From a virus: a stretch of DNA of 53,687 bases. This document shows, one piece after another, positions 1 through 53,687 of the stretch (the first letter of the stretch is position 1; each line of letters begins with the position of its first letter). The DNA is taken from positions 1 to 53,687 of IMG/VR virus record IMGVR_UViG_3300036827_000021. One strand, 5' to 3'. The position numbers and the translations under genes are program-made. Under the pieces are notes generated by a model, which saw nothing but the letters and a program-made list of their open reading frames with translations, was not told the origin of the DNA and made no database searches.

Positions 1-56
1 GGAAGCTACGTACCATGCAGTGTCGAATCCAAAGTCGGAAGGTCATGGGGTGAAGT

Positions 57-368
57 ATGAGGGGCAGCAAGGCAGCTGAGGGTGCGACCCGTACAGCACC
101 TAACGGGTACCACTACACCAAGGTGGATAGTAAGTGGAAGCTTACACACCACATCACGATGGAGAAGATCCTGGGTAGGCCTATCGATCTGTCTGTCGAG
201 CGCGTAGTGTTCAAGGAGGGCTACAGTTCTAAGGACTACGCCGACCCTGATGCCGTCGAAGTTCGAGTCAAGGGTGTCGTATCGAACACGAAGCAGATCG
301 CCAGGTTGATCGCTCGTAGGGATGAGATCCAAGCGCAGATTGATTTCCTCGAGGCTGAGAAACCTTAG
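57..368 (+). CDS. Degenerate HNH-like small protein
   Basis: A 103-residue protein laid out like the core of a small phage HNH endonuclease: an N-terminal NGYHYTKV strand, a W-KLTHHITMEKILGRPI helix-type segment, then a VERVVFKEG stretch where an active enzyme would carry a His-His-x-Asn-Gly motif. The catalytic histidines are replaced (VVFKEG) and no downstream Asn-x-x-His is seen, so it is probably a DNA-binding relic rather than a nuclease. The C-terminal 40 residues are a charged helix. The start has a GGGGTGAAG ribosome site 1-2 bases upstream in an AG-rich stretch. It is followed by 149 noncoding bases that hold a 95-nt element repeated at 36.7 kb. HNH ancestry is inferred from layout only. 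Confidence 0.55.
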   Translation: MRGSKAAEGATRTAPNGYHYTKVDSKWKLTHHITMEKILGRPIDLSVERVVFKEGYSSKDYADPDAVEVRVKGVVSNTKQIARLIARRDEIQAQIDFLEAEKP

Positions 369-376
369 AAACACGT

Positions 377-471
377 GTTAGACCTTGTCTACTTGAGTCT
401 AATAGCTTTTGTCATAGAGGCCTTAGTGGTTATATAGGCCTTGATGGACCTCGTGTTAGACTTGCAGAGAG
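377..471. repeat. 95-nt noncoding element, inverted copy of 36704-36798
   Basis: Fills most of the 149-base gap between the HNH-like gene and the RuvC-like gene. Its reverse complement matches 36704-36798 over the same 95-base length. The two ends are nearly identical (26 of 29 at one end, 16 of the outer 17 at the other, counted by eye) and the middle is more diverged. Inside are three copies of GTTAGAC or its complement GTCTAA and a TATATA core. It may be a regulatory or processing element; its function is unknown. Confidence 0.6.
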
Positions 472-517
472 ACAACGGTTTCCGTGTCACACAGACCACA
501 CGCAGAGAGGGAAATGC

Positions 518-1015
518 ATGAAACAGATCGTAGCACTAGACCCAGGCGGAACAACGGGAGTTGCTGTTCTGACCTTCGATGCAAGCACCAAGTTGTGGCA
601 TCGTAAGCAGCTCGGACCACAAGAACACCACTACGACTTGTACCAAGAACTGTGTCAGCACCTGAACTGCCGCGGACAGGAAACCCCCCTGACTGTGGTC
701 TGTGAAGGATTCCAATACCGCAACGACTACCGTCCAGGGCTTGTACTTGTGTCGCGTGAGTACATCGGTGTGGCGAAGTTCTTCTGCCAGGAGTTCGAAG
801 TCTCCTACGTCGAACAGAGTGCAGGCCAAGGTAAGGCAGGGAAGAGAACGTTCGTTCGTCCTGAGCACATCAAGAAGCTTGGCATGTGGTTACCTGGCAA
901 GCCACATGCAATGGATGCAACAGCCCACTTGCTCTACTACGTCATCCACGGAAAGCACAACGACTCTGACCTACTCCAGTACAGGATGGAACTACTCAAC
1001 AAGGGTTGGAAGTAG
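518..1015 (+). CDS. RuvC-like Holliday junction resolvase
   Basis: A 165-residue protein with the RNase H/RuvC fold signature. Strand 1 is IVALDPGGTTGVAVL with the first catalytic Asp at about residue 8. VVCEGFQYR (about residue 63-71) carries the acidic residue of strand 4. HAMDATAHLLYYV near residue 130-145 carries the C-terminal Asp and His of the RuvC-type active site. Such phage resolvases cut branched replication or recombination intermediates before packaging. ATG is preceded by GAGGGAAATGC. It ends 5 bases before a long inverted repeat and converges on the holin gene. It is separated from the main replication block, as is common for phage resolvases. Confidence 0.8.
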   Translation: MKQIVALDPGGTTGVAVLTFDASTKLWHRKQLGPQEHHYDLYQELCQHLNCRGQETPLTVVCEGFQYRNDYRPGLVLVSREYIGVAKFFCQEFEVSYVEQSAGQGKAGKRTFVRPEHIKKLGMWLPGKPHAMDATAHLLYYVIHGKHNDSDLLQYRMELLNKGWK

Positions 1016-1021
1016 ACAGAA

Positions 1022-1079
1022 GCCTACCCTGGAGCCAGTCAGCGGGCGAAGGCGGACTGGAGAGGGCTCCAGGGTAGGC
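1022..1079. terminator. Bidirectional terminator between convergent operons
   Basis: A perfect 15-bp inverted repeat: GCCTACCCTGGAGCC at 1022-1036 pairs with 1065-1079. An inner CAGTC/GACTG pair partly continues the stem. It lies between the RuvC-like gene (plus) and the holin gene (minus), so it can stop both transcripts. There is no obvious T-run on either side. Confidence 0.75.
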
Positions 1080-1085
1080 GGTCTG

Positions 1086-1427
1086 TTAGACAGCAGGTGG
1101 TGCGGGAGCTGCCTTAGGCTTCGAACCAACAGCGAGAAGGCTGTCCTCGAGCTCAGTACCCTTCAACACTGTCTTGTGCGAGAAGAACGCCATCACGAAG
1201 GCAGCGAACGATGCACTCACAGCAGTCTTCCAGTCGTAGTGACTCACATTCGATGATGCAGCCCACGTCGAGAAGAAACCGTCAGCCACCGACAGCACTG
1301 TGGTGATGACACCCATCACGATGCTTGGCCAGTGCTCACGATGTACGAATGCTGTCACGTACGGGATGAAGTAGGCGGCAATGAAGCCGACCACCAATGC
1401 GGTCTGTCCGTGCAACAGTGTGAACAT
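1086..1427 (-). CDS. Putative holin
   Basis: A 113-residue protein at the end of the lysis module. There are hydrophobic segments at about 9-30 (ALVVGFIAAYFIPYVTAF), 35-55 (IVMGVITTVLSVADGFF) and 65-85 (AVSASFAAFVMAFF), followed by a soluble tail rich in Lys, Pro and Ala. Three membrane segments with a charged C-terminus directly downstream of the endolysin fit a class I type holin, which would form the membrane lesion that releases the lysin. It overlaps the endolysin stop by one base. The call rests on topology and neighbourhood rather than on a family motif. Confidence 0.65.
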   Translation of the reverse strand: MFTLLHGQTALVVGFIAAYFIPYVTAFVHREHWPSIVMGVITTVLSVADGFFSTWAASSNVSHYDWKTAVSASFAAFVMAFFSHKTVLKGTELEDSLLAVGSKPKAAPAPPAV

Positions 1428-2272
1428 TACTTCTTTGCCTCCAATGCCTTGACTGCGGCCAGGATGTCCCTGGTGTTCTGTCGCGTCTCACCCAGGATGT
1501 TGACTGCTGCTGGGTGATGCGTCTTGTCGAAGATGGTGGGCTCCATTGCGTGCCCACTGGACAGTAGCGATACCACTGCCCGCTGCATGTGGATCAGGTC
1601 AGCCTTCAGGTCGGCGATTGCCGTACCCAGCTGCTCGTTCGTAACTTCGGCCACCTCAGGCCCCTTTCCGTTCGGCCACTCGGCCCCCAACGTTGCTGCG
1701 TTTGTCACTTGCCCGTAGTCGACTTGACCACCAGCAATGTACTGACCGTTGTGCCACTGGTACACAGCCGTGTATTGAGACACATGCCCCACGACACCGC
1801 TCCAAGCGTAGGTCTGGAACCCAGGCCGCTTGATGTACTCCATGGCATCGAACTCGCCGTAGGCACGACCTTCATGCTCACTGCTGTCTGCAGCAAACAC
1901 GTAGTCGGCACCAGTTGCGAAGTCCGTTTTGGTCACCAGGTCTTGATCGAGCGCGTAGTAGACAGGTACATCAGGAGCGCCCACAGTCGCAGCGTACTGG
2001 TGTGCCAAGGATCCATCGGTCTTGCCTTGACCAGAACCGCCACGCCAGTTGTTGCTGTAGCCCTCGTAGTTGTACCAGATGCCGATGCCGTTGTCCAGAG
2101 CGATCTTCCGCTCGTCGCTACTGATACCCTTTCCGTTCGGGTAAACGTCGTGCCATAGGTACCGACCTACGCAACGCACGTTGGCCTTGTAGAGGCCCTT
2201 GTAGAAAGCATCCAGCGCCTTCAAGTCACCCCCACCAGGAGGTGCTGAGAAGTCACACGCGTTCAGAATCAT
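1427..2272 (-). CDS. Endolysin, DUF1906 glycoside-hydrolase-like
   Basis: Peptidoglycan-degrading lysin of 281 residues. Residues 1-210 match the Rv2525c-like/DUF1906 TIM-barrel: CDFSAPPGG at the N-terminus, VRCVGRYLW, GIGIWYNYEG, VPVYYALDQD and the late strands WSGVVGHVSQYTAVYQWHNGQ. The C-terminal 70 residues are helical and heptad-like (TAIADLKADLIHMQRAVVSLL, then TRDILAAVKALEAKK) and may bind the wall or oligomerise. The ATG at 2272 is chosen over the GTG at 2278 because AGGAGG lies 5 bases upstream of it. Its place between tail genes and holin supports a lysis role. The family is known mainly from actinobacteria and their phages. Confidence 0.8.
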   Translation of the reverse strand: MILNACDFSAPPGGGDLKALDAFYKGLYKANVRCVGRYLWHDVYPNGKGISSDERKIALDNGIGIWYNYEGYSNNWRGGSGQGKTDGSLAHQYAATVGAPDVPVYYALDQDLVTKTDFATGADYVFAADSSEHEGRAYGEFDAMEYIKRPGFQTYAWSGVVGHVSQYTAVYQWHNGQYIAGGQVDYGQVTNAATLGAEWPNGKGPEVAEVTNEQLGTAIADLKADLIHMQRAVVSLLSSGHAMEPTIFDKTHHPAAVNILGETRQNTRDILAAVKALEAKK

Positions 2273-2329
2273 GTTCACCTCCTAGTTCAGCTTGTTTCAT
2301 GTTCATTCCTTTCTCCTGCCCTCTACAGG

Positions 2330-2722
2330 TCATATCTTGATCTGGGCGGTTAGCCCAATCAGGTCTGCAAGGTCATCAGTGCCATCAACGCCACTGACTT
2401 GACCAACCGTTGCAGCAGCCCCAGTAACTCCAGCCTTGATGATCTTGCCACCACTGAAGTCGGGAACTGCAAAGGTTGAAATACCATCACCACCCCAAAG
2501 GTCTCCAAGGATCTGACCTAGGTCTGGGTAGTCGGAGATGTCGTACACAGTTCCATCACAAGGCAAGTACCCATCCTGTTCACCATTTGTGGCAAACAAA
2601 ACAACGGCCCCTGTGGGTTGTACATGAGACAAGGACGCGCGAAGCTTTCGAATAGAGCGCTTGATGTTGACAATGTCCTTGGTAATACTGTGTGTGTGCA
2701 TCGTAGGCTTAGGCGTGGTCAT
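2330..2722 (-). CDS. Tail collar-domain protein
   Basis: A 130-residue protein. Residues 38-100 fit the phage tail collar domain: TGAVVLFA, GYLPCDGTVYDISDYPDL, then DGISTFAVPDFSGGKIIKAG. The CDG...YPDL...F.(V/L)PD.(S/R)G order is the hallmark of short-tail-fibre collar proteins. The N-terminal 35 residues are charged and helical. It overlaps the upstream Gp37-like tail gene by 4 bases and lies between the tail tip and the endolysin. It is probably a tail-tip or fibre component. Confidence 0.75.
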   Translation of the reverse strand: MTTPKPTMHTHSITKDIVNIKRSIRKLRASLSHVQPTGAVVLFATNGEQDGYLPCDGTVYDISDYPDLGQILGDLWGGDGISTFAVPDFSGGKIIKAGVTGAAATVGQVSGVDGTDDLADLIGLTAQIKI

Positions 2723-3780
2723 GTTTCCACCGTATCGCTATCCTTGGAGTAGATGACTGTAGTGGTCTTGTCTCCACCAGTAATAGTCAACTGCCATCCA
2801 ATTGTACGGATCACCTTGCTGAGCTGCACGTACCAGTCATTTACGTACACCAGGAAGTTGGTGCCGAAGTCGAAGTCCTTCATTGGCGTTAGCTTGCGCG
2901 TCACCATGGTAGGAACGATCAACGTGTCCTGCTTGTTCTTGAGGTCGGTAGCAGCTGCATTAGCAAGGTCGGTAGTCGAGGTGAGGTCACTACCAGTAGT
3001 TACATCCTGGTACAACATGTCGTACTCTGTCTTCTTGTCGTCGTTGCCTGCATAACCTACGCGGCCATTATCACCAACAAACCTGTCTGCATTGGCAATG
3101 GTCTGTGCATTGAACTCGACAGAGTGACCATCCATGTTGCCACCATACTCCATCGACAGTGGCTTCTTGTCACCCTGAATACCACCGCCATAAAGCCATA
3201 GCGTACCGTTGCGAACGTAGAACTCAACACCATCACCCATCGCACTGACAGAGGTGAACAAGTCCGAGACCTTGTTGAGCTCGTACGACTTATAAACGAT
3301 AAGGTCAATTGCCTTTGAACCGTTGCGCATGATGCTACTACTGTTCATGCTATTTATGAGCCAATATCCATTGACATCGGCAAGTAACGCAGCCAAGACA
3401 TCCTCAGGCTTATCGGGGGACTCGTACTGCTTGTAGGTAATGATCAGGCGCTTAGCCAGATAGGAAAGAGCATCTTGTGCTGACACACTGATCGCACCAG
3501 TGGAGCTACTAGGCGTTGCACTCCAGATAGGTCCTTGGAAGATATACATCTGAAGCTTCGTGTCGTAGATCCAGAGCTCGTGCTTGCCCGGGTATAGTGT
3601 ATCGTACGACAGGTAGCCATAGCCCCTGTAAGGTACGTCAACACGCATCTGTGCGCCATTGAGTCCAAGCATGAACTCACCCTGAGCATTACGGTACGGC
3701 AAGTACGCAAGCAGTTGCCCTTCATGGTCGTGTGTTTCGAAGTGGTAACGACCATCAGGCCTTCCAACAGGAGCTGGCAT
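2719..3780 (-). CDS. Minor tail protein, ReqiPepy6 Gp37-like
   Basis: A 353-residue protein that resembles the siphovirus ReqiPepy6 Gp37-like family: an N-terminal beta-rich hub domain, then SAQDALSYLAKRLI..., SKAIDLIVYKSYELNKVSDLFTSVSAMGDGVEFYVRNGTLWL and a C-terminal DFGTNFLVYVNDWYVQLSKVI strand pair. These proteins form part of the baseplate hub below the distal tail protein. Start and stop overlap both neighbours (TAATG), so it is translated as part of the tail operon. Family recognition is from memory of the pattern. Confidence 0.7.
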   Translation of the reverse strand: MPAPVGRPDGRYHFETHDHEGQLLAYLPYRNAQGEFMLGLNGAQMRVDVPYRGYGYLSYDTLYPGKHELWIYDTKLQMYIFQGPIWSATPSSSTGAISVSAQDALSYLAKRLIITYKQYESPDKPEDVLAALLADVNGYWLINSMNSSSIMRNGSKAIDLIVYKSYELNKVSDLFTSVSAMGDGVEFYVRNGTLWLYGGGIQGDKKPLSMEYGGNMDGHSVEFNAQTIANADRFVGDNGRVGYAGNDDKKTEYDMLYQDVTTGSDLTSTTDLANAAATDLKNKQDTLIVPTMVTRKLTPMKDFDFGTNFLVYVNDWYVQLSKVIRTIGWQLTITGGDKTTTVIYSKDSDTVET

Positions 3781-5396
3781 TAGTCAGTCCCCTTTGCGTA
3801 CACGAGCGTAAAGCCTTCTCGTGCACTGCCGCGATTGAACTTGATCCTGTTGAGCCTTCCCGGGATAAGCGAGAACCAGTCATGACCACTAATGAGCGAG
3901 GAGACATTGGTCCACGAAAGTGCATCAGCAGTTGTTTCAAGCACCCGGTTCTTGAGATCGAGGCGCATTGCACACCTAGCAGTCAGAACGTGATCCGTAG
4001 TGTCGTTCAAGGTCAACTGGTTGATGGTGTTGGGAATGTTCGTGCGAAGTACATTCCAGAACAACCAGTCAGTGATAATGCCGTCACTAGCTGGGTAGTA
4101 GTTGAAGTACAGTACGGGGTATGTGTCAACTTCACTGTCCGTCATATCCACATCAACGTAGCAACTGTACCCACCACTAGGGTCAGCAATAGGCAGACCT
4201 GACTTGACAGATAGGAGCTGCTGGTAGGCCACAGTGTCTTCCGTCATCAACTGGACCTGGAAGGCAGTCTGCCCCATAGACCTGGTACGATCGATCAATG
4301 CCTTGCAGCTAACTGGCTTGACCAACAGGTACCGAGGCTTCAGGTCAAGTCCAACAGGCTTGTAGATACAAGGCACGCCTGATTCACTAGGTGCACAAGC
4401 ACGCTTCAAGTCATCGATCACAGTCTGCTGTAGAGGCATAATACCGGTGAGGATCGTACCATCGATGTTGATGGTCTTACCAGATCGGTACTTTGCGTCA
4501 ACAGTGGAACCGTCAGCACCGTCAACTGGATCGCTGTTCAGGGTTGCAGTGATATCATCCAGACCGTCAATGCTGTTGAGGTCATATACGAGTAGGTCTT
4601 CTGTCAAGGGTCCATTGAGGAGAGGACCATCTTCGGTGATCATGAGTGTGTTGTCGTCAAGATCAACTGTGGGACCCCTGAATAGGATACCAACAGAAGC
4701 CCAACGAACCATGTCAGAGTCATAGATCAGAGTCTGAACAGGTGAAATACCAGCACCAATCTGGGACATGCAGATACCAATCTCACCCTGAACAGGATCG
4801 TTCTCTGCATCAAGTACTGCGCTGGGATCATCCATCGGCATACCTATGGGACCATCCCAAGCAATGCCACCGATGTCAGTGTAGTTCAAGGGCACACCTG
4901 TAAACATGCAGCCCATGGCATACATCATCATGCCATTCTGGCAATCGATCTCGGGGTAGTTGATTGTGACAGTGACAGAGGTAGCAGTTGCTGGGGTGCC
5001 AACCACATAACTTGTAGCGTTACGAATGGGTACCAGGTTGGCAGTGACTTCAACAGTCTCAGTGATCGTGTACGTCAGATCACTTGGCTCGAGAACGTCA
5101 GTGTCAAGTCGCGCAATCCAAAGCTGCATGTGACAACTACCACTGACGACGTCAGCGATCTTGGTAAAGGAATCGATCCCCAGATCCTCGAAGCCTATGG
5201 CACTTACAGTTGCAGTAACACTATGCATGACCACTTGAAGTAGCAGGTAGTCGTTCTTCTCGAGAATGCCATAAGGCATACTGACAACACCTGCGGAAGC
5301 TGCACCTACGGTTGTAACGTCAGAGTTACCGAACGTGGTATCGTCAATGAAGGGTACAACAGGTGGCGTCAAGCCGTCGTAAGTGGTTAGTGCCAT
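3780..5396 (-). CDS. Distal tail-like minor tail protein
   Basis: A 538-residue protein directly downstream of the tape measure, the usual place of the distal tail protein. The N-terminal 240 residues are a beta-rich domain with many Thr, Val and Ile, like an immunoglobulin or carbohydrate-binding fold. The central stretch (RSGKTINIDGTILTGIMPLQQTVIDDL) matches the loop of Dit-like proteins that bend round the tape end. The C-terminal half is again beta-rich. It overlaps both neighbours by one base. The Dit role is inferred from position and the central motif. The N-terminal half is larger than in minimal Dit proteins and could carry a binding domain. Confidence 0.6.
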   Translation of the reverse strand: MALTTYDGLTPPVVPFIDDTTFGNSDVTTVGAASAGVVSMPYGILEKNDYLLLQVVMHSVTATVSAIGFEDLGIDSFTKIADVVSGSCHMQLWIARLDTDVLEPSDLTYTITETVEVTANLVPIRNATSYVVGTPATATSVTVTINYPEIDCQNGMMMYAMGCMFTGVPLNYTDIGGIAWDGPIGMPMDDPSAVLDAENDPVQGEIGICMSQIGAGISPVQTLIYDSDMVRWASVGILFRGPTVDLDDNTLMITEDGPLLNGPLTEDLLVYDLNSIDGLDDITATLNSDPVDGADGSTVDAKYRSGKTINIDGTILTGIMPLQQTVIDDLKRACAPSESGVPCIYKPVGLDLKPRYLLVKPVSCKALIDRTRSMGQTAFQVQLMTEDTVAYQQLLSVKSGLPIADPSGGYSCYVDVDMTDSEVDTYPVLYFNYYPASDGIITDWLFWNVLRTNIPNTINQLTLNDTTDHVLTARCAMRLDLKNRVLETTADALSWTNVSSLISGHDWFSLIPGRLNRIKFNRGSAREGFTLVYAKGTD

Positions 5397-8300
5397 TAGT
5401 CAACCCTCCTTGCAATTTCCCATCCAAGGTCAGCTGCATGCTTGACAGGATCGATCTCCTGTGTGGTAATCTGGAAGGCACCTTCGTGGAACTCAACATG
5501 CTTGCCAGCACCGGTCTTCCCTGTCGAAAGGCCCACAGGGGCCGAGCCATCTGGTCCGACGCGATACAAGTCTGCCAATGTAGTACTATGCTTGGCAAGC
5601 TTGGACCTGACGTACGAGAAGCCCTTGTCGTGCCCGTTCTCGAGGCCCTTCATGTTGTCCACGCCTATGGACATGAACTCCTTGCCAGGACTTGCAATGC
5701 CTAGGCGCTTCTTGAGCTCGTTGATCATGGACGTTGCAATCTGCCGCATAATAGCTACAACGGCAGACTCACGCTTGCGTAGGCCTAGGATCAAACCGTT
5801 AGCAGCAGCGATACCTGCGTTGTACAGGTTAGCAGCGACAGCTGTGCCGATCTGTGTAGCATCAGCATTGAGCCCACGGTAGCTTGCCATGAATGCCTTG
5901 ACCTGACCAGGACTTGCACTCAGCAGGGACTCGATCGTGGGTATTGCAGCTGGCCCTGCTGCGTACAGTTGGGAGATCAAGTACGGTCCGTAGCCCTTAG
6001 CCTTCAGCTTGGCAATGTCAGCCTTGAAGGTGTCAGCATCCTTCTTGGCGCGACTCAGATCGCCATAGATGTCAGAGAAGCTACCCAGTTCGCTACCGAT
6101 GTCAAACGTACCGCTTACCGCCTGGGAAACATTCCCACTGAGCTCGGTGCGAGACTGTTCCATGTCTTGCACACGCTGAACCTGTGCAGCGATCTGTGCC
6201 TTGAGTCGGTTGTAGTTGGTCGAGAGCCGTGTCAGTACACTTTCCTGCGTACGAAGTGCTGCGCCCTGAACCGAGGTCAGAACGTAGTGTGCAGAGGTAA
6301 TCATCATGTCGGCAGCATGCTTGAGGGTTGCAGTTGTGCCAAACAGATCCTGCACCAAGCTTGGGAACCTGGTGTTACGCATTGTGTTGCGCAGAGTATT
6401 CAGTGCACTCGTGTACCCAGCAGTCGTGGGGTGTAGACTGCTCAGGTAGGCGTAGCGACCACCAGGCGGACTAAAGTTGACAGCACCACCACGAGCGAAT
6501 GCCTTGACCTGACGACCGTTGTTGATGTCCTGAAGTAGCTTGCCATACTTCTTGGACTGTCGAGCATTGACAACGAACTCACCATTGGACAGCCAGGCAG
6601 CAACGTCATCACTAGTAGGCCCACCAGGCCCACGAACCCAACCACCTGTCGCACCAGCCAAGTGACGTCCGCCGCTTGTTGATCCGCCGACGGTCTGCTG
6701 GTCGATACCAATGTGTGCACCAGAGTTCAGTGCCTCTAGGTAGGTTACCAGCTGGTGTAGCTGCGTGAGTGCGTTACCTACACCTGAAACTGTAATCAGG
6801 GTAGAAAGGCTGTGAGGAATACGTCCATAGGTGTTGACGATTGCCATGATCTGTGCAACAGTAACACCATGCTGAGCGAGGTACGTACGTACCTGGCTAG
6901 GCACCTTGTTATAGCCCGAGATCAAGTTGTAGATGGCCTGCTTGTTGAAGCCCATCTGTGCGAGCGTCTTCTCCAGTGCACCGATCTGGTTGAAGTACAA
7001 ACCAGTTGCATACTGCACAGACTTACCGTCTTCGATGCTGGCTGCCGAGTGCTGATATGCAGCGTCAACGAATTCCTTGATCGTAGCCGTGTTACGTGAA
7101 GCATCTTGGGAGTTTGCAATGTACTTATTGGAGTTGCTCTCCAATGCTGTACCTGTACCTTGAAGGGCACTTCGAAGACCCTTTGCACCTTGCTGGAGTA
7201 GCCGTGTAGGTGTAAGTGTCTTGTTCATTGCACGGGCTTCTGCTTCCCACTCCTGTTCAACCTTCTTCAGAGTAGGATCGTACTGAACGAGCTGACCCAG
7301 CAAGCTCTTGAGTGCAGCCTCCTGATCAAAGTACTGTGAGGGAATAGTCTGTCCGGCCTTCTCGCCCTTAGTAAAGTAAGGCAGGTACTTCTTCTGCAAT
7401 GCAATGTATGCATTCTTGATCTGCGCAAGTGCCTTGGGGTCGCCTTGTGCAGCACCTACCACGTAGTATGGGTTGATACCACCAGTGATTGCGTTCTGCA
7501 GTGGAGAAGCAGTCTGCCCAGGTAGCTTCTTCGACAACTGCTGAACTACTGCATTACGGTACGTGAGGTTGTACTCTCCATTAGTAGCACGAAGAGCACC
7601 AAGAAGAGTATTAGCAGCATCAGTCTGTGCATTCAAAGCTGCTACTGCAGTCTGCTTGGCTAGGTCAGCAGCCGAATCTTCCTTGCCCCACGAAGTAACC
7701 AGGCCACTAATACCACCAGCAAGCGCACCAATCGCAGCACCCCAAGGTCCGCCACCAAGTGCGAGTCCTGTAAGTGCTCCTGCTGCAGCACCGCCAAGGG
7801 CTCCTGCAATCTTACCCTTAGCACCACCAATCTGTCCGGCATAGTTGCCAATGATGCTACCAATGCCCAGGCTTAGCAAACCTACTTGTAGCGCCTTACC
7901 TGACTTGAGAATGCTGCCGAAGCTCGTTCGAATAGAAGTAGTAGCACGACCAATCGAGTTAGTCCAGAGCGAGGACGATGTAATCATGCCACGGAATGCG
8001 AATGCAACCAAACCTGCTGCCACTATTACATTGCGTGCATCCTGGGGCATATTATCCCACACCCTGCCCAGTGCACTGAAGATAGCGAGCAACCCGTTGA
8101 TGACAGGTATGAGACCTCGAATGACGTTAGCAATAATTGTAGAGATCATAGGCCAGGAGACCCTGACAAGGTCAAGCAGCGTAGCGAAGAACTTGCCAAT
8201 GCCTGCGAAGATGGTACCGATCTGACCTGAATGCGAGTGCAGATCAGTAACTAGTTCCTCGAACGCTAGACCAATCTTCTTGGCACCCGCGATCAGTACT

Positions 8301-10330
8301 GGCCAAAGCTTATTCCACGCTGCCTGGATAGGCTTCCATGCACTAGAGAAGTCTTTACCGATATCCTGGAAGACACCCCTGAACTGGTCCCAATGCTTGT
8401 ACACATAGTACGCACCGTAAGCAAGTGCAGCAAGTATAGCTATGATAATGCTGGCCTTAGTTGCAAAGCCTACCATGGTGACTTCTGCTGCACGAAGAGC
8501 ACCTGTGAATACTACCCAGATACCAACAAGTGCAGCAAGCAAGCCACCCAGTAGCAATGTAGCGGCAGCTGCCAAGCCTAGGTACGTGATCCACTTCTGC
8601 ATTGCAGGGTTGAGATGACCGAACGCGCCCATGATCTTGACGAGGACACCGAGCAGCTTCAACTTCAAGGGCAACACATAACTGCCGATGATTGTCTTGG
8701 TAGCCTGCCAACGGTTGTTCATGACTTGAATCTGTGCCTGTGGCGTGTTGGCCATCGTCTTGTAGGCTGCGGCTGTAGCTCCACCAGCATCTTGCATGCT
8801 GGTAGTCATTTGTCCAAGGAGGTTGTTCGTGTCATTCAGTGCGTGGTTCCAGAACCGCATTGCCTGAATCGTACCGCCAGAACCCTTGAGCAACTCCTGC
8901 ATAACCCCGGAACGCTGTTCCTTAGTCATGCCCCTGAAGGCATTCTGCAACTCATGGACAATTTCGACCATGGGCTTCATCTTGCCTTGTGCATCCAACA
9001 AATGGACACTTGTGGTAGCCAAGCCCTTGTTGACCTTTTCAACATTGGCAAGTGCCTGAGAACCGAATGCCTCCTTGAAGACACTGACAGCGACCTTGCC
9101 AAAGTTCTTCATGGACTCGACTGTGTGGAAGTTGGCAATCGAGTCAAGAGCACGTGCTGCAGAAGATGAGGCCATTGCAGCACTGAGACCATTACGGGTC
9201 AGGAACGCAAGCATGCCTGCAAGTGACTCAAGCGACTGCCCTGCACGAATAGCGGAAGGAACAGAACGACCAATCGTGTCAGCAAACTGCTTGTAGGTAC
9301 CAACACCCTTTCTGACCAACTGGAACATGACATCATTGACATGGTTGACGTCTTCTGCACCTAGCTTGTAAGCGTTCATGATACCGATCGTTGCACGACC
9401 AGTATCTTCCATAGGTGCAGCACCTGCAACAGAAGCCCTTGCAATCGAGGCTAGGATCTTCGCAGCGCCCTGTGCTGTGACATTCATGGAGGAGTAAATG
9501 TCATACAGGGAACTTTGCACTTCGTCGAACTGCACAGCATAGGTGCTAGCGACCTGGCGACCAGTGTCAGCAAGACTAGCTAGGCTGACCTTGACCTTAT
9601 CGGTCTGTGTCTCAGTCCTTGCCACCTGAGCGTTATACTCTTGTGCAGCGCTTGCCATCTCGGAAAACGCATGGATCGAGATTGCACCCACTGCAGCAGA
9701 AAGCACACCGCCAGTGATGAAGCTGTAGCCACGAGTCATTCGTGCCGTGGCAGCAGACCTGGCTTCTGCAGCAGCAGCTTCTTGAGCAGCAGCCTGTTCT
9801 CGTAGTGCAGCGACACGTGTAGCAGCTTCGTGAGCTTCTACTCGCTGCAGCTCACGGATAGCAGCAATCTGCTCTTCTGTGCCACGAACCTGTTCACGAT
9901 CGAGGACGATCTCTTCGCGAAGCTCTGCTGCACGCTGAACTGCTGCATCGTGATAGGCAGCACGCTGAGACCGAAGCATAGCAATGGACTCGGTCTGTGA
10001 CCTACCAGTGGCTACTTCTTGTGCGCGAAGCTCTGCAATACGTCGCTGTGCAGCACTTGAGGAGATCCTGTCTTGCTCTCGTACTTGGTTGATCTGCTCC
10101 TGCGTGGTAGCCATATCACGCTGACGTTCACGTCGAGTTGCCTGCAGACCAGCAATCTTGTCTTTGGCTTCGCGGTCGGATGCTTCACGAGCGCGACGAA
10201 TCTGTGCAATCTGTTGCGAGACAATCTCGCGGTCAGTCTGTCCGAGGCGCTGAGCAAAGGATCGGAGGACACCTGTCGCTTCATCGCGCGCACGAAGTAC
10301 AAGGTACAATTCGTGCGAACTGAGCGCCAT
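5396..10330 (-). CDS. Tape measure protein
   Basis: A 1644-residue protein, the longest gene in the window. Residues 1-200 are coiled coil rich in Ala, Arg, Gln and Glu. A TP901-type core follows (SVPSAIRAGQSLESLAGMLA, then LTRNGLSAAMASSSAARALD). Strongly hydrophobic segments include LGLAAAATLLLGGLLAALVG and ASIIIAILAALAYGAYYVY, plus a Gly-Ala-rich segment near residue 830-880 that could insert in the host membrane. Near residue 1240 is the usual tape-measure motif GWVRGPGGPTSDDVAAWLSNG. It sets tail length and helps DNA entry. With the rule of thumb of 0.15 nm per residue the tail would be about 245 nm. The start has GGAGGGCAC before ATG. Confidence 0.92.
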   Translation of the reverse strand: MALSSHELYLVLRARDEATGVLRSFAQRLGQTDREIVSQQIAQIRRAREASDREAKDKIAGLQATRRERQRDMATTQEQINQVREQDRISSSAAQRRIAELRAQEVATGRSQTESIAMLRSQRAAYHDAAVQRAAELREEIVLDREQVRGTEEQIAAIRELQRVEAHEAATRVAALREQAAAQEAAAAEARSAATARMTRGYSFITGGVLSAAVGAISIHAFSEMASAAQEYNAQVARTETQTDKVKVSLASLADTGRQVASTYAVQFDEVQSSLYDIYSSMNVTAQGAAKILASIARASVAGAAPMEDTGRATIGIMNAYKLGAEDVNHVNDVMFQLVRKGVGTYKQFADTIGRSVPSAIRAGQSLESLAGMLAFLTRNGLSAAMASSSAARALDSIANFHTVESMKNFGKVAVSVFKEAFGSQALANVEKVNKGLATTSVHLLDAQGKMKPMVEIVHELQNAFRGMTKEQRSGVMQELLKGSGGTIQAMRFWNHALNDTNNLLGQMTTSMQDAGGATAAAYKTMANTPQAQIQVMNNRWQATKTIIGSYVLPLKLKLLGVLVKIMGAFGHLNPAMQKWITYLGLAAAATLLLGGLLAALVGIWVVFTGALRAAEVTMVGFATKASIIIAILAALAYGAYYVYKHWDQFRGVFQDIGKDFSSAWKPIQAAWNKLWPVLIAGAKKIGLAFEELVTDLHSHSGQIGTIFAGIGKFFATLLDLVRVSWPMISTIIANVIRGLIPVINGLLAIFSALGRVWDNMPQDARNVIVAAGLVAFAFRGMITSSSLWTNSIGRATTSIRTSFGSILKSGKALQVGLLSLGIGSIIGNYAGQIGGAKGKIAGALGGAAAGALTGLALGGGPWGAAIGALAGGISGLVTSWGKEDSAADLAKQTAVAALNAQTDAANTLLGALRATNGEYNLTYRNAVVQQLSKKLPGQTASPLQNAITGGINPYYVVGAAQGDPKALAQIKNAYIALQKKYLPYFTKGEKAGQTIPSQYFDQEAALKSLLGQLVQYDPTLKKVEQEWEAEARAMNKTLTPTRLLQQGAKGLRSALQGTGTALESNSNKYIANSQDASRNTATIKEFVDAAYQHSAASIEDGKSVQYATGLYFNQIGALEKTLAQMGFNKQAIYNLISGYNKVPSQVRTYLAQHGVTVAQIMAIVNTYGRIPHSLSTLITVSGVGNALTQLHQLVTYLEALNSGAHIGIDQQTVGGSTSGGRHLAGATGGWVRGPGGPTSDDVAAWLSNGEFVVNARQSKKYGKLLQDINNGRQVKAFARGGAVNFSPPGGRYAYLSSLHPTTAGYTSALNTLRNTMRNTRFPSLVQDLFGTTATLKHAADMMITSAHYVLTSVQGAALRTQESVLTRLSTNYNRLKAQIAAQVQRVQDMEQSRTELSGNVSQAVSGTFDIGSELGSFSDIYGDLSRAKKDADTFKADIAKLKAKGYGPYLISQLYAAGPAAIPTIESLLSASPGQVKAFMASYRGLNADATQIGTAVAANLYNAGIAAANGLILGLRKRESAVVAIMRQIATSMINELKKRLGIASPGKEFMSIGVDNMKGLENGHDKGFSYVRSKLAKHSTTLADLYRVGPDGSAPVGLSTGKTGAGKHVEFHEGAFQITTQEIDPVKHAADLGWEIARRVD

Positions 10331-10339
10331 GTGCCCTCC

Positions 10340-10567
10340 TCACCCTCGTCGCTTGGGTCTTGCCTTGGAGGCCTGCTTCTGTTGGTACGCTTCGTACTTA
10401 TGTATACCGAACAGACCAGCTTCCAAGTATACCATCATGCGTGGGTCCTGATCTAGAATGCCGCCCGCACCTGGAAGCCCACCTACGTCTTTTGCTACAG
10501 ATGCTAGCTCGAGGGCAAATGCAACGTCCTCTTCAAGCTCTCTACCTGTAATAAGGTGTGCCTCCAC
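10340..10567 (-). CDS. Tail assembly chaperone, frameshifted C-terminal part
   Basis: A 75-residue reading frame starting with GTG but without its own good ribosome site. Its frame is open upstream to the end of the preceding chaperone and is exactly the -1 frame relative to it. Ribosomes that slip at 10579-10585 would make a single fusion running to 10340. The sequence (TGRELEEDVAFALELASVAK, then a basic QQKQASKARPKRRG tail) fits the T part of a gpG/gpGT pair. These chaperones bind the tape measure and recruit tail-tube protein, and they sit just before the tape measure as here. Confidence 0.75.
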   Translation of the reverse strand: MEAHLITGRELEEDVAFALELASVAKDVGGLPGAGGILDQDPRMMVYLEAGLFGIHKYEAYQQKQASKARPKRRG

Positions 10568-10575
10568 GCGGGCAC

Positions 10576-10965
10576 CTAGTTTTCCAGATCGTCATCTTCC
10601 TCAAAGTTGTTCATCTCGCTGATCCGCTTCTCGATCTCCTGACCGATTTTCGGGTCGAGCTTGATGATGTCCGACGGGCTGTGAAGGTTGAGTGTCTTGC
10701 CAGTTTCGTCTTCCAGGTTGTGGTCGACAATGCAGACACGAAACTCGAACTGGTTCACCTCGCTGGAACCCATTGCGAGAGAACCCTTCATGCCCTCGTC
10801 CTTCTTGCTGCCCTTCTTGCCAGTACCCATGTCGACATCCATCTTCATGAGTGCACGGCGCTGAAGAACCTGCCCGTAGGACATGGAACGCAGTACCACG
10901 AACCCATCGGGACAGGTCTTCAGATCGAACTTCTCGGTATCACCAGTTGCGACTGCATTAGGCAT
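10576..10965 (-). CDS. Tail assembly chaperone (gpG-like)
   Basis: A 129-residue acidic protein between the tail-tube gene and the tape measure. It begins MPNAVATGDTEKFDLKTCPDGFVVLRSM and ends with a very acidic FEEDDDLEN tail immediately before the stop. No motif is recognised, but position, size and the frameshift site at its end mark it as the shorter of the two tail chaperones. ATG follows GAGAGGGGAATGAA. Confidence 0.75.
   Translation of the reverse strand: MPNAVATGDTEKFDLKTCPDGFVVLRSMSYGQVLQRRALMKMDVDMGTGKKGSKKDEGMKGSLAMGSSEVNQFEFRVCIVDHNLEDETGKTLNLHSPSDIIKLDPKIGQEIEKRISEMNNFEEDDDLEN
10579..10585 (-). other. Programmed -1 frameshift site
   Basis: On the minus strand the last codons of the first chaperone read CTG GAA AAC TAG. 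The heptamer GGAAAAC lies flush with the stop. Slipping back one base moves the ribosome into the open frame of 10567-10340. The lambda site is GGGAAAG. GGAAAAC is a weaker relative because only the A-site codon re-pairs fully. Confidence 0.65.
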
Positions 10966-11013
10966 TTCATTCCCCTCTCTGGAATATGCCCGTTGGTGGA
11001 CTATTCAGTTGTG

Positions 11014-11946
11014 TTACGTGATCGACTCGGTCAGGCATAGAACCGTGATCGAGTAGTGCTTGCCTGTGCCATCGATTGCGAGCTGGTACGCGATGCTTGC
11101 TCGCACCTCGTCACCCTGAGCACTCAGACCAACTTCGTACGTGTCCACGATCGCTACAGGTGCAAGGATTGTCACACGGTCGCTTGCACCGTTGGATGCC
11201 AGCAACGTGATCGACTTGGACGTGAGCGCCTTGAACGCGTCGTACTCGGTACGGTCCAGGAAGTCTCGAGCAACGGTCAACGTGCCCTCAGACTCACCGA
11301 ACAGGATGTAGTTCGCAGCAGTAGTCGTGTCGATACGGTACTGCGCGTCCGCGTTGTCGTTCACCTGGAACGAGAATGTATCGGTGTCGAAGATCTGCGA
11401 CGCCGTCGGAATCTGCAGCGAGTACGTACCTGCACCGTACGGAACTGTCGTCGGCCACGTAGGTGTGGGCAGAGTCTGCTCAGCCTCGTCGAGACCCACG
11501 ACACTTGCAGTTGCCATGAGTTCGCCGTCGGTGACCTCGAGTGTCAGCTGACCGACTACACAGCCTACGTAGCCGAACACAATGCCGTTACGAACGACAG
11601 TGATCGACAACGTCTTGCCTGCAACAGCAGCAGACGACGGAGTGAACACGTACGTGTAAGGGCCCGTACCTGTCTTTGCCATCGTGCAGCGCATCGCACG
11701 CAGGAAGTAGATGATCGTGTCCGAAGTCACTTCGAACTGAACATCACCTTCAACGTGCGAGTTGCCAGGCAACGCACCGACCAGACCCGAAGTGTTGCGA
11801 ATCGGCCGTCGATAGGTTGTTGCCTGTGGTCGTGTGAGCGACTCGGACATGATGGGAATGAACTTGGTCGGTGCCAAGTACGTGCCGACTACAGCTTCGA
11901 TCGCCACACCCACAATGCCTGAGGCACCAATGCCTGGACTACTCAT
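11014..11946 (-). CDS. Major tail tube protein
   Basis: A 310-residue beta-rich protein with many Thr, Val and Gly and no hydrophobic segments. The N-terminus (IGASGIVGVAIEAVVGTYLAPTKFIPI) followed by RRPIRNTSGLVGALPGNSHVEG is typical of phage tail-tube proteins that start with an AIE..G.Y..PT motif. It lies upstream of the chaperones and tape measure, as major tail genes do. It overlaps the previous gene by 8 bases. The C-terminal VALDG-like strand (ASIAYQLAIDG) fits the closing sheet of the tube fold. It forms the hexameric rings of the tail. Confidence 0.82.
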   Translation of the reverse strand: MSSPGIGASGIVGVAIEAVVGTYLAPTKFIPIMSESLTRPQATTYRRPIRNTSGLVGALPGNSHVEGDVQFEVTSDTIIYFLRAMRCTMAKTGTGPYTYVFTPSSAAVAGKTLSITVVRNGIVFGYVGCVVGQLTLEVTDGELMATASVVGLDEAEQTLPTPTWPTTVPYGAGTYSLQIPTASQIFDTDTFSFQVNDNADAQYRIDTTTAANYILFGESEGTLTVARDFLDRTEYDAFKALTSKSITLLASNGASDRVTILAPVAIVDTYEVGLSAQGDEVRASIAYQLAIDGTGKHYSITVLCLTESIT

Positions 11947-12373
11947 CGTCGTTCACCTCCTGCTTGGGCGCGGAAAGAACATTGACCATGTCGGCCTTCT
12001 TCCTGAGTCCAGTCAGCTCATCCGAACGACCAAGCTTTTCAGCATAGTCGCGCAGTTGCTGCATGTTCATGGAATCCAGATCGACAGGCTGACCCGACTT
12101 CGGATCGACTTGTACGACGTCACCTGGACCATGAACCTCTACCGTGTGTGGCGGAATGTCTTCACGTTCCAGCATGAAGTCATCGAGGCCACTGAAGGTC
12201 ACGCCATTGCCATTGCAGAAACCTCCGCGCTGCGCGACGTACACCTCCACACGGCCGTCGTCTTCGATAGGAGTCGTTTCCCCATTGGGAAAGACGCCTA
12301 GCCCGTCTACCACAACAAGACTGCCTGGGTCTTGGTTGGGTAGATCGAGCGTTACGCTCGGTACAGTTGTCAC
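11939..12373 (-). CDS. Structural protein with SAP/Rho-N-like C-terminus
   Basis: A 144-residue protein between the neck protein and the tail tube. The N-terminal 90 residues are beta-rich and acidic. Residues about 104-133 (NMQQLRDYAEKLGRSDELTGLRKKADMVNVL) resemble a SAP or Rho-N helix-extended-loop-helix motif, which usually binds nucleic acid. Such a domain on a head-tail gene product is seen in some actinophages. The exact role is unknown. It overlaps the tail-tube start by 8 bases. Confidence 0.55.
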   Translation of the reverse strand: MTTVPSVTLDLPNQDPGSLVVVDGLGVFPNGETTPIEDDGRVEVYVAQRGGFCNGNGVTFSGLDDFMLEREDIPPHTVEVHGPGDVVQVDPKSGQPVDLDSMNMQQLRDYAEKLGRSDELTGLRKKADMVNVLSAPKQEVNDDE

Positions 12374-12384
12374 CGGTCTTCCTC

Positions 12385-12846
12385 CTAACCCATCGGCAGT
12401 ATCAGTTGTGACTGGCCAACAACGGTGAGTCGCGCGGTGCGATACACCGATCCTGCAACTTCCTTGAAGCCTGGTTCAACCAGACGAACAAGGGAGTCGA
12501 TCAGCTGCTGGTCGCCATGAACGTCTCGTAGTAATGGATCTGCGTCAATCTGTCCCTCCACCAGCTCACCTACTGCAACGGCCTGTTGCAAGTTCAATTG
12601 AGGACTTTGGATCGTGGTGATGTAGATATAGATGAAGACCGTGAGCTCGATCTTCGACATACGACCTACACCCTTGTACTGCTTCGACTTCGGACCAGGT
12701 TCCACACATGCTACTGGAGTTGTAGGAATCTTATCCTGATCGCCGTAGTACACAGCTTGCAGACCTGTAACGCCAGTACTGGCGGGATCAGTAAGCTTGG
12801 TCTGGAGAGCGAGCGAGTAGCCAGCTGCAGAGGTGAGTAGGCTCAT
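12385..12846 (-). CDS. Tail terminator or neck protein
   Basis: A 153-residue protein if started at the ATG that overlaps the upstream stop (ATGA). A longer frame starts at 12888 but lies inside the upstream gene. The order gpG-like completion protein, this gene, then tail tube is the place of the tail terminator. The fold looks alpha/beta (KIELTVFIYIYITTIQSPQL strands, then amphipathic helices), as in gpU-like proteins. No catalytic motif. Assignment is from position. Confidence 0.5.
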   Translation of the reverse strand: MSLLTSAAGYSLALQTKLTDPASTGVTGLQAVYYGDQDKIPTTPVACVEPGPKSKQYKGVGRMSKIELTVFIYIYITTIQSPQLNLQQAVAVGELVEGQIDADPLLRDVHGDQQLIDSLVRLVEPGFKEVAGSVYRTARLTVVGQSQLILPMG

Positions 12847-13502
12847 ACCTCCACCCCAAACGCCCTGGTCACTCGCTCGCCCAACCACGTCATGAAGATT
12901 TCGTAGATAGCCAGTTCATCCTCAGGCTGAATCATCAAGAACTGGCGCTGTGGAATTGCTCCAGCATCATCACTGATGCCTTGACGCTTGTAGTAGTTGT
13001 ACTCGGTTGTTGCCTTCTGAACGTTACCCTTGTGCTTCACGAGCAATGCACGCATCGAACCGTTGTACCCTGCCTGATGTACCTTGCCATACCAAGCAGA
13101 GGAAGGGAGGTTGTCAATACGAGCAGTGGTCGTAGTGATCGTCCAGATGTTGACCTGGCTAGCTACCTTTCGGAGCGTTCCAGTACGATTCAGGATCTTC
13201 GTGCCACTGCCTTCCTTGGCACGACGAGTGAGCGTAAACTCCGACAGAGGTTCCCAAGGCGGCCGACCCCCTTCATCGAAATTGCGCCGAATACTCGGAA
13301 CCATCACTTCACGGATTGAACGAAGTAATGGCTCTCGGAAGGATCGAATGTCCATTCCGAGCTTGTCGATGCGAGCCGCAGTAATGCCGAGCGTGGGCTC
13401 GAACTGAACGTCAGGGACAAGAGCAGGAGACAGCGTACTCGTAGTCCGTAATCCGCCACGGACCGAGCTGATGATATCCCTAGAGCCTGGAACGCTAGGC
13501 AT
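12843..13502 (-). CDS. Head-tail joining protein, Mu gpG/virion morphogenesis-like
   Basis: A 219-residue protein started at the ATG that overlaps the upstream stop; a longer frame to 13586 is rejected. Residues 80-125 (RNFDEGGRPPWEPLSEFTL, then RAKEGSGTKILNRTGTLRK) match the phage virion morphogenesis family, in which W.PLS..T and iL.rtG.L are typical. These proteins act in head completion or as tail-completion proteins. The family relation to Mu-like phages matches the Mu-like portal and protease of the same operon. Confidence 0.65.
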   Translation of the reverse strand: MPSVPGSRDIISSVRGGLRTTSTLSPALVPDVQFEPTLGITAARIDKLGMDIRSFREPLLRSIREVMVPSIRRNFDEGGRPPWEPLSEFTLTRRAKEGSGTKILNRTGTLRKVASQVNIWTITTTTARIDNLPSSAWYGKVHQAGYNGSMRALLVKHKGNVQKATTEYNYYKRQGISDDAGAIPQRQFLMIQPEDELAIYEIFMTWLGERVTRAFGVEV

Positions 13503-13975
13503 CAGAAGCAGTCTCCCATGGAGAACTTCGCAGGGCCGAGGCTTCGATCCAGACAACCTTCGAACGGAGCGTTGTACCTCGGCCACGCCAGCGAAGACAG
13601 ATCGTTCGGGTAGAACAGTGGCGCGTCGGCGTTCAGAGCCGTAGCAGTCGCGTCCGGTAGGACGATCGTGCCTGCAGCAATACCAGACATGAGCTGGTCT
13701 GCCTTAGCCATCAAGAGGACAGCATACGCGCTTACGTCGTCGTCCTCAGAAACGGTACGGTTGATGAACCAGGCTGCGTAGTACATGGCAAGCACCTTAC
13801 GAATGAGACCAGGTGTGCTGCTCTCATCCACCCAGGTAGAAGTCTCGTAAGCGTGGGCAGCTTGCGCAACCACTTGCTCCCACAGAGACTCTTCCAGGTC
13901 AGCGTCAAGGACACTAACACTCAGCTTGACATGGTCAACCCAAGCGTTAGCGTCCTCAACAGCGATGTGCGCCAT
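13502..13975 (-). CDS. Head-tail connector protein
   Basis: A 157-residue, mostly helical protein right after the capsid and its small companion. Helices such as SLWEQVVAQAAHAYETSTWVDESS and GLIRKVLAMYYAAWFINRTV fit gp6/gp15-type adaptor proteins that dock under the portal. The C-terminal third is extended and aromatic (FYPNDLSSLAWPRYNAPFEG). Function is inferred from position and helix content. Confidence 0.55.
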   Translation of the reverse strand: MAHIAVEDANAWVDHVKLSVSVLDADLEESLWEQVVAQAAHAYETSTWVDESSTPGLIRKVLAMYYAAWFINRTVSEDDDVSAYAVLLMAKADQLMSGIAAGTIVLPDATATALNADAPLFYPNDLSSLAWPRYNAPFEGCLDRSLGPAKFSMGDCF

Positions 13976-13977
13976 GG

Positions 13978-14238
13978 TTACTTCGCAGGCTCCTTCTCCG
14001 GCTCAGCCAGCTGTGCTTCGAGCTCTGCGACTCTCGCCTGGAGTGCCTCGAGCTCCTCGTCGCGTTCTACAGCGGACTTCGGTGGTTCGCCAACCGTGCC
14101 CTGCGCGAGCCATTCGGCAACGAGCTCCTTGTCGAACTTGTACTTCGCGATCGGTTCGCCTGCTTCGACGACAGTCCGAACGTTCTTGCCGTCCTTGACC
14201 TCGCCATGGTCGATCACTGTGAGTGCAACCAGTGCCAT
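13978..14238 (-). CDS. Small coiled-coil protein after capsid gene
   Basis: An 86-residue protein. The first 50 residues are a small beta-rich domain (MALVALTVIDHGEVKDG, then RTVVEAGEPIAKYKFDKELV). The last 30 are an acidic coiled coil (DEELEALQARVAELEAQLAE) with a KEPAK tail. Comparable small proteins follow the capsid gene in many actinophages. The role is unknown, perhaps head decoration or connector. Confidence 0.6.
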   Translation of the reverse strand: MALVALTVIDHGEVKDGKNVRTVVEAGEPIAKYKFDKELVAEWLAQGTVGEPPKSAVERDEELEALQARVAELEAQLAEPEKEPAK

Positions 14239-14249
14239 ATCACACCCCC

Positions 14250-15371
14250 TTACGCCACTGCGGACTTGATGAGGTAGCCCGTGACGGACTTGCCGAAGTC
14301 ACCCGAAGTCGAGTTGATCTCGACGCCGACCATCTTGAGGTCGTACCGCCTACGAACACGGATGAGGTCGGACAGACGCTTCTGCTCCGACCAACGGTCG
14401 GTAGCCATCGCCAGCCCACCATTGATGCCCCAGACGAACTCGTACGCAAAGGCAGGAATCTTGAGCCCTGCACGCGGAGGCACCCATGCAAGGATGATGT
14501 CCTTGCCCCACAGGTACGAAGCACTGATCTGGTTGCCGAACGCGCCGACCTGGCCGACACCGATACCGACACCTGGCACGATGACCGAACCCGTCAGACC
14601 GAAGACCGCAGCAATGATCTCGGGCGTCAGGATAGCACGCTCCGAGTACTTGATGCGCTCGATGATGTCCGGGTGGTCTTCGAGAATGGTCATCACCTGG
14701 TACGGAATGACCGCCGTGTTCGGGTCGAAGAACACCTTGGCGTTGATAGCCCGGATGCCCGTCTTGATGACACCGATCGGATCTGAGTTCGAGTAGTCAC
14801 TGAACTGTGACGTACCGGAGAGCGTGATGCTCAAGCCGGATGCGTAGTTGGCAGTGTTGGTCACCATATCGTGCATGGCAACTTCCCTGCCCAGCAGAAT
14901 CTTCGACGTGACGAGCTCGGTACCGTCAGCATCAGGCGAAAAGATGCTGTCAGCGTTGTCGCGCTCTTCCTCGGTCACCGCGATCTGGAGTGCGTGTTCC
15001 TGAGCGTAGTACGTGTCACTCGAAACCGTCAGACCGGGAATCTCGTTCGCCTCGGTGCCAGGTGCGCGGTAGTCGCCCACCTCAGGCAGCCAAGCCTCAC
15101 GACCGAAGACGTAGTACTTGTCGGACTGCTTCTTCACCTTGACGGGTGGGAAGAGGCGTTCAGCGACAAGTCCACCATTCGGGAAGCCAAGGGAGATGTC
15201 CGTCAGGAACTGGTCGTGATGGATGTCGCCCGTGCCCGAAGGTTGGTAGACAGCACCACCAGCAATCGAGAAGACGTACTTGACGTCACCCGACTTGGTG
15301 ATGAAGCTGCCAACCGGAACGTTGGGATCGACGATGTGGTCGCAGATCCATAGTAGTGGCTTGTTAGTCAT
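14250..15371 (-). CDS. Major capsid protein, lambda E-like
   Basis: A 373-residue protein of the major capsid protein E type. Residues 30-110 hold the DQFLTDISLGFPNGGLVAERLFPPVKVKKQSDKYYVF strand set, then the spine helix region (EEERDNADSIFSPDADGTELVTSKIL), a P-domain centred on VFFDPNTAVIPYQVMTILEDHPDIIERIKYS, and the C-terminal RRRYDLKMVGVEI strand. It forms the HK97-fold shell. The ATG at 15371 has GGAGGAGGTGAC just upstream; the longer frame to 15419 overlaps the decoration gene. It follows protease-scaffold and decoration genes, the lambda/ReqiPepy6 order. Confidence 0.88.
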   Translation of the reverse strand: MTNKPLLWICDHIVDPNVPVGSFITKSGDVKYVFSIAGGAVYQPSGTGDIHHDQFLTDISLGFPNGGLVAERLFPPVKVKKQSDKYYVFGREAWLPEVGDYRAPGTEANEIPGLTVSSDTYYAQEHALQIAVTEEERDNADSIFSPDADGTELVTSKILLGREVAMHDMVTNTANYASGLSITLSGTSQFSDYSNSDPIGVIKTGIRAINAKVFFDPNTAVIPYQVMTILEDHPDIIERIKYSERAILTPEIIAAVFGLTGSVIVPGVGIGVGQVGAFGNQISASYLWGKDIILAWVPPRAGLKIPAFAYEFVWGINGGLAMATDRWSEQKRLSDLIRVRRRYDLKMVGVEINSTSGDFGKSVTGYLIKSAVA

Positions 15372-15384
15372 GTCACCTCCTCCG

Positions 15385-15834
15385 TTACCAGGTAGCGCCG
15401 GGAGTGAGCAGTACGTCAACGTACTGTCCCGCGGCAGTTGTGGTGGTCAGCGCAATGCCCACGATCTGCTTGGGCTGAGCACCCGCCGCTGCCTTGGCAA
15501 CGGTGATGACTCGCGCTGTGGTATCTGGCGTGACCCTGTCGAGAGCAGTGACTGCTGCTCCACAGAGCACACGTGTGAGGCCGAAGAGCTCGACACCTAG
15601 AAGTGCCTTGCCTGTACCAAGCTTGACGGTATCCAGAGCTTCCTGAACAACGCCGAACAGGCGAGAAGCATCACCGGCAGCGACAGCAGTAGTGGAACGC
15701 TTGATCGCGTTCGCCACTGAAGTCAGGGACGTGTTCGTGTTGAGTAGAACCTCAACAACCTCGAACTGCGCGTACGCAGTAGCACCAGTGGCCAGGAAGC
15801 CCTTGGAGAGTCCGTAGTTCGGACCAACACCCAT
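15385..15834 (-). CDS. Head decoration protein
   Basis: A 149-residue Ala, Thr and Val-rich protein between protease-scaffold and capsid, the usual place of a lambda D-like decoration protein. The segment pattern (LATGATAYAQFEVVEVLLNT, AKAAAGAQPKQIVGIALTTTTAAGQYVDVLLTPG) resembles DUF2190/gpD-like trimeric caps that clamp the expanded shell. ATG is preceded by a near-perfect GGAGGAGGTGA. Product assigned from position and composition. Confidence 0.65.
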   Translation of the reverse strand: MGVGPNYGLSKGFLATGATAYAQFEVVEVLLNTNTSLTSVANAIKRSTTAVAAGDASRLFGVVQEALDTVKLGTGKALLGVELFGLTRVLCGAAVTALDRVTPDTTARVITVAKAAAGAQPKQIVGIALTTTTAAGQYVDVLLTPGATW

Positions 15835-15850
15835 GTTAGTTCACCTCCTC

Positions 15851-16558
15851 CTAGCCCTGCGCGATTGCGCCGTCGGCGTCACGAACGTAGGCCTCGCGCT
15901 GGTAGTCACGGTACAGCGCCGGGTCGTCGTTCACGACTTGATTCATGGCCTCGGTGAAGGTCATGGTCTTGTCGGCCTCGCGAAGCTTGGCAACGCGGGC
16001 TGCGAGCTCCTTGTGTGCATCGGAGTCGTTGCCGGCTCCACCGCCACCAGGAATGACCTGCAAGCCACCGCGACGTTCGCCGAGTTCCTTGATGCGCGAC
16101 GTCAGCATGGTCTCGAGCGGCTTGGTGATCATCTCACGCAGCTGCTTGGTCATGCCAGGAGCAACGAGGCTCGAACGCATCTCCTCGAGGTCCGCTGGCG
16201 GAATCGCATAGCCGGCCTTGACTGCCGTCTCGCGAAGCCTGGTGAGCTGTGCATCGACCTCGGCCAGCTGAAGAGTACTGGTCTGCTCCTTGAGCTGCTG
16301 ACCGAGACCCTCCATGTGCTTCATCAGAGGACCCATGGCAGGGTTCTCCTTGAGCTGCTTGACCTGACCCACCGTGAGGCCCTCGATCTCGGACGGATCC
16401 GAATCCTTGGGCTCGTTCTTCGGTGGATCGTTCTTGGGAGGCTCGGAGAACGTCATCTCCTTCTCCTTGGCCAGCAGAGCCTTGTTGACGTCTTCCTCGG
16501 ATGCGTCGGCGGCTAGCCCCAGCTTCTCCGCGAGCATCTTCCGGACTGCTTCATTCAT
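15851..16558 (-). CDS. Nested scaffold protein from internal start
   Basis: Inside the protease gene, in the same frame, the ATG at 16558 (MNEAVRKMLAEKLG, residue 172) has GAAGGAGGG 6-7 bases upstream, stronger than most real starts here. The product would be the 235-residue scaffold half alone: helical, with DPPKNEPKDSDP linker and a long coiled coil. Mu (I/Z) and lambda (C/Nu3) use the same nested arrangement. Production of the shorter protein is inferred. Confidence 0.65.
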   Translation of the reverse strand: MNEAVRKMLAEKLGLAADASEEDVNKALLAKEKEMTFSEPPKNDPPKNEPKDSDPSEIEGLTVGQVKQLKENPAMGPLMKHMEGLGQQLKEQTSTLQLAEVDAQLTRLRETAVKAGYAIPPADLEEMRSSLVAPGMTKQLREMITKPLETMLTSRIKELGERRGGLQVIPGGGGAGNDSDAHKELAARVAKLREADKTMTFTEAMNQVVNDDPALYRDYQREAYVRDADGAIAQG

Positions 16559-17071
16559 TTGCGACCCTCCTTCAGGATGCGCGGGTACTTGGGGTTTGAC
16601 ACTGACTACAACCTCCGATAGATTGATGGGAAGAATGCCCTTCAGGTGCGGACGGTTTGTCAAACCGCCGCCAAACAGGACGTCCTCGAACTTCTGACCA
16701 GTGGTCGTTTGCTCCCACTCGTCCATGAAGTCAGGCGAGAAGTACTTGTACTCACCATCCTTCAAGTGCTGCATGGCCTTGGGAGTCCATTCGACCTGAC
16801 CCCACACGCCATCTGCTCGCGCTTCCGCTTTGGTAAACCAACCTGCAGCAACGGTACCTTCATGGTCATAGTCAATGTTCAACTGCTGACCACGGACGTT
16901 GTTGTTGACGTTGTCTGCAAAGCGCTTGACACGATCAGGAGTGATGTCGATGTCACCGTACGTGGGGTGTGACCAGTGCCCGATTGGGAACAACTGGATC
17001 CAGCTCGTACGGTCGCCTTCATCAAGCTGGATGCTCGAGACATCGACCAGGTACCCTGAATGCTGGTTCAC
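15851..17071 (-). CDS. Capsid maturation protease with scaffold domain (Mu I-like)
   Basis: A 406-residue two-part protein. Residues 20-155 match Mu protease I: WIQLFPIGHWSHPTYGDIDIT, LNIDYDHEGTVAAGWFTKAEA, VWGQVEWTPKAMQHLKDGEYKYFSPDF. From residue 172 on, a Lys, Glu and Pro-rich, coiled-coil scaffold region runs to the end. GTG at 17071 is used, with GGAGG 4 bases upstream; the overlapping ATG is out of frame. The protease trims capsid and scaffold during head maturation. An internal start at 16558 (separate entry) likely makes the scaffold alone. Confidence 0.8.
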   Translation of the reverse strand: MNQHSGYLVDVSSIQLDEGDRTSWIQLFPIGHWSHPTYGDIDITPDRVKRFADNVNNNVRGQQLNIDYDHEGTVAAGWFTKAEARADGVWGQVEWTPKAMQHLKDGEYKYFSPDFMDEWEQTTTGQKFEDVLFGGGLTNRPHLKGILPINLSEVVVSVKPQVPAHPEGGSQMNEAVRKMLAEKLGLAADASEEDVNKALLAKEKEMTFSEPPKNDPPKNEPKDSDPSEIEGLTVGQVKQLKENPAMGPLMKHMEGLGQQLKEQTSTLQLAEVDAQLTRLRETAVKAGYAIPPADLEEMRSSLVAPGMTKQLREMITKPLETMLTSRIKELGERRGGLQVIPGGGGAGNDSDAHKELAARVAKLREADKTMTFTEAMNQVVNDDPALYRDYQREAYVRDADGAIAQG

Positions 17072-17148
17072 ATTACCTCCCCTACCTTCCTCAAGTATAT
17101 AGGGAACTGTTTACTGACCGGAAAGACTAAGACTATAATAGTAACACA

Positions 17149-17811
17149 TCACGCTGTCTGTCGGAACCACGAAGCATACCCGTAAATGGTACTGGTCTGC
17201 AAAGTACCTGGTGCAGCTGCTGCAGATGCGGCACCAGTCTCGTACAATGCTGAACTATAACTCTGAGCTGAAAGCGTGCCAGCAAACGTAATTCGTGGAT
17301 CGTGGAAGGCTAGGTAGCTGAGCGTGGCAGTAGTCGTCTGCCCTGTGAGCTTCTGGTACATACCTAGCCAGTACCTACCAGGAGGAATCGTCACAGGTGT
17401 ACCAAAAGTAGCAGACGCAAACAACGAGCCTGCAGACGCTGTAGTAAGGTCTAGCGCACCACAAGCTGTATCCAAACCAAGAATGGCTACACCAGACGGA
17501 AGGTTGTTTGCATCCGAAGCGTGTAGTGAGGGCGTAAGTTGCTGCGTCCCCGCAACACCAACGACCACAACCCACACGGCGAATTGGTCAATCGTCAACG
17601 ACTCGTATAGGTCGAAGGGAGTGTAGTGCTTTCGGTTGTTGCCAATACCGACTGTACCTGTAGTGCAGGGTGGGTGATTCTGCCTGTACCTACTTGCGCC
17701 CTTGGTTCGCCAAGTAGACAGTGTATCGATCTTCAGTTCAGCAGGTGAGTGCTCGCCATAGACACCCAGGCCACCAACTGTACCTCGAATCTTCGGCGTC
17801 ACAGGAACCAC
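17149..17811 (-). CDS. Structural protein, probable fibre component
   Basis: A 220-residue beta-rich protein with many Thr, Ser, Gly and Ala and a repetitive C-terminus (LFASATFGTPVTIPPGRYWLGMYQKL, then YLAFHDP and ETGAASAAAAPG). The domain reads like a jelly-roll carbohydrate-binding module. It is last of three such genes between portal and protease. GTG at 17811 overlaps the upstream stop; a second GTG at 17802 is an alternative start. Likely exposed on the virion, perhaps as a head or tail fibre. No family recognised. Confidence 0.5.
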   Translation of the reverse strand: MVPVTPKIRGTVGGLGVYGEHSPAELKIDTLSTWRTKGASRYRQNHPPCTTGTVGIGNNRKHYTPFDLYESLTIDQFAVWVVVVGVAGTQQLTPSLHASDANNLPSGVAILGLDTACGALDLTTASAGSLFASATFGTPVTIPPGRYWLGMYQKLTGQTTTATLSYLAFHDPRITFAGTLSAQSYSSALYETGAASAAAAPGTLQTSTIYGYASWFRQTA

Positions 17812-18596
17812 GCTCCCACAGTCAGTCGACGGAAGTTGAGGACAATCGGAGTCGTGTTACCGTTCGTCTTGAAGTAGATGCGAGGCCACACAAGTCCAGG
17901 TGACATATCACCACCGGCTGCTCCACCAGTAATTGCACCGGTGATTGGCGTTGCCTTACCTCGACGAACCCACGCTTCTTGTCCTGAACGTCGCCGCCAA
18001 TCCCACGACATCATCTGGTATGCAAACCAGGCATCGTTTGCAGGTGTACGCCCGGGATCACGGAAGCGCGTAAGCACCATGCCAAAGTTCGTATGGTTCA
18101 AGTAGTTGACTGTGTTAGAGCTTGCAGGCCCAGGTAGGTTGGTCAGCTCAGAATAACCAGTACCAGCACCAGGGTTGTTGAACCTGAGGTTCATGGAACC
18201 ACTACCACCAGCGACATGTACAAAGTGCGCGCCCTTGGTAGGGTTAGTTCCAATGGGCTGATCGAAGAAGCCAAAGCGCCAGTTACCAAGCTGAGAACCC
18301 CACCAGGCATTCTCAAGGTAAAGTGCCACTGCCTGGATATTGGTGTCTGACAAGTCAACCTGACCGCCGTTGATCAGGCATCGCATATCAACGATCTTGT
18401 CAGAACCGGCACCTGGAGGAGTAGCAGAAGTGACAACTGCAAGCCCATTCGACACGGCTACTGTGTAGCCAGTATCTGAACCCGATGCAAGGTCTAGCCA
18501 ACTAGGCAACACATCCATGTCAGCAGCATCGAACACCTTTTCGGTGTACGAGTTGTGAGAGATCATCCAGCCACCAGCTGGATCGCGTAGCATCAT
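17799..18596 (-). CDS. Structural protein, jelly-roll-like
   Basis: A 265-residue beta-rich protein with many aromatic residues (YLENAWWGSQLGNWRFGFFDQP, WFAYQMMSWDWRRRSGQEAW) and a laminin-G or concanavalin-like feel. Starts ATGATG overlapping the upstream stop. It lies in the three-gene fibre cassette. Receptor binding or capsid-surface adhesion is possible. No family motif was recognised. Confidence 0.5.
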   Translation of the reverse strand: MMLRDPAGGWMISHNSYTEKVFDAADMDVLPSWLDLASGSDTGYTVAVSNGLAVVTSATPPGAGSDKIVDMRCLINGGQVDLSDTNIQAVALYLENAWWGSQLGNWRFGFFDQPIGTNPTKGAHFVHVAGGSGSMNLRFNNPGAGTGYSELTNLPGPASSNTVNYLNHTNFGMVLTRFRDPGRTPANDAWFAYQMMSWDWRRRSGQEAWVRRGKATPITGAITGGAAGGDMSPGLVWPRIYFKTNGNTTPIVLNFRRLTVGAWFL

Positions 18597-19936
18597 TAGC
18601 GCACCAACTTCAAGAGGCCGAAACGTCCCTGCTGTCCGCCGACGCGAATGCAGAAGTACAAGTCAGAGCCAACTGCAAGTGAACACACTTGCTGAGCCCT
18701 GTTGGGTACTGTTGGAGTTGTCGTACCCTCACCATCATGCGTGATGTCCAGTGTTGCGCCACCAAGTGTCGTAGACAGTGTCAAGGTATAACCATCACCG
18801 GACATAGTCTTTACGTAGTAGTTCACACCTGCTGTAATACCTGTAGCTGCTCCTACTGTATCAAACGTGATACGATCACCAGGACCTGTAACAAGCTGTC
18901 CTGAAACGTACACTGCATCTGTAGCAGCAGTGAACGTGCAGTATGTCTTACATTCCCAGTCCTGAATTGGAAGGTCAAGAAGTACAGGAGCACCAACGAA
19001 GGTGCGTAGGTCACGAGACATCTGCACTACGTAGAACTGAGCACCTGCCTGGTTGCCACCACCAGATGCCGTCGAGACACCGACAGCGACAATAGCCCAG
19101 ACACTGCCTCGCCACTGGAAGAGTTCGATGTTGCGGATCTTGAACGTGTTGGTCTGGTCGCTCAGGTACAAGCTCTGAGGGCCAATGCCTTGGTAGTCAG
19201 AGACCCACTGAATACCGTCAAGCGACGCTGCCAACGCAATGACACCGTTGCCACCCTGTCCAGTGTTGTGTACTGCATACAACGCAGCCCCAATACGGAA
19301 AGGCTTGAAGTACCCCACGTAGTTGCCATAGGTCGGCAATGCGTTGGGTAGTCCACCGATCATCACGTAAGGGCTTCCACAGGTAAAGCCATCAGTGGTC
19401 TGTACAGTCTTGACATCCTGATAGACACCCGCGCCTACCTGGTTGACGTACGAGAAGATGGCATAACCATCAGGAGGCACACCGACATAGTAAGCCGATG
19501 GCATTTCTGTCTGGTCGGCACCACCGTCTTGATAAATACGTCCTGATGTGCCCTTGTCAAGGCGCCAAGTCCAAGGTCCGAGGATATCGGGAGCTGACGC
19601 AATGTACAAGCCTGAGTTACCAGTACCACCAGCGTGGTCAGTACTACACAAGAATTCAAGCTCATCGAGTGCACTACTGCCAAACCATGCACGTGCAGGC
19701 AATAGATTCGGGCGAGTGATCGAGTCGTTGCGCAGATCTGTCCAGTCGAGGATAGGGTTAGGTCCACCAACAGTGTGCGAAGGTAGCCACTCGAACGATG
19801 GATAGTCGTACGCGGCAGTCAAGTCCTGAACGGCACTGAGCGATCGAACACCAACTAGCGGGTCGACTGCAATCTGTGCAGAGACTTCCTCTTCCAGCTG
19901 GGTGATCGTTACGCCGACAGGATCAAGCAGGCCCAT
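18596..19936 (-). CDS. Beta-propeller (GH43-like) virion protein
   Basis: A 446-residue protein whose residues 55-330 repeat blades of the type found in five-bladed propeller glycosidases (GH43/GH32/GH117-like): WFGSSALDELEFLCSTDHAGGTGNSGLYIASAPDILGPWTW, YYVGVPPDGYAIFSYVN, YFKPFRIGAALYAVHNTG, GVIALAASLDGIQWVSDYQGIGP. SPDILGPWTW-like strands are typical. A small beta domain follows, then a closing strand. It could be a tail or head spike that recognises or trims surface glycan. The N-terminal 40 residues look like an attachment segment. Confidence 0.55.
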   Translation of the reverse strand: MGLLDPVGVTITQLEEEVSAQIAVDPLVGVRSLSAVQDLTAAYDYPSFEWLPSHTVGGPNPILDWTDLRNDSITRPNLLPARAWFGSSALDELEFLCSTDHAGGTGNSGLYIASAPDILGPWTWRLDKGTSGRIYQDGGADQTEMPSAYYVGVPPDGYAIFSYVNQVGAGVYQDVKTVQTTDGFTCGSPYVMIGGLPNALPTYGNYVGYFKPFRIGAALYAVHNTGQGGNGVIALAASLDGIQWVSDYQGIGPQSLYLSDQTNTFKIRNIELFQWRGSVWAIVAVGVSTASGGGNQAGAQFYVVQMSRDLRTFVGAPVLLDLPIQDWECKTYCTFTAATDAVYVSGQLVTGPGDRITFDTVGAATGITAGVNYYVKTMSGDGYTLTLSTTLGGATLDITHDGEGTTTPTVPNRAQQVCSLAVGSDLYFCIRVGGQQGRFGLLKLVR

Positions 19937-20517
19937 TAGGTCACCACAATCGCTGGTCGGAATGTTACTGCACCTGAGGTTGCATCACGAGTGACTGTGG
20001 GCTGTGTATACGTAGTAGTCACAGCATCGAGGATATGCGTAACTGTATAACTGTCAATCGTTCCAGGCGCTACAGTAGATTCGACACCTACGAATGATCC
20101 AGTAGCACCATCAGGAGGCCAGATCACGTCGAATGCTGTTGCACCCCCACTCTCGCCCAGTGTCGTACCACGTGTGATTGCTCCCACAGCCATCAGGTCA
20201 GGTGAGGATCCCCAGATCATGAGCTGCGCAGCAAAGATAGGCACTGGGATGTAAGCGCCAGCAGCTGCATTGTACACAAGTACAGTGTCGTCGTCAGGTT
20301 CCTCAACGGAGTAGACAATGACTTCTCGATACGCTGGCATCTCTGGATCGCCAGCACCAATGTGTCCTGAGTCTGTTGCATACCCAGATCGGAGCAGCGG
20401 AATGTAGTACGGCGATGTAATAGCAATCTCGTCCCCTGAATGGAACATAGTATTGCTACCGAAGATGTACACAGTGACATCGGAGACCACAATGATGGTA
20501 TCGGGAGGCGTAGGCAT
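19936..20517 (-). CDS. Structural protein of fibre cassette, N-terminal gene
   Basis: A 193-residue beta-rich protein, first in transcription order of the fibre cassette. Sequence features: IIVVSDVTVYIFGSN, repeated acidic loops, and a long Thr, Val-rich C-terminus (TVAPGTIDSYTVTHILDAVTTTYTQ). It overlaps or abuts its neighbours (TAATG with the propeller gene). It may be the virion anchor of the cassette. No family recognised. Confidence 0.45.
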   Translation of the reverse strand: MPTPPDTIIVVSDVTVYIFGSNTMFHSGDEIAITSPYYIPLLRSGYATDSGHIGAGDPEMPAYREVIVYSVEEPDDDTVLVYNAAAGAYIPVPIFAAQLMIWGSSPDLMAVGAITRGTTLGESGGATAFDVIWPPDGATGSFVGVESTVAPGTIDSYTVTHILDAVTTTYTQPTVTRDATSGAVTFRPAIVVT

Positions 20518-20518
20518 A

Positions 20519-20917
20519 CTACCGCAGCTCCTTGATCACGCATGCTCGTAGTTCCGGCAAGGAAGCGTTCGGGGCACGGTTGGCACAGACCACAGAGGCT
20601 AGGATTGTAGAATCCAGGTGAGTATCAACGATGGAGATGATCTTCGCCTGGTTGGCCTGCCCACGTTGGTAGCAAGCCTGCCCTGGAGTTGTACAACTCG
20701 AAATCAGCTGTAGGATTTTGGCACCATTGTCTAGCTTCTGCTGTGTAGTGTCTGTGTTGGACTGCTGACGCGTAGCAATCACGATCACTGTGATCACCAG
20801 ACCAAGCTCCAGCAGAGCACGTGCAACATTGATCAGTACACGCGAGCGACTTTCAAACCTGTCAGCCCTGGCTGCCTTGTCTGACTGCGTGCTGTGGTTC
20901 TTGTCACTACTAGGCAT
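20519..20917 (-). CDS. Small membrane protein with one transmembrane segment
   Basis: 132 residues from the ATG at 20917 (GAGG 9 bases upstream); ATG codons at 20926 and 20923 are possible too. A basic N-terminal domain is followed by one membrane segment (VARALLELGLVITVIVIATRQQ), then a Cys-containing outer domain with CTTPGQACYQRG and VVCANRAPNASLPELRACVIKEL. Four cysteines in the outer part suggest disulfides. It overlaps the next membrane-protein gene. Function unknown; the position between portal and fibre genes is odd for a membrane protein. Confidence 0.55.
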   Translation of the reverse strand: MPSSDKNHSTQSDKAARADRFESRSRVLINVARALLELGLVITVIVIATRQQSNTDTTQQKLDNGAKILQLISSCTTPGQACYQRGQANQAKIISIVDTHLDSTILASVVCANRAPNASLPELRACVIKELR

Positions 20918-21263
20918 GCTCATCATCCTCTAGATGTTGCAGCATCATGTTCTGTATGTCCTTACCACGCTGATCCATCGTATGCAGAATAGAAGCGATC
21001 TCATGCAGTTCTTGCTTGCCTGTCACCATGTCATTCAGATGATCGATCACTGCCGCCTGCTCCTTCTGCTTCTGCTGCGCCTCGTCGAAGTCTTCCTTCA
21101 GCTTCGTGTGCCTGTTGGTTGCGTCGGTAAGGTCGCCTCGTAGTGCCTCGATCCTGCTCTTAGTGGCTGCGCCCTTGTAGTAGCCTGCAGCACCTACGAC
21201 CAACGACAGGACGGTGAAGATCAGAAGGACAAACCCGAGAACCCCTTCGACCTGAATGTCCAC
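20910..21263 (-). CDS. Membrane-anchored coiled-coil protein
   Basis: A 117-residue protein. One N-terminal membrane segment (VLGFVLLIFTVLSLVVGAAGYY) is followed by a long coiled coil (LRGDLTDATNRHTKLKEDFDEAQQKQKEQAAVIDHL). GTG at 21263 overlaps the portal stop (TAGTG). The layout is reminiscent of Rz-like spanins or holin partners, but the gene is 19 kb from the lysis pair. With its neighbour it forms a two-gene membrane unit inside the head operon. Confidence 0.55.
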   Translation of the reverse strand: MDIQVEGVLGFVLLIFTVLSLVVGAAGYYKGAATKSRIEALRGDLTDATNRHTKLKEDFDEAQQKQKEQAAVIDHLNDMVTGKQELHEIASILHTMDQRGKDIQNMMLQHLEDDEHA

Positions 21264-22855
21264 TACTTGCCTCCGCTACGATCAGTACCAGCGTTGCCGT
21301 TTGGCGTACCCTGTGGCGGCAGAGGCTGCTGTCGAGTACCACCAGCAATGGCACCCTTCTGCTTGGCATTACCCCCTTCCTCATCAACCTCACCGACGTA
21401 GCCTGCAGGAACTGGCGGGAAGCCCAAGCCCTGGTTCTTGGCGTCTTGGGGGTTGACAAGACGTGCAGTCTTGGTATCTGCTGGAGGAAGATCCATTACC
21501 TCGCGAGCCTCATCCTCAAGCTTGTCGTCGGGACGAATAACGCCAGCACCAACAAGGTTACGAACGGTGAACGACCAAGTACGCTGTTCCTCTTCCTCAC
21601 CAATCTTGCGTGCAATGAGTTCAGGCATGCTTGCACGCTTATAGTTCGCTTCTACAAGCTGAGGAATGCAGTAGGCATTGAACGTGTTCGACACAGAGTT
21701 GGCCAAGAAGCGTGTGGCCTTGGTGAATACGATCTGCTTCTCCTTGACAGCAGTACCCGTATCGGTAGAGAACTCCGACAAGATGTTCTCACGTATGGCA
21801 TCATCGTGCATCACGATCGAAGCCTGAACGTCAACAGGATGACCCTGCAGCTCAAGCATCATGATCTCCCAGTTGGGAGGGAGGACTACGTGAGCCTTCT
21901 CGTTCGTTCGAAGGTTCCTACCCAGGTCGTCTGCGTCAGTGCGGTCCTGCGGACCAAAGCCTGGAGGGAGCTTGATGATAGGGATACCGACACTGTGCCG
22001 TTCCTTCTGAATGGCATCAATCCGGTAAAGCACATCCTTGTAGTACCAGTGCTTGTAGGCAGAACGTAGCACAGAGATACCACACATATCACCCGCTTCG
22101 CGATCGAACGTAAAGGTCAGTAGCTTGTCGATCGGGATGACGACATTCTCGCCGCTAAGGTCATTAGGTGGGAACACAACTGCATCAGGCCCACCATTGG
22201 TGTCGTAGAGCCACTCGACTACATCACCTGGATGGCGAGGTGCAAGCTTTCGAAGACCGAGGATCTCCTTACCGTTGGGCATGGTCAGGTAATCCCAGAC
22301 CATCTCGAACATGTAGTAGCCGTAGTCAGCCATCAGCATGGCCTCTTGCAGAACCTGCTGCCAGGTAATCGTCATACCCTTGCTCAGGTTCCACCAGACC
22401 ATGTCTGCAGCATTGACGTCGATAGTCTTGGTGTGGTCGAAAGGCCTACAGCGCCAGCGAGCATCGAGAACTGGTGTCTTCACCTTCCTCAACGTGCCAC
22501 GAACTACTCCGTCGCTGCGTCGCATCTCGTTGTACTTGCGGATGCCTTCACGTCCGAACAGCTGTGGGTTGTACTCTCGTCGCCACCAACTTGTGTAGGC
22601 GTTGGGCGAAGAGCTGCCAAGTTCATAGTAAGGCACCACGTTTGTATCAGATTCCGCCAACTGGACGGTGTTACGTGCAACTTCAGTTCCACTACCAGGT
22701 TCGCTGACGACAAGGTACTTGCTCCCCTCCTGTGTTTCCGCTACGGAAACAACCTCGTAACGCTGAAGGAGCTCTGCAGGTGTAACAAGAGGCACCTTCT
22801 TCATGTCAACTTCACGCAGTTTCGACAAGTCAGGTGTACGACCGAACAGCTTCAC
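21263..22855 (-). CDS. Portal protein, Mu gp29-like (DUF935)
   Basis: A 530-residue protein directly after the large terminase. The core follows the Mu gp29 pattern: YNEMRRSDGVVRGTLRKVKTPVLDARWRCRP, NLSKGMTITWQQVLQEAMLMADYGYYMFEMVW, LAPRHPGDVVEWLYD, LLTFTFDREAGDMCGISVLRSAYKHWYYKD. The last 60 residues are Gly, Pro and Gln-rich and probably disordered. It forms the dodecameric DNA channel at the packaging vertex. GTG at 22855 overlaps the terminase stop. Confidence 0.85.
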   Translation of the reverse strand: MKLFGRTPDLSKLREVDMKKVPLVTPAELLQRYEVVSVAETQEGSKYLVVSEPGSGTEVARNTVQLAESDTNVVPYYELGSSSPNAYTSWWRREYNPQLFGREGIRKYNEMRRSDGVVRGTLRKVKTPVLDARWRCRPFDHTKTIDVNAADMVWWNLSKGMTITWQQVLQEAMLMADYGYYMFEMVWDYLTMPNGKEILGLRKLAPRHPGDVVEWLYDTNGGPDAVVFPPNDLSGENVVIPIDKLLTFTFDREAGDMCGISVLRSAYKHWYYKDVLYRIDAIQKERHSVGIPIIKLPPGFGPQDRTDADDLGRNLRTNEKAHVVLPPNWEIMMLELQGHPVDVQASIVMHDDAIRENILSEFSTDTGTAVKEKQIVFTKATRFLANSVSNTFNAYCIPQLVEANYKRASMPELIARKIGEEEEQRTWSFTVRNLVGAGVIRPDDKLEDEAREVMDLPPADTKTARLVNPQDAKNQGLGFPPVPAGYVGEVDEEGGNAKQKGAIAGGTRQQPLPPQGTPNGNAGTDRSGGK

Positions 22856-24318
22856 TAGAATCGTACTCCTTCAAAGTTGCCTGTGTTGGTGAAGTAGCCA
22901 GTATCGGAGGCGGCAAGGGAGATTCCTGCAGCACCAACCAGGGACTTGTTACTGTTTGCCCTGTCAGAATTGAGCTCCATGACGTCGGCAAGGTGGTAAG
23001 TAGCACCCAAAGTGAAGACGTGCACCAAGCCATAGCGGATTGCATCCATTGCGTGGTCTGCCATCTTCTGACCCATCTCAGGAACATTCATCCCCTTAGG
23101 GCTTTCCTTGGACTTGTAGTTGTTGAATTCCTTGATGGTGTTCACACAACTGTGGTCAACATGTAGGGCAGGCTTGTATATAGGGCCACCAAACTCGTCC
23201 TCGCCGTCTTCTCGCTCCATGAAGCTACGTACCAGGTCTATCCCGTCGCGCCAGTTTTCCTTGGCCTCCGGCATCGCGATGCAAGGAACCAGTTTTTGCG
23301 AAACAGTGACCGCTGCTTCGGGATCTGCCGCGTCGCCAAACGCCAGATCAAGGTGGTATCCGGCAGGTTGCTCCCTTTGCTTGAGTTCCTTGCAGTGGTC
23401 TTCGACCCTCGTGAACGACTTGTAGTGCTCCCGCCAGATGTAGATCTCGTCCGATGGGCTGATTTGGAACTCAATCGCGGCAAGGGGGTTGGTATATCCC
23501 CAGTCGAAAGCGATGTAGTTCCGCCACATTGGGTTGAAGTTGACCTTTTCGACATGCCTTGTCAAGTCCCATTCTGGGTAGATTTTGCCGACAAAGGAAC
23601 CGAACTCTGCGCCAATCTCCTGAAGGAACGCCTCAGGAGGCATGGTCTTCTGGAGCAGCTTGATCTCATCCTCGTCCTTTCCGTTCGGGAAAAGGTGCAC
23701 ATTTGACCAAGACGGGAAGATCCAGCTCTCGTATTCCGGTATATCGGGGTTCTGCCCAAGCATCCAGAGGTCGTAAAGCCAGTTGTAACCCTCTGGTGTG
23801 GTGGGGAAGTCAGCAGTACCTCGGAAGTCTGCCAATGCTGGCTGAATGAACCGCGACCATGTATCAGGGTTGTGCTTCGCGGCCTCAGACATGATCGCAT
23901 GATGCAAACCATCACCGACCAGGTTCTCTGGGTGCTGGGCTGACCTTACTTCGACCCTCGAGCCCCAAGGGAACTCGATGAACATGACGCCTTGCTTCTT
24001 GTTGTACGAACGCTTGACGCCCTTCTTCGTGCCCATACGAGCCTTGACAATGATGTCGTTCCAGATAACACGGAACTCCTTCTCGCCAAGGTCGTAGGTA
24101 GGGCCGACAATCCACGTCAGTCGGTTCTTCATCCCGAAGAGCTTGGGCTCCTCATCACGTGCAGACATCGTACTCTTGCCGAAGCGTCGACCGCAATTGG
24201 CAAGGCGGAAGCGTGCCTGAGAGGCATGGAAGAGGTCTTGGCCAGCATGAGGTCGGTAGCCGATGTTCTTGAAGAACGCGTACTTGTCAATGCGTTCGAT
24301 GCCTGCAATGCTTGTCAT
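22855..24318 (-). CDS. terL: Terminase large subunit
   Basis: A 487-residue packaging motor. Walker A is GRRFGKST at residues 43-50, preceded by the usual adenine-binding Gln27. Walker B is HHAIMSEAAK around residue 140 with the catalytic Glu. The C-terminal RNase H-like nuclease has YIAFDWGYTNP (first Asp, about residue 270), DLAFGDAADPEA (second Asp) and KMADHAMDAIRYG (last Asp, about residue 440). All motifs are present, so it should be active. ATG at 24318 is chosen over GTG at 24324 because GGAGG lies 8 bases upstream of it. Confidence 0.93.
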   Translation of the reverse strand: MTSIAGIERIDKYAFFKNIGYRPHAGQDLFHASQARFRLANCGRRFGKSTMSARDEEPKLFGMKNRLTWIVGPTYDLGEKEFRVIWNDIIVKARMGTKKGVKRSYNKKQGVMFIEFPWGSRVEVRSAQHPENLVGDGLHHAIMSEAAKHNPDTWSRFIQPALADFRGTADFPTTPEGYNWLYDLWMLGQNPDIPEYESWIFPSWSNVHLFPNGKDEDEIKLLQKTMPPEAFLQEIGAEFGSFVGKIYPEWDLTRHVEKVNFNPMWRNYIAFDWGYTNPLAAIEFQISPSDEIYIWREHYKSFTRVEDHCKELKQREQPAGYHLDLAFGDAADPEAAVTVSQKLVPCIAMPEAKENWRDGIDLVRSFMEREDGEDEFGGPIYKPALHVDHSCVNTIKEFNNYKSKESPKGMNVPEMGQKMADHAMDAIRYGLVHVFTLGATYHLADVMELNSDRANSNKSLVGAAGISLAASDTGYFTNTGNFEGVRF

Positions 24319-24381
24319 AGCCACCCCCTCCTAGACGAAGTTGAGACACCGGTCCGTGCGACTCTACAGCACCACACGGGC

Positions 24382-24672
24382 CTAGTACGAGGGGGTGCCT
24401 GGACCAGCTTGTGCGAAGTACGCGTTGGTGTCCTTCTGACCAGTTGCGGCAGGCACGTTGTCGATGATCTGACTCGACCCACCCAGTGCGCCACCAGTGG
24501 TCACGTGAGGAAGGCGAAGCTTGAGCCCCGAAGCTGTGCCCTGCCCAAGCACGATTGCGTTGTGACTCTTGCCCTGAGCATCACGGTACTTGACCGTCAT
24601 CTGTCCCGATGTGCGTCGCGTGCCTGCACGGTTGGCAACCTCGTCACGATCGTGTAGGTCCTGAAGTGGCAT
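24382..24672 (-). CDS. Hypothetical protein next to terminase
   Basis: A 96-residue protein between the small-terminase candidate and the large terminase. The first 30 residues are charged (LHDRDEVANRAGTRRTSGQ); the rest is Gly, Ala and Thr-rich (VLGQGTASGLKLRLPHVTTGGALGGSS, ending FAQAGPGTPSY). No family recognised. The composition of the second half resembles minor virion proteins. Confidence 0.6.
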   Translation of the reverse strand: MPLQDLHDRDEVANRAGTRRTSGQMTVKYRDAQGKSHNAIVLGQGTASGLKLRLPHVTTGGALGGSSQIIDNVPAATGQKDTNAYFAQAGPGTPSY

Positions 24673-24674
24673 CG

Positions 24675-25022
24675 TCAGTTACCTGCTTCCTTGTTGGCGT
24701 ACGCTTCCACGTCCTTGATCGTGCCCCTGAGGAGGAGCTCGACTGGGTCAACTTCACCTTCACCGTCGTCGCCGATCTTGCCAAGCAGACGGTCGATGAT
24801 GTACTTGCTTGCGTCAAGGCGCACTCGACTGGACTCGCCATACTGCGCAACGTGAACGATTGCTACAGCGGCTGCCGGTCCCGCCTCTCGAAGTACGCGA
24901 CGCGCACGAGCTTCGTCAGTCTCATCGGGGTGCATTTGCGCTTCGAGCATCATCGCTTCCTGCGCATCTTCAGGGAGCCAAGCCTTCATTCCGGCTGTTT
25001 CCTGCTCTTCGCTTCCGGACAT
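24675..25022 (-). CDS. Probable terminase small subunit
   Basis: A 115-residue mostly helical, acidic protein that opens the late operon. Residues 40-90 (DEARARRVLREAGPAAAVAIVHVAQYG, then SSRVRLDASKYIIDRLLGKIGDD) fit the small-terminase pattern in which xSxxRLxAAxxIldRxxGK ends the core. The ATG at 25022 has AAGGGG 11 bases upstream; a GTG at 25034 would add four residues but its ribosome site is too close. DNA recognition at the packaging site is inferred. Confidence 0.6.
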   Translation of the reverse strand: MSGSEEQETAGMKAWLPEDAQEAMMLEAQMHPDETDEARARRVLREAGPAAAVAIVHVAQYGESSRVRLDASKYIIDRLLGKIGDDGEGEVDPVELLLRGTIKDVEAYANKEAGN

Positions 25023-25161
25023 TGCTCGTTTCACCCCTTATATAACTAGTATGGGCCGCGATCCCCTATTGTGAGGCTTTCCATTTCTGAAACCACTACC
25101 TTCATTCTATAGGGGCACATAGCTGGAACCGCTAGGTAAGGTATATAACAGCAACACTTTT

Positions 25162-25207
25162 TCCATCGTGAATTACGAGGGAATTGGTTGCCTGAGTTCA
25201 CGATGGA
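25162..25207. repeat. 11-bp inverted repeat, 24-base loop
   Basis: TCCATCGTGAA at 25162-25172 is the exact reverse complement of 25197-25207. It is placed upstream of the late operon and beside the AT-rich tract. Could be a paired operator or an RNA hairpin in a late leader. Confidence 0.65.
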
Positions 25208-25324
25208 CCCACGGGAGCTAGAAAAGATCTTAAAAAAACTATATTATTGTTTTATAAATAAATAAATAATAAATAAATAAAAATAAATTTACTACTAACT
25301 GAAGGAGAAAACAAGTCTGGCTAA

Positions 25325-25336
25325 ATTACCGGTAAT
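25325..25336. repeat. Perfect 12-bp palindrome ATTACCGGTAAT
   Basis: Perfect two-fold symmetry, typical of a dimeric repressor half-site pair. A second palindrome, GTAGTT-GAT-AACTAC, lies 20 bases on at 25357-25371. Both precede the wHTH-like gene at 25490, which could bind them (inference). Confidence 0.5.
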
Positions 25337-25489
25337 ACCTCACTCCTACCATCAGGGTAGTTGATAACTACATAGCGTGCGAGTAGCGGCCAACCCCTTC
25401 TCTAACATCAGGGTTGCGTTCGACTCTACGAGGCGAGCGCTTCCCTGACCCACTCCATAAGAGGGTGGGCGAAACAGAAGGGGCCTATC

Positions 25490-25807
25490 ATGGCCGAGAA
25501 CACCAACACCGCAGCGACCGAGACCGTCGAGGTTCCGGAGACGGTGACGTACAGCGTGGCGGCTCGCCTCACCCGCGAGGCATTGCGGGAGAACGGGATC
25601 ACCGACACCAACGTTCCGCCGCAGATGATGTACAACTACACCATCGCCCGGATCCGCGCGAACAAGAAGCCGTTCATCCAGACCGTGCAGGTCGAGCGCA
25701 CGGTGGACGGTAAGGTCGAGATGAAGACGGAGCTCCTCATGACGAGCTTCACCGAGTGGTTGGGCCGCTACATCAACAAGAAGGTCGCGTTGAGCTACAC
25801 CAAGTAG
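25490..25807 (+). CDS. Small putative DNA-binding protein, PPQ-Y-Y family copy 1
   Basis: A 105-residue protein: disordered Thr, Glu N-terminus, then a compact alpha/beta domain: SVAARLTREALRENGI, VPPQMMYNYTIARIRANKKPFIQTVQVE, ELLMTSFTEWLGRYINKK. The pattern (helix, helix, PPQ-x-x-Y-x-Y recognition-like helix, beta wing, final helix) looks like a winged helix. Two other genes here (33730 and 37085) share the PPQ-V-Y-Y core. ATG follows AGAAGGGGCCTATC. Richer in GC at third codon positions than the late genes. First rightward gene after the control region, so a regulator is plausible. Confidence 0.6.
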   Translation: MAENTNTAATETVEVPETVTYSVAARLTREALRENGITDTNVPPQMMYNYTIARIRANKKPFIQTVQVERTVDGKVEMKTELLMTSFTEWLGRYINKKVALSYTK

Positions 25808-25894
25808 CAGCGGCAGGGTTGGACCGGGGTGAGAGCGCCCCGGTCCTTCCCCGCCCTTACTACGAGGTAAGGGGAAACAGAAGGGAGTGTCCAC

Positions 25895-26005
25895 ATGGAC
25901 ACCGAGGCAATCATCGCAGTCAAGACCCTGTGGGAAGCGGGTCTTATCTCCCTCGAGGAGATGAGGGCCGCTATCCGCCGGATCACGAGTGAGGGGGTCA
26001 ACTGA
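25895..26005 (+). CDS. 36-residue helical peptide
   Basis: Encodes MDTEAIIAVKTLWEAGLISL followed by EEMRAAIRRITSEGVN, two amphipathic helices. ATG at 25895 has AAGGGAG 8 bases upstream and the stop lies 2 bases before the next ATG, so it is a real member of the operon. The size and EAGLISLEEMRAAI pattern resemble a small helix-hairpin as in SHOCT-like domains. Function unknown. Confidence 0.65.
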   Translation: MDTEAIIAVKTLWEAGLISLEEMRAAIRRITSEGVN

Positions 26006-26007
26006 CC

Positions 26008-26337
26008 ATGGCGTTCGATGCAGAGGAGTTCCTGGCCCGCAAGGTCAGAGAACAAGGGTCGCTGTCGACACCGTCGAAGCGTCAGAACCGCAATCGGTCG
26101 GGACGTGCGGGTCGCCGAGCAGCACTAGCGCGGGTGACCATCGGGCGAGTGTCCGAGGTCGCGGCCATCTATGATGGTCCGGACCGGTACGTCTACACTG
26201 AAGAGAACGGCCCGCCGCCCTCAATGGTGGAGGTGATCGATCGAGACCTCCAGGTCGTGTACACCTTCGGCGCGACCGTGCAGCCCTACAACCCACAGGG
26301 CCCGTATGGATACGTGGGGAGGCCGCCCGCAGTGTAA
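26008..26337 (+). CDS. Hypothetical basic protein
   Basis: A 109-residue protein with a basic N-terminal half (KREQ, KRQNRNRSGRAGRRAALARV) and a C-terminal half of strands with many Tyr, Pro and Gly (VVYTFGATVQPYNPQGPYGYVGRPP). Starts two bases after the previous stop. Followed by a converging minus-strand gene. The basic stretch could bind nucleic acid. No family recognised. Confidence 0.6.
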   Translation: MAFDAEEFLARKVREQGSLSTPSKRQNRNRSGRAGRRAALARVTIGRVSEVAAIYDGPDRYVYTEENGPPPSMVEVIDRDLQVVYTFGATVQPYNPQGPYGYVGRPPAV

Positions 26338-26364
26338 GCGCGTGACCGCGATAGCCCGAGTGAC

Positions 26365-26793
26365 CTAGCTAGCATTCGGGCTATTTCGGTCTGCCTCCAA
26401 AACGGCGTCGGGGTAATCCGATGGTGGCTTGGGGTTGTATGGCTCCGTGAGGTCAGGTAAGAGACCACGCTCCTTCGCTACGACCAGCCAGTCTTGCAAC
26501 TGGTCTGGGTCAAGCTCAGCGGCGCTCTCAATGTCAAAGACCATCAGGAACTGTTCATATTCCTCTACAGCCTGTTGGGCCTTGACCATTTGGTCCTTCA
26601 GCCTGCGGGCTATCTGGTCGCGGTTCTTCTCTTGGTACCTGCCCTTAGTATAGTCCGCGTGGCACTCCTTACACCAGGAGGTAATACCTATGGTAGTGTC
26701 GGCACTGGTGAATTTACCCTTGTGTTTGTACTTCTCACACCTAGGGCACATGTATCGACCGAAGCGATCTGGCTCTCGTGGTTTTCTCCCCAT
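26365..26793 (-). CDS. Zinc-ribbon protein, EndoVII-like N-terminus, leaderless
   Basis: A 142-residue protein, the only minus-strand gene right of 25 kb. The N-terminus has two Cys pairs, MCPRCEKYK (15-23) and WCKECHADYTKGRY (41-54), spaced as in the zinc site of phage endonuclease VII/HNH proteins. No His-rich nuclease motif follows; the rest is charged helix. A TTGATT-N18-TATAAT promoter ends 6 bases before the ATG, so the transcript would start at or next to the start codon. Possibly an early regulator read leftwards from the 26.8-27.4 kb region. Confidence 0.65.
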   Translation of the reverse strand: MGRKPREPDRFGRYMCPRCEKYKHKGKFTSADTTIGITSWCKECHADYTKGRYQEKNRDQIARRLKDQMVKAQQAVEEYEQFLMVFDIESAAELDPDQLQDWLVVAKERGLLPDLTEPYNPKPPSDYPDAVLEADRNSPNAS

Positions 26794-26799
26794 ACTTCA

Positions 26800-26829
26800 A
26801 TTATACCCCTGGACCTCCAGGTAAATCAA
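26800..26829 (-). promoter_or_regulatory. Promoter for the zinc-ribbon gene
   Basis: On the minus strand TTGATT (26829-26824), 18-base spacer, TATAAT (26805-26800). The ATG at 26793 begins six bases after the -10 box, which predicts a leaderless mRNA. Confidence 0.65.
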
Positions 26830-26901
26830 GAGGACTACTCAGAGTTTTCCGCTAAGGATAACAGTAACGGAAACGGATAGATGTGCAGAATTTCTAGGCT
26901 T

Positions 26902-27251
26902 ATATTGAGGCATATTGTATACAAGGTAAATTCCTATGAGTCTATCGTGGACTCCAATGTCTCCACTGACCTAGGGATCGTAGACAACAACGAGAGCAAC
27001 TATTACCATATATACAATATACCTCAATATCTATATACATAAAACCTCAATTCAGGTGTCCAGTACCTTGACCACTATGTACTCGAGATACCTCAGATAG
27101 AGGACATTGAGGCTGTTTGAGCGTGAACCCTGATTGTATAACATAGCGGTATTGAGACATTGAGGCTTAGTTATACATTACGGTATTGAGACGTTGAGCA
27201 CATTGAGCACATGGTATACATGTTATACAGAGGTTTGGTATACAAGGTAAA
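26902..27251. repeat. Repeat-rich divergent region (ATTGAG iterons)
   Basis: Within 584 gene-free bases. A 20-base inverted repeat, 19 of 20 matching, lies at 26902-26921 and 27011-27030. A 14-base direct repeat GTATACAAGGTAAA lies at 26917-26930 and 27238-27251. ATTGAG or CTCAAT occurs exactly eight times (26904, 27023, 27046, 27106, 27151, 27159, 27185, 27202), some at 8-base spacing. This fits iterons of a replication origin or a cluster of operators. Confidence 0.6.
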
Positions 27252-27285
27252 CAAACTGACATCTATTCGACCCCAAAAGTACCAC

Positions 27286-27316
27286 TTGAAATGACCGCCT
27301 GAGGGCACTGTATAAT
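27286..27316 (+). promoter_or_regulatory. Promoter P27, GAGGTC-type
   Basis: TTGAAA (27286-27291), 19-base spacer, TATAAT (27311-27316), with GAGGGC four bases before the -10 box. Drives the run of small genes from 27378. Member of the shared promoter family. Confidence 0.65.
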
Positions 27317-27377
27317 AAAGCATGCGGATAAAAATAAGTACCGGCACGGTACAACCGCTACAGAAAGGTGCACCACA

Positions 27378-27692
27378 ATGACACACGCAGCACCGAAGAT
27401 CAACCACAACTGGCCAACCCTGAAGTTCAACAAGAGGGGAACGTTCGACCTCAAGAACCTCACCGTCGAGGATCTCCGCACGGTGCTGTACGCACTCTCG
27501 GAACACCGCAAGTTGTACGAACGCGATCTCAACGACACAGAGCGCAACCGCAACAACGTGGTTGAAGAAGCGGCGTTCCTCCACACGGAAGCGGGGAACG
27601 TGGCGCGGTTGCACTACAGTCTCTTCCTCGACCACGACCCCAACACGCGTGCATCGCTGATGGAGATCCTCGGTACCGACCTCGACATCTGA
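27378..27692 (+). CDS. Hypothetical protein, first of small-gene run
   Basis: A 104-residue protein, mostly helical: NLTVEDLRTVLYALSEHRKLYERDLNDTERNRNNV then LHYSLFLDHDPNTRASLMEILGTD. AAAGGTG ribosome site before ATG. About 60 bases downstream of promoter P27. Helix content and acidic character suggest a protein-binding host-takeover product, but nothing is recognised. Confidence 0.65.
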   Translation: MTHAAPKINHNWPTLKFNKRGTFDLKNLTVEDLRTVLYALSEHRKLYERDLNDTERNRNNVVEEAAFLHTEAGNVARLHYSLFLDHDPNTRASLMEILGTDLDI

Positions 27693-27704
27693 CAGCAATG
27701 GGTT

Positions 27705-27742
27705 GTACATCGACATCGACAACAACGTCAATATCGATGTAC
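27705..27742 (+). other. 9-bp stem-loop in intergenic spacer
   Basis: GTACATCGA at 27705-27713 pairs with 27734-27742. GTTGTC-AACCC-GACAAC follows at 27751. Compound hairpin between two genes; it may attenuate or protect mRNA. Confidence 0.45.
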
Positions 27743-27788
27743 TTCCCGATGTTGTCAACCCGACAACACAAACCCGAAGGAGCCCATC

Positions 27789-28148
27789 ATGGGTGACGTA
27801 CAGCTCGACATCGACTACACACTGAAGTACAACCTTCAGGTGCGCGATGTCACGTTCGACAAGGACTACCTCGCAGGGCTGAACGAGGAGGCTCTACGCC
27901 CGTTGGACGAAGTCGAGGTGTTCCGCAACAACGGGTGGGACACGGTAGCGATGGTGCAGATCGCAACCCTGCTGGACTCCACCATCGACGCCGACCGCTG
28001 GTACCCGATGGAGATGGGCCTCTTCGTCGACGGCAGCGAGCCCGTGGTACTCACCCCGAAGGAGATGTTCAGCACCTACGGCGAGGACGTGAAGGTCGTG
28101 GGCACGTTCGACGCACTGATCAGCTACTACGGCATCAACGCAGACTAA
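27789..28148 (+). CDS. Hypothetical acidic protein
   Basis: A 119-residue alpha/beta protein, acidic (DIDYTLKYNLQVRDVTFDKDY, then WDTVAMVQIATLLDSTIDAD, VVGTFDALISYYGINAD). AAGGAGCCCATC precedes ATG. Its GC-rich codons match the neighbouring small genes. No motif recognised. Confidence 0.65.
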   Translation: MGDVQLDIDYTLKYNLQVRDVTFDKDYLAGLNEEALRPLDEVEVFRNNGWDTVAMVQIATLLDSTIDADRWYPMEMGLFVDGSEPVVLTPKEMFSTYGEDVKVVGTFDALISYYGINAD

Positions 28149-28164
28149 CCCAAAGGAGAATGAA

Positions 28165-28374
28165 ATGTCGTACCAGCGCGAAATGTCAAGTGGAGCAAAG
28201 TTCATCGTGTCAATGACTGCAATCCTTGCAGTCGCCGCAGTGTTGATCATCATGGCGCTCTCGATCAGCAAGGGCGTCCACGAGAACAACGTCAAGACGC
28301 GGTTGAAGGCCGCAGCGTGCCTACGTGTCGGTGGGGCTCTCATCGACGGTAACTGCATCTACACGTCCAACTAG
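28165..28374 (+). CDS. Small membrane protein
   Basis: A 69-residue protein. One transmembrane segment (FIVSMTAILAVAAVLIIMALSI) lies after a short polar N-terminus. The outer C-terminus has two Cys (AAACLRVGGALIDGNCIY) that could pair. AAAGGAGAATGAA before ATG. Followed 8 bases later by a 19-residue membrane peptide. Function unknown. Confidence 0.65.
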   Translation: MSYQREMSSGAKFIVSMTAILAVAAVLIIMALSISKGVHENNVKTRLKAAACLRVGGALIDGNCIYTSN

Positions 28375-28382
28375 GAGGCAAC

Positions 28383-28442
28383 ATGCTCGCCTTGGTTGCA
28401 CTCATCGCACTACTCCTCACGTGTATCATCGTGGGTGACTAA
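28383..28442 (+). CDS. 19-residue membrane peptide
   Basis: Reads MLALVALIALLLTCIIVGD. A single hydrophobic helix with an acidic end, too short for gene callers. TAGGAGGCAAC gives it one of the best ribosome sites nearby. Tight spacing to both neighbours supports translation. It could be a membrane-active or regulatory peptide. Confidence 0.5.
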   Translation: MLALVALIALLLTCIIVGD

Positions 28443-28457
28443 CAGAAGGGAAACCCA

Positions 28458-28673
28458 ATGGCAACGAACTGGGCAGTGCACCAGCTGATCTTTGCGCTGG
28501 TGGAAAAGACCGCACTCACACGCAGTGCAATCCGAGCGGTAGTGGCGGAGGGCAAGGCACAATCGGAGAAGGAACTCAAGGAGTTCGTACGTGATGGCCA
28601 TCGCAACCTCGAGGCGGCCGCGCGAGAAGACATCGACGCGTACGACGAGATCCTCCACGAACTGAACCGCTAA
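28458..28673 (+). CDS. Small helical protein
   Basis: A 71-residue all-helical protein: WAVHQLIFALVEKTALTRSAIRAVVAEGKAQSEKELKEFVRDGHRNLEAAAREDIDAYDEILHELNR as successive helices. AGAAGGGAAACCCA before ATG. Ends just before two structured hairpins (28691-28755). No family recognised. Confidence 0.65.
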   Translation: MATNWAVHQLIFALVEKTALTRSAIRAVVAEGKAQSEKELKEFVRDGHRNLEAAAREDIDAYDEILHELNR

Positions 28674-28690
28674 CGTTCTACCGCTTAGGC

Positions 28691-28713
28691 CGTACTCAAC
28701 CCCGCTGAGTACG
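28691..28713 (+). terminator. 8-bp hairpin, 7-base loop
   Basis: CGTACTCA at 28691-28698 pairs with 28706-28713. It lies 18 bases after a stop codon. Shape suits a terminator or processing site; there is no U-tract after it. Confidence 0.5.
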
Positions 28714-28714
28714 T

Positions 28715-28755
28715 GCCTTGGTGGCAGAGTGCCACAGTCGGTTAGCTCGCAAGGC
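28715..28755 (+). other. Structured leader with GCAGAG hairpin
   Basis: An outer stem GCCTTG/CAAGGC (28715-28720 with 28750-28755) encloses GTGGCA-GAG-TGCCAC (28721-28735). The same GGCA-GAG-TGCC hairpin recurs at 31883-31895, also upstream of a start. It precedes the ATG at 28782. Confidence 0.5.
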
Positions 28756-28781
28756 GCCGACGACCCGGAAAGGGGCCTCTC

Positions 28782-29198
28782 ATGGAGGTTTCCACCGCGT
28801 GCCAGCTGGTCAACGACCTCGTCTTCTTCCCTGAGGTGAAGTTGTCCGCTGACGACCACACCAATCGGTTCGAGGGCTCGATCAAGGTGCGGATCGACTA
28901 CTGGGCGATCAACACCAACAAGGACAAGGCGCCTCACTACAACGAGTGGATCGAGACGTACGCCACGTTCGCGGTCGTTGTGCACGACTGCAACGACGCA
29001 CTCAGCCTCTACCGCAAGATCCTCAACGCCTGGGGAATGATCCAGGCACACGAGGCGCGCGAGGCGTTGCGCGTTCGTTCCACGTTGTGGGCACCCTTCC
29101 ACCCCCACCGCATCGACGGCATGAAGGCGTGGAACGCGACCGCAGACACCTGCGACGACACCTCGCTGTTCGGCGACTTGCAGTTCGGGTTGGCGTGA
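28782..29198 (+). CDS. Hypothetical alpha/beta protein
   Basis: A 138-residue protein with strands VSTACQLVNDLVFFPEVKL and FEGSIKVRIDYWAINT, then WIETYATFAVVVHDCNDALSLYRKIL. GGAAAGGGGCCTCTC precedes ATG. It follows a structured leader. Looks like a small globular cytosolic protein. No recognised family. Confidence 0.65.
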   Translation: MEVSTACQLVNDLVFFPEVKLSADDHTNRFEGSIKVRIDYWAINTNKDKAPHYNEWIETYATFAVVVHDCNDALSLYRKILNAWGMIQAHEAREALRVRSTLWAPFHPHRIDGMKAWNATADTCDDTSLFGDLQFGLA

Positions 29199-29203
29199 TC
29201 GCG

Positions 29204-29347
29204 ATGCGTACCCGAGCAGGCAAGTTCAACATCTGGCTGGGCATCATCTTCACGCTGGTGATGGCACTCGCTGTCTTCACCAGCCACAACGTCCAGCACA
29301 TGAACACCAACCAGAAGGTGGTGAGCACACAGTATGGGCATCAGTGA
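29204..29347 (+). CDS. 47-residue membrane protein
   Basis: A short protein with a basic start (MRTRAGKFN), one membrane helix (IWLGIIFTLVMALAVFT) and a polar tail. ATG at 29204 just after the previous stop; the ribosome site is weak. It overlaps the next gene by 14 bases, which supports coupling. Function unknown. Confidence 0.55.
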   Translation: MRTRAGKFNIWLGIIFTLVMALAVFTSHNVQHMNTNQKVVSTQYGHQ

Positions 29348-29612
29348 CGAGTTCGTTGACAAGTTCGCTGACAACCTTGTCTTGACGACATCGACTGTCG
29401 GCGCCACATCGGTTGCGGACACTATCGTGCAGGGTGCCTCGAAAGAGCTCCTCACGGCAGTGTTTGTAACGGTAGCCATTGGCGTACGGATCCTCATCGA
29501 ACGTCGGTGGCACTACCACAAGCTCCGCAAGTGCCGCCAGTTGCTGGCGCGGAGGAGAGCAGCAAGGCTCAACAACCCCGGCCGCAAGGCCAAGACACGC
29601 TTGGAGGCGTGA
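29334..29612 (+). CDS. Membrane protein with basic tail
   Basis: A 92-residue protein. The N-terminal half is polar and amphipathic; one membrane helix follows (LLTAVFVTVAIGVRILI). The tail is strongly basic (RRWHYHKLRKCRQLLARRRAARLNN), likely cytoplasmic and able to bind membrane lipid or nucleic acid. Forms a mini-cluster of membrane proteins with 28165, 28383 and 29204. Confidence 0.6.
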   Translation: MGISDEFVDKFADNLVLTTSTVGATSVADTIVQGASKELLTAVFVTVAIGVRILIERRWHYHKLRKCRQLLARRRAARLNNPGRKAKTRLEA

Positions 29613-29614
29613 CA

Positions 29615-29872
29615 ATGGAGACCACGACCAACATCGAGACCATCGACCTCGACACACCGCCTGGAGGCATACGCCCAGGTAATCTGATCAGGGGCGTACT
29701 CGAAGGGCTGAACATCGAGCCCGTGACGTACGACGTGACACCCTTCTTCGGGAACGCGACGTACGAGTTCAACATCGACCACGACAAGTGGGTCAGTGAC
29801 TACCAACCCACGATCAAGCAACGTATCACGACGCTCTACAACAGCGGCGTGGTACGTTACGGGAGCTGGTAG
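29615..29872 (+). CDS. Hypothetical protein
   Basis: An 85-residue protein starting at the ATG with GGAGGCG 5 bases upstream; a longer frame overlaps the preceding gene and is rejected. Sequence: TIDLDTPPGGIRPGNLIRGVLEGLNIEPVTYDVTPFFG, then DYQPTIKQRITTLYNSGVVRYGSW. No motif recognised. Confidence 0.65.
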   Translation: METTTNIETIDLDTPPGGIRPGNLIRGVLEGLNIEPVTYDVTPFFGNATYEFNIDHDKWVSDYQPTIKQRITTLYNSGVVRYGSW

Positions 29873-29874
29873 TC

Positions 29875-29982
29875 ATGTGGATCATCAGCCTCATCATCCA
29901 GACCCTACACGGCACCAAGCACAGCCGTGCAGACTTCGACAAGCAGGTGGCCAAAGAGTGGCCGCCAGTAAGGAGAGCATGA
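29875..29982 (+). CDS. 35-residue peptide
   Basis: Begins MWIISLIIQTLHGTKHSRAD and ends KEWPPVRRA. A short hydrophobic start, then basic. Sits 2 bases after one stop and overlaps the next start, so it is probably translated. Its own ribosome site is weak. Confidence 0.45.
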   Translation: MWIISLIIQTLHGTKHSRADFDKQVAKEWPPVRRA

Positions 29983-30461
29983 TGACTAGCAAGTACGCAG
30001 TTGAGGTGCTATCCACAGAAGACTCGTGGTGGTCATCTACCGCGGACTTCGAGATTGTCCAGAAGGGCATCACGTTCAACGGCGAACTGGAAGCTCAGGG
30101 CTACGGCGCAGGAAAGTTCGGTATGAACTTCCTGTTCGACGATGGCATCAACGCCGGGCTCTTCGCTGACTGGACACGCATGGAATACTACCCAATGGTG
30201 ACGACATCAATGAGCTACATCCCCGACACCAACGAGGTCAAAGAGCACATGTCGTACCTCGCGAACGACATCCTCGAGGACAACACCGAGCTCCTGTCAA
30301 GGAGCCAGGGAGTACTGAACAGTATCTGGGAGCAGTTCGGTGAGCTAGTCGACGACGAGATCTTCTCAGGCCTCGACGACAAGGACACTAACAGCGACGA
30401 GAAACAGGATCTGCTGTTCAAGCTCCTGCTGGCAGATCACGGTTACATCTCGTTCCGATAA
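29982..30461 (+). CDS. Hypothetical acidic protein
   Basis: A 159-residue acidic protein. An N-terminal alpha/beta domain (YAVEVLSTEDSWWSSTADFEIVQKGITFNGELE, FGMNFLFDDGINAGLFADWTRMEYYP) precedes a helical C-terminus (EHMSYLANDILEDNTELLSRSQGVLNSIWEQFGELV). ATG at 29982 has AAGGAG six bases upstream; ATG at 29979 is an alternative. Overlaps the previous peptide stop. Unrecognised; last gene before promoter P30. Confidence 0.6.
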   Translation: MTSKYAVEVLSTEDSWWSSTADFEIVQKGITFNGELEAQGYGAGKFGMNFLFDDGINAGLFADWTRMEYYPMVTTSMSYIPDTNEVKEHMSYLANDILEDNTELLSRSQGVLNSIWEQFGELVDDEIFSGLDDKDTNSDEKQDLLFKLLLADHGYISFR

Positions 30462-30525
30462 CCCACGGGCGTGTGGTCTTTGCGAACCAGGAGGGGGCGG
30501 CGATTGTCGTACCTGGAAAATGAAG

Positions 30526-30555
30526 TTGCGTTCCATCTCGAGGTCATGTTATAAT
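30526..30555 (+). promoter_or_regulatory. Promoter P30, GAGGTC-type
   Basis: TTGCGT (30526-30531), 18-base spacer, TATAAT (30550-30555), with CGAGGTC four bases before the -10 box. Sits 36 bases upstream of the next ATG. CCTCAATA just downstream echoes the iteron motif. Confidence 0.7.
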
Positions 30556-30590
30556 AGTAACATAGCCTCAATACTCACAAAGGATCAACC

Positions 30591-30806
30591 ATGATTGTAC
30601 GTGGCGTTATCAACCATGAGGTCAACAAGTCTCATGTCGTTGCAACAAACGTCCCTCCGACTGCCGAAGGCTACCAGGCCATCGACGATCTGCGGGAGTA
30701 CTACGGGTGGACAGGTATCCGCATCTTCGGCGGACCGAAGCCACGCGCAACCCAACGCACACAACCCACACAGCGTACGCACACACGTACGCGGAAGGAG
30801 CACTAA
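30591..30806 (+). CDS. Small protein with basic tail
   Basis: A 71-residue protein: a short alpha/beta domain (MIVRGVINHEVNKSHVVATNV, GYQAIDDLREYYGWTGIRIFGG), then a Thr, Gln, Arg tail with TQRT repeated. Directly behind promoter P30. Stop abuts the next ATG. Unrecognised. Confidence 0.6.
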   Translation: MIVRGVINHEVNKSHVVATNVPPTAEGYQAIDDLREYYGWTGIRIFGGPKPRATQRTQPTQRTHTRTRKEH

Positions 30807-31148
30807 ATGCCAACCACAGTCAGGCCTGCACCACCGAAGGCCAAGGCGCCAGCGTACCTCATCGAGTCGGTGGCTGCCCTTGCTGGTGAACTGCAACCGA
30901 ACGACTACTTCTTCGAAGAGGCTGACTTCAAACAGCCCTTCGTCGACGGGGTGATCGTTCTGACAGAGTCACTGGCACCCGGACGCAACGGGCGAACGCG
31001 TGTACCTGCGCGTGTCGAAGGTGTGATCAGCCTTGCACCTCCAACCTGCCCAGGCAGCGTGCACCTTCGTACCTCACGGGGTGAATGGTGCATCTCGGCA
31101 GTACAGCCTGTTGCATTCGTGCGCAGGTATGCAGGCGAGCAGGCGTAG
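30807..31148 (+). CDS. Hypothetical beta-rich protein
   Basis: A 113-residue protein with many Val, Pro and Arg and a barrel-like strand pattern (DGVIVLTESLAPGRNGRTRVPARVEGVISLAPPTCPGSVHL, then GEWCISAVQPVAFVRRY). It could be a small OB- or SH3-like fold. AAGGAGCACTAA before ATG. Function unknown. Confidence 0.6.
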   Translation: MPTTVRPAPPKAKAPAYLIESVAALAGELQPNDYFFEEADFKQPFVDGVIVLTESLAPGRNGRTRVPARVEGVISLAPPTCPGSVHLRTSRGEWCISAVQPVAFVRRYAGEQA

Positions 31149-31149
31149 T

Positions 31150-31671
31150 ATGCCTTTGCCTTACGACTACGAGTACAACTACTACCCACCGTTGGAGTGG
31201 AAAGCGCTCTACAACACCGACATCGACCACGAGTTCAAGGTCTACCCAGCTACAGTGTCCACTGTAGCTCGCTACCTGCGGGAAACACCTACAGGTAGCG
31301 TATCAGATGAAGCCATCGAAAGACAGGAACAGGACATGACAAGTACACGTGAACGGCAGTTGATAGGCACCATCACTGCAGCTCAGACGGAACTCGACCG
31401 ACTTGCGTCGAGGCCCGTAGAGCCGTTGCTCGAAGGTGGTGAGCCAGTAGTGTTGCTCGCCTCCAAGAGGTTCAAGGGCAACGCTATCGACTACACCTAC
31501 GCGCTGGTGGGCATCAGGAACACCAGCCTCACACACAGGTGGTACCTCACTGGCATGAACGCCGGCGGACACTACACCTGGAACGACATGCTGGACTTCC
31601 TCGACACGAACGCTGAGTCGTGGGAGATCTGGCGTGCTACCGAGTACGAGGCCATCGGTAGCAGCGTCTGA
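31150..31671 (+). CDS. Hypothetical protein with central coiled coil
   Basis: A 173-residue protein started at the ATG after the previous stop; a longer frame is rejected. The tyrosine-rich start (MPLPYDYEYNYYPPLEW) is followed by a coiled coil (DEAIERQEQDMTSTRERQLIGTITAAQTELDRL) and a C-terminal domain with SKRFKGNAIDYTYALVGI and WRATEYEAIGS. Unrecognised. Confidence 0.6.
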   Translation: MPLPYDYEYNYYPPLEWKALYNTDIDHEFKVYPATVSTVARYLRETPTGSVSDEAIERQEQDMTSTRERQLIGTITAAQTELDRLASRPVEPLLEGGEPVVLLASKRFKGNAIDYTYALVGIRNTSLTHRWYLTGMNAGGHYTWNDMLDFLDTNAESWEIWRATEYEAIGSSV

Positions 31672-31685
31672 CGAAAAGCGACCAC

Positions 31686-31715
31686 TTGCAAAGGGCATCG
31701 AGGTCGCTATATAAT
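31686..31715 (+). promoter_or_regulatory. Promoter P31, GAGGTC-type
   Basis: TTGCAA (31686-31691), 18-base spacer, TATAAT (31710-31715). CGAGGTC precedes the -10 box by four bases. Nearly the same 40 bases recur at 33578-33617. An ATG begins six bases after the -10 box (31722). Confidence 0.75.
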
Positions 31716-31762
31716 TGAATTATGCAACAAAGCTTCGCAACAGAGGGGGGTGATCTAAATGT

Positions 31763-31783
31763 CGGATCGCAAGTAATGATCCG
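31763..31783 (+). other. Leader hairpin
   Basis: CGGATC (31763-31768) pairs with GATCCG (31778-31783) over a 9-base loop. First structure in the long leader after promoter P31. Confidence 0.5.
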
Positions 31784-31808
31784 TATCAAACAGACTCACT
31801 CACTGGTA

Positions 31809-31880
31809 GACCTGATCGGATGTGCTTCTATCCCGGCTCCCGATGCCGGAGCACACGAGGTTCGACTCCTCGTCAGGTCA
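31809..31880 (+). tRNA. tRNA-like structure (unusual)
   Basis: 72 bases. A perfect 7-bp acceptor stem (GACCTGA 31809-31815 with 31873-31879) encloses a canonical T-arm (CGAGG-TTCGACT-CCTCG, 31856-31872). The middle can form CCGGC-TCCCGAT-GCCGG, whose central triplet would be CCG (Arg) but with C, not T, before it. A competing longer hairpin uses TGTGCT/AGCACA. The D-loop lacks GG. No CCA is encoded. It may be a degenerate tRNA or a tRNA mimic. A 58-codon reading frame (31722-31898) also spans it. Confidence 0.5.
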
Positions 31881-31882
31881 CG

Positions 31883-31919
31883 GGGCAGAGTGCCCTAGCA
31901 CGCAACGCGCGTTGCGTGC
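31883..31919 (+). other. GCAGAG hairpin and 22-bp perfect palindrome
   Basis: GGGCA-GAG-TGCCC at 31883-31895, then an uninterrupted 22-bp palindrome at 31898-31919 (GCACGCAACGC and its complement). It lies 25 bases before the ATG at 31945. Fits an RNA processing site or a protein-binding site. Confidence 0.6.
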
Positions 31920-31944
31920 ACAACTACACAGAGAGGATGTCTGC

Positions 31945-32307
31945 ATGGACATCAAACTCGGTGACTCCGACAAGGTCGTAGTCGAGTACTACGGCCTCAT
32001 GAGTGCTCCAGAGGGAACACCAGGGTCGGAGATCGTGCCCGAAAAGGACGCGCCTGAAGAGAGCGTCCGTCAGTCCAAGGTTCGAGTCGCTGTCATCGAC
32101 AATCAGGACCAGGATTACTACTGTGTCCTGTGGCAGTACATCGAAGGCAACGGTGAGGACATCTGGCACCTGATGTTCCGCGATGACAAGCTCCACAAGG
32201 TGATGAGCTACTGGGAGTCGTTCATCACCGACCTCATTACGGACTACGGACACGGTAACGTGTACCACGATGGTGTCTACCGCACCATCTGGGGAAGTGA
32301 GGAGTAA
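31945..32307 (+). CDS. Hypothetical acidic protein
   Basis: A 120-residue protein started at the ATG with GAGAGGA upstream, after the structured leader. Alpha/beta with many acidic residues (VVVEYYGLMSAPEGTPGSEIVPEKDAPEE, then YYCVLWQYIEGNGEDIWHLMFRDD, WESFITDLITDYGHGNVYHDG). Overlaps the next gene by one base. Unrecognised. Confidence 0.6.
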   Translation: MDIKLGDSDKVVVEYYGLMSAPEGTPGSEIVPEKDAPEESVRQSKVRVAVIDNQDQDYYCVLWQYIEGNGEDIWHLMFRDDKLHKVMSYWESFITDLITDYGHGNVYHDGVYRTIWGSEE

Positions 32308-32651
32308 TGACCGAAACACGCAAACCCCGTAAGGCGACGCTAGTACCTGTGCTCGAGTACTTGCAGGAGCACGCCAATCAGCCTGTGTTCGTCAGCGAGC
32401 TGGTAGAGAACCTCGGATTGACGTCGAAGAACGCTGTGCAGACAGCAGTCGCCAGCGCCATCAAGCAGGACACTGCAGGAGCAACCGCTCACCTACAGAT
32501 CCTGATACCCGGCAACCAGTGGCGATGGAACTCGTCACCGGCACTCGACAAGTCGACCAACGTGTTGTACGAGCAGCTCGCAGTTACTAAGGCGGGCAAG
32601 ATCATCGTGCAAGACGAGGACGGCGAGCTGTACCAGCTAGTCGAACTGTAG
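32307..32651 (+). CDS. Winged-helix DNA-binding protein
   Basis: A 114-residue protein whose residues 10-50 form a helix-turn-helix (LVPVLEYLQEHANQPVFVSELVENLGLTSKNAVQTAVASAIKQ). A wing-like hairpin follows (HLQILIPGNQWRWN), then a small C-terminal sheet (AGKIIVQDEDGELYQLVEL). The pattern is that of a transcriptional regulator acting on phage or host promoters. It is coupled to the gene before (TAATG) and followed by a terminator hairpin. Confidence 0.65.
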   Translation: MTETRKPRKATLVPVLEYLQEHANQPVFVSELVENLGLTSKNAVQTAVASAIKQDTAGATAHLQILIPGNQWRWNSSPALDKSTNVLYEQLAVTKAGKIIVQDEDGELYQLVEL

Positions 32652-32658
32652 TACCCAG

Positions 32659-32686
32659 CCCCAGGGAGTTTCATCGCTCTCTGGGG
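32659..32686 (+). terminator. 10-bp terminator-like hairpin
   Basis: CCCCAGGGAG (32659-32668) pairs with CTCTCTGGGG (32677-32686), one G-T pair, 8-base loop. It sits 7 bases after the stop of the winged-helix gene. No long U-run follows. Confidence 0.6.
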
Positions 32687-32722
32687 CGCGCAGTAAGTGT
32701 AACAACTGCACAGGAAGGGAGC

Positions 32723-33142
32723 ATGGGTAATAGGCGAAAACTACCTCGTGCAAACTTGAGGAAGGCGCTCGCGAAGTGGCAAAAGGGTCACCTGAGGACT
32801 GTTATCGAGGGTGATGCTCATGTCGAAGAGTTCCTTGCTGCAAGTGCCAAACGAAGACAACGGATGCATGACATCGTCAATGGAGGGGAGGAAGCAGTTG
32901 CCCAACGCTACCAAGAGATCCGTGAAGCCACGGCAGCCATCGTTGAAGATGCCCGCCGTCGTAGTGCGGATCAGCAAGCACTCGTGGACCGCCGTATGTA
33001 CGGCCTCGAACAAGACCTGTCAGAAGTTCGTGGCGAGTCACAGGACGCACAACGGAGCACACCACAGCAAGGCAGTACACAACCGCCTGAGCCACCCTCG
33101 CACAACCAATTTGACACAGGAGAGTGGGTGAATCCACAATGA
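32723..33142 (+). CDS. Hypothetical coiled-coil protein
   Basis: A 139-residue protein with a basic start (MGNRRKLPRANLRKALAKW), a long charged helix (AHVEEFLAASAKRRQRMHDI, then EAVAQRYQEIREATAAIVEDARRRSADQQ) and a disordered Gln, Pro-rich tail. Overlaps the next gene by 4 bases. Could bind nucleic acid or oligomerise. Confidence 0.6.
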   Translation: MGNRRKLPRANLRKALAKWQKGHLRTVIEGDAHVEEFLAASAKRRQRMHDIVNGGEEAVAQRYQEIREATAAIVEDARRRSADQQALVDRRMYGLEQDLSEVRGESQDAQRSTPQQGSTQPPEPPSHNQFDTGEWVNPQ

Positions 33143-33384
33143 CACAACCCAGCAAAGAGAGCCAACAGATGATGTTGATGCTCGATGGTCAGAGCACCGA
33201 AGATGCTCTGGAACGCATCGACTCGTTGTTCACTACACTGCGTAGCGACATTCATGCAGACGTGCACAACCCTGATCTTGTTCCCTCACAGCAGTACGGG
33301 AACCTCATGGCCATCCTCGATGCAGTCGTGACAAGCATGCAGTACCTCGTGCAGCAGATCAGAGACGACACCGCCGATGGTTGA
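33139..33384 (+). CDS. Small helical protein
   Basis: An 81-residue protein with two long amphipathic helices (TEDALERIDSLFTTLRSDIHADV and YGNLMAILDAVVTSMQYLVQQI). ATG at 33139 is used; GTG at 33124 has its ribosome site too close. Unrecognised. Confidence 0.6.
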   Translation: MTQPSKESQQMMLMLDGQSTEDALERIDSLFTTLRSDIHADVHNPDLVPSQQYGNLMAILDAVVTSMQYLVQQIRDDTADG

Positions 33385-33550
33385 GAACATAGCCATCTTC
33401 GTACGCATTCGGATCGAGGGAGCCCTAGGCCCTTGGAGGTTCGAAGGCTTCTACGACAATAGTGGCAAACTAGACCTGGAGGAGATCAAGGCTGACGTTG
33501 AACGTGAGAACGGACCAAACACGTACTTCGAAGTCAGACTTCCCCAGTAG
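33377..33550 (+). CDS. 57-residue hypothetical protein
   Basis: Starts within the end of the preceding gene. Compact alpha/beta: MVENIAIFVRIRIEG, LGPWRFEGFYDNSGKLDLEEIKADVERENG, TYFEVRLPQ. Strands and helix alternate as in small single-domain proteins. Unrecognised; last gene before promoter P33. Confidence 0.6.
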   Translation: MVENIAIFVRIRIEGALGPWRFEGFYDNSGKLDLEEIKADVERENGPNTYFEVRLPQ

Positions 33551-33581
33551 GGAAAAACGTGTCTCTCGCTAAAGATACCAC

Positions 33582-33611
33582 TTGCAAAGGGCAGCGAGGT
33601 CACTATATAAT
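33582..33611 (+). promoter_or_regulatory. Promoter P33, GAGGTC-type
   Basis: TTGCAA (33582-33587), 18-base spacer, TATAAT (33606-33611), GAGGTC four bases before the -10 box. It differs from P31 at only a few positions over 40 bases. Drives the gene at 33730. Confidence 0.75.
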
Positions 33612-33620
33612 TGAATTAGT

Positions 33621-33687
33621 ACGCAAACAAACTGCGTGCTAGACAAGTACAGGTAACAAATCGCAGATCGAGTGCAGAGGGCACTCG
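33621..33687 (+). other. Structured leader of the 33730 gene
   Basis: GTACGCA and TGCGTGC form a 7-bp stem near 33620-33640. CGAGTGC-AGAGG-GCACTCG (33669-33687) forms another 7-bp stem with GCAGAG at its loop. A third, CCACT-GCATG-AGTGG, lies at 33700-33714. It lies between P33 and the ATG. Confidence 0.5.
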
Positions 33688-33729
33688 GCGATCAAGGGGC
33701 CACTGCATGAGTGGTAGAAGGAGTACGAA

Positions 33730-34287
33730 ATGTCTCGAGGAGACCGCAATTCCAGCACCGTCACCGAAGAGTCCGAAGTCGAGACCCCCGAGGTCACCGA
33801 CGACGGTACGGAGACGCCGGCTGCGGAAGGCGACAGCACCGAGAAGGCAGCGAAGGCTGCCAAGGAGCCGGCACGAGGAGACCTCGACGCGGGGCTCGTG
33901 ACTCCGGTTCAGCTCGCTCGTGAGCTGTCGAAGCCGATCGACGGGAACGCGGAGAACACGGATCCGTCGAACTTCCGCTACACCAGCTCGAAGACCGGCT
34001 CGCACGTCGTGCCTCCGCAGATGGTGTACAGCTACATCAACAACGCCGGCGAGAAGAACCCGTACCCGGGCAAGACGGTGACGGACTCGCTCGGCAAGGA
34101 GCGTGCCAACGTCGTGACCACCGCTGAGGGCCTTGCCTGGTGGGACGCGAAGAACGCTCGCGTTGCTGCCAGCAAGCAGGCCAAGGCAGAGAAGGAAGCC
34201 GCGAAGGCTGCCAAGGCTGCCAAGGCTGCCAGTGGTGAGTCGAGCACTGGTGAGTCGACCGAGGGTGCGGTCGAAGAGGCCGAGTAA
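33730..34287 (+). CDS. Putative DNA-binding protein, PPQ-Y-Y family copy 2
   Basis: A 185-residue protein in three parts. Residues 1-55 are disordered and Glu, Thr-rich. Residues 56-135 form the conserved core (TPVQLARELSKPIDG, VVPPQMVYSYINNAG, a basic wing, VVTTAEGLAWWDAKNARVAA). Residues 136-185 form a Lys, Ala helix with AKAAKAAKAA from a 9-base tandem repeat at 34204-34230. The core aligns with 25490 and 37085 around PPQ-x-V-Y-x-Y. It has its own strong promoter and structured leader, so high expression is likely. The histone-like basic tail fits DNA binding. Confidence 0.6.
   Translation: MSRGDRNSSTVTEESEVETPEVTDDGTETPAAEGDSTEKAAKAAKEPARGDLDAGLVTPVQLARELSKPIDGNAENTDPSNFRYTSSKTGSHVVPPQMVYSYINNAGEKNPYPGKTVTDSLGKERANVVTTAEGLAWWDAKNARVAASKQAKAEKEAAKAAKAAKAASGESSTGESTEGAVEEAE
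34204..34230. repeat. Tandem 9-base repeat, three copies
   Basis: AAGGCTGCC three times in a row, coding Lys-Ala-Ala repeats in the tail of the preceding gene. A one-base-shifted TGGTGAGTCGA pair lies just after it. Confidence 0.8.
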
Positions 34288-34384
34288 CACCCCAAGACGC
34301 CGACTGGTAGATGTCGCAAGGGTGAACTACACGATAAGGTAACCTTTGCGGGAGAGTCGCGGGCCTGGCTACAACAGCGACGGA

Positions 34385-34470
34385 GTGCGTGCGTCCGAAG
34401 GACGAAGGTGGTAACTCGGCATTGGCTAGCAGTGTCGGGTGAAGCGCAGGTTCAAATCCTGTCACGCACA
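34385..34470 (+). tRNA. tRNA-like structure 2 (unusual)
   Basis: A perfect 7-bp acceptor stem (GTGCGTG 34385-34391 with 34463-34469) and a canonical T-arm (GCAGG-TTCAAAT-CCTGT, 34446-34462). Between them are 54 bases: a short CGTCC-GAA-GGACG hairpin where a D-arm would sit, and a weak GGCAT...GTGTC stem with CTA at its loop. No normal anticodon loop with T33. A tRNA mimic or decayed tRNA is likely. A 10-bp hairpin follows at once. Confidence 0.4.
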
Positions 34471-34473
34471 CTC

Positions 34474-34507
34474 GGCGCCGAGGTTTCCCTTCTGTTTCCT
34501 CGGCGCC
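34474..34507 (+). terminator. 10-bp GC-rich hairpin
   Basis: GGCGCCGAGG (34474-34483) pairs perfectly with 34498-34507. The 14-base loop is pyrimidine-rich. Directly follows the second tRNA-like fold. Terminator or 3' processing hairpin. Confidence 0.65.
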
Positions 34508-34514
34508 CCTAAAG

Positions 34515-34607
34515 GTAGTGGCAGAGGTAAGTGTGCAGCGCGTCGGACCGAGGACCTGGCGCAGCGCCACATGCGCGGCAGGGGTTGGTCGCGTAACCTC
34601 TGCCACT
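34515..34607 (+). ncRNA. Long imperfect hairpin, candidate structured RNA
   Basis: AGTGGCAGAGGT near 34517-34528 is exactly complementary to ACCTCTGCCACT near 34597-34608. Inside are a partial CGCG...CGCG stem and TGGCG-CAG-CGCCA. There is no gene on either strand. Together with 34288-34514 it makes a 400-base structured noncoding stretch before promoter P34. Confidence 0.4.
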
Positions 34608-34644
34608 GCCCTATCTTTGGACTTTTACATCTCGGAAGGACGGG

Positions 34645-34674
34645 TTGCGAAGCCAATATGTAACCCTATATAAT
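34645..34674 (+). promoter_or_regulatory. Promoter P34
   Basis: TTGCGA (34645-34650), 18-base spacer, TATAAT (34669-34674). Lacks the GAGGTC element of its relatives. 23 bases upstream of the next ATG. Confidence 0.65.
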
Positions 34675-34696
34675 AGAACATAAGGAGAGGAGATTG

Positions 34697-34903
34697 ATGC
34701 ACGGACTACCCAAGCCAGTCTGGCTTACCAGCACTGAACGAACTGTGCTGAGGGACATCCTGACGCTCCACATCGAGCAGCAACACTCAACGTTGCCGTT
34801 GATGGGTAAGGACCATCAGTTGTCGCATGACGACCTGGTCTCTACGCTCGATTGTGTCGAGGACGACGTCGAGACAGCAAAGGGGGTGATGGCAAAACTA
34901 TGA
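34697..34903 (+). CDS. Small hypothetical protein
   Basis: A 68-residue protein starting at the ATG after GGAGAGGAGATTG. Mostly helical (TSTERTVLRDILTLHIEQQH, SHDDLVSTLDCVEDDVETAKGVM). Directly behind promoter P34 and coupled by ATGA to the next gene. Unrecognised. Confidence 0.6.
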   Translation: MHGLPKPVWLTSTERTVLRDILTLHIEQQHSTLPLMGKDHQLSHDDLVSTLDCVEDDVETAKGVMAKL

Positions 34904-35367
34904 CTACAGCTACCCCTATCGCGGATGTTTCCGCTTCGGAAGAGAAGGCCCTACCAGCTCTCTTTGAACACTGCCAGAACGTGTACAAGGCAATGTTCGA
35001 GGTCGCAGAGCCTGATGATGTTGGCGATCTCATTTACAAGGGCTTCCTAACCCGCCTGATCACGACGCAGCTTAGTCTGTCGGGTCCGCACTACACCTGG
35101 TGTATGCAGCGACTCAAGGCAATGGGTTGTGTCCGACAGCTGCGACGTGGGGGGTCGACCTCGCCCAGTGAGTGGATGTTGTTCACGGAACCCACAGAGG
35201 CATTGTTCCGTGCGACTGAAGACAAGACCACACGGCGCAATTCCGGAGACCGCATTGGTCAGTTGCGTGACGAGCTCGTACTCACCAACCAGAAGGTCAA
35301 CACGCTCGAGACCGAGCTACAGAAGGTCAAGCAGGCGCTCTTTGATCTGCTTGGAGAGGAGAAGTAA
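34900..35367 (+). CDS. Winged-helix protein with coiled-coil tail
   Basis: A 155-residue protein. Residues 40-100 look like a winged helix (IYKGFLTRLITTQLSLSGPHYTWCMQRLKAMGCVRQLRRGG, then SEWMLFTEP). Residues 115-155 are a coiled coil (RIGQLRDELVLTNQKVNTLETELQKVKQALFDLL). A dimeric DNA-binding regulator is plausible. Overlaps both neighbours. Confidence 0.55.
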   Translation: MTTATPIADVSASEEKALPALFEHCQNVYKAMFEVAEPDDVGDLIYKGFLTRLITTQLSLSGPHYTWCMQRLKAMGCVRQLRRGGSTSPSEWMLFTEPTEALFRATEDKTTRRNSGDRIGQLRDELVLTNQKVNTLETELQKVKQALFDLLGEEK

Positions 35368-35570
35368 TGGACGGTTACGAAGGTGTCCGAGAAGTCACGC
35401 CGTCAGGCACACTCGCCATCGAGGTCGAAATCTCGTTGGCAGAAGGTACTACCATAGAAGACGTGATGGACGACATCAGGTCAGCAACGCTCGCCGTGGG
35501 TGTCGGTATGCAGACCCAAGACGGCAAGGACTACGAGGTCAACTACGTCGAGGTGCATCAGACATCATGA
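35367..35570 (+). CDS. Small hypothetical protein
   Basis: A 67-residue alpha/beta protein (TLAIEVEISLAEGTTIEDVMDDIRSATLAVGVGMQTQDGKDYEVNYVEVHQ), a beta-alpha-beta layout that could dimerise. TAATG overlap upstream and ATGA overlap downstream. Unrecognised. Confidence 0.6.
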   Translation: MDGYEGVREVTPSGTLAIEVEISLAEGTTIEDVMDDIRSATLAVGVGMQTQDGKDYEVNYVEVHQTS

Positions 35571-35959
35571 CCGAATCTGTGGAAAGCACCTACGAAGAGG
35601 CAACGCGCTGTCCCAAGTGCCGTAAGCCTGGCGAGGTCACTCGTAAGGACAAGACAGGTAAGCAGTCGAGGCTGCCTAAGGGCACCATGGTGCACACTGT
35701 GTACTGTCGAAACCAGATCTGCCCTTGGCTTGACACCTGCTGGCTGGTGCAGGTCAACAAGGACGGCACCGTACCGCCTCCCACAAACCACAAGGGGCAG
35801 GCCAAGATCTACCCCACTGAGCGCTTCAAGGACCATGACGAGATGGCCAAGCGTGTGGTCGATGCTCTACATCAGGAACTGGATCGGTCTACGGACTTCG
35901 ACAAGCTTGGACGTACACCAGGTCAGGCACATGAGATCCCGAACCCAGGTGCACGGTGA
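35567..35959 (+). CDS. Zinc-finger protein
   Basis: A 130-residue protein started at the ATG overlapping the previous stop. CPKC at residues 15-18 and CRNQICPWLDTC at 47-58 give at least four Cys for a zinc ribbon. The rest is basic and then helical (MAKRVVDALHQELDRS). A DNA- or RNA-binding role is likely. A longer frame from 35129 is a shadow of the previous gene. Confidence 0.6.
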   Translation: MTESVESTYEEATRCPKCRKPGEVTRKDKTGKQSRLPKGTMVHTVYCRNQICPWLDTCWLVQVNKDGTVPPPTNHKGQAKIYPTERFKDHDEMAKRVVDALHQELDRSTDFDKLGRTPGQAHEIPNPGAR

Positions 35960-36312
35960 CGGTTCCCGCCGACCACCCGATGGTCGACAAGTATGTGCGC
36001 CCTTCCGACGTGCTGATCGTAGGTGCTCGGATCACCGACGATGTGGTGAGGACGCTCCGTACCATCGTCGAGCCGCACCTAGAAGCCGCGATCCGCGCTG
36101 ACGAGCGACGGCTCGCTCTCGCCGTCATGTCTCCCGACGCTGTGCCCGGCCCCGTCCGGGACGCGATCGAGGCCCAAGTACACGCCGAGTACGACGAACG
36201 AATCGACGCGGCAATCGAGTGGGGCCGTGCACACGCGGAGGAGATCAGCGTCTTGCCCCTCTTCCGAGCGCTCGGCGTCATGCCTCCCGCTCGCGGTGAA
36301 GGAGGACAGTAA
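35956..36312 (+). CDS. Hypothetical helical protein
   Basis: A 118-residue protein starting with GTG that overlaps the previous stop. Long helices (ITDDVVRTLRTIVEPHLEAAIRADERRLALAVM, VRDAIEAQVHAEYDERIDAAIEWGRAHAEE). Codon use is more GC-rich than the genes around it. Unrecognised. Confidence 0.6.
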   Translation: MTVPADHPMVDKYVRPSDVLIVGARITDDVVRTLRTIVEPHLEAAIRADERRLALAVMSPDAVPGPVRDAIEAQVHAEYDERIDAAIEWGRAHAEEISVLPLFRALGVMPPARGEGGQ

Positions 36313-36701
36313 TGGGATTTGGTGTTCAGACTAAAGCGTTCTACCCAGAAGTCTGGGACCCTGCTATCGGAGCGTGGGTCAAAGCCAAACGCATCAACAT
36401 GACTGGCAACATCATCGTGTGTCAGAGCATGCATGCAGCGGCTAAGGAGGCCGAGCGCGTAGCGAGGCAGATGGACTATCCCAAGTGGCGCGTGGTCAAC
36501 AGAGAGGGCTACGAGATCACTGTACCCGACCCTAGTACCAACGCAGGCAACATTGCACACGCCAAGCTACGTACGGAGCATCGGAAGCCTGGCAGGAAGC
36601 GTAGTCAGTGGTCCATGCTCAAGGAAGCAACACAGCAGCGGTATCTACGAGCTGGGATCACACCTGAACAGTACGATGCAGGAAAGCGTATCCTCAAGTA
36701 G
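36312..36701 (+). CDS. Hypothetical basic protein
   Basis: A 129-residue protein. The first 65 residues are alpha/beta (VWDPAIGAWVKAKRINMTGNIIVCQSMHAAAKEAERVARQM). The second half is basic (TEHRKPGRKRSQWSMLKEATQQRYLRAGITPEQYDAGKRILK). It resembles nucleic-acid-binding accessory proteins. Last gene before the second copy of the 95-nt element. Confidence 0.6.
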   Translation: MGFGVQTKAFYPEVWDPAIGAWVKAKRINMTGNIIVCQSMHAAAKEAERVARQMDYPKWRVVNREGYEITVPDPSTNAGNIAHAKLRTEHRKPGRKRSQWSMLKEATQQRYLRAGITPEQYDAGKRILK

Positions 36702-36703
36702 GT

Positions 36704-36798
36704 CTCTCTGCAAGTCTAACTCACTCGTACCCTCGTGGTATATATGGCTGTAGAGGTGATGGTAAAAACCTATTAGACTCAAAAGGACAAGGTCTAAC
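36704..36798. repeat. 95-nt noncoding element, inverted copy of 377-471
   Basis: Same length and conserved ends as the left copy, in opposite orientation. It begins 3 bases after a stop and ends 37 bases before promoter P36. Carries GTCTAAC twice and TTAGACT once. It may be an operator set or an RNA processing element. Confidence 0.6.
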
Positions 36799-36834
36799 AG
36801 CTAGTCTCAATCAAACAGACCTTCAAGTAAACCG

Positions 36835-36864
36835 TTGATATGTCAAGCGGGGTCAGCGTATAAT
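36835..36864 (+). promoter_or_regulatory. Promoter P36, GAGGTC-type
   Basis: TTGATA (36835-36840), 18-base spacer, TATAAT (36859-36864). GGGGTC stands four bases before the -10 box. Drives the 36909 gene and what follows. Confidence 0.7.
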
Positions 36865-36908
36865 TATTACATAAGGCATTTAGTCTAGGCACACAAGGGG
36901 GTGCTTAC

Positions 36909-37088
36909 ATGGCTACGTTTGTAGACGACAACAACAACAAGGTAAAGGCTGTCACTGCAGAGCAACATGCACTCGACAACCCTGGTCACATAGTGACAGT
37001 GCAAGCAAGACGCACGAGGTCGAAGTTCTTCATGCTCATCACTGCTTGTCACAGTTGTGCGTGGTGGAACGAAGAAGGCTACAAGTGA
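36909..37088 (+). CDS. 59-residue protein with CxxC motif
   Basis: Below the usual length cut-off but with AAGGGGGTG upstream and promoter P36 44 bases away. Sequence: MATFVDDNNNKVKAVTAEQH, then RSKFFMLITACHSCAWWNEEGYK. ACHSC may bind metal with a partner or be redox-active. Overlaps the next gene by 4 bases. Confidence 0.6.
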   Translation: MATFVDDNNNKVKAVTAEQHALDNPGHIVTVQARRTRSKFFMLITACHSCAWWNEEGYK

Positions 37089-37378
37089 CGGCTCCTCACG
37101 TACACGCTGACAGCGAAGCGCTGAGGCGACAGATCGAAGAGGACGAACTAGACGACAAGCTCGAACTAGCCCTCGGTGGCATCATCAAGATGACGGTGAT
37201 CGAGTATGCTAAGACTCGGAGTCGAAAGACAGGCATGCTCATTGCACCTCAAAACGTGTACTACTACATTCGATCAGGGAAGATCGATCAAGAGGTCTGC
37301 ATCTGTGGACGTAAGGTTATCGACGTGAAGTCTGCAGACGACTTCTTCAATGCCCTAGACAAGAAGGGTAAAACGTGA
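37085..37378 (+). CDS. Putative DNA-binding protein, PPQ-Y-Y family copy 3
   Basis: A 97-residue protein starting with GTG at 37085 inside the previous stop. Core: LGGIIKMTVIEYAKTRSRKTGMLIAPQNVYYYIRSGKIDQEVCICGRKVIDVKSADDFFNALDKK. This aligns with the cores of 25490 and 33730 at APQ-x-V-Y-Y-Y, followed by a wing and a final helix. It is the shortest of the three, and the layout is closest to a plain winged helix. Overlaps the next gene by 4 bases. Confidence 0.6.
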   Translation: MTAPHVHADSEALRRQIEEDELDDKLELALGGIIKMTVIEYAKTRSRKTGMLIAPQNVYYYIRSGKIDQEVCICGRKVIDVKSADDFFNALDKKGKT

Positions 37379-37701
37379 GTACCTACCAATCGACACTACC
37401 CCGTGTCTTTCCATGGGGGCTTGCACTAAAGCCAGTAGCAGTTGCCTTCTTGGTGAAGACGCTACTCGACCCGCGTCTACGTGCTGACGTGGAACAGGGA
37501 AGCTCGTTCGCAGTAACAGTTGACAACTGGAACGGAACATGGAACCTCTGGCTATCAGAAGTCAGCTACAACTTCCTGCTCGAGGGGAACTACTTTGTCG
37601 AAGCCGACCGACTCGCCTACCCACAACCCCGAAGCGAGGACGTACAACCCGAGGTACAGGAGACGGAAGAGGTATCAAGGCGCGACTTGGGCACCAGCTG
37701 A
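37375..37701 (+). CDS. Hypothetical protein
   Basis: A 108-residue protein (LPRVFPWGLALKPVAVAFLVKTLLDPRLRADVEQG, FAVTVDNWNGTWNLWLSEVSYNFLLEGNYFVEADRL) with an acidic disordered end. The stop is TGA followed by C. The zinc-motif reading frame downstream is in the +1 frame relative to it, so the two may be linked (see findings). Confidence 0.6.
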   Translation: MSTYQSTLPRVFPWGLALKPVAVAFLVKTLLDPRLRADVEQGSSFAVTVDNWNGTWNLWLSEVSYNFLLEGNYFVEADRLAYPQPRSEDVQPEVQETEEVSRRDLGTS

Positions 37702-37897
37702 CACAAGTGCTGCACTAGGCGATGGTGTCTGGTGCAAGGCGTGCAAGATACGACATGGCTACAAGAACGCCATGGACGTGAACTACTTCTACAACACAGT
37801 GTCAAAGTTGTGGGAGATCCACTGGTCTTGTAAGAAGACAGGTAACGTTCTTGACATCACTGACAAGAACACATTCAGTCCTAAGGAGGACAAGTGA
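37702..37897 (+). CDS. CKAC-containing reading frame without clear start
   Basis: The frame encodes LGDGVWCKACKIRHGYKN, then YFYNTVSKLWEIHWSCKKTGNVLDITDKNTF, with real codon bias and a Cys-x-x-Cys...Cys pattern. There is no ATG, GTG or TTG near its beginning. The first ATG in frame (37771) cuts off the CKAC motif. It is either joined to the previous gene by a +1 shift at the stop, begun at an unusual codon, or broken by an indel. Overlaps the next gene by 4 bases. Confidence 0.45.
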
Positions 37898-38448
37898 CAG
37901 ACCACAGCCAACACAACGAGCAGCTGACTGGACACGAAGTGACCTTCAACGAGCGTGAGAAGGAAGCGCTGCTCGAAGTACACCCTGAGCTGGCAGAGCA
38001 CCTTCAGGTCAATTCCGGACCTGAGCGTGAGGCAGCCTTGGAGCGAGCCAAGGAAATCTGGGACATTGGCGTTGAAGACCTTCGTGCAAAGCTTGGTGAA
38101 GGTATCATGTACGAACCCTTCACAGACATCGCTACGTACATCACTCGCTTCGCACAAGAACGCATGGCTTTAGCCACCATCCAGGCCTTGCTGACTGGTG
38201 GTGGCAGTAACAGTGCATCAGAACGTGAGGTCATCCGTGTCCAGCAGGAGATCATCATGACACAACTCCAGACAGCCCTGGTAGCCGGCTATCGCTACGG
38301 ACAAGCTGGTGGCGACCTCGGTGAGATCAAGGCAATGGAGATCGACCTTGCCAAGGATTGTGGCAACGAGCGTTGCCCTATTCACCACCCACAGGATGGG
38401 CATGATGTCAAGACCATCAACCCCGACAAGACAGGGATGTACCTCTAA
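37894..38448 (+). CDS. Hypothetical helical protein
   Basis: A 184-residue protein from GTG at 37894, overlapping the previous frame. Mostly helix (FNEREKEALLEVHPELAEHL, EREAALERAKEIWDIGVEDLRAKL, REVIRVQQEIIMTQLQTALVAGYRYGQ). The end holds CGNERCPIHHP, a possible metal site with two Cys and two His. Coupled to the next gene by TAATG. Confidence 0.6.
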   Translation: MTDHSQHNEQLTGHEVTFNEREKEALLEVHPELAEHLQVNSGPEREAALERAKEIWDIGVEDLRAKLGEGIMYEPFTDIATYITRFAQERMALATIQALLTGGGSNSASEREVIRVQQEIIMTQLQTALVAGYRYGQAGGDLGEIKAMEIDLAKDCGNERCPIHHPQDGHDVKTINPDKTGMYL

Positions 38449-38687
38449 TGCCCAGTCAGGCATCGTACGCCAACGCCATCAATGAAACCAAGGCCAAGAA
38501 TGCAGCACAGAAACCCAAGAGGCCTGCACCCAACCGCATCCCTCTGACTAAGGTGGACAACCACTACATCGGCGGGAAGTGCCTAGGGTGTGGCGGTTCA
38601 TGTGAGGTCTGGTTCAACTACCAGCTATGCAGGATCTGTGTCAACATTCGACCCAACGCAGTCACAGGTCCCGGCTACACCTCCTAA
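38448..38687 (+). CDS. Small zinc-finger protein
   Basis: A 79-residue protein with a basic N-terminus (KAKNAAQKPKRPAPNR) and a Cys cluster KCLGCGGSCEVWFNYQLCRIC: CxxC...CxxC zinc-ribbon spacing. Likely binds nucleic acid. Followed by a 14-base repeat (38691-38704) and the helicase gene. Confidence 0.6.
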   Translation: MPSQASYANAINETKAKNAAQKPKRPAPNRIPLTKVDNHYIGGKCLGCGGSCEVWFNYQLCRICVNIRPNAVTGPGYTS

Positions 38688-38690
38688 CCA

Positions 38691-38704
38691 GCGTGTGGTC
38701 TTTG
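38691..38704 (+). repeat. 14-base repeat GCGTGTGGTCTTTG (second copy)
   Basis: Identical to 30469-30482. Both copies start 3-8 bases after a stop codon, in intergenic DNA just before a new transcription or translation unit. May be part of a processing or regulatory site. Confidence 0.55.
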
Positions 38705-38739
38705 TTCAATAGCGCAGGCGTTTCCTGAAAGGAAGCTAC

Positions 38740-40344
38740 ATGACCTTCAACCTATATGACTTCCAGAAGGAAGACGTCGAGAAGCTGGCTGAGCAACGTG
38801 GTGCCATGATTGGTACTGAGATGGGTGCGGGCAAAACACATGAAGGTATTGCCCTCGATGAGCTCTGGAATCCCAAAGCGGAAAAGCCAACCCTAGTCGT
38901 AGCTCCGTTGCGTACACACTCTTCATGGCAGGAGAAGTATGGCAGACAATCACCTTCCACCGATGTCGTTCTTATCAATCGTAAGAACCGAGGAGCCTTT
39001 GTCGACGCCATTGGGCGACCGACTAGAACGCGCCGTGGTGACGTATTCGTTATGCATTGGGACGCACTTCGTTTACTCAAGGGGCTATCTCAGGTCCCGC
39101 TGGGTGTGCTTATTGCCGACGAAGCGCATCGTGGTTCGAACCGAAAGGCTCAGGCGACCCAACACCTTCGGCGCCTTCGTGCAGAGCACCGCTTGGCGAT
39201 GTCAGGAACGCTTACAGGCGATAAGCCAGAAGGCATCCAGCAGATCCTCAAATTCATCCGACCAGGAGACCTCGAGTTCAGCTCGTATGACAGGTTCATA
39301 AAGAAGTACACCAAGCGGGCCAAGATTGAAGATCCTTCAGGCGATACGTCTGGGTATACCAGGTTCCTTTCCTACGAGGAAATGCTCGACACAGACGCTG
39401 ACTGGTATGAGCCTGATATGGCGGAGGACTTCCTCAAGCACCTCCGTGAGCTACATGAACGCATTGCACCGTACTATGTACGACACCTCAAGCATGAGCA
39501 GTGCTGTGAACATCATCCTGAAGGAGTCATGCCATGGCTTCCGGAGAAGACGTACGACATGATGTGGGTGGACCTCAACCCGACCCAGAAGCGCATGTAC
39601 GATCAGATGCGCAAGGACATGGTGGCTTGGGTTGGGGAGCACGAAGCATCACCACTGGTTGCTTCAGTCGTCGTCGCACAGATGACACGTCTAAGTCAGA
39701 TTGCGCTTGCTACGCCACGCTTAGATACCACCTTCGTCAGAAAGCGCGACATGGAAGAGGGTGGGTGGCTTATCAACCCTGACACGAACGACGAGTACTG
39801 GGAGAAGGAGGTAGTCAACCTTGAAGAGCCATCCTCCAAAATCGATGCAGTCACTGATCTTATCCGTGATAACGGGTCGAAGCAGTTTGTGGTCTACTCG
39901 TCGAGCAAGAAGGCTTGCTATCTGGCTCAATCGCGATGGGAGAACCTTGGGATATCCACCAGAGTTATTAGTGGTGACTCGTCAGAATGGGACAATCAGC
40001 ATTTTACTACATCGTTCGCAAATGGGGACTTCCAAGTTTGCATCGGAGTTATCGAGGCAATTGCCGAGGGGGTGGATGGCCTTCAATATGCTACAGACAC
40101 AGGGATCTTCCTGGATCGTAGTTGGAAGACTGTCAAGAACATCCAAGCTGAGGATCGCCTATGGCGTGATGGTCAAGCCAATGCAGTACAGATCATTGAT
40201 GTCATGGCTCGAGGTACACTGGATTTCGGGCGCAAGACCAAGCTTGGGACAAAGTGGTCTGCGATCAAGAGGATGCTAGGCGATCCTAGTGCCTTGCAAC
40301 AAGAAGCTGCACAACACTACTTTGACGAGGAAGAGGTTGCATGA
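38740..40344 (+). CDS. SNF2-like DNA helicase
   Basis: A 534-residue superfamily 2 ATPase. Motif I is EMGAGKTHEG (about residues 27-36), with motif Ia LVVAPLRTHSSWQEK. Motif II is LIADEAHRGSNRK (about 127), motif III MSGTL (about 155). Motif V is IGVIEAIAEGVDGLQ and motif VI QAEDRLWRDGQ (about 473-483). The order and the RxxRxGQ-like motif VI place it with SNF2/RapA-type DNA translocases rather than RecG. It would remodel forks or displace proteins at phage replication origins. AAGGAAGCTAC precedes ATG. Confidence 0.88.
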   Translation: MTFNLYDFQKEDVEKLAEQRGAMIGTEMGAGKTHEGIALDELWNPKAEKPTLVVAPLRTHSSWQEKYGRQSPSTDVVLINRKNRGAFVDAIGRPTRTRRGDVFVMHWDALRLLKGLSQVPLGVLIADEAHRGSNRKAQATQHLRRLRAEHRLAMSGTLTGDKPEGIQQILKFIRPGDLEFSSYDRFIKKYTKRAKIEDPSGDTSGYTRFLSYEEMLDTDADWYEPDMAEDFLKHLRELHERIAPYYVRHLKHEQCCEHHPEGVMPWLPEKTYDMMWVDLNPTQKRMYDQMRKDMVAWVGEHEASPLVASVVVAQMTRLSQIALATPRLDTTFVRKRDMEEGGWLINPDTNDEYWEKEVVNLEEPSSKIDAVTDLIRDNGSKQFVVYSSSKKACYLAQSRWENLGISTRVISGDSSEWDNQHFTTSFANGDFQVCIGVIEAIAEGVDGLQYATDTGIFLDRSWKTVKNIQAEDRLWRDGQANAVQIIDVMARGTLDFGRKTKLGTKWSAIKRMLGDPSALQQEAAQHYFDEEEVA

Positions 40345-40541
40345 TGAACCACAGCTACCACACTGAGGGCAGGACAAGCCTCGAAGCGTTCCACAAGGAC
40401 ATCAAGAGGCGCTTCGAACGCTACGGGCACGAGACAAGACTTCACTTCCATTCCTTCGGGCTGGAATGTACAGGCCACGAACACAAGGACTCAGAGAACG
40501 GTCTATTCATTGAAAAGAAGGTGGAGGAAAATGGACAGTGA
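40341..40541 (+). CDS. Small hypothetical protein rich in His
   Basis: A 66-residue protein overlapping the helicase stop (ATGATG; the second ATG may be used). SLEAFHKDIKRRFERYGHETRLHFHSFGLECTGHEHKDSENG; many His and one Cys could bind metal. Overlaps the next gene. Unrecognised. Confidence 0.55.
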   Translation: MMNHSYHTEGRTSLEAFHKDIKRRFERYGHETRLHFHSFGLECTGHEHKDSENGLFIEKKVEENGQ

Positions 40542-40737
40542 GATACGTGTAATCAAGACGTACTACGCTGTAGTACGTTTCACTGCACAGGACGTAGAAA
40601 CTCTGAGGCGTATTACAACCGCATGGGCGGAGCAACAACGTTTACTGCCTGAGCCGAATAGTGAAGAAGGAGTGCTGGTTACCAAGCTTCGGGCGCTTAC
40701 AGTTCCTGCAAGGTGTGACAGTATGGATGATGACTGA
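40531..40737 (+). CDS. Small hypothetical protein
   Basis: A 68-residue protein started at the ATG with GGAGGAAA upstream. Alpha/beta: IRVIKTYYAVVRFTAQDVETLRRITTAWAEQQRLL, then VTKLRALTVPARC. Coupled by TGATGG to the next gene. Confidence 0.6.
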   Translation: MDSEIRVIKTYYAVVRFTAQDVETLRRITTAWAEQQRLLPEPNSEEGVLVTKLRALTVPARCDSMDDD

Positions 40738-41291
40738 TGGCCGTATACGTACTGCTCTCCTTCGAGGACCAGGAAGAGGCTAAGGAATTCGTCAAGGAGC
40801 AGATCGACCCTAAGGGAACAACGTTCATTGGTGACATCTACATGGACGGTGCCGATCTTGGAGGCCTACGCCAGACATATCCAGAAGTGGTAGGGGTGTA
40901 CAGGAAGCCGTCCATGTTCTGTGATCAGGACCCCACAACCCACAGGCCGAACAAGTTCTGGTACAGGAGAGGTCAGAAGTACGGCTGGATGGTTTGTACC
41001 GTCTGTGGTAAGCCGTCGCCACGCAACCAGGCTGTGACAGGTCAGCATTGGGAGATGACGCTGGGTCGAAACCTACTACCACCAGAGCTCTGCACTGATC
41101 CAGAGTTCAACTACAGACTGCGGGGCGCCTCACCTGTGCAGTGGGATGACCTTTTGCCGGAGGGGACAACTCGCTATGTACCTGAGAAAGATGGACTGTA
41201 TGCATCCATCTTCGTGAATTGGGTACCTCCGTCTCCAGGGCAGAAAGAAACCTCTGACCCCGTTGACTCACCCGAGTCTTCCAATATATAA
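40737..41291 (+). CDS. Hypothetical protein with CxxC
   Basis: A 184-residue protein. It starts with an alpha/beta domain (MAVYVLLSFEDQEEAKEFVKEQI), then a compact segment with MVCTVCGKPSPRNQ (one Cys pair, about residues 86-89) and WEMTLGRNLLPPELC. A zinc site is possible with Cys at other positions. Promoter P41 overlaps its 3' end. Unrecognised. Confidence 0.6.
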   Translation: MAVYVLLSFEDQEEAKEFVKEQIDPKGTTFIGDIYMDGADLGGLRQTYPEVVGVYRKPSMFCDQDPTTHRPNKFWYRRGQKYGWMVCTVCGKPSPRNQAVTGQHWEMTLGRNLLPPELCTDPEFNYRLRGASPVQWDDLLPEGTTRYVPEKDGLYASIFVNWVPPSPGQKETSDPVDSPESSNI

Positions 41292-41292
41292 T
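41263..41292 (+). promoter_or_regulatory. Promoter P41 inside gene end
   Basis: TTGACT (41263-41268), 18-base spacer, TATAAT (41287-41292). Without GAGGTC. Drives the recombination genes from 41330; the gene start is 38 bases after the -10 box. Confidence 0.65.
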
Positions 41293-41329
41293 TACTGTAT
41301 AGCTCCTCAACAAGCAAAGGCACACTTAC

Positions 41330-42628
41330 GTGACGCTTACTGTACAGGAATTGATCGACCTCAGGTTGTGTCATGAGATTCACACCTCCGAACGAAAGTC
41401 CTTCAGGGGCTGCCGTCGTCGCTGGGATTGGATCTTTCACCAACACTACTACCCACATATCACAGCCAAACCCCTGGAATTTGGTGTTGCGTACCACGCA
41501 GCCATGGAGGTCTACTACGACCCTGACACGTGGACGTGGGACCGAGAGGTAGTAGGCAATCTAGCCATCCAGAAGTTCAAGGACGTCTGCAACGAACAGA
41601 AGGCCAAGTTCCTCGACCTCACAGGCACTATGTTCCTTGACGACGAAGCTGACATCGACTACAAGGAACGTGTCGAGCTTGGCGAAGGCATGATGCAGTA
41701 TTACTTCAAGGAAGTTGCCCCAATCAAGGACAAAGGCTTCAAGCCTGTCAAGGTAGAAGTCAAGTTCATGGTCGCGATCCAGAACCCCCTTACTGGGGAA
41801 GAAGCCATCTGGTGCAAGTGCGACGAGTGCTGGGACAAGTGGAAGGCACATCCAGGCTATGTCGAATGGCGTACTAACTGTGAAGACCTGTACAGGCAAG
41901 ACAACCTCGGTGCTTCGCTCTCTGAAGCAACCCATGAAGCTCTCTACCGACAAGAGCGTTGGCTAGGACTGCCTGTAGTCTATGCCGGGCGCTGTGACAT
42001 GTTGGCCATTGATGAGCTTGGCAACTACTGGATCTATGACTGGAAGACTGCAGCACAGATCCGTGAGGACAAGGACTTCCTGTACCTCGACGACCAGGTA
42101 GGTTCGTACGTCTGGGCACTTCGCAAGATCGGCATCAATGTCATCGGGTTTGTCTACGTCGAGATGAAAAAGGGCTTCCCGATGCCTCCCAAGCAGAACA
42201 AGAACAGGCGCCTTGGCCGTATGTTCAGTGTGGCTCAGAACCAAGACACTGACTATGAACACTACGTGCGCACTGTCATGTTCGAAGATGCAGATGCATT
42301 CGAACAGGGCCTATACGATGACTACCTGAACTACCTTCGTGAAGAGGGTACTGTGTTCCACCGTCGCTCCGAAGTGACGAAGACTCAGGACGAGTTCGAA
42401 GAGCTCGAGATCAATATCGGTCTCGAAGCGCTCGAGATGATCAACCCCAACCTTGCGATGTACCCCAACCCTGGTAGGTTTAGTTGCAAGACGTGTGCCT
42501 TCTTCGAACCCTGTGTGGAGAAGAACACACGTGGTGACTACAAGTTCCTTCTTGACACTATGTTTGATGTCAAGGAGCACTACTACGTCCGACAGGACGC
42601 TTCGACTGACACGAAGGGTGGGGAGTAA
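41330..42628 (+). CDS. Cas4/RecB-like PD-(D/E)XK exonuclease with Fe-S cluster
   Basis: A 432-residue nuclease. The N-terminus has ERKSFRGCRRRWDWIFHQHY (first Cys) and EFGVAYHAAMEVYYD (Gly-x-x-x-His motif). The active site is CDMLAIDELGNYWIYDWKTA (Asp...Asp-x-Lys, about residues 220-240), with DQVGSYVWALR as motif IV (QxxxY-like). The C-terminal GRFSCKTCAFFEPC gives three more Cys. Together these are the Cas4/AddB four-Cys iron-sulfur layout. It would resect DNA ends for the ATPase and SSB-like genes next to it. GTG start. Confidence 0.82.
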   Translation: MTLTVQELIDLRLCHEIHTSERKSFRGCRRRWDWIFHQHYYPHITAKPLEFGVAYHAAMEVYYDPDTWTWDREVVGNLAIQKFKDVCNEQKAKFLDLTGTMFLDDEADIDYKERVELGEGMMQYYFKEVAPIKDKGFKPVKVEVKFMVAIQNPLTGEEAIWCKCDECWDKWKAHPGYVEWRTNCEDLYRQDNLGASLSEATHEALYRQERWLGLPVVYAGRCDMLAIDELGNYWIYDWKTAAQIREDKDFLYLDDQVGSYVWALRKIGINVIGFVYVEMKKGFPMPPKQNKNRRLGRMFSVAQNQDTDYEHYVRTVMFEDADAFEQGLYDDYLNYLREEGTVFHRRSEVTKTQDEFEELEINIGLEALEMINPNLAMYPNPGRFSCKTCAFFEPCVEKNTRGDYKFLLDTMFDVKEHYYVRQDASTDTKGGE

Positions 42629-42967
42629 GTGCCTTCCCAACATTGGTATGAAACGGAACAAGAGTTTGTCGAGCGAAGACTCCTTGCTAAGCGTACTATT
42701 CAACAGGGCAGCACTCTTGTCACTACTCCCTGTTGGTTATGGGAAGGGTACCTGAACCACAAAGGGTATGGATTTATTTACCTCGACTACAAACGTTATT
42801 TCGTACATAGAGTTTCGTTCGAACTCTATAAAGGTCCAATTCCAGATGGTCTAGAACCTGACCATTTGTGTATGGTGCATAGGTGTTTCTATCCTGAACA
42901 CCTAGAAGCGGTAACGCATGCTGTGAATGTACAACGTGCGTTTGATACAGCTCGAGGAGGTGAATAA
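42629..42967 (+). CDS. HNH homing-type endonuclease
   Basis: A 112-residue HNH protein: PCWLWEGYLNHKGYGFIYLD, YFVHRVSFELYKGPIPDGLEPDHLCMVHRCFYPEHLEAVTHAVNVQRA. The first His of HNH is in DHLC, the Asn/His in HRCFYPEHLE and the last Asn in NVQRA; the Cys are zinc ligands. The AT-rich body (for example around 42760-42850) differs from its neighbours and suggests insertion between nuclease and ATPase. The end of the gene overlaps the ribosome site of the next gene. Starts with GTG. Confidence 0.8.
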   Translation: MPSQHWYETEQEFVERRLLAKRTIQQGSTLVTTPCWLWEGYLNHKGYGFIYLDYKRYFVHRVSFELYKGPIPDGLEPDHLCMVHRCFYPEHLEAVTHAVNVQRAFDTARGGE

Positions 42968-42968
42968 C

Positions 42969-43820
42969 ATTCCAGGAACACTGACAGCCACCAGTTTGGG
43001 TGGACTCGAGGTCGTGAAGGTACAAGACGAACGAGGGTTCATCAACTGGTTGATCTATGGGGAATCCGGGATCGGTAAGACGACGCTTGCAGGATCATGT
43101 GACATGGTCGAACTACTGCAACCCGTCATCTTCATCGACATCGAAGGAGGTACCCAGTCGCTCGAAGACGTGTACCCCAATGTGCAGAAGGTGCGCGTTA
43201 CGTCGTGGCCAGAGATGCAACAGGTGTACCACGACCTCTACATGGGTGGTCATCCATGGAGAACCATCGTGCTTGACTCGCTTACGGAGATCCAGCGCTT
43301 CAACATGGAACATGTCATGCAGAAGGCGCAAGAGAAGTCGGACGACCGTAAGGGATTCGATCCCGATGTACCTGCACAGCGTGACTGGGGCGTGAGCTCT
43401 AGTCAGTTGAAGAGGATGATTCGTGGGTTCCGTGACCTACCGATGAATACCATCTTCACTGCACTAGCCCAGGAACGTCAGGACAAGAAGACAGGAAGGG
43501 TATCAATTCTACCTGACCTGCCTGGTAAGTTGGCACAGCAAGTGCCCGGTCTACTCGACATCGTGTCGTACTACTATCTCAAGGACCTCGGCGACGAGGG
43601 CGTTGATGGGTATGACGGAGAACAGCGAATTCTCCTGAACGACAAGACCGAGAAGATCATGGCCAAGTCGCGTGTGGGTAAGTTACCACAGACAGTGATT
43701 GCGCCAACGATGCCACAGCTGTTCAAGCTCATGTACGAAGGTCGGCAAGTTCCGACACCGCGAGACCTCGCCAGCGATGAGTCTGACGAGACACCTGTGA
43801 CCAGTGAAATGGTCCTGTAA
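42969..43820 (+). CDS. Sak4-like RecA-fold ATPase
   Basis: A RecA-type ATPase of about 284 residues (start uncertain). Walker A is YGESGIGKTTLAG near the N-terminus, Walker B RTIVLDSLTEI, with VIFIDIEGGTQSLED as the first acidic site. Phage Sak4 proteins are single-strand annealing or RecA-like recombinases that often sit with an SSB and a nuclease, as here. ATT at 42969 with AGGAGG-TGAATAAC upstream is the best-placed start; GTG at 42960 has no well-spaced site (see findings). The C-terminus is acidic. Confidence 0.75.
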   Translation: MPGTLTATSLGGLEVVKVQDERGFINWLIYGESGIGKTTLAGSCDMVELLQPVIFIDIEGGTQSLEDVYPNVQKVRVTSWPEMQQVYHDLYMGGHPWRTIVLDSLTEIQRFNMEHVMQKAQEKSDDRKGFDPDVPAQRDWGVSSSQLKRMIRGFRDLPMNTIFTALAQERQDKKTGRVSILPDLPGKLAQQVPGLLDIVSYYYLKDLGDEGVDGYDGEQRILLNDKTEKIMAKSRVGKLPQTVIAPTMPQLFKLMYEGRQVPTPRDLASDESDETPVTSEMVL

Positions 43821-43831
43821 GGGGAGTACCC

Positions 43832-44359
43832 ATGTCAGAGTACGACGACAACATCTACATCGACTTCACCGACGATGAGGCCTCCAGTGAGGGCAGGTCG
43901 TATCAGCCACTTCCGAGTGGTGAGTACGACGTGTTCGTCACCGAGATCGAACGTCGTGAGGTCAGCAAGGGCGACAATGAGGGCAAGCCCTACTGGAACG
44001 TGATGCTCACAGTCAATGGCGGTGAGTACGACAACCGCAAGCTGTTCACGTCCATCATGCTCTTCAGCATTCCTGGCAAGAACGTGCTCTTCAAGCTGGC
44101 ACAGCTGCTCAAGGCAACCGGGTTCGCCGAGGACGTTCGTGGCATCAAGCAGGTGCCACCGGCCGAGGAGCTCGAGGGTCGCGAGGCAGTCGCCATTGTC
44201 GTGCGCAAGCGTGACAAGTACAAGGAAGAGAACGAGGGCCAGCCGGGCGAGCGCCTCTACAAGAACGAGGTGAACGGCTTCAAGGCTGCAGGCACTGCGG
44301 GTACTGCCACTCAGGGTGGACCTCGCGTGGCGTCTGGGGCCGGCTCGATTCTGCCGTAA
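43832..44359 (+). CDS. DUF669-like ssDNA-binding protein
   Basis: A 175-residue protein: acidic start, then an OB-like domain (LPSGEYDVFVTEIERREVSKGDNEGKPYWNVMLTVNGGEYDNRKLFTSIMLFSIPGKNVLFKLAQLLKATGF), a helix-strand tail (EGREAVAIVVRKRDKY) and a Gly-rich disordered end. The first half matches phage DUF669 proteins, which act as single-strand-binding accessory factors of Sak-type recombinases. AAGGGGAGTACCC precedes ATG. Confidence 0.75.
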   Translation: MSEYDDNIYIDFTDDEASSEGRSYQPLPSGEYDVFVTEIERREVSKGDNEGKPYWNVMLTVNGGEYDNRKLFTSIMLFSIPGKNVLFKLAQLLKATGFAEDVRGIKQVPPAEELEGREAVAIVVRKRDKYKEENEGQPGERLYKNEVNGFKAAGTAGTATQGGPRVASGAGSILP

Positions 44360-44402
44360 CCCAATCTCATGAACGTGGTTGCTATAGGGATGAGTACAAA
44401 TG

Positions 44403-44427
44403 CCGAGCTTAGTTTCGGCAAGCTCGG
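44403..44427 (+). other. 8-bp stem-loop in SSB-primase spacer
   Basis: CCGAGCTT (44403-44410) pairs with AAGCTCGG (44420-44427), loop of 9. The gap of 198 bases has no gene I can support on either strand. Confidence 0.5.
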
Positions 44428-44557
44428 AGCAGAGCACAGAGTCGCTTCCCCTTGAAGTCACTCGACGCTCGGGCGAAAGTCCTGTACCTACTGCCTGCGA
44501 GGATAAGCTAGTCAAAATCCCGAGTCAGGCCAACCACCTTGAAACAGAAGGGCTATC

Positions 44558-46837
44558 GTGCCTAAGATTGACCTTCTCGACCCTAAAGTAGAGAACGCAC
44601 GAAAGATGTTCTTTCGTACGATCTATGGAAAGGAGACCGAGGGGTACGTCTGCCTATCATTCGTGACACCAGGACCTAGGCCAAGTAAGGGCGGATTCAA
44701 GGAAGAGTTCTTCCACTGGCCTACTGATGAAGCACTCATGCTCCGTGCCATAACTAGTAGGGTTATGACACACACAGTCTACTTCTGTCCGCACCTGTTC
44801 GATGAGAAGAAGCGACAGAAGGAAGCTGCGACTATAACCCCTAGTGCATGGGCCGACCTTGACTTCTTCAAGCCTGAGGACCTACTGGTCCAACCCACTG
44901 TAACGATCGAGAGTTCGCCACGTAGGTATCAGGCCCTGTGGTGCTTTTCGGAAAAGGTAGACCCGCAAGATGCACAGGATCTCAGTAAGCGCATTGCGTA
45001 CAAACACGCAGAAGAGGGCGCTGATAGAAGTGGCTGGGATCTAACGCAGCTCCTTCGAGTCCCATATACACTCAACTTCAAGTACGACAATGGGACTGGT
45101 CCTCCTGTTGTTACCATCGTGGAAGCAAACCCTAACAGACGCTATGAACTGACAGACTTCGACGAGTACCCACCCACCCCTGGTTACGTCAATATCGACA
45201 TACCTATGCCAGACATTCCCTATCTGGAAGGCGAAGCGCAACAGCTACTACAGAGCAATCGGCTTCGACAGAGCCCTACGATCTGGATCCTCTTCAACGA
45301 GGTACCGACATCTGAAAGCTGGTCAGAGCTACTGTGGAAGTTCATGCTCATGCTCTTCGAGGCAGGGTTTGATCGCGAACAGGTATTCAAGATTGCTCGC
45401 GATGCTGGCTGTAACAAGTACGCCAGAGACAACAGACCACAGGAGCAGTTGTGGAAAGAGGTATGCCGAGCTGAATACCGCTACGACCTGAATACCTCAC
45501 TACTTGTACCCAACCCTGAAGAGATGACGCGTCTCCTTTCCGAGGAGGAAATTGCCACAGTAGCTAATGCAGAGGACACTTTCGTCGAGAGGTACATCAA
45601 ATGGGCGAGTTCACTTGGAGATGCAGCGCCACAATACCATCAGGCTGGTGCATTCGTTGCGCTCAGTTCCTTGCTGGCGGGGAGTGTGCGCTTGCCGACT
45701 TCATACGGAACGGTGATCCCGAACATATGGTTTATGATCCTAGCAGACACAACGCTGACAAGAAAAACGACAGCGATGGACATAGCAATGGATCTAGTAA
45801 CCGAAGTCGACGACCAGGTAGTGATGGCAACGGACGGCTCGATCGAAGGGCTCTTGACTTCCCTGGCAACACGTCCGAACAGGCCCTCGGTTTTCCTCCG
45901 AGATGAATTCAGCGGTCTTATCAGCCAGATGGTCAAGAAGGACTACATGGCTGGTATGGCTGAACTCTTGACAAAGTTGTACGACGGCAAATTGCAGCGT
46001 AGGATCCTGCGAAAGGAAACAGTTGAAGTACGAGACCCAAGGCTCATCGTCTTCGGTGGCGGTATCAAGGACCGCGTATGTGGAGCTCTCGACATTGAAA
46101 TGGTCTCGTCAGGCTTCATGCCGCGTTTCGTATTCATTACTGCGGAATCCGACCTACAACGTGTCAGGCCCGTGGGGCCGCCGACCATTGCGTCGTTTGG
46201 ACAGCGGGAAGCCATCCAGGAGGAGCTAACTGACATTCATGCAATGCACAATAGGATCCAGAGCATGCAGATCAAGAACACTGCCGTGACACTTGAGCAA
46301 CCCCTTACCACGGATGCAGTCATGTCAGATGAAGCCTGGATCCGGTTCAATGAGCTTGAAGGCGTCCTACTCGAGAATGGGTTGAAGGCAGAGATGCCTT
46401 CGATCATGACACCTGTAGCTGACAGGCTTGCTAAGTCGATCCTCAAGGCTGCACTACTCATCTGTGCATCAAGGCAGAAGCCAGACGATAATGACACGAT
46501 CACTATCGAGCTGCTCGATATCCTTCGTGCGATCAAGTATGGCGAGCAGTGGTATGCGCATGCACTTGATGTAATGGAGAACGTAGGTAAGGGCACGGAA
46601 GAGAAGCGCATAGATACAATTGTGCAGAACATTCAACGGCATCCAGGTGGTCTGCCTCGTTCTATGCTCATGCAGAGCTATCACCTTACGGCTCGAGATG
46701 CAAACCACCTATTCGAGACACTCGAGCAGCGTGGCTTGATCAGACGTCAGCGTCAGGGTAAGACTGAAGTGATCTATCCAACCATCACCGTCATAAAGGA
46801 GACAGAGCGTAGTGAACTCAAACCCAGATCGGGGTAG
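44558..46837 (+). CDS. Primase-helicase (AEP-like N-terminus, DUF3987-like core)
   Basis: A 759-residue protein starting with GTG (AGAAGGG upstream). Residues 90-215 resemble an archaeo-eukaryotic primase/RepB-type domain: SAWADLDFFKPED (Asp-x-Asp), RRYQALWCFSEKVDPQDAQ, DLTQLLRVPYTLNFKYD. Residues 345-620 look like a DUF3987 helicase: AGAFVALSSLLAGSVRLPTSYG, Walker-like ADTTLTRKTTAMD, VFLRDEFSGLISQM, LIVFGGGI, SGFMPRFVFI. The end is a winged helix (GLPRSMLMQSYHLTARDANHLFETLEQRGLIRRQ). It would prime and unwind. The P-loop lacks the canonical GKT glycine. Confidence 0.78.
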   Translation: MPKIDLLDPKVENARKMFFRTIYGKETEGYVCLSFVTPGPRPSKGGFKEEFFHWPTDEALMLRAITSRVMTHTVYFCPHLFDEKKRQKEAATITPSAWADLDFFKPEDLLVQPTVTIESSPRRYQALWCFSEKVDPQDAQDLSKRIAYKHAEEGADRSGWDLTQLLRVPYTLNFKYDNGTGPPVVTIVEANPNRRYELTDFDEYPPTPGYVNIDIPMPDIPYLEGEAQQLLQSNRLRQSPTIWILFNEVPTSESWSELLWKFMLMLFEAGFDREQVFKIARDAGCNKYARDNRPQEQLWKEVCRAEYRYDLNTSLLVPNPEEMTRLLSEEEIATVANAEDTFVERYIKWASSLGDAAPQYHQAGAFVALSSLLAGSVRLPTSYGTVIPNIWFMILADTTLTRKTTAMDIAMDLVTEVDDQVVMATDGSIEGLLTSLATRPNRPSVFLRDEFSGLISQMVKKDYMAGMAELLTKLYDGKLQRRILRKETVEVRDPRLIVFGGGIKDRVCGALDIEMVSSGFMPRFVFITAESDLQRVRPVGPPTIASFGQREAIQEELTDIHAMHNRIQSMQIKNTAVTLEQPLTTDAVMSDEAWIRFNELEGVLLENGLKAEMPSIMTPVADRLAKSILKAALLICASRQKPDDNDTITIELLDILRAIKYGEQWYAHALDVMENVGKGTEEKRIDTIVQNIQRHPGGLPRSMLMQSYHLTARDANHLFETLEQRGLIRRQRQGKTEVIYPTITVIKETERSELKPRSG

Positions 46838-47585
46838 TGTCATAGCAGTTGTGAGTGGAGGTCTTGACAGCGTCACAATGCTGTTTGACCTTGTTGCTCA
46901 AGGTTATGACGTAAAGCATGTGGTGTCGTTCGATTACGGTCAACGGCACGTGCGAGAGCTCGAGTACGCCAAGAGTGCTGCATGGATGTGCTTCGGTGAC
47001 GATCATCACTCTGTCATCAAGATGTACGACACGGGTCTGATGAAGTTCCTGAACGCAAGTGGTTCTTCGCTTGTGTCGCGTGCTACTGACGTTCCTGAAG
47101 GTCACTATGCACAGGACAACATGAAGGCAACTGTAGTACCCAACCGCAACATGATGATGCTGAGCATTGCATGTAGCATTGCAGTGTCACTTGATGCCAA
47201 CTACATCGCAACGGCAGTGCATGCAGGTGACCACTTCATCTACCCAGACTGCCGACCCGAGTTCCTTGGCAAGCTGGAACAGGCAATGGTTCTGGGCAAT
47301 AAAGGCTTCGGTCACTTTCAAGGTATTCTGGCACCTTACATTCGTGAGAGCAAAGAGTACATTGCAGGACGTGCTCTTGACCTTGGAGTACCTCTCGATC
47401 AGACCTGGAGTTGCTACAAGGGTGAAGGTGCACACTGCGGACGTTGTGGTACATGCGTCGAGCGTCTAGAAGCAATCGACATGGCATGCAAGGTGCGTGG
47501 GTACGACGTGGCAACAAGGGACCACACTGTGTATGCAGACAGGGAATACTGGAAGCAAGCTGTCAAGGAGGCAAGCAATGCCTAA
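46812..47585 (+). CDS. queC: 7-cyano-7-deazaguanine synthase
   Basis: QueC turns 7-carboxy-7-deazaguanine into preQ0 with ATP and ammonia. 257 residues. The PP-loop SGGLDSVTM is at residues 15-23; YGQRHVRELEYA follows; VPNRNMMMLSIACSIA is the conserved middle; SCYKGEGAHCGRCGTCVERLEA (about 208-230) holds the four zinc Cys (CYK...CGRCGTC). All catalytic elements are present. GTG start with AAGGAGA 9 bases upstream, inside the primase end. First gene of the modification operon. Confidence 0.92.
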   Translation: MNSNPDRGSVIAVVSGGLDSVTMLFDLVAQGYDVKHVVSFDYGQRHVRELEYAKSAAWMCFGDDHHSVIKMYDTGLMKFLNASGSSLVSRATDVPEGHYAQDNMKATVVPNRNMMMLSIACSIAVSLDANYIATAVHAGDHFIYPDCRPEFLGKLEQAMVLGNKGFGHFQGILAPYIRESKEYIAGRALDLGVPLDQTWSCYKGEGAHCGRCGTCVERLEAIDMACKVRGYDVATRDHTVYADREYWKQAVKEASNA

Positions 47586-47748
47586 GAAATTAGTCGAACT
47601 GATCTACAAGCATGCGCACGAGTGCAGTGCCAACGAGGAGGTGTTCAGCGTCAGACCCATAGTGAATGGAACCATTTACTTCAAGCAGGTACCTGTCTGC
47701 ATGGAGACCAACATCGAACTCGAACTTGTCGACAAGAGGTACAGCTAA
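47578..47748 (+). CDS. 56-residue protein between queC and queD
   Basis: Starts at the ATG overlapping the queC stop with AAGGAGGCAAGC upstream, ends overlapping queD (TAATG). KKLVELIYKHAHECSANEEVFSVRPIVNGTIYFKQVPVCMETNIELELVDKRYS. Small, mostly beta. Embedded in the preQ0 operon, so perhaps an accessory. Unrecognised. Confidence 0.6.
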   Translation: MPKKLVELIYKHAHECSANEEVFSVRPIVNGTIYFKQVPVCMETNIELELVDKRYS

Positions 47749-48107
47749 TGTACCAAATCACTAAGGAATTCAAGTTCAGTGCAGCACACCACCTGACCAA
47801 GGTGTACGAAGGTCACAAGTGTGCGCGCGTACATGGGCACAACTACACAGTCATCGTCATGCTCGAAGCTGAGCAGCTGAACGAGCAAGGTTTCGTAGAG
47901 GACTACGGAGATCTGCGCGACATCAAGGAATGGATCGACAGTACGTTTGATCATCGTGATCTGAACGACATTCTGTTGGTCGAGCCAACTGCAGAGAACC
48001 TTGCTCGACACATCTACGACGCGTTCAAGTTTGCGCACCCCCTGATGACCGTAGTCAAGGTGAAGGAGACTGATGGCACCTCTGCAAGCTACTACGAGAA
48101 CCTCTAA
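47748..48107 (+). CDS. queD: 6-carboxytetrahydropterin synthase
   Basis: QueD makes 6-carboxy-5,6,7,8-tetrahydropterin from dihydroneopterin triphosphate. 119 residues, normal length. FSAAHHL (zinc His), KCARVHGHNYTVIVML (catalytic Cys and the two zinc His), FVEDYGDLRDIKEWIDSTFDHRDLNDI and a late Glu (KVKETDGTSASY) match the family fully. Coupled by TAATG to the small gene before it. Confidence 0.93.
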   Translation: MYQITKEFKFSAAHHLTKVYEGHKCARVHGHNYTVIVMLEAEQLNEQGFVEDYGDLRDIKEWIDSTFDHRDLNDILLVEPTAENLARHIYDAFKFAHPLMTVVKVKETDGTSASYYENL

Positions 48108-48399
48108 CTTCCACGCCAACTACAAAGGCAAGCTCGACGATGCGACTGGGCATGTAACGGGTCCAAACACCTACAGGATGTTCCTGACAGTCGTCGAGCA
48201 AGTGTATGACCCTGATACCAACACAACCAGACTAGGCTTCGTGCCTACCACACCAGAAGACATGGGGATGTCAAATGACCAGTCAGACACCGATCACGCT
48301 CGACCCCTCCGACCCGTTCGAGCGAGTGGTCATCGAGGCCGTCGCAATGAATCGCGCAAAGGCGGCGGACTACGCAGGAGTGGTAACGGGAGACGGTAA
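48073..48399 (+). CDS. Hypothetical protein overlapping queD and Nmad1-like gene
   Basis: A 108-residue frame from the ATG at 48073, 35 bases inside queD. The first 65 residues look real (ANYKGKLDDATGHVTGPNTYRMFLTVVEQVYDPDTNTTRLGFVP). From 48275 on it overlaps the next gene by 125 bases and becomes Arg and Gly-rich, like an off-frame shadow. The true product may be short or shifted; no start-stop choice settles it. Confidence 0.45.
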   Translation: MAPLQATTRTSNFHANYKGKLDDATGHVTGPNTYRMFLTVVEQVYDPDTNTTRLGFVPTTPEDMGMSNDQSDTDHARPLRPVRASGHRGRRNESRKGGGLRRSGNGRR

Positions 48400-48652
48400 G
48401 TGGCAGAACTTCTATGACACTGCCTACCAGATGAGTCAGACACCAGGTCACTCGGTCGAACAGCTGATCGCTACCAAGCAGGCACGTCTGCGAGTGCTAC
48501 TGCCTCGACTGTTCAAGAAGGTTGGCAAGCCGAAGAACGAGTCGGTGCGCGACACACTACTTGACCGTTGTGTGTATTCGACAATCGCAGTGGCATTGTT
48601 CGACGAAGGCTCGTACGATGAAGGTTGGAGCGACGGCCTTGCGACTCTCTGA
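48275..48652 (+). CDS. Nucleotide-modification-associated (DUF1599-like) protein
   Basis: A 125-residue helical protein: FERVVIEAVAMNRAKAADYAGVVTGDGKWQNFYDTAYQ, VEQLIATKQARLRVLLPRL, KPKNESVRDTLLDRCVYSTIAVALF. The pattern (K.ADYA...F.NF...K..R...l....nESv.DTLlD) is that of Nmad1/DUF1599 proteins found beside phage DNA-modification genes. Its place between queD and queE agrees. Role in the pathway unknown. Overlaps queE by 35 bases. Confidence 0.65.
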   Translation: MTSQTPITLDPSDPFERVVIEAVAMNRAKAADYAGVVTGDGKWQNFYDTAYQMSQTPGHSVEQLIATKQARLRVLLPRLFKKVGKPKNESVRDTLLDRCVYSTIAVALFDEGSYDEGWSDGLATL

Positions 48653-49334
48653 AATCTACCTGTCCGTTCAAGGAGAGGGTCCACGTGTCGGCAAGCCAAC
48701 TGTTTTTGTACGCTTCGGTGGTTGCAATCTTCGTTGTCCTGGTTGGCCTTGCGACACTCCTCACGCTATTGACGCTGAAACATATCGTCATGAGTGGCAG
48801 AAGAAGACCCCGGAAGAGGTAGTCGAGAACATCCACCAGGCGCAAGGTGCTCATGAGTCCACCAATGTCTGCTTCACAGGTGGCGAACCCTTCCTGCAGC
48901 CAGATGCAGAGATGGATGAGCTGATCAACATCCTGCTACAGGATGAACGTGTCTTCATGACTGAGGCGTTCACCAACGGTACAATCATGTGGACAGCGTT
49001 AGCCACAGACACCGTTGCAATGGTGATGGACTGGAAGCTGCCTGGTAGTGGTGAAGTGTCCAACAATGCCAACCGAACTGAGAACTTCCTTGGCATGACT
49101 TGGGGTGACTCAGTCAAGTTCACCATCAAGGACAAGACCGACTACGAGACAGCTAGGCGAATCTACGACATTTGGAAGGATAAGAACGAGAAGGTCGAGT
49201 GGTTCTTCGGTGCAGTGTGGGACACTGTCGACTACGACGAGCTCATCAACTGGGTGCTCGAAGACGGACTGCCTTGGCGATTCAACATGCAGGTCCACAA
49301 TCATGTGTGGGACCGAACACAAAGGGGCATCTAG
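48618..49334 (+). CDS. queE: 7-carboxy-7-deazaguanine synthase (radical SAM)
   Basis: QueE converts carboxytetrahydropterin to 7-carboxy-7-deazaguanine with a [4Fe-4S] cluster and SAM. 238 residues from the ATG at 48618 (GAAGG upstream); longer frames overlap and are rejected. EIYLSVQGEGPRVGKPTVFVRFGGCNLRC is diagnostic, followed by PGWPCDTPHAID. The cluster Cys spacing is C-x3-C-x4-C, not the standard C-x3-C-x2-C. VCFTGGEP is the SAM-binding GGEP motif. C-terminus: WRFNMQVHNHVWD. Confidence 0.9.
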   Translation: MKVGATALRLSEIYLSVQGEGPRVGKPTVFVRFGGCNLRCPGWPCDTPHAIDAETYRHEWQKKTPEEVVENIHQAQGAHESTNVCFTGGEPFLQPDAEMDELINILLQDERVFMTEAFTNGTIMWTALATDTVAMVMDWKLPGSGEVSNNANRTENFLGMTWGDSVKFTIKDKTDYETARRIYDIWKDKNEKVEWFFGAVWDTVDYDELINWVLEDGLPWRFNMQVHNHVWDRTQRGI

Positions 49335-49888
49335 TGACAGCTAGTCAAGAGTACTATGCGCAGGAGCTTCTTTCCTCTCTGGAAGCTTGGCATCGCACCT
49401 CAAAAGACCACACGCAGGGGACTGCTGCACGATTTGTGAAAGCCTTGGAGGAGATGACAACTCGTGGTGACTTCACCTTCACTACATTTACGGCTTCTGA
49501 CCAGAACATGGTCGTTATGCATCCGATTCCGTTCTACTCACTATGTGCACATCACGTTCTACCGTTCCACGGTGTGGCATCCGTCGGATACGTACCGCGA
49601 AGCAAGATCGCAGGGCTCAGCAAGCTGGCTCGCACCGTTCAGGAGCTCGCTAAGGGCTTCCACGTCCAAGAAGCACTTACCACTGAAATCTCGTCCTACC
49701 TCGACCATGAACTTGAGCCTCTCGGTGTTGCAGTTAGACTCAGGGCCTCGCATATGTGCATGGAGCTACGAGGAGCGCGAGTCTCCGGTGCGCTTACTAC
49801 TACAACCACAGTGACCGGGGTCTTTGCAGACCATACCCGAACAGCAAAGGCCGAATTCCTCGAAGCGATCAGGAGCACGAATGATTGA
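49334..49888 (+). CDS. folE: GTP cyclohydrolase I
   Basis: FolE opens GTP to dihydroneopterin triphosphate, first step of the preQ0 path. 184 residues from GTG at 49334, overlapping the queE stop. FYSLCAHHVLPFHGVASVGYVP holds the first zinc Cys and both His; GLSKLARTVQELAKGFHVQEALT is the conserved helix; SHMCMELRGARVSGALTTT holds the last zinc Cys. Complete and of normal type. Overlaps the next start (ATGATTGA). Confidence 0.93.
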   Translation: MTASQEYYAQELLSSLEAWHRTSKDHTQGTAARFVKALEEMTTRGDFTFTTFTASDQNMVVMHPIPFYSLCAHHVLPFHGVASVGYVPRSKIAGLSKLARTVQELAKGFHVQEALTTEISSYLDHELEPLGVAVRLRASHMCMELRGARVSGALTTTTTVTGVFADHTRTAKAEFLEAIRSTND

Positions 49889-50276
49889 CATACAAGGATC
49901 AGAACCTACACTGGGGCAGCTTGCCAAGCAATCTCTACTCGACTCAGAGAAGTGGTTCGACGACCTCGAGAACGACTGCATCTACAGCATCCCATATACA
50001 GTGCTGGCACTGTGCGGCGAGGCTGGTGAGCTTGCCAACATCATCAAGAAGATCGAACGCGGATCGCTGAGCTGGAAGGACTCTGGTACAAAGTACGATG
50101 CAGTAATGGAGAGCATCGACATCTTCGTGTACCTACTCAACTTCTGGGCACTTGCCAACGTCGACCCGTACAAGCTGCATCAGACAAAGCGTGCGATCAA
50201 CGACAAGCGCTTCATGGCTGAGCGTGCAGTGCGTGAAGCGAGGCGAGAGGCGGCAAATGACAACCCCTTCGAGTGA
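49881..50276 (+). CDS. MazG-like NTP pyrophosphohydrolase
   Basis: A 131-residue all-alpha protein: DDLENDCIYSIPYTVLALCGEAGELANIIKKIERGSLSW, YDAVMESIDIFVYLLNFWALANVD. GEAGELAN and the later ESIDIFVYL match the E-x-x-E and D/E-x-x-D metal motifs of MazG-type hydrolases. It would hydrolyse nucleoside triphosphates, perhaps removing unwanted dNTPs. Coupled to folE upstream and to the next gene. Confidence 0.75.
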   Translation: MIDIQGSEPTLGQLAKQSLLDSEKWFDDLENDCIYSIPYTVLALCGEAGELANIIKKIERGSLSWKDSGTKYDAVMESIDIFVYLLNFWALANVDPYKLHQTKRAINDKRFMAERAVREARREAANDNPFE

Positions 50277-50613
50277 ACAAGAAGTACAAGACATGACACA
50301 GTTGATCGAGGAGGCCAGCAGATCCTTTGACCAGCTGTGTCAGCAACGCCACGAGCATGGCCAGAAAGAGTATGGTGTCTTTACCTTCTTGGAAAACGAC
50401 GTCATACGGATGCTTGCGGAGGAACTCGCTGACACAGCCAACTACTGCCGTATGCAGTTCATCAAGCTGTTGCTCCTGCAAAAGATGCTAGAGGAGGAGT
50501 TGTCGGAAAAGTTAGATACTCCCTCTAGACTTTCCAAGCAAGGTCAGGATATAATTAGTTCAATAGGCAGTTTCAGAGGAACGGGGGAGCACGGATGGAC
50601 GTCGCACTCATAG
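50257..50613 (+). CDS. Second all-alpha NTP-PPase-like protein
   Basis: A 118-residue protein from the ATG at 50257 overlapping the MazG-like gene by 20 bases. QRHEHGQKEYGVFTFLENDVIRMLAEELADTANYCRMQFIKLLLLQ. The EELADTANY stretch has the E-E-x-x-D motif of the all-alpha NTP-PPase fold. Family uncertain. Promoter P50 lies in its 3' end. Overlaps the DpdA gene by 19 bases. Confidence 0.5.
   Translation: MTTPSSEQEVQDMTQLIEEASRSFDQLCQQRHEHGQKEYGVFTFLENDVIRMLAEELADTANYCRMQFIKLLLLQKMLEEELSEKLDTPSRLSKQGQDIISSIGSFRGTGEHGWTSHS
50526..50555 (+). promoter_or_regulatory. Promoter P50 in gene end (weak -35)
   Basis: TATAAT at 50550-50555 with AAGGTC four bases before it, as in the GAGGTC family. The -35 region (TAGACT at 18 bases) is weak. 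Would add transcription of the DpdA and polymerase genes. Confidence 0.5.
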
Positions 50614-51374
50614 CACCACTGGAGCTACTGGATATGCAAGACCGTGGTGAGATGCAACTCATGTTGCCACACATCCTGCACCCTGAATACGTGAAGCACT
50701 ACCGAGACAGGAAGCAGGGTGGTCTGTTTACCATTCTGGACAATGGTGCCGCCGAAGCTGTGAAGCCTACCGGACAAGAACTGCTTCGAGCAGCAGAGCT
50801 TTACAAGGTCAACGAACTCTGCATCTTCGATGTCCTCGGACGAGGATGGGAGACAGTACAAGAAGCCAACTACTTCTTCCAGTACTTCAGGAACAGAGCT
50901 ATCGACCTACATGCAGCGGGTGTGGCCTTTGGGTTCGTTGCACAAGGCTCTGACCTACACATTGCACAGCTTGCTGTTGACACAGTGATGTTGGCTCCCT
51001 ACGCACACATGATCAAGACTGTGTACCTTCCTCGACTGCTCCTCGATCATGGTGACTTGTACGCACGTGTGAAACTGGCTACTGTCATTCACAAGGCCTA
51101 TCCACATCTGAACATTCACCTGTTCGGTACGAATCGAAAGTGGATTCGTGAGGTGTATGCTGCCTCTCAGGAGTGCCCTTTCATTCGAAGCGTCGACACT
51201 TCCCTGCCGTTCGTAGCAGCTCAAGCAAACGTGCAACTGCACACTCGATTGCCACTTGTAGGCAATCGGCAACTTGACTTCTTCGAGCATGCCGTTTCAC
51301 GAGAGGAAAGGCTGCTGGCTACCTACAACGTCGATGTCTTCTTGAAGTGGGCACGTGGAGAGAGTTGTGACTGA
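50595..51374 (+). CDS. dpdA: DNA transglycosylase, TGT-like (DpdA)
   Basis: A 259-residue TIM-barrel-like protein. Best reading is phage DpdA, which swaps guanine in DNA for preQ0 or a derivative. Pattern: DVALIAPLELLDMQDRGEMQLMLPHILHP, GGLFTILDNGAAEAVKPTGQELLRAAELYKVNELCIFDVLG, then VAFGFVAQGSDLHIAQLAVD and MIKTVYLPRLLLDHGDLYARVKLATVI. DNGAAE carries an Asp in the place of the TGT nucleophile. TGT enzymes of RNA are about 370 residues; this short form fits phage DpdA. Position right after the four preQ0 genes supports the role. Ends within the polymerase start. Confidence 0.7.
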   Translation: MDVALIAPLELLDMQDRGEMQLMLPHILHPEYVKHYRDRKQGGLFTILDNGAAEAVKPTGQELLRAAELYKVNELCIFDVLGRGWETVQEANYFFQYFRNRAIDLHAAGVAFGFVAQGSDLHIAQLAVDTVMLAPYAHMIKTVYLPRLLLDHGDLYARVKLATVIHKAYPHLNIHLFGTNRKWIREVYAASQECPFIRSVDTSLPFVAAQANVQLHTRLPLVGNRQLDFFEHAVSREERLLATYNVDVFLKWARGESCD

Positions 51375-53687
51375 TGTCGAAATTCAACCCGGAGTGGTTC
51401 GAAAGCACCCTGTCGCAGAGTGCGAACGGTGTCCACTATATGCAGGGTCCAAGTTCGTACCTAGCGAAGGCCCAGCTCAAGCTAAGGTCGCTTTTGTCGG
51501 CGAAGCGCCAGGCGTTCAGGAAGCACGAGCAGGTAGGCCTTTCACTGGTCCGAGCGGTCAGCTGCTCAACAGAGTCATGCAGTACCACAACATCAAGCGA
51601 GAAGACGTCTTCCTCTCGAATGCTTGCCTTTGCCGTCCGGCAGATAATTCGACACCTCCCGCAGCCGCAATCAGTGCATGCCGAGTACGGCTCGTCTCCG
51701 AGCTACACGATCACGGAGTGGAACAAGTCGTGGCGCTGGGGAACTCTGCTTGTGAGTCTGTACTACAGCAATCAGGAGTCACCGCGCTTCGTGTCGGGCC
51801 TCCACGACGAAGCAGACCTTTGCCTGACTTGGAGGTCATCCCAACATTCCACCCCGCTGCTGCACTTCGCCAGGGAGATTTCTTCCCGTTCATCGTCAAG
51901 GATGTGGGGAAACTAAATGGAACCGGACTGGCACATTTTGCAGAGCCCCAGTTTCTCGTCGCTGAGGATCCAGGGCAGGCTATTGAGCTCCTCGAACAAG
52001 TCGAGAGACGAGCTACTGACGGAATTGTCATTGACATTGAGGTCGACGTTGAAAAAGACCTCGCTTTCGAGCACCCAGATCGATACGGCATGCTCTGCGT
52101 TGGGATTGGCTATGCTGAAGGAAAGGTGCTGGTTCTCGGTGAAAGTGCGATGGCTGACTTGGGGGTTCGAACTCGACTTCGAGAGTTGCTGCGACGAGTT
52201 AGGATCATTGGCCAGAACATCAAGTTTGACCTTCAGGGACTACATACCGTCTTCAAGGACATTGGAGGCCTAAGTGGAATCAGTGCCTACTTCGACACCA
52301 TGCTTGCCAGTTACGTCTGGGACGAGCGAAGAGGAATCCACGGACTCAAGGTTCAGGCTCAGGAAGACCTTGGAGCACCTGACTACTCTGCGGCAATCAA
52401 ACGATACGTTGGTCCTGGGATCGGTTATGGTGCTATACCCCGACCCCTACTTTACAAGTACAACGCCTGGGACGTTGCCTGTACATATGCGTTGTGGCAG
52501 ATGTATGAGAAGCGTTTCAGTGAACATCGAGACGGAGCGGAACTGCGACGAGTTCATGATCTACTTATTGCAGCATCTAATGAACTTGTGTACGTTGAAC
52601 TCAATGGGATAACCGTCGACACCAAGTACATGCATGAGGTTGAAGCCGAGATGGTGCAAGAGCTTGGCATCATCGAGGAAGAGATGGACAAGATCATCGA
52701 CATGCCAGGCTTGCAGGTAGACTTCAGGCCAGCTAAGCAAGGTGGCGGTATCAACCCAAGATCGCCTAAGCAGATCACTGAGTACCTTGCCACACGTGGT
52801 GTGCGTGTAAAGTCGACCAACGAGGACACAATCACTACACTGCTAGATAAACTTCGGTCGCGAGAGAGTCTGAACTTTCCACATCGTGACGAGGTCACCA
52901 AGTTCTGCAACGCACTACTCATTCACAGGACAAAGGCGAAGCTGTATGGAACTTATATCAAGGGAACGAGAAAGCGACTATATCGTGGTCGTGTGTACCC
53001 TACATTTCTCCTGCACGGAACTACCACTGGGCGCCTTAGTTGTAGGAACCCTAACCTGCAGAACGTTCCCAGAGGATCCGCTATTCGAAAGCTCTTTGTA
53101 CCGGGCGCGCCGGATCGCGTCTTTGTCCAAACGGATTACGGTCAGGCTGAACTACGTGTCCTCAGTTTTCTGGCTGGAGATCAATACTTTAGGAACATCT
53201 TCTGGACTCCAGAGATCGACCTCTTCGATGACCTCACGCCCATTGTTTTCCCTTCCGCAGGAGCTAAGGAAGCAACTGACCCGGCACTATGGAAAGAATT
53301 CCGTGTTCGCGTCAAGGCCTTCGTTTACGGCCTCGCTTACGGACGCACTGCTGAGGGTCTCGCCGCCGAGTACGAAATGTCTCTGGCTGAAGCAAGAGTC
53401 GCTCGAGATAACTTCTTCGACGTCATTCCTGAGATCAACCAATACCTACGGGACATTCGCCTGAGTGTCCGAGCTGGTAAACACCTAGTAACACCCTTCG
53501 GCAGGCACCGTCGCTTCTACTTACTGACCAAGGAGAATCAGAAGGACGTCTTCAACCAAGCACAAGCGTTCGTGCCTCAGTCAACTGCTTCGGACATCTG
53601 CTTGAGTGCAATGATCGAAGTACGTAAAGACCTGAAGGGTATCGGTTGGGTTCGTAACATCGTGCACGACTCGATCCTAGCTGAGTG
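51367..53687 (+). CDS. Uracil-DNA glycosylase / 3'-5' exonuclease / DNA polymerase A fusion (partial)
   Basis: One open frame of at least 773 codons, cut by the window end. GTG at 51367 has GGAGAG upstream and overlaps DpdA by 8 bases. Residues 1-170: family-4-type UDG with Fe-S Cys 19, 22, 87 or 89, and 105; GEAPG at 45-49, GRPFTGPSGQLL at 56-67, TFHPAAALR at 160-168. Residues 215-375: exonuclease, DIE at 223-225, NIKFD to Asp288, YNAWD to Asp369. Polymerase: motif A DYGQAELR from Asp590, motif B with Lys650 and Tyr654 (the place of Phe762 in E. coli Pol I), motif C HD at 767-768. All catalytic residues seen are intact. Confidence 0.85.
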   Translation, partial: MTDVEIQPGVVRKHPVAECERCPLYAGSKFVPSEGPAQAKVAFVGEAPGVQEARAGRPFTGPSGQLLNRVMQYHNIKREDVFLSNACLCRPADNSTPPAAAISACRVRLVSELHDHGVEQVVALGNSACESVLQQSGVTALRVGPPRRSRPLPDLEVIPTFHPAAALRQGDFFPFIVKDVGKLNGTGLAHFAEPQFLVAEDPGQAIELLEQVERRATDGIVIDIEVDVEKDLAFEHPDRYGMLCVGIGYAEGKVLVLGESAMADLGVRTRLRELLRRVRIIGQNIKFDLQGLHTVFKDIGGLSGISAYFDTMLASYVWDERRGIHGLKVQAQEDLGAPDYSAAIKRYVGPGIGYGAIPRPLLYKYNAWDVACTYALWQMYEKRFSEHRDGAELRRVHDLLIAASNELVYVELNGITVDTKYMHEVEAEMVQELGIIEEEMDKIIDMPGLQVDFRPAKQGGGINPRSPKQITEYLATRGVRVKSTNEDTITTLLDKLRSRESLNFPHRDEVTKFCNALLIHRTKAKLYGTYIKGTRKRLYRGRVYPTFLLHGTTTGRLSCRNPNLQNVPRGSAIRKLFVPGAPDRVFVQTDYGQAELRVLSFLAGDQYFRNIFWTPEIDLFDDLTPIVFPSAGAKEATDPALWKEFRVRVKAFVYGLAYGRTAEGLAAEYEMSLAEARVARDNFFDVIPEINQYLRDIRLSVRAGKHLVTPFGRHRRFYLLTKENQKDVFNQAQAFVPQSTASDICLSAMIEVRKDLKGIGWVRNIVHDSILAE

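Follow-up and report, generated by a model that had tools for sequence, protein, structure and literature searches.

Why should the replicase of a phage carry a uracil-DNA glycosylase (UDG)? The question is raised by a virus record (IMGVR_UViG_3300036827_000021) whose 53,687 nucleotides, analysed in full and referred to here as the window, end inside a gene that joins a UDG to a proofreading family A DNA polymerase (PolA). The occurrence of intact, broken and truncated glycosylases on one polymerase backbone makes the question testable, with uracil removal, processivity or both as candidate answers.

Reading frame and contig ends

Codon reading from the GTG at 51367 to the contig end revealed a single open frame without a stop, in agreement with the original prediction. 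This GTG is a plausible start, with GGAGAG just 5' of it and an overlap with the stop of the preceding gene. The record contains nothing beyond its 53,687 bases, and the stop, which the prediction had proposed to find by extending the contig, was located at window 58-60, at the other end of the same contig, because the gene wraps round the contig ends. The peptide encoded by bases 1-60 matches the C-termini of relatives' polymerases. Close relatives carry approximately 44 residues (mostly 43-45 aa) after the last residue of the window, with tails such as GDYVKFATETKVGRSWGTV before the stop. From these tail lengths and the matching peptide, approximately 25 residues (73 nt, which preserves the frame) would have been lost at the contig break, giving a complete protein of near 817 aa. 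The two ends suggest a circular or circularly permuted genome opened within the polymerase gene, although no read spans the gap. The features are listed in Table 1.

Table 1. Features of the fusion gene, its upstream operon and the matching T5-like termini. Coordinates are window positions unless a locus is named.
Feature	Position	Strand	Evidence or remark
QueC, SGGLDS motif intact	46848..47585	+	Pfam QueC E 7e-44; start codon unsure
QueD	47748..48107	+	Pfam PTPS E 1.7e-31
QueE, radical SAM 7-carboxy-7-deazaguanine synthase	48618..49334	+	Pfam Radical_SAM E 2.9e-8 and place between QueD and FolE
FolE, GTP cyclohydrolase I	49355..49888	+	phrog_2197 E 1.6e-47; start unsure, frame open from 49199
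MazG-like pyrophosphatase	49881..50276	+	phrog_229 E 4e-4
Small operon protein, no family match	50257..50613	+	homologue upstream in 51/79 related loci
DpdA/TGT-fold gene, 259 aa, overlaps polymerase start	50595..51374	+	AF2 and Foldseek
UDG-exonuclease-polymerase A fusion gene	51367..53687	+	start and first 773 codons; 123 distinct full-length relatives
Family-4-like UDG domain (residues ~19-186)	51421..51924	+	PF03167 E 3.5e-28; C19, C22, E46, F59, N85, C89, C105, H162
3'-5' proofreading exonuclease domain (residues ~219-400)	52021..52566	+	motifs D223/E225, D288, Y365/D369
Family A polymerase domain (residues 401-773)	52567..53685	+	motifs A, B, C
Last 19 codons and stop codon (TGA, 58-60) of the fusion polymerase	1..60	+	reads GSYVPCSVESKVGRSWGEV, then stop
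T5-like polymerase N-termini matching UDG	L178:1856-2254; L179:1775-2176; L180:1763-2161		hhalign

Domain architecture and glycosylase class

The UDG, the exonuclease and the polymerase had been predicted to lie in one chain, and Pfam places them in that order: UDG, DNA_pol_A_exo1 (residues 267-378, E 2e-5) and DNA_pol_A (459-772, E 2.7e-50), with phrog_17 alone covering residues 35-773. This is the arrangement of the SPO1-type fusions. The chain contains the exonuclease motifs (D223/E225, N284-D288, Y365-D369) and polymerase motifs A (D590, E595), B (R646, K650, Y658) and C (H767-D768), all of them near-invariant, so that motifs A, B, C and Exo I-III of a proofreading family A polymerase are complete. 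The AF2 model of the fusion protein (mean pLDDT 89, pTM 0.86, UDG blocks mostly >90) resembles the Klenow (1kfs, E 2e-27) and Bst structures. Residue 654 in the O-helix (window 53326-53328) is a tyrosine in the window protein and in 95/124 aligned proteins; this position corresponds to Taq F667 and is known to affect ddNTP discrimination.

The UDG superfamily fold is assigned by PF03167 over residues 32-170 (98.9 bits against a cut-off of 24.3), and the domain contains the motifs GEAPG (45-49), GRPFTGPSG (56-64) and TFHPAAALR (160-168). Cysteines 19, 22, 89 and 105 align with Tth UDG Cys 13, 16, 84 and 100 (PDB-chain numbering), the four Fe-S cysteines. The Tth residues E41, F54, N80 and the histidine of its HPA motif have their counterparts in E46, F59, N85 and H162, which reproduce the GE(A/G)PG, stacking Phe, Asn and HP(A/S) signatures and presumably play the same roles in the uracil pocket as their family-4 equivalents. 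The PDB matches of the domain are TM0511 (1vk2) and Tth UDGa (1ui0), family-4 enzymes sharing all mapped catalytic and Fe-S residues with it; both are stand-alone repair enzymes, whereas the UDG of the window is fused to a polymerase. The domain is termed family-4-like because it missed the NCBIfam type-4 cut-offs (TIGR00758, 112.3/125.3 bits; NF040953, 117.1/250 bits). Identity with UdgX, which cross-links to uracil-DNA, was rejected (TIGR03914, 85.9/189.95 bits; KRRIH absent from the translated domain).

Relatives and conservation

A scan of viral contigs from the single protein gave no matches; closer alignments, one of the polymerase and one of the UDG, then recovered 147 viral loci with both parts in one open frame, corresponding to 123 distinct proteins with up to 58% identity to the window protein. 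Conservation was counted in the 73 relatives picked by polymerase patterns only, because a scan with UDG patterns pre-selects UDG motifs. In these relatives E46 is kept in 69/71, F59 in 72/73, N85 in 73/73 and H162 in 71/73, and the four Fe-S cysteines are invariant wherever aligned. Median dN/dS values (UDG 0.138, exonuclease 0.097, polymerase 0.095) indicate that the UDG domain is under purifying selection, with a ratio close to that of the polymerase. This conservation of catalytic residues supports a working glycosylase in the window's lineage.

Two relatives deserve separate mention. In Caulobacter phage Kuura (L019:3977-7381) the UDG-containing part and the polymerase lie on separate ORFs. 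A full-length relative with 42% identity occurs in DF820483.1 (L181), a scaffold assigned to Bacterium UASB270; genome contigs yielded no other close relative, and this one represents a provirus or a co-assembled phage.

The upstream 7-deazaguanine operon

The expected 7-deazaguanine context was confirmed, with QueC, QueD, QueE, FolE and a DpdA-like gene upstream of the polymerase. For the DpdA-like gene, tblastn against phage records gave no match and a 4-sequence profile against the PDB gave no convincing one; the fold search settled its identity (AF2 pLDDT 94; Foldseek TGT 3hfy E 1.7e-6, DpdA 7ui4 E 3.5e-6), and a profile match to 7ui4 was obtained at E 0.009. The modelled TGT-like fold, alongside the preQ0 genes QueC, QueD, QueE and FolE, makes this gene a probable DNA-guanine transglycosylase. 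It belongs to a divergent DpdA/TGT-fold family unnamed by Pfam or PHROGs, some members of which weakly match DUF6610.

Among the 79 related loci with enough upstream sequence, a count that includes a few contigs fetched twice, the DpdA-like gene lies directly upstream of the polymerase in 67 and at least one preQ0 gene is present in 69. MaInes, BSP7 and Youna2 have the same gene order. The closure of a conserved QueC-QueD-QueE-FolE-DpdA operon by the UDG-PolA gene of this lineage is new here, and the link of the operon to the polymerase may amount to co-expression only. In phages, preQ0 is inserted into the DNA by DpdA (PMC6884629), and given this operon the DNA of the window's phage probably carries 7-deazaguanine.

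Comparison with known fusions

The rarity of the fusion implied by the original prediction did not hold. Fusions of this kind have been published from SPO1, Shbh1 and PaBG-group phages, and the architecture is widespread in phage records, including many isolated phages. SPO1 gp31 and its counterparts in SP82G, CampHawk, LysYB1 and Shbh1 combine an N-terminal UDG-superfamily domain, a 3'-5' exonuclease and a family A polymerase, like the window; SPO1 differs in lacking the Fe-S cysteines and in carrying M for F59 and S for N85, and its locus has a dUMP hydroxymethylase annotated near the polymerase. The UDG domain of the SPO1 and Shbh1 polymerases has been noted and a processivity role suggested (PMC5135824). 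The DNA polymerase I of the PaBG/Lupandier-group jumbo phages, likened to the window by published description only, has the same three-domain order, and BLASTP in that study found no close UDG outside the Lupandier group (PMC7412058).

The polymerase of Thermus phage phiLo (PDB 9qhs) is a UDG-PolA with a solved structure and intact GEAPG, Asn, His and Cys motifs. It is remote in the polymerase tree and, with long insertions, reaches 1175 aa against ~817 for that of the window. Brevundimonas phage MaInes has intact UDG residues and the same upstream order as the window (QueC, QueD, QueE, DpdA-like, polymerase); its polymerase shares ~30% identity with the window's, and it has its own thymidylate synthase and dUTPase. 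An apparent intron separates the motif B residues FG and YG in the polymerase genes of BSP7 (L007:3977-6880) and Youna2 (L013:3887-7156), each of which is annotated as two polymerases.

Intact, broken and truncated glycosylase domains

Loss of the catalytic residues on alignment had been named as a result that would refute the original prediction; they are kept in the window's lineage and lost in other fused polymerases. The active site is intact in that lineage and in MaInes, phiLo, vir526 and ctfzr933. Besides SPO1, altered sites occur in LysYB1 (E to D, F to M, N to G), in the pair PMBT14 and Serbin, which share E to D and N to P, and in BSP7 and Youna2 (E to D, N to Y). The contrast between a glycosylase site that is, as read from aligned residues, intact in the window and broken in SPO1-like, PMBT14/Serbin-like and BSP7-like polymerases is new here.

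Truncation was also observed. The polymerase of Gordonia phage Quasar (L176:1784-2290) retains only the C-terminal half of the UDG domain (HMM E 1e-9) and has another residue in place of the catalytic His; by this match Quasar keeps a truncated UDG relict as its polymerase N-terminus, which is likewise new here. T5-like polymerases gave a weak single-sequence UDG match (E 0.36), while their N-terminal ~130 residues (133) matched the UDG profile in hhalign with a probability of 89-97%; at a score of 42 (probability 89%), none of 20 column-shuffled controls exceeded 19 and the reverse control scored 10. The segment is co-linear with the UDG half preceding the exonuclease. The T5-like N-terminus is thus probably a truncated, catalytically dead UDG relict, which offers a possible origin for the extra N-terminus of T5 polymerase; a literature search on T5 polymerase termini gave no relevant account.

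In a tree of the exonuclease and polymerase domains, whose root is unknown, the intact state is scattered over deep branches, so that the tree requires seven changes of state; support is weak at ten inner branches, some rows are long, and the XF1 and ctSAF950 labels are approximate. The actinophage polymerases Amigo and Yappy, nested near the window's clade, have no recognisable UDG. Repeated UDG loss from an old fusion fits the tree. A broader scenario can be proposed tentatively, at somewhat less than even confidence: an old phage UDG-PolA replicase with built-in uracil excision, still active in a large lineage of uncultured soil phages and elsewhere repeatedly deprived of catalysis or truncated, ending as the so far unexplained T5-type N-terminus, with catalysis and DNA handling as separable roles of the fused UDG.

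An association between a broken UDG and a thymidylate-synthase-like gene was considered and rejected, with exceptions both ways and only 3-4 independent pairs, which leave a sign test powerless. The gene accompanies a broken or truncated UDG in PMBT14, Serbin, LysYB1, SPO1, Quasar and T5, and an intact one in MaInes and ctfzr933; it is absent from BSP7 and Youna2, where the pocket is altered.

Functional interpretation

We favour, with moderate confidence drawn from sequence, the view that the gene encodes the only detected DNA polymerase of the phage, a proofreading family A enzyme whose N-terminal, catalytically competent family-4-like Fe-S UDG would excise uracil. Each of 20/20 records (the window and 19 related ones) was found to have a single PolA and a single UDG, encoded in one frame, and no dUTPase, dCMP deaminase, ThyX or ThyA was found in these 20 IMG/VR records, the completeness of which is not known. 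Uracil would arise by cytosine deamination or by misincorporation of dUMP, the dUTP pool being unpoliced; the tethered UDG would excise it where replication takes place or immediately behind, and the repair would be completed by base-excision enzymes of the host, while the DpdA operon, co-inherited with the fusion gene, would act separately, on guanine. A phage without dUTP policing whose only detected polymerase carries a UDG fits replication-coupled uracil removal; against it, a uracil excised from a single-stranded template would leave a site that blocks the polymerase. An active UDG-polymerase could help or harm uracil-based DNA methods.

A DNA-handling role is the main rival to uracil removal and may coexist with it. 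Vaccinia D4 is a UDG that acts in the poxvirus processivity factor. That the domain here is mainly a DNA-binding or processivity clamp, with glycosylase activity incidental or absent, is a distinctly less probable but serious explanation; it agrees with the role suggested for SPO1 and Shbh1 (PMC5135824), with the persistence of broken sites in SPO1, LysYB1, PMBT14, Serbin and BSP7, and with the truncated relicts in Quasar and probably in T5-like polymerases. Several other fused polymerases have lost key residues but retain the domain, which can therefore be useful without catalysis. However, pure DNA binding would not need the near-invariant pocket residues and Fe-S cysteines of the window's lineage, and the Amigo and Yappy polymerases do without a recognisable UDG near the window's clade.

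A role in quality control of the DpdA pathway, in which the domain would excise a non-uracil base, for example a 7-deazaguanine derivative that has been deaminated or wrongly made, appears quite improbable. The DpdA-like gene adjoining the polymerase, in most related loci as in MaInes, BSP7 and Youna2, is all that speaks for it; ordinary family-4 UDGs have the same uracil-selecting residues (F59 and N85), the pocket is altered in BSP7 and Youna2 despite their operon, and the UDG motifs are intact in phiLo, Rhizobium, Mel-JY34 and vir526, where the annotation shows no preQ0 genes adjoining the polymerase. That the fusion was produced from two genes by an assembly error or a frameshift, the split that the original prediction had proposed to look for, has a negligible probability: the contig does end inside the gene and one relative has a stop codon between the parts, but the single-frame relatives rule out a frameshift or chimeric origin, and the fusion recurs in isolated phages. 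In that relative (L048:3291-5681) the UDG and polymerase parts share a frame, and the single stop codon between them reflects either a sequencing error or stop read-through.
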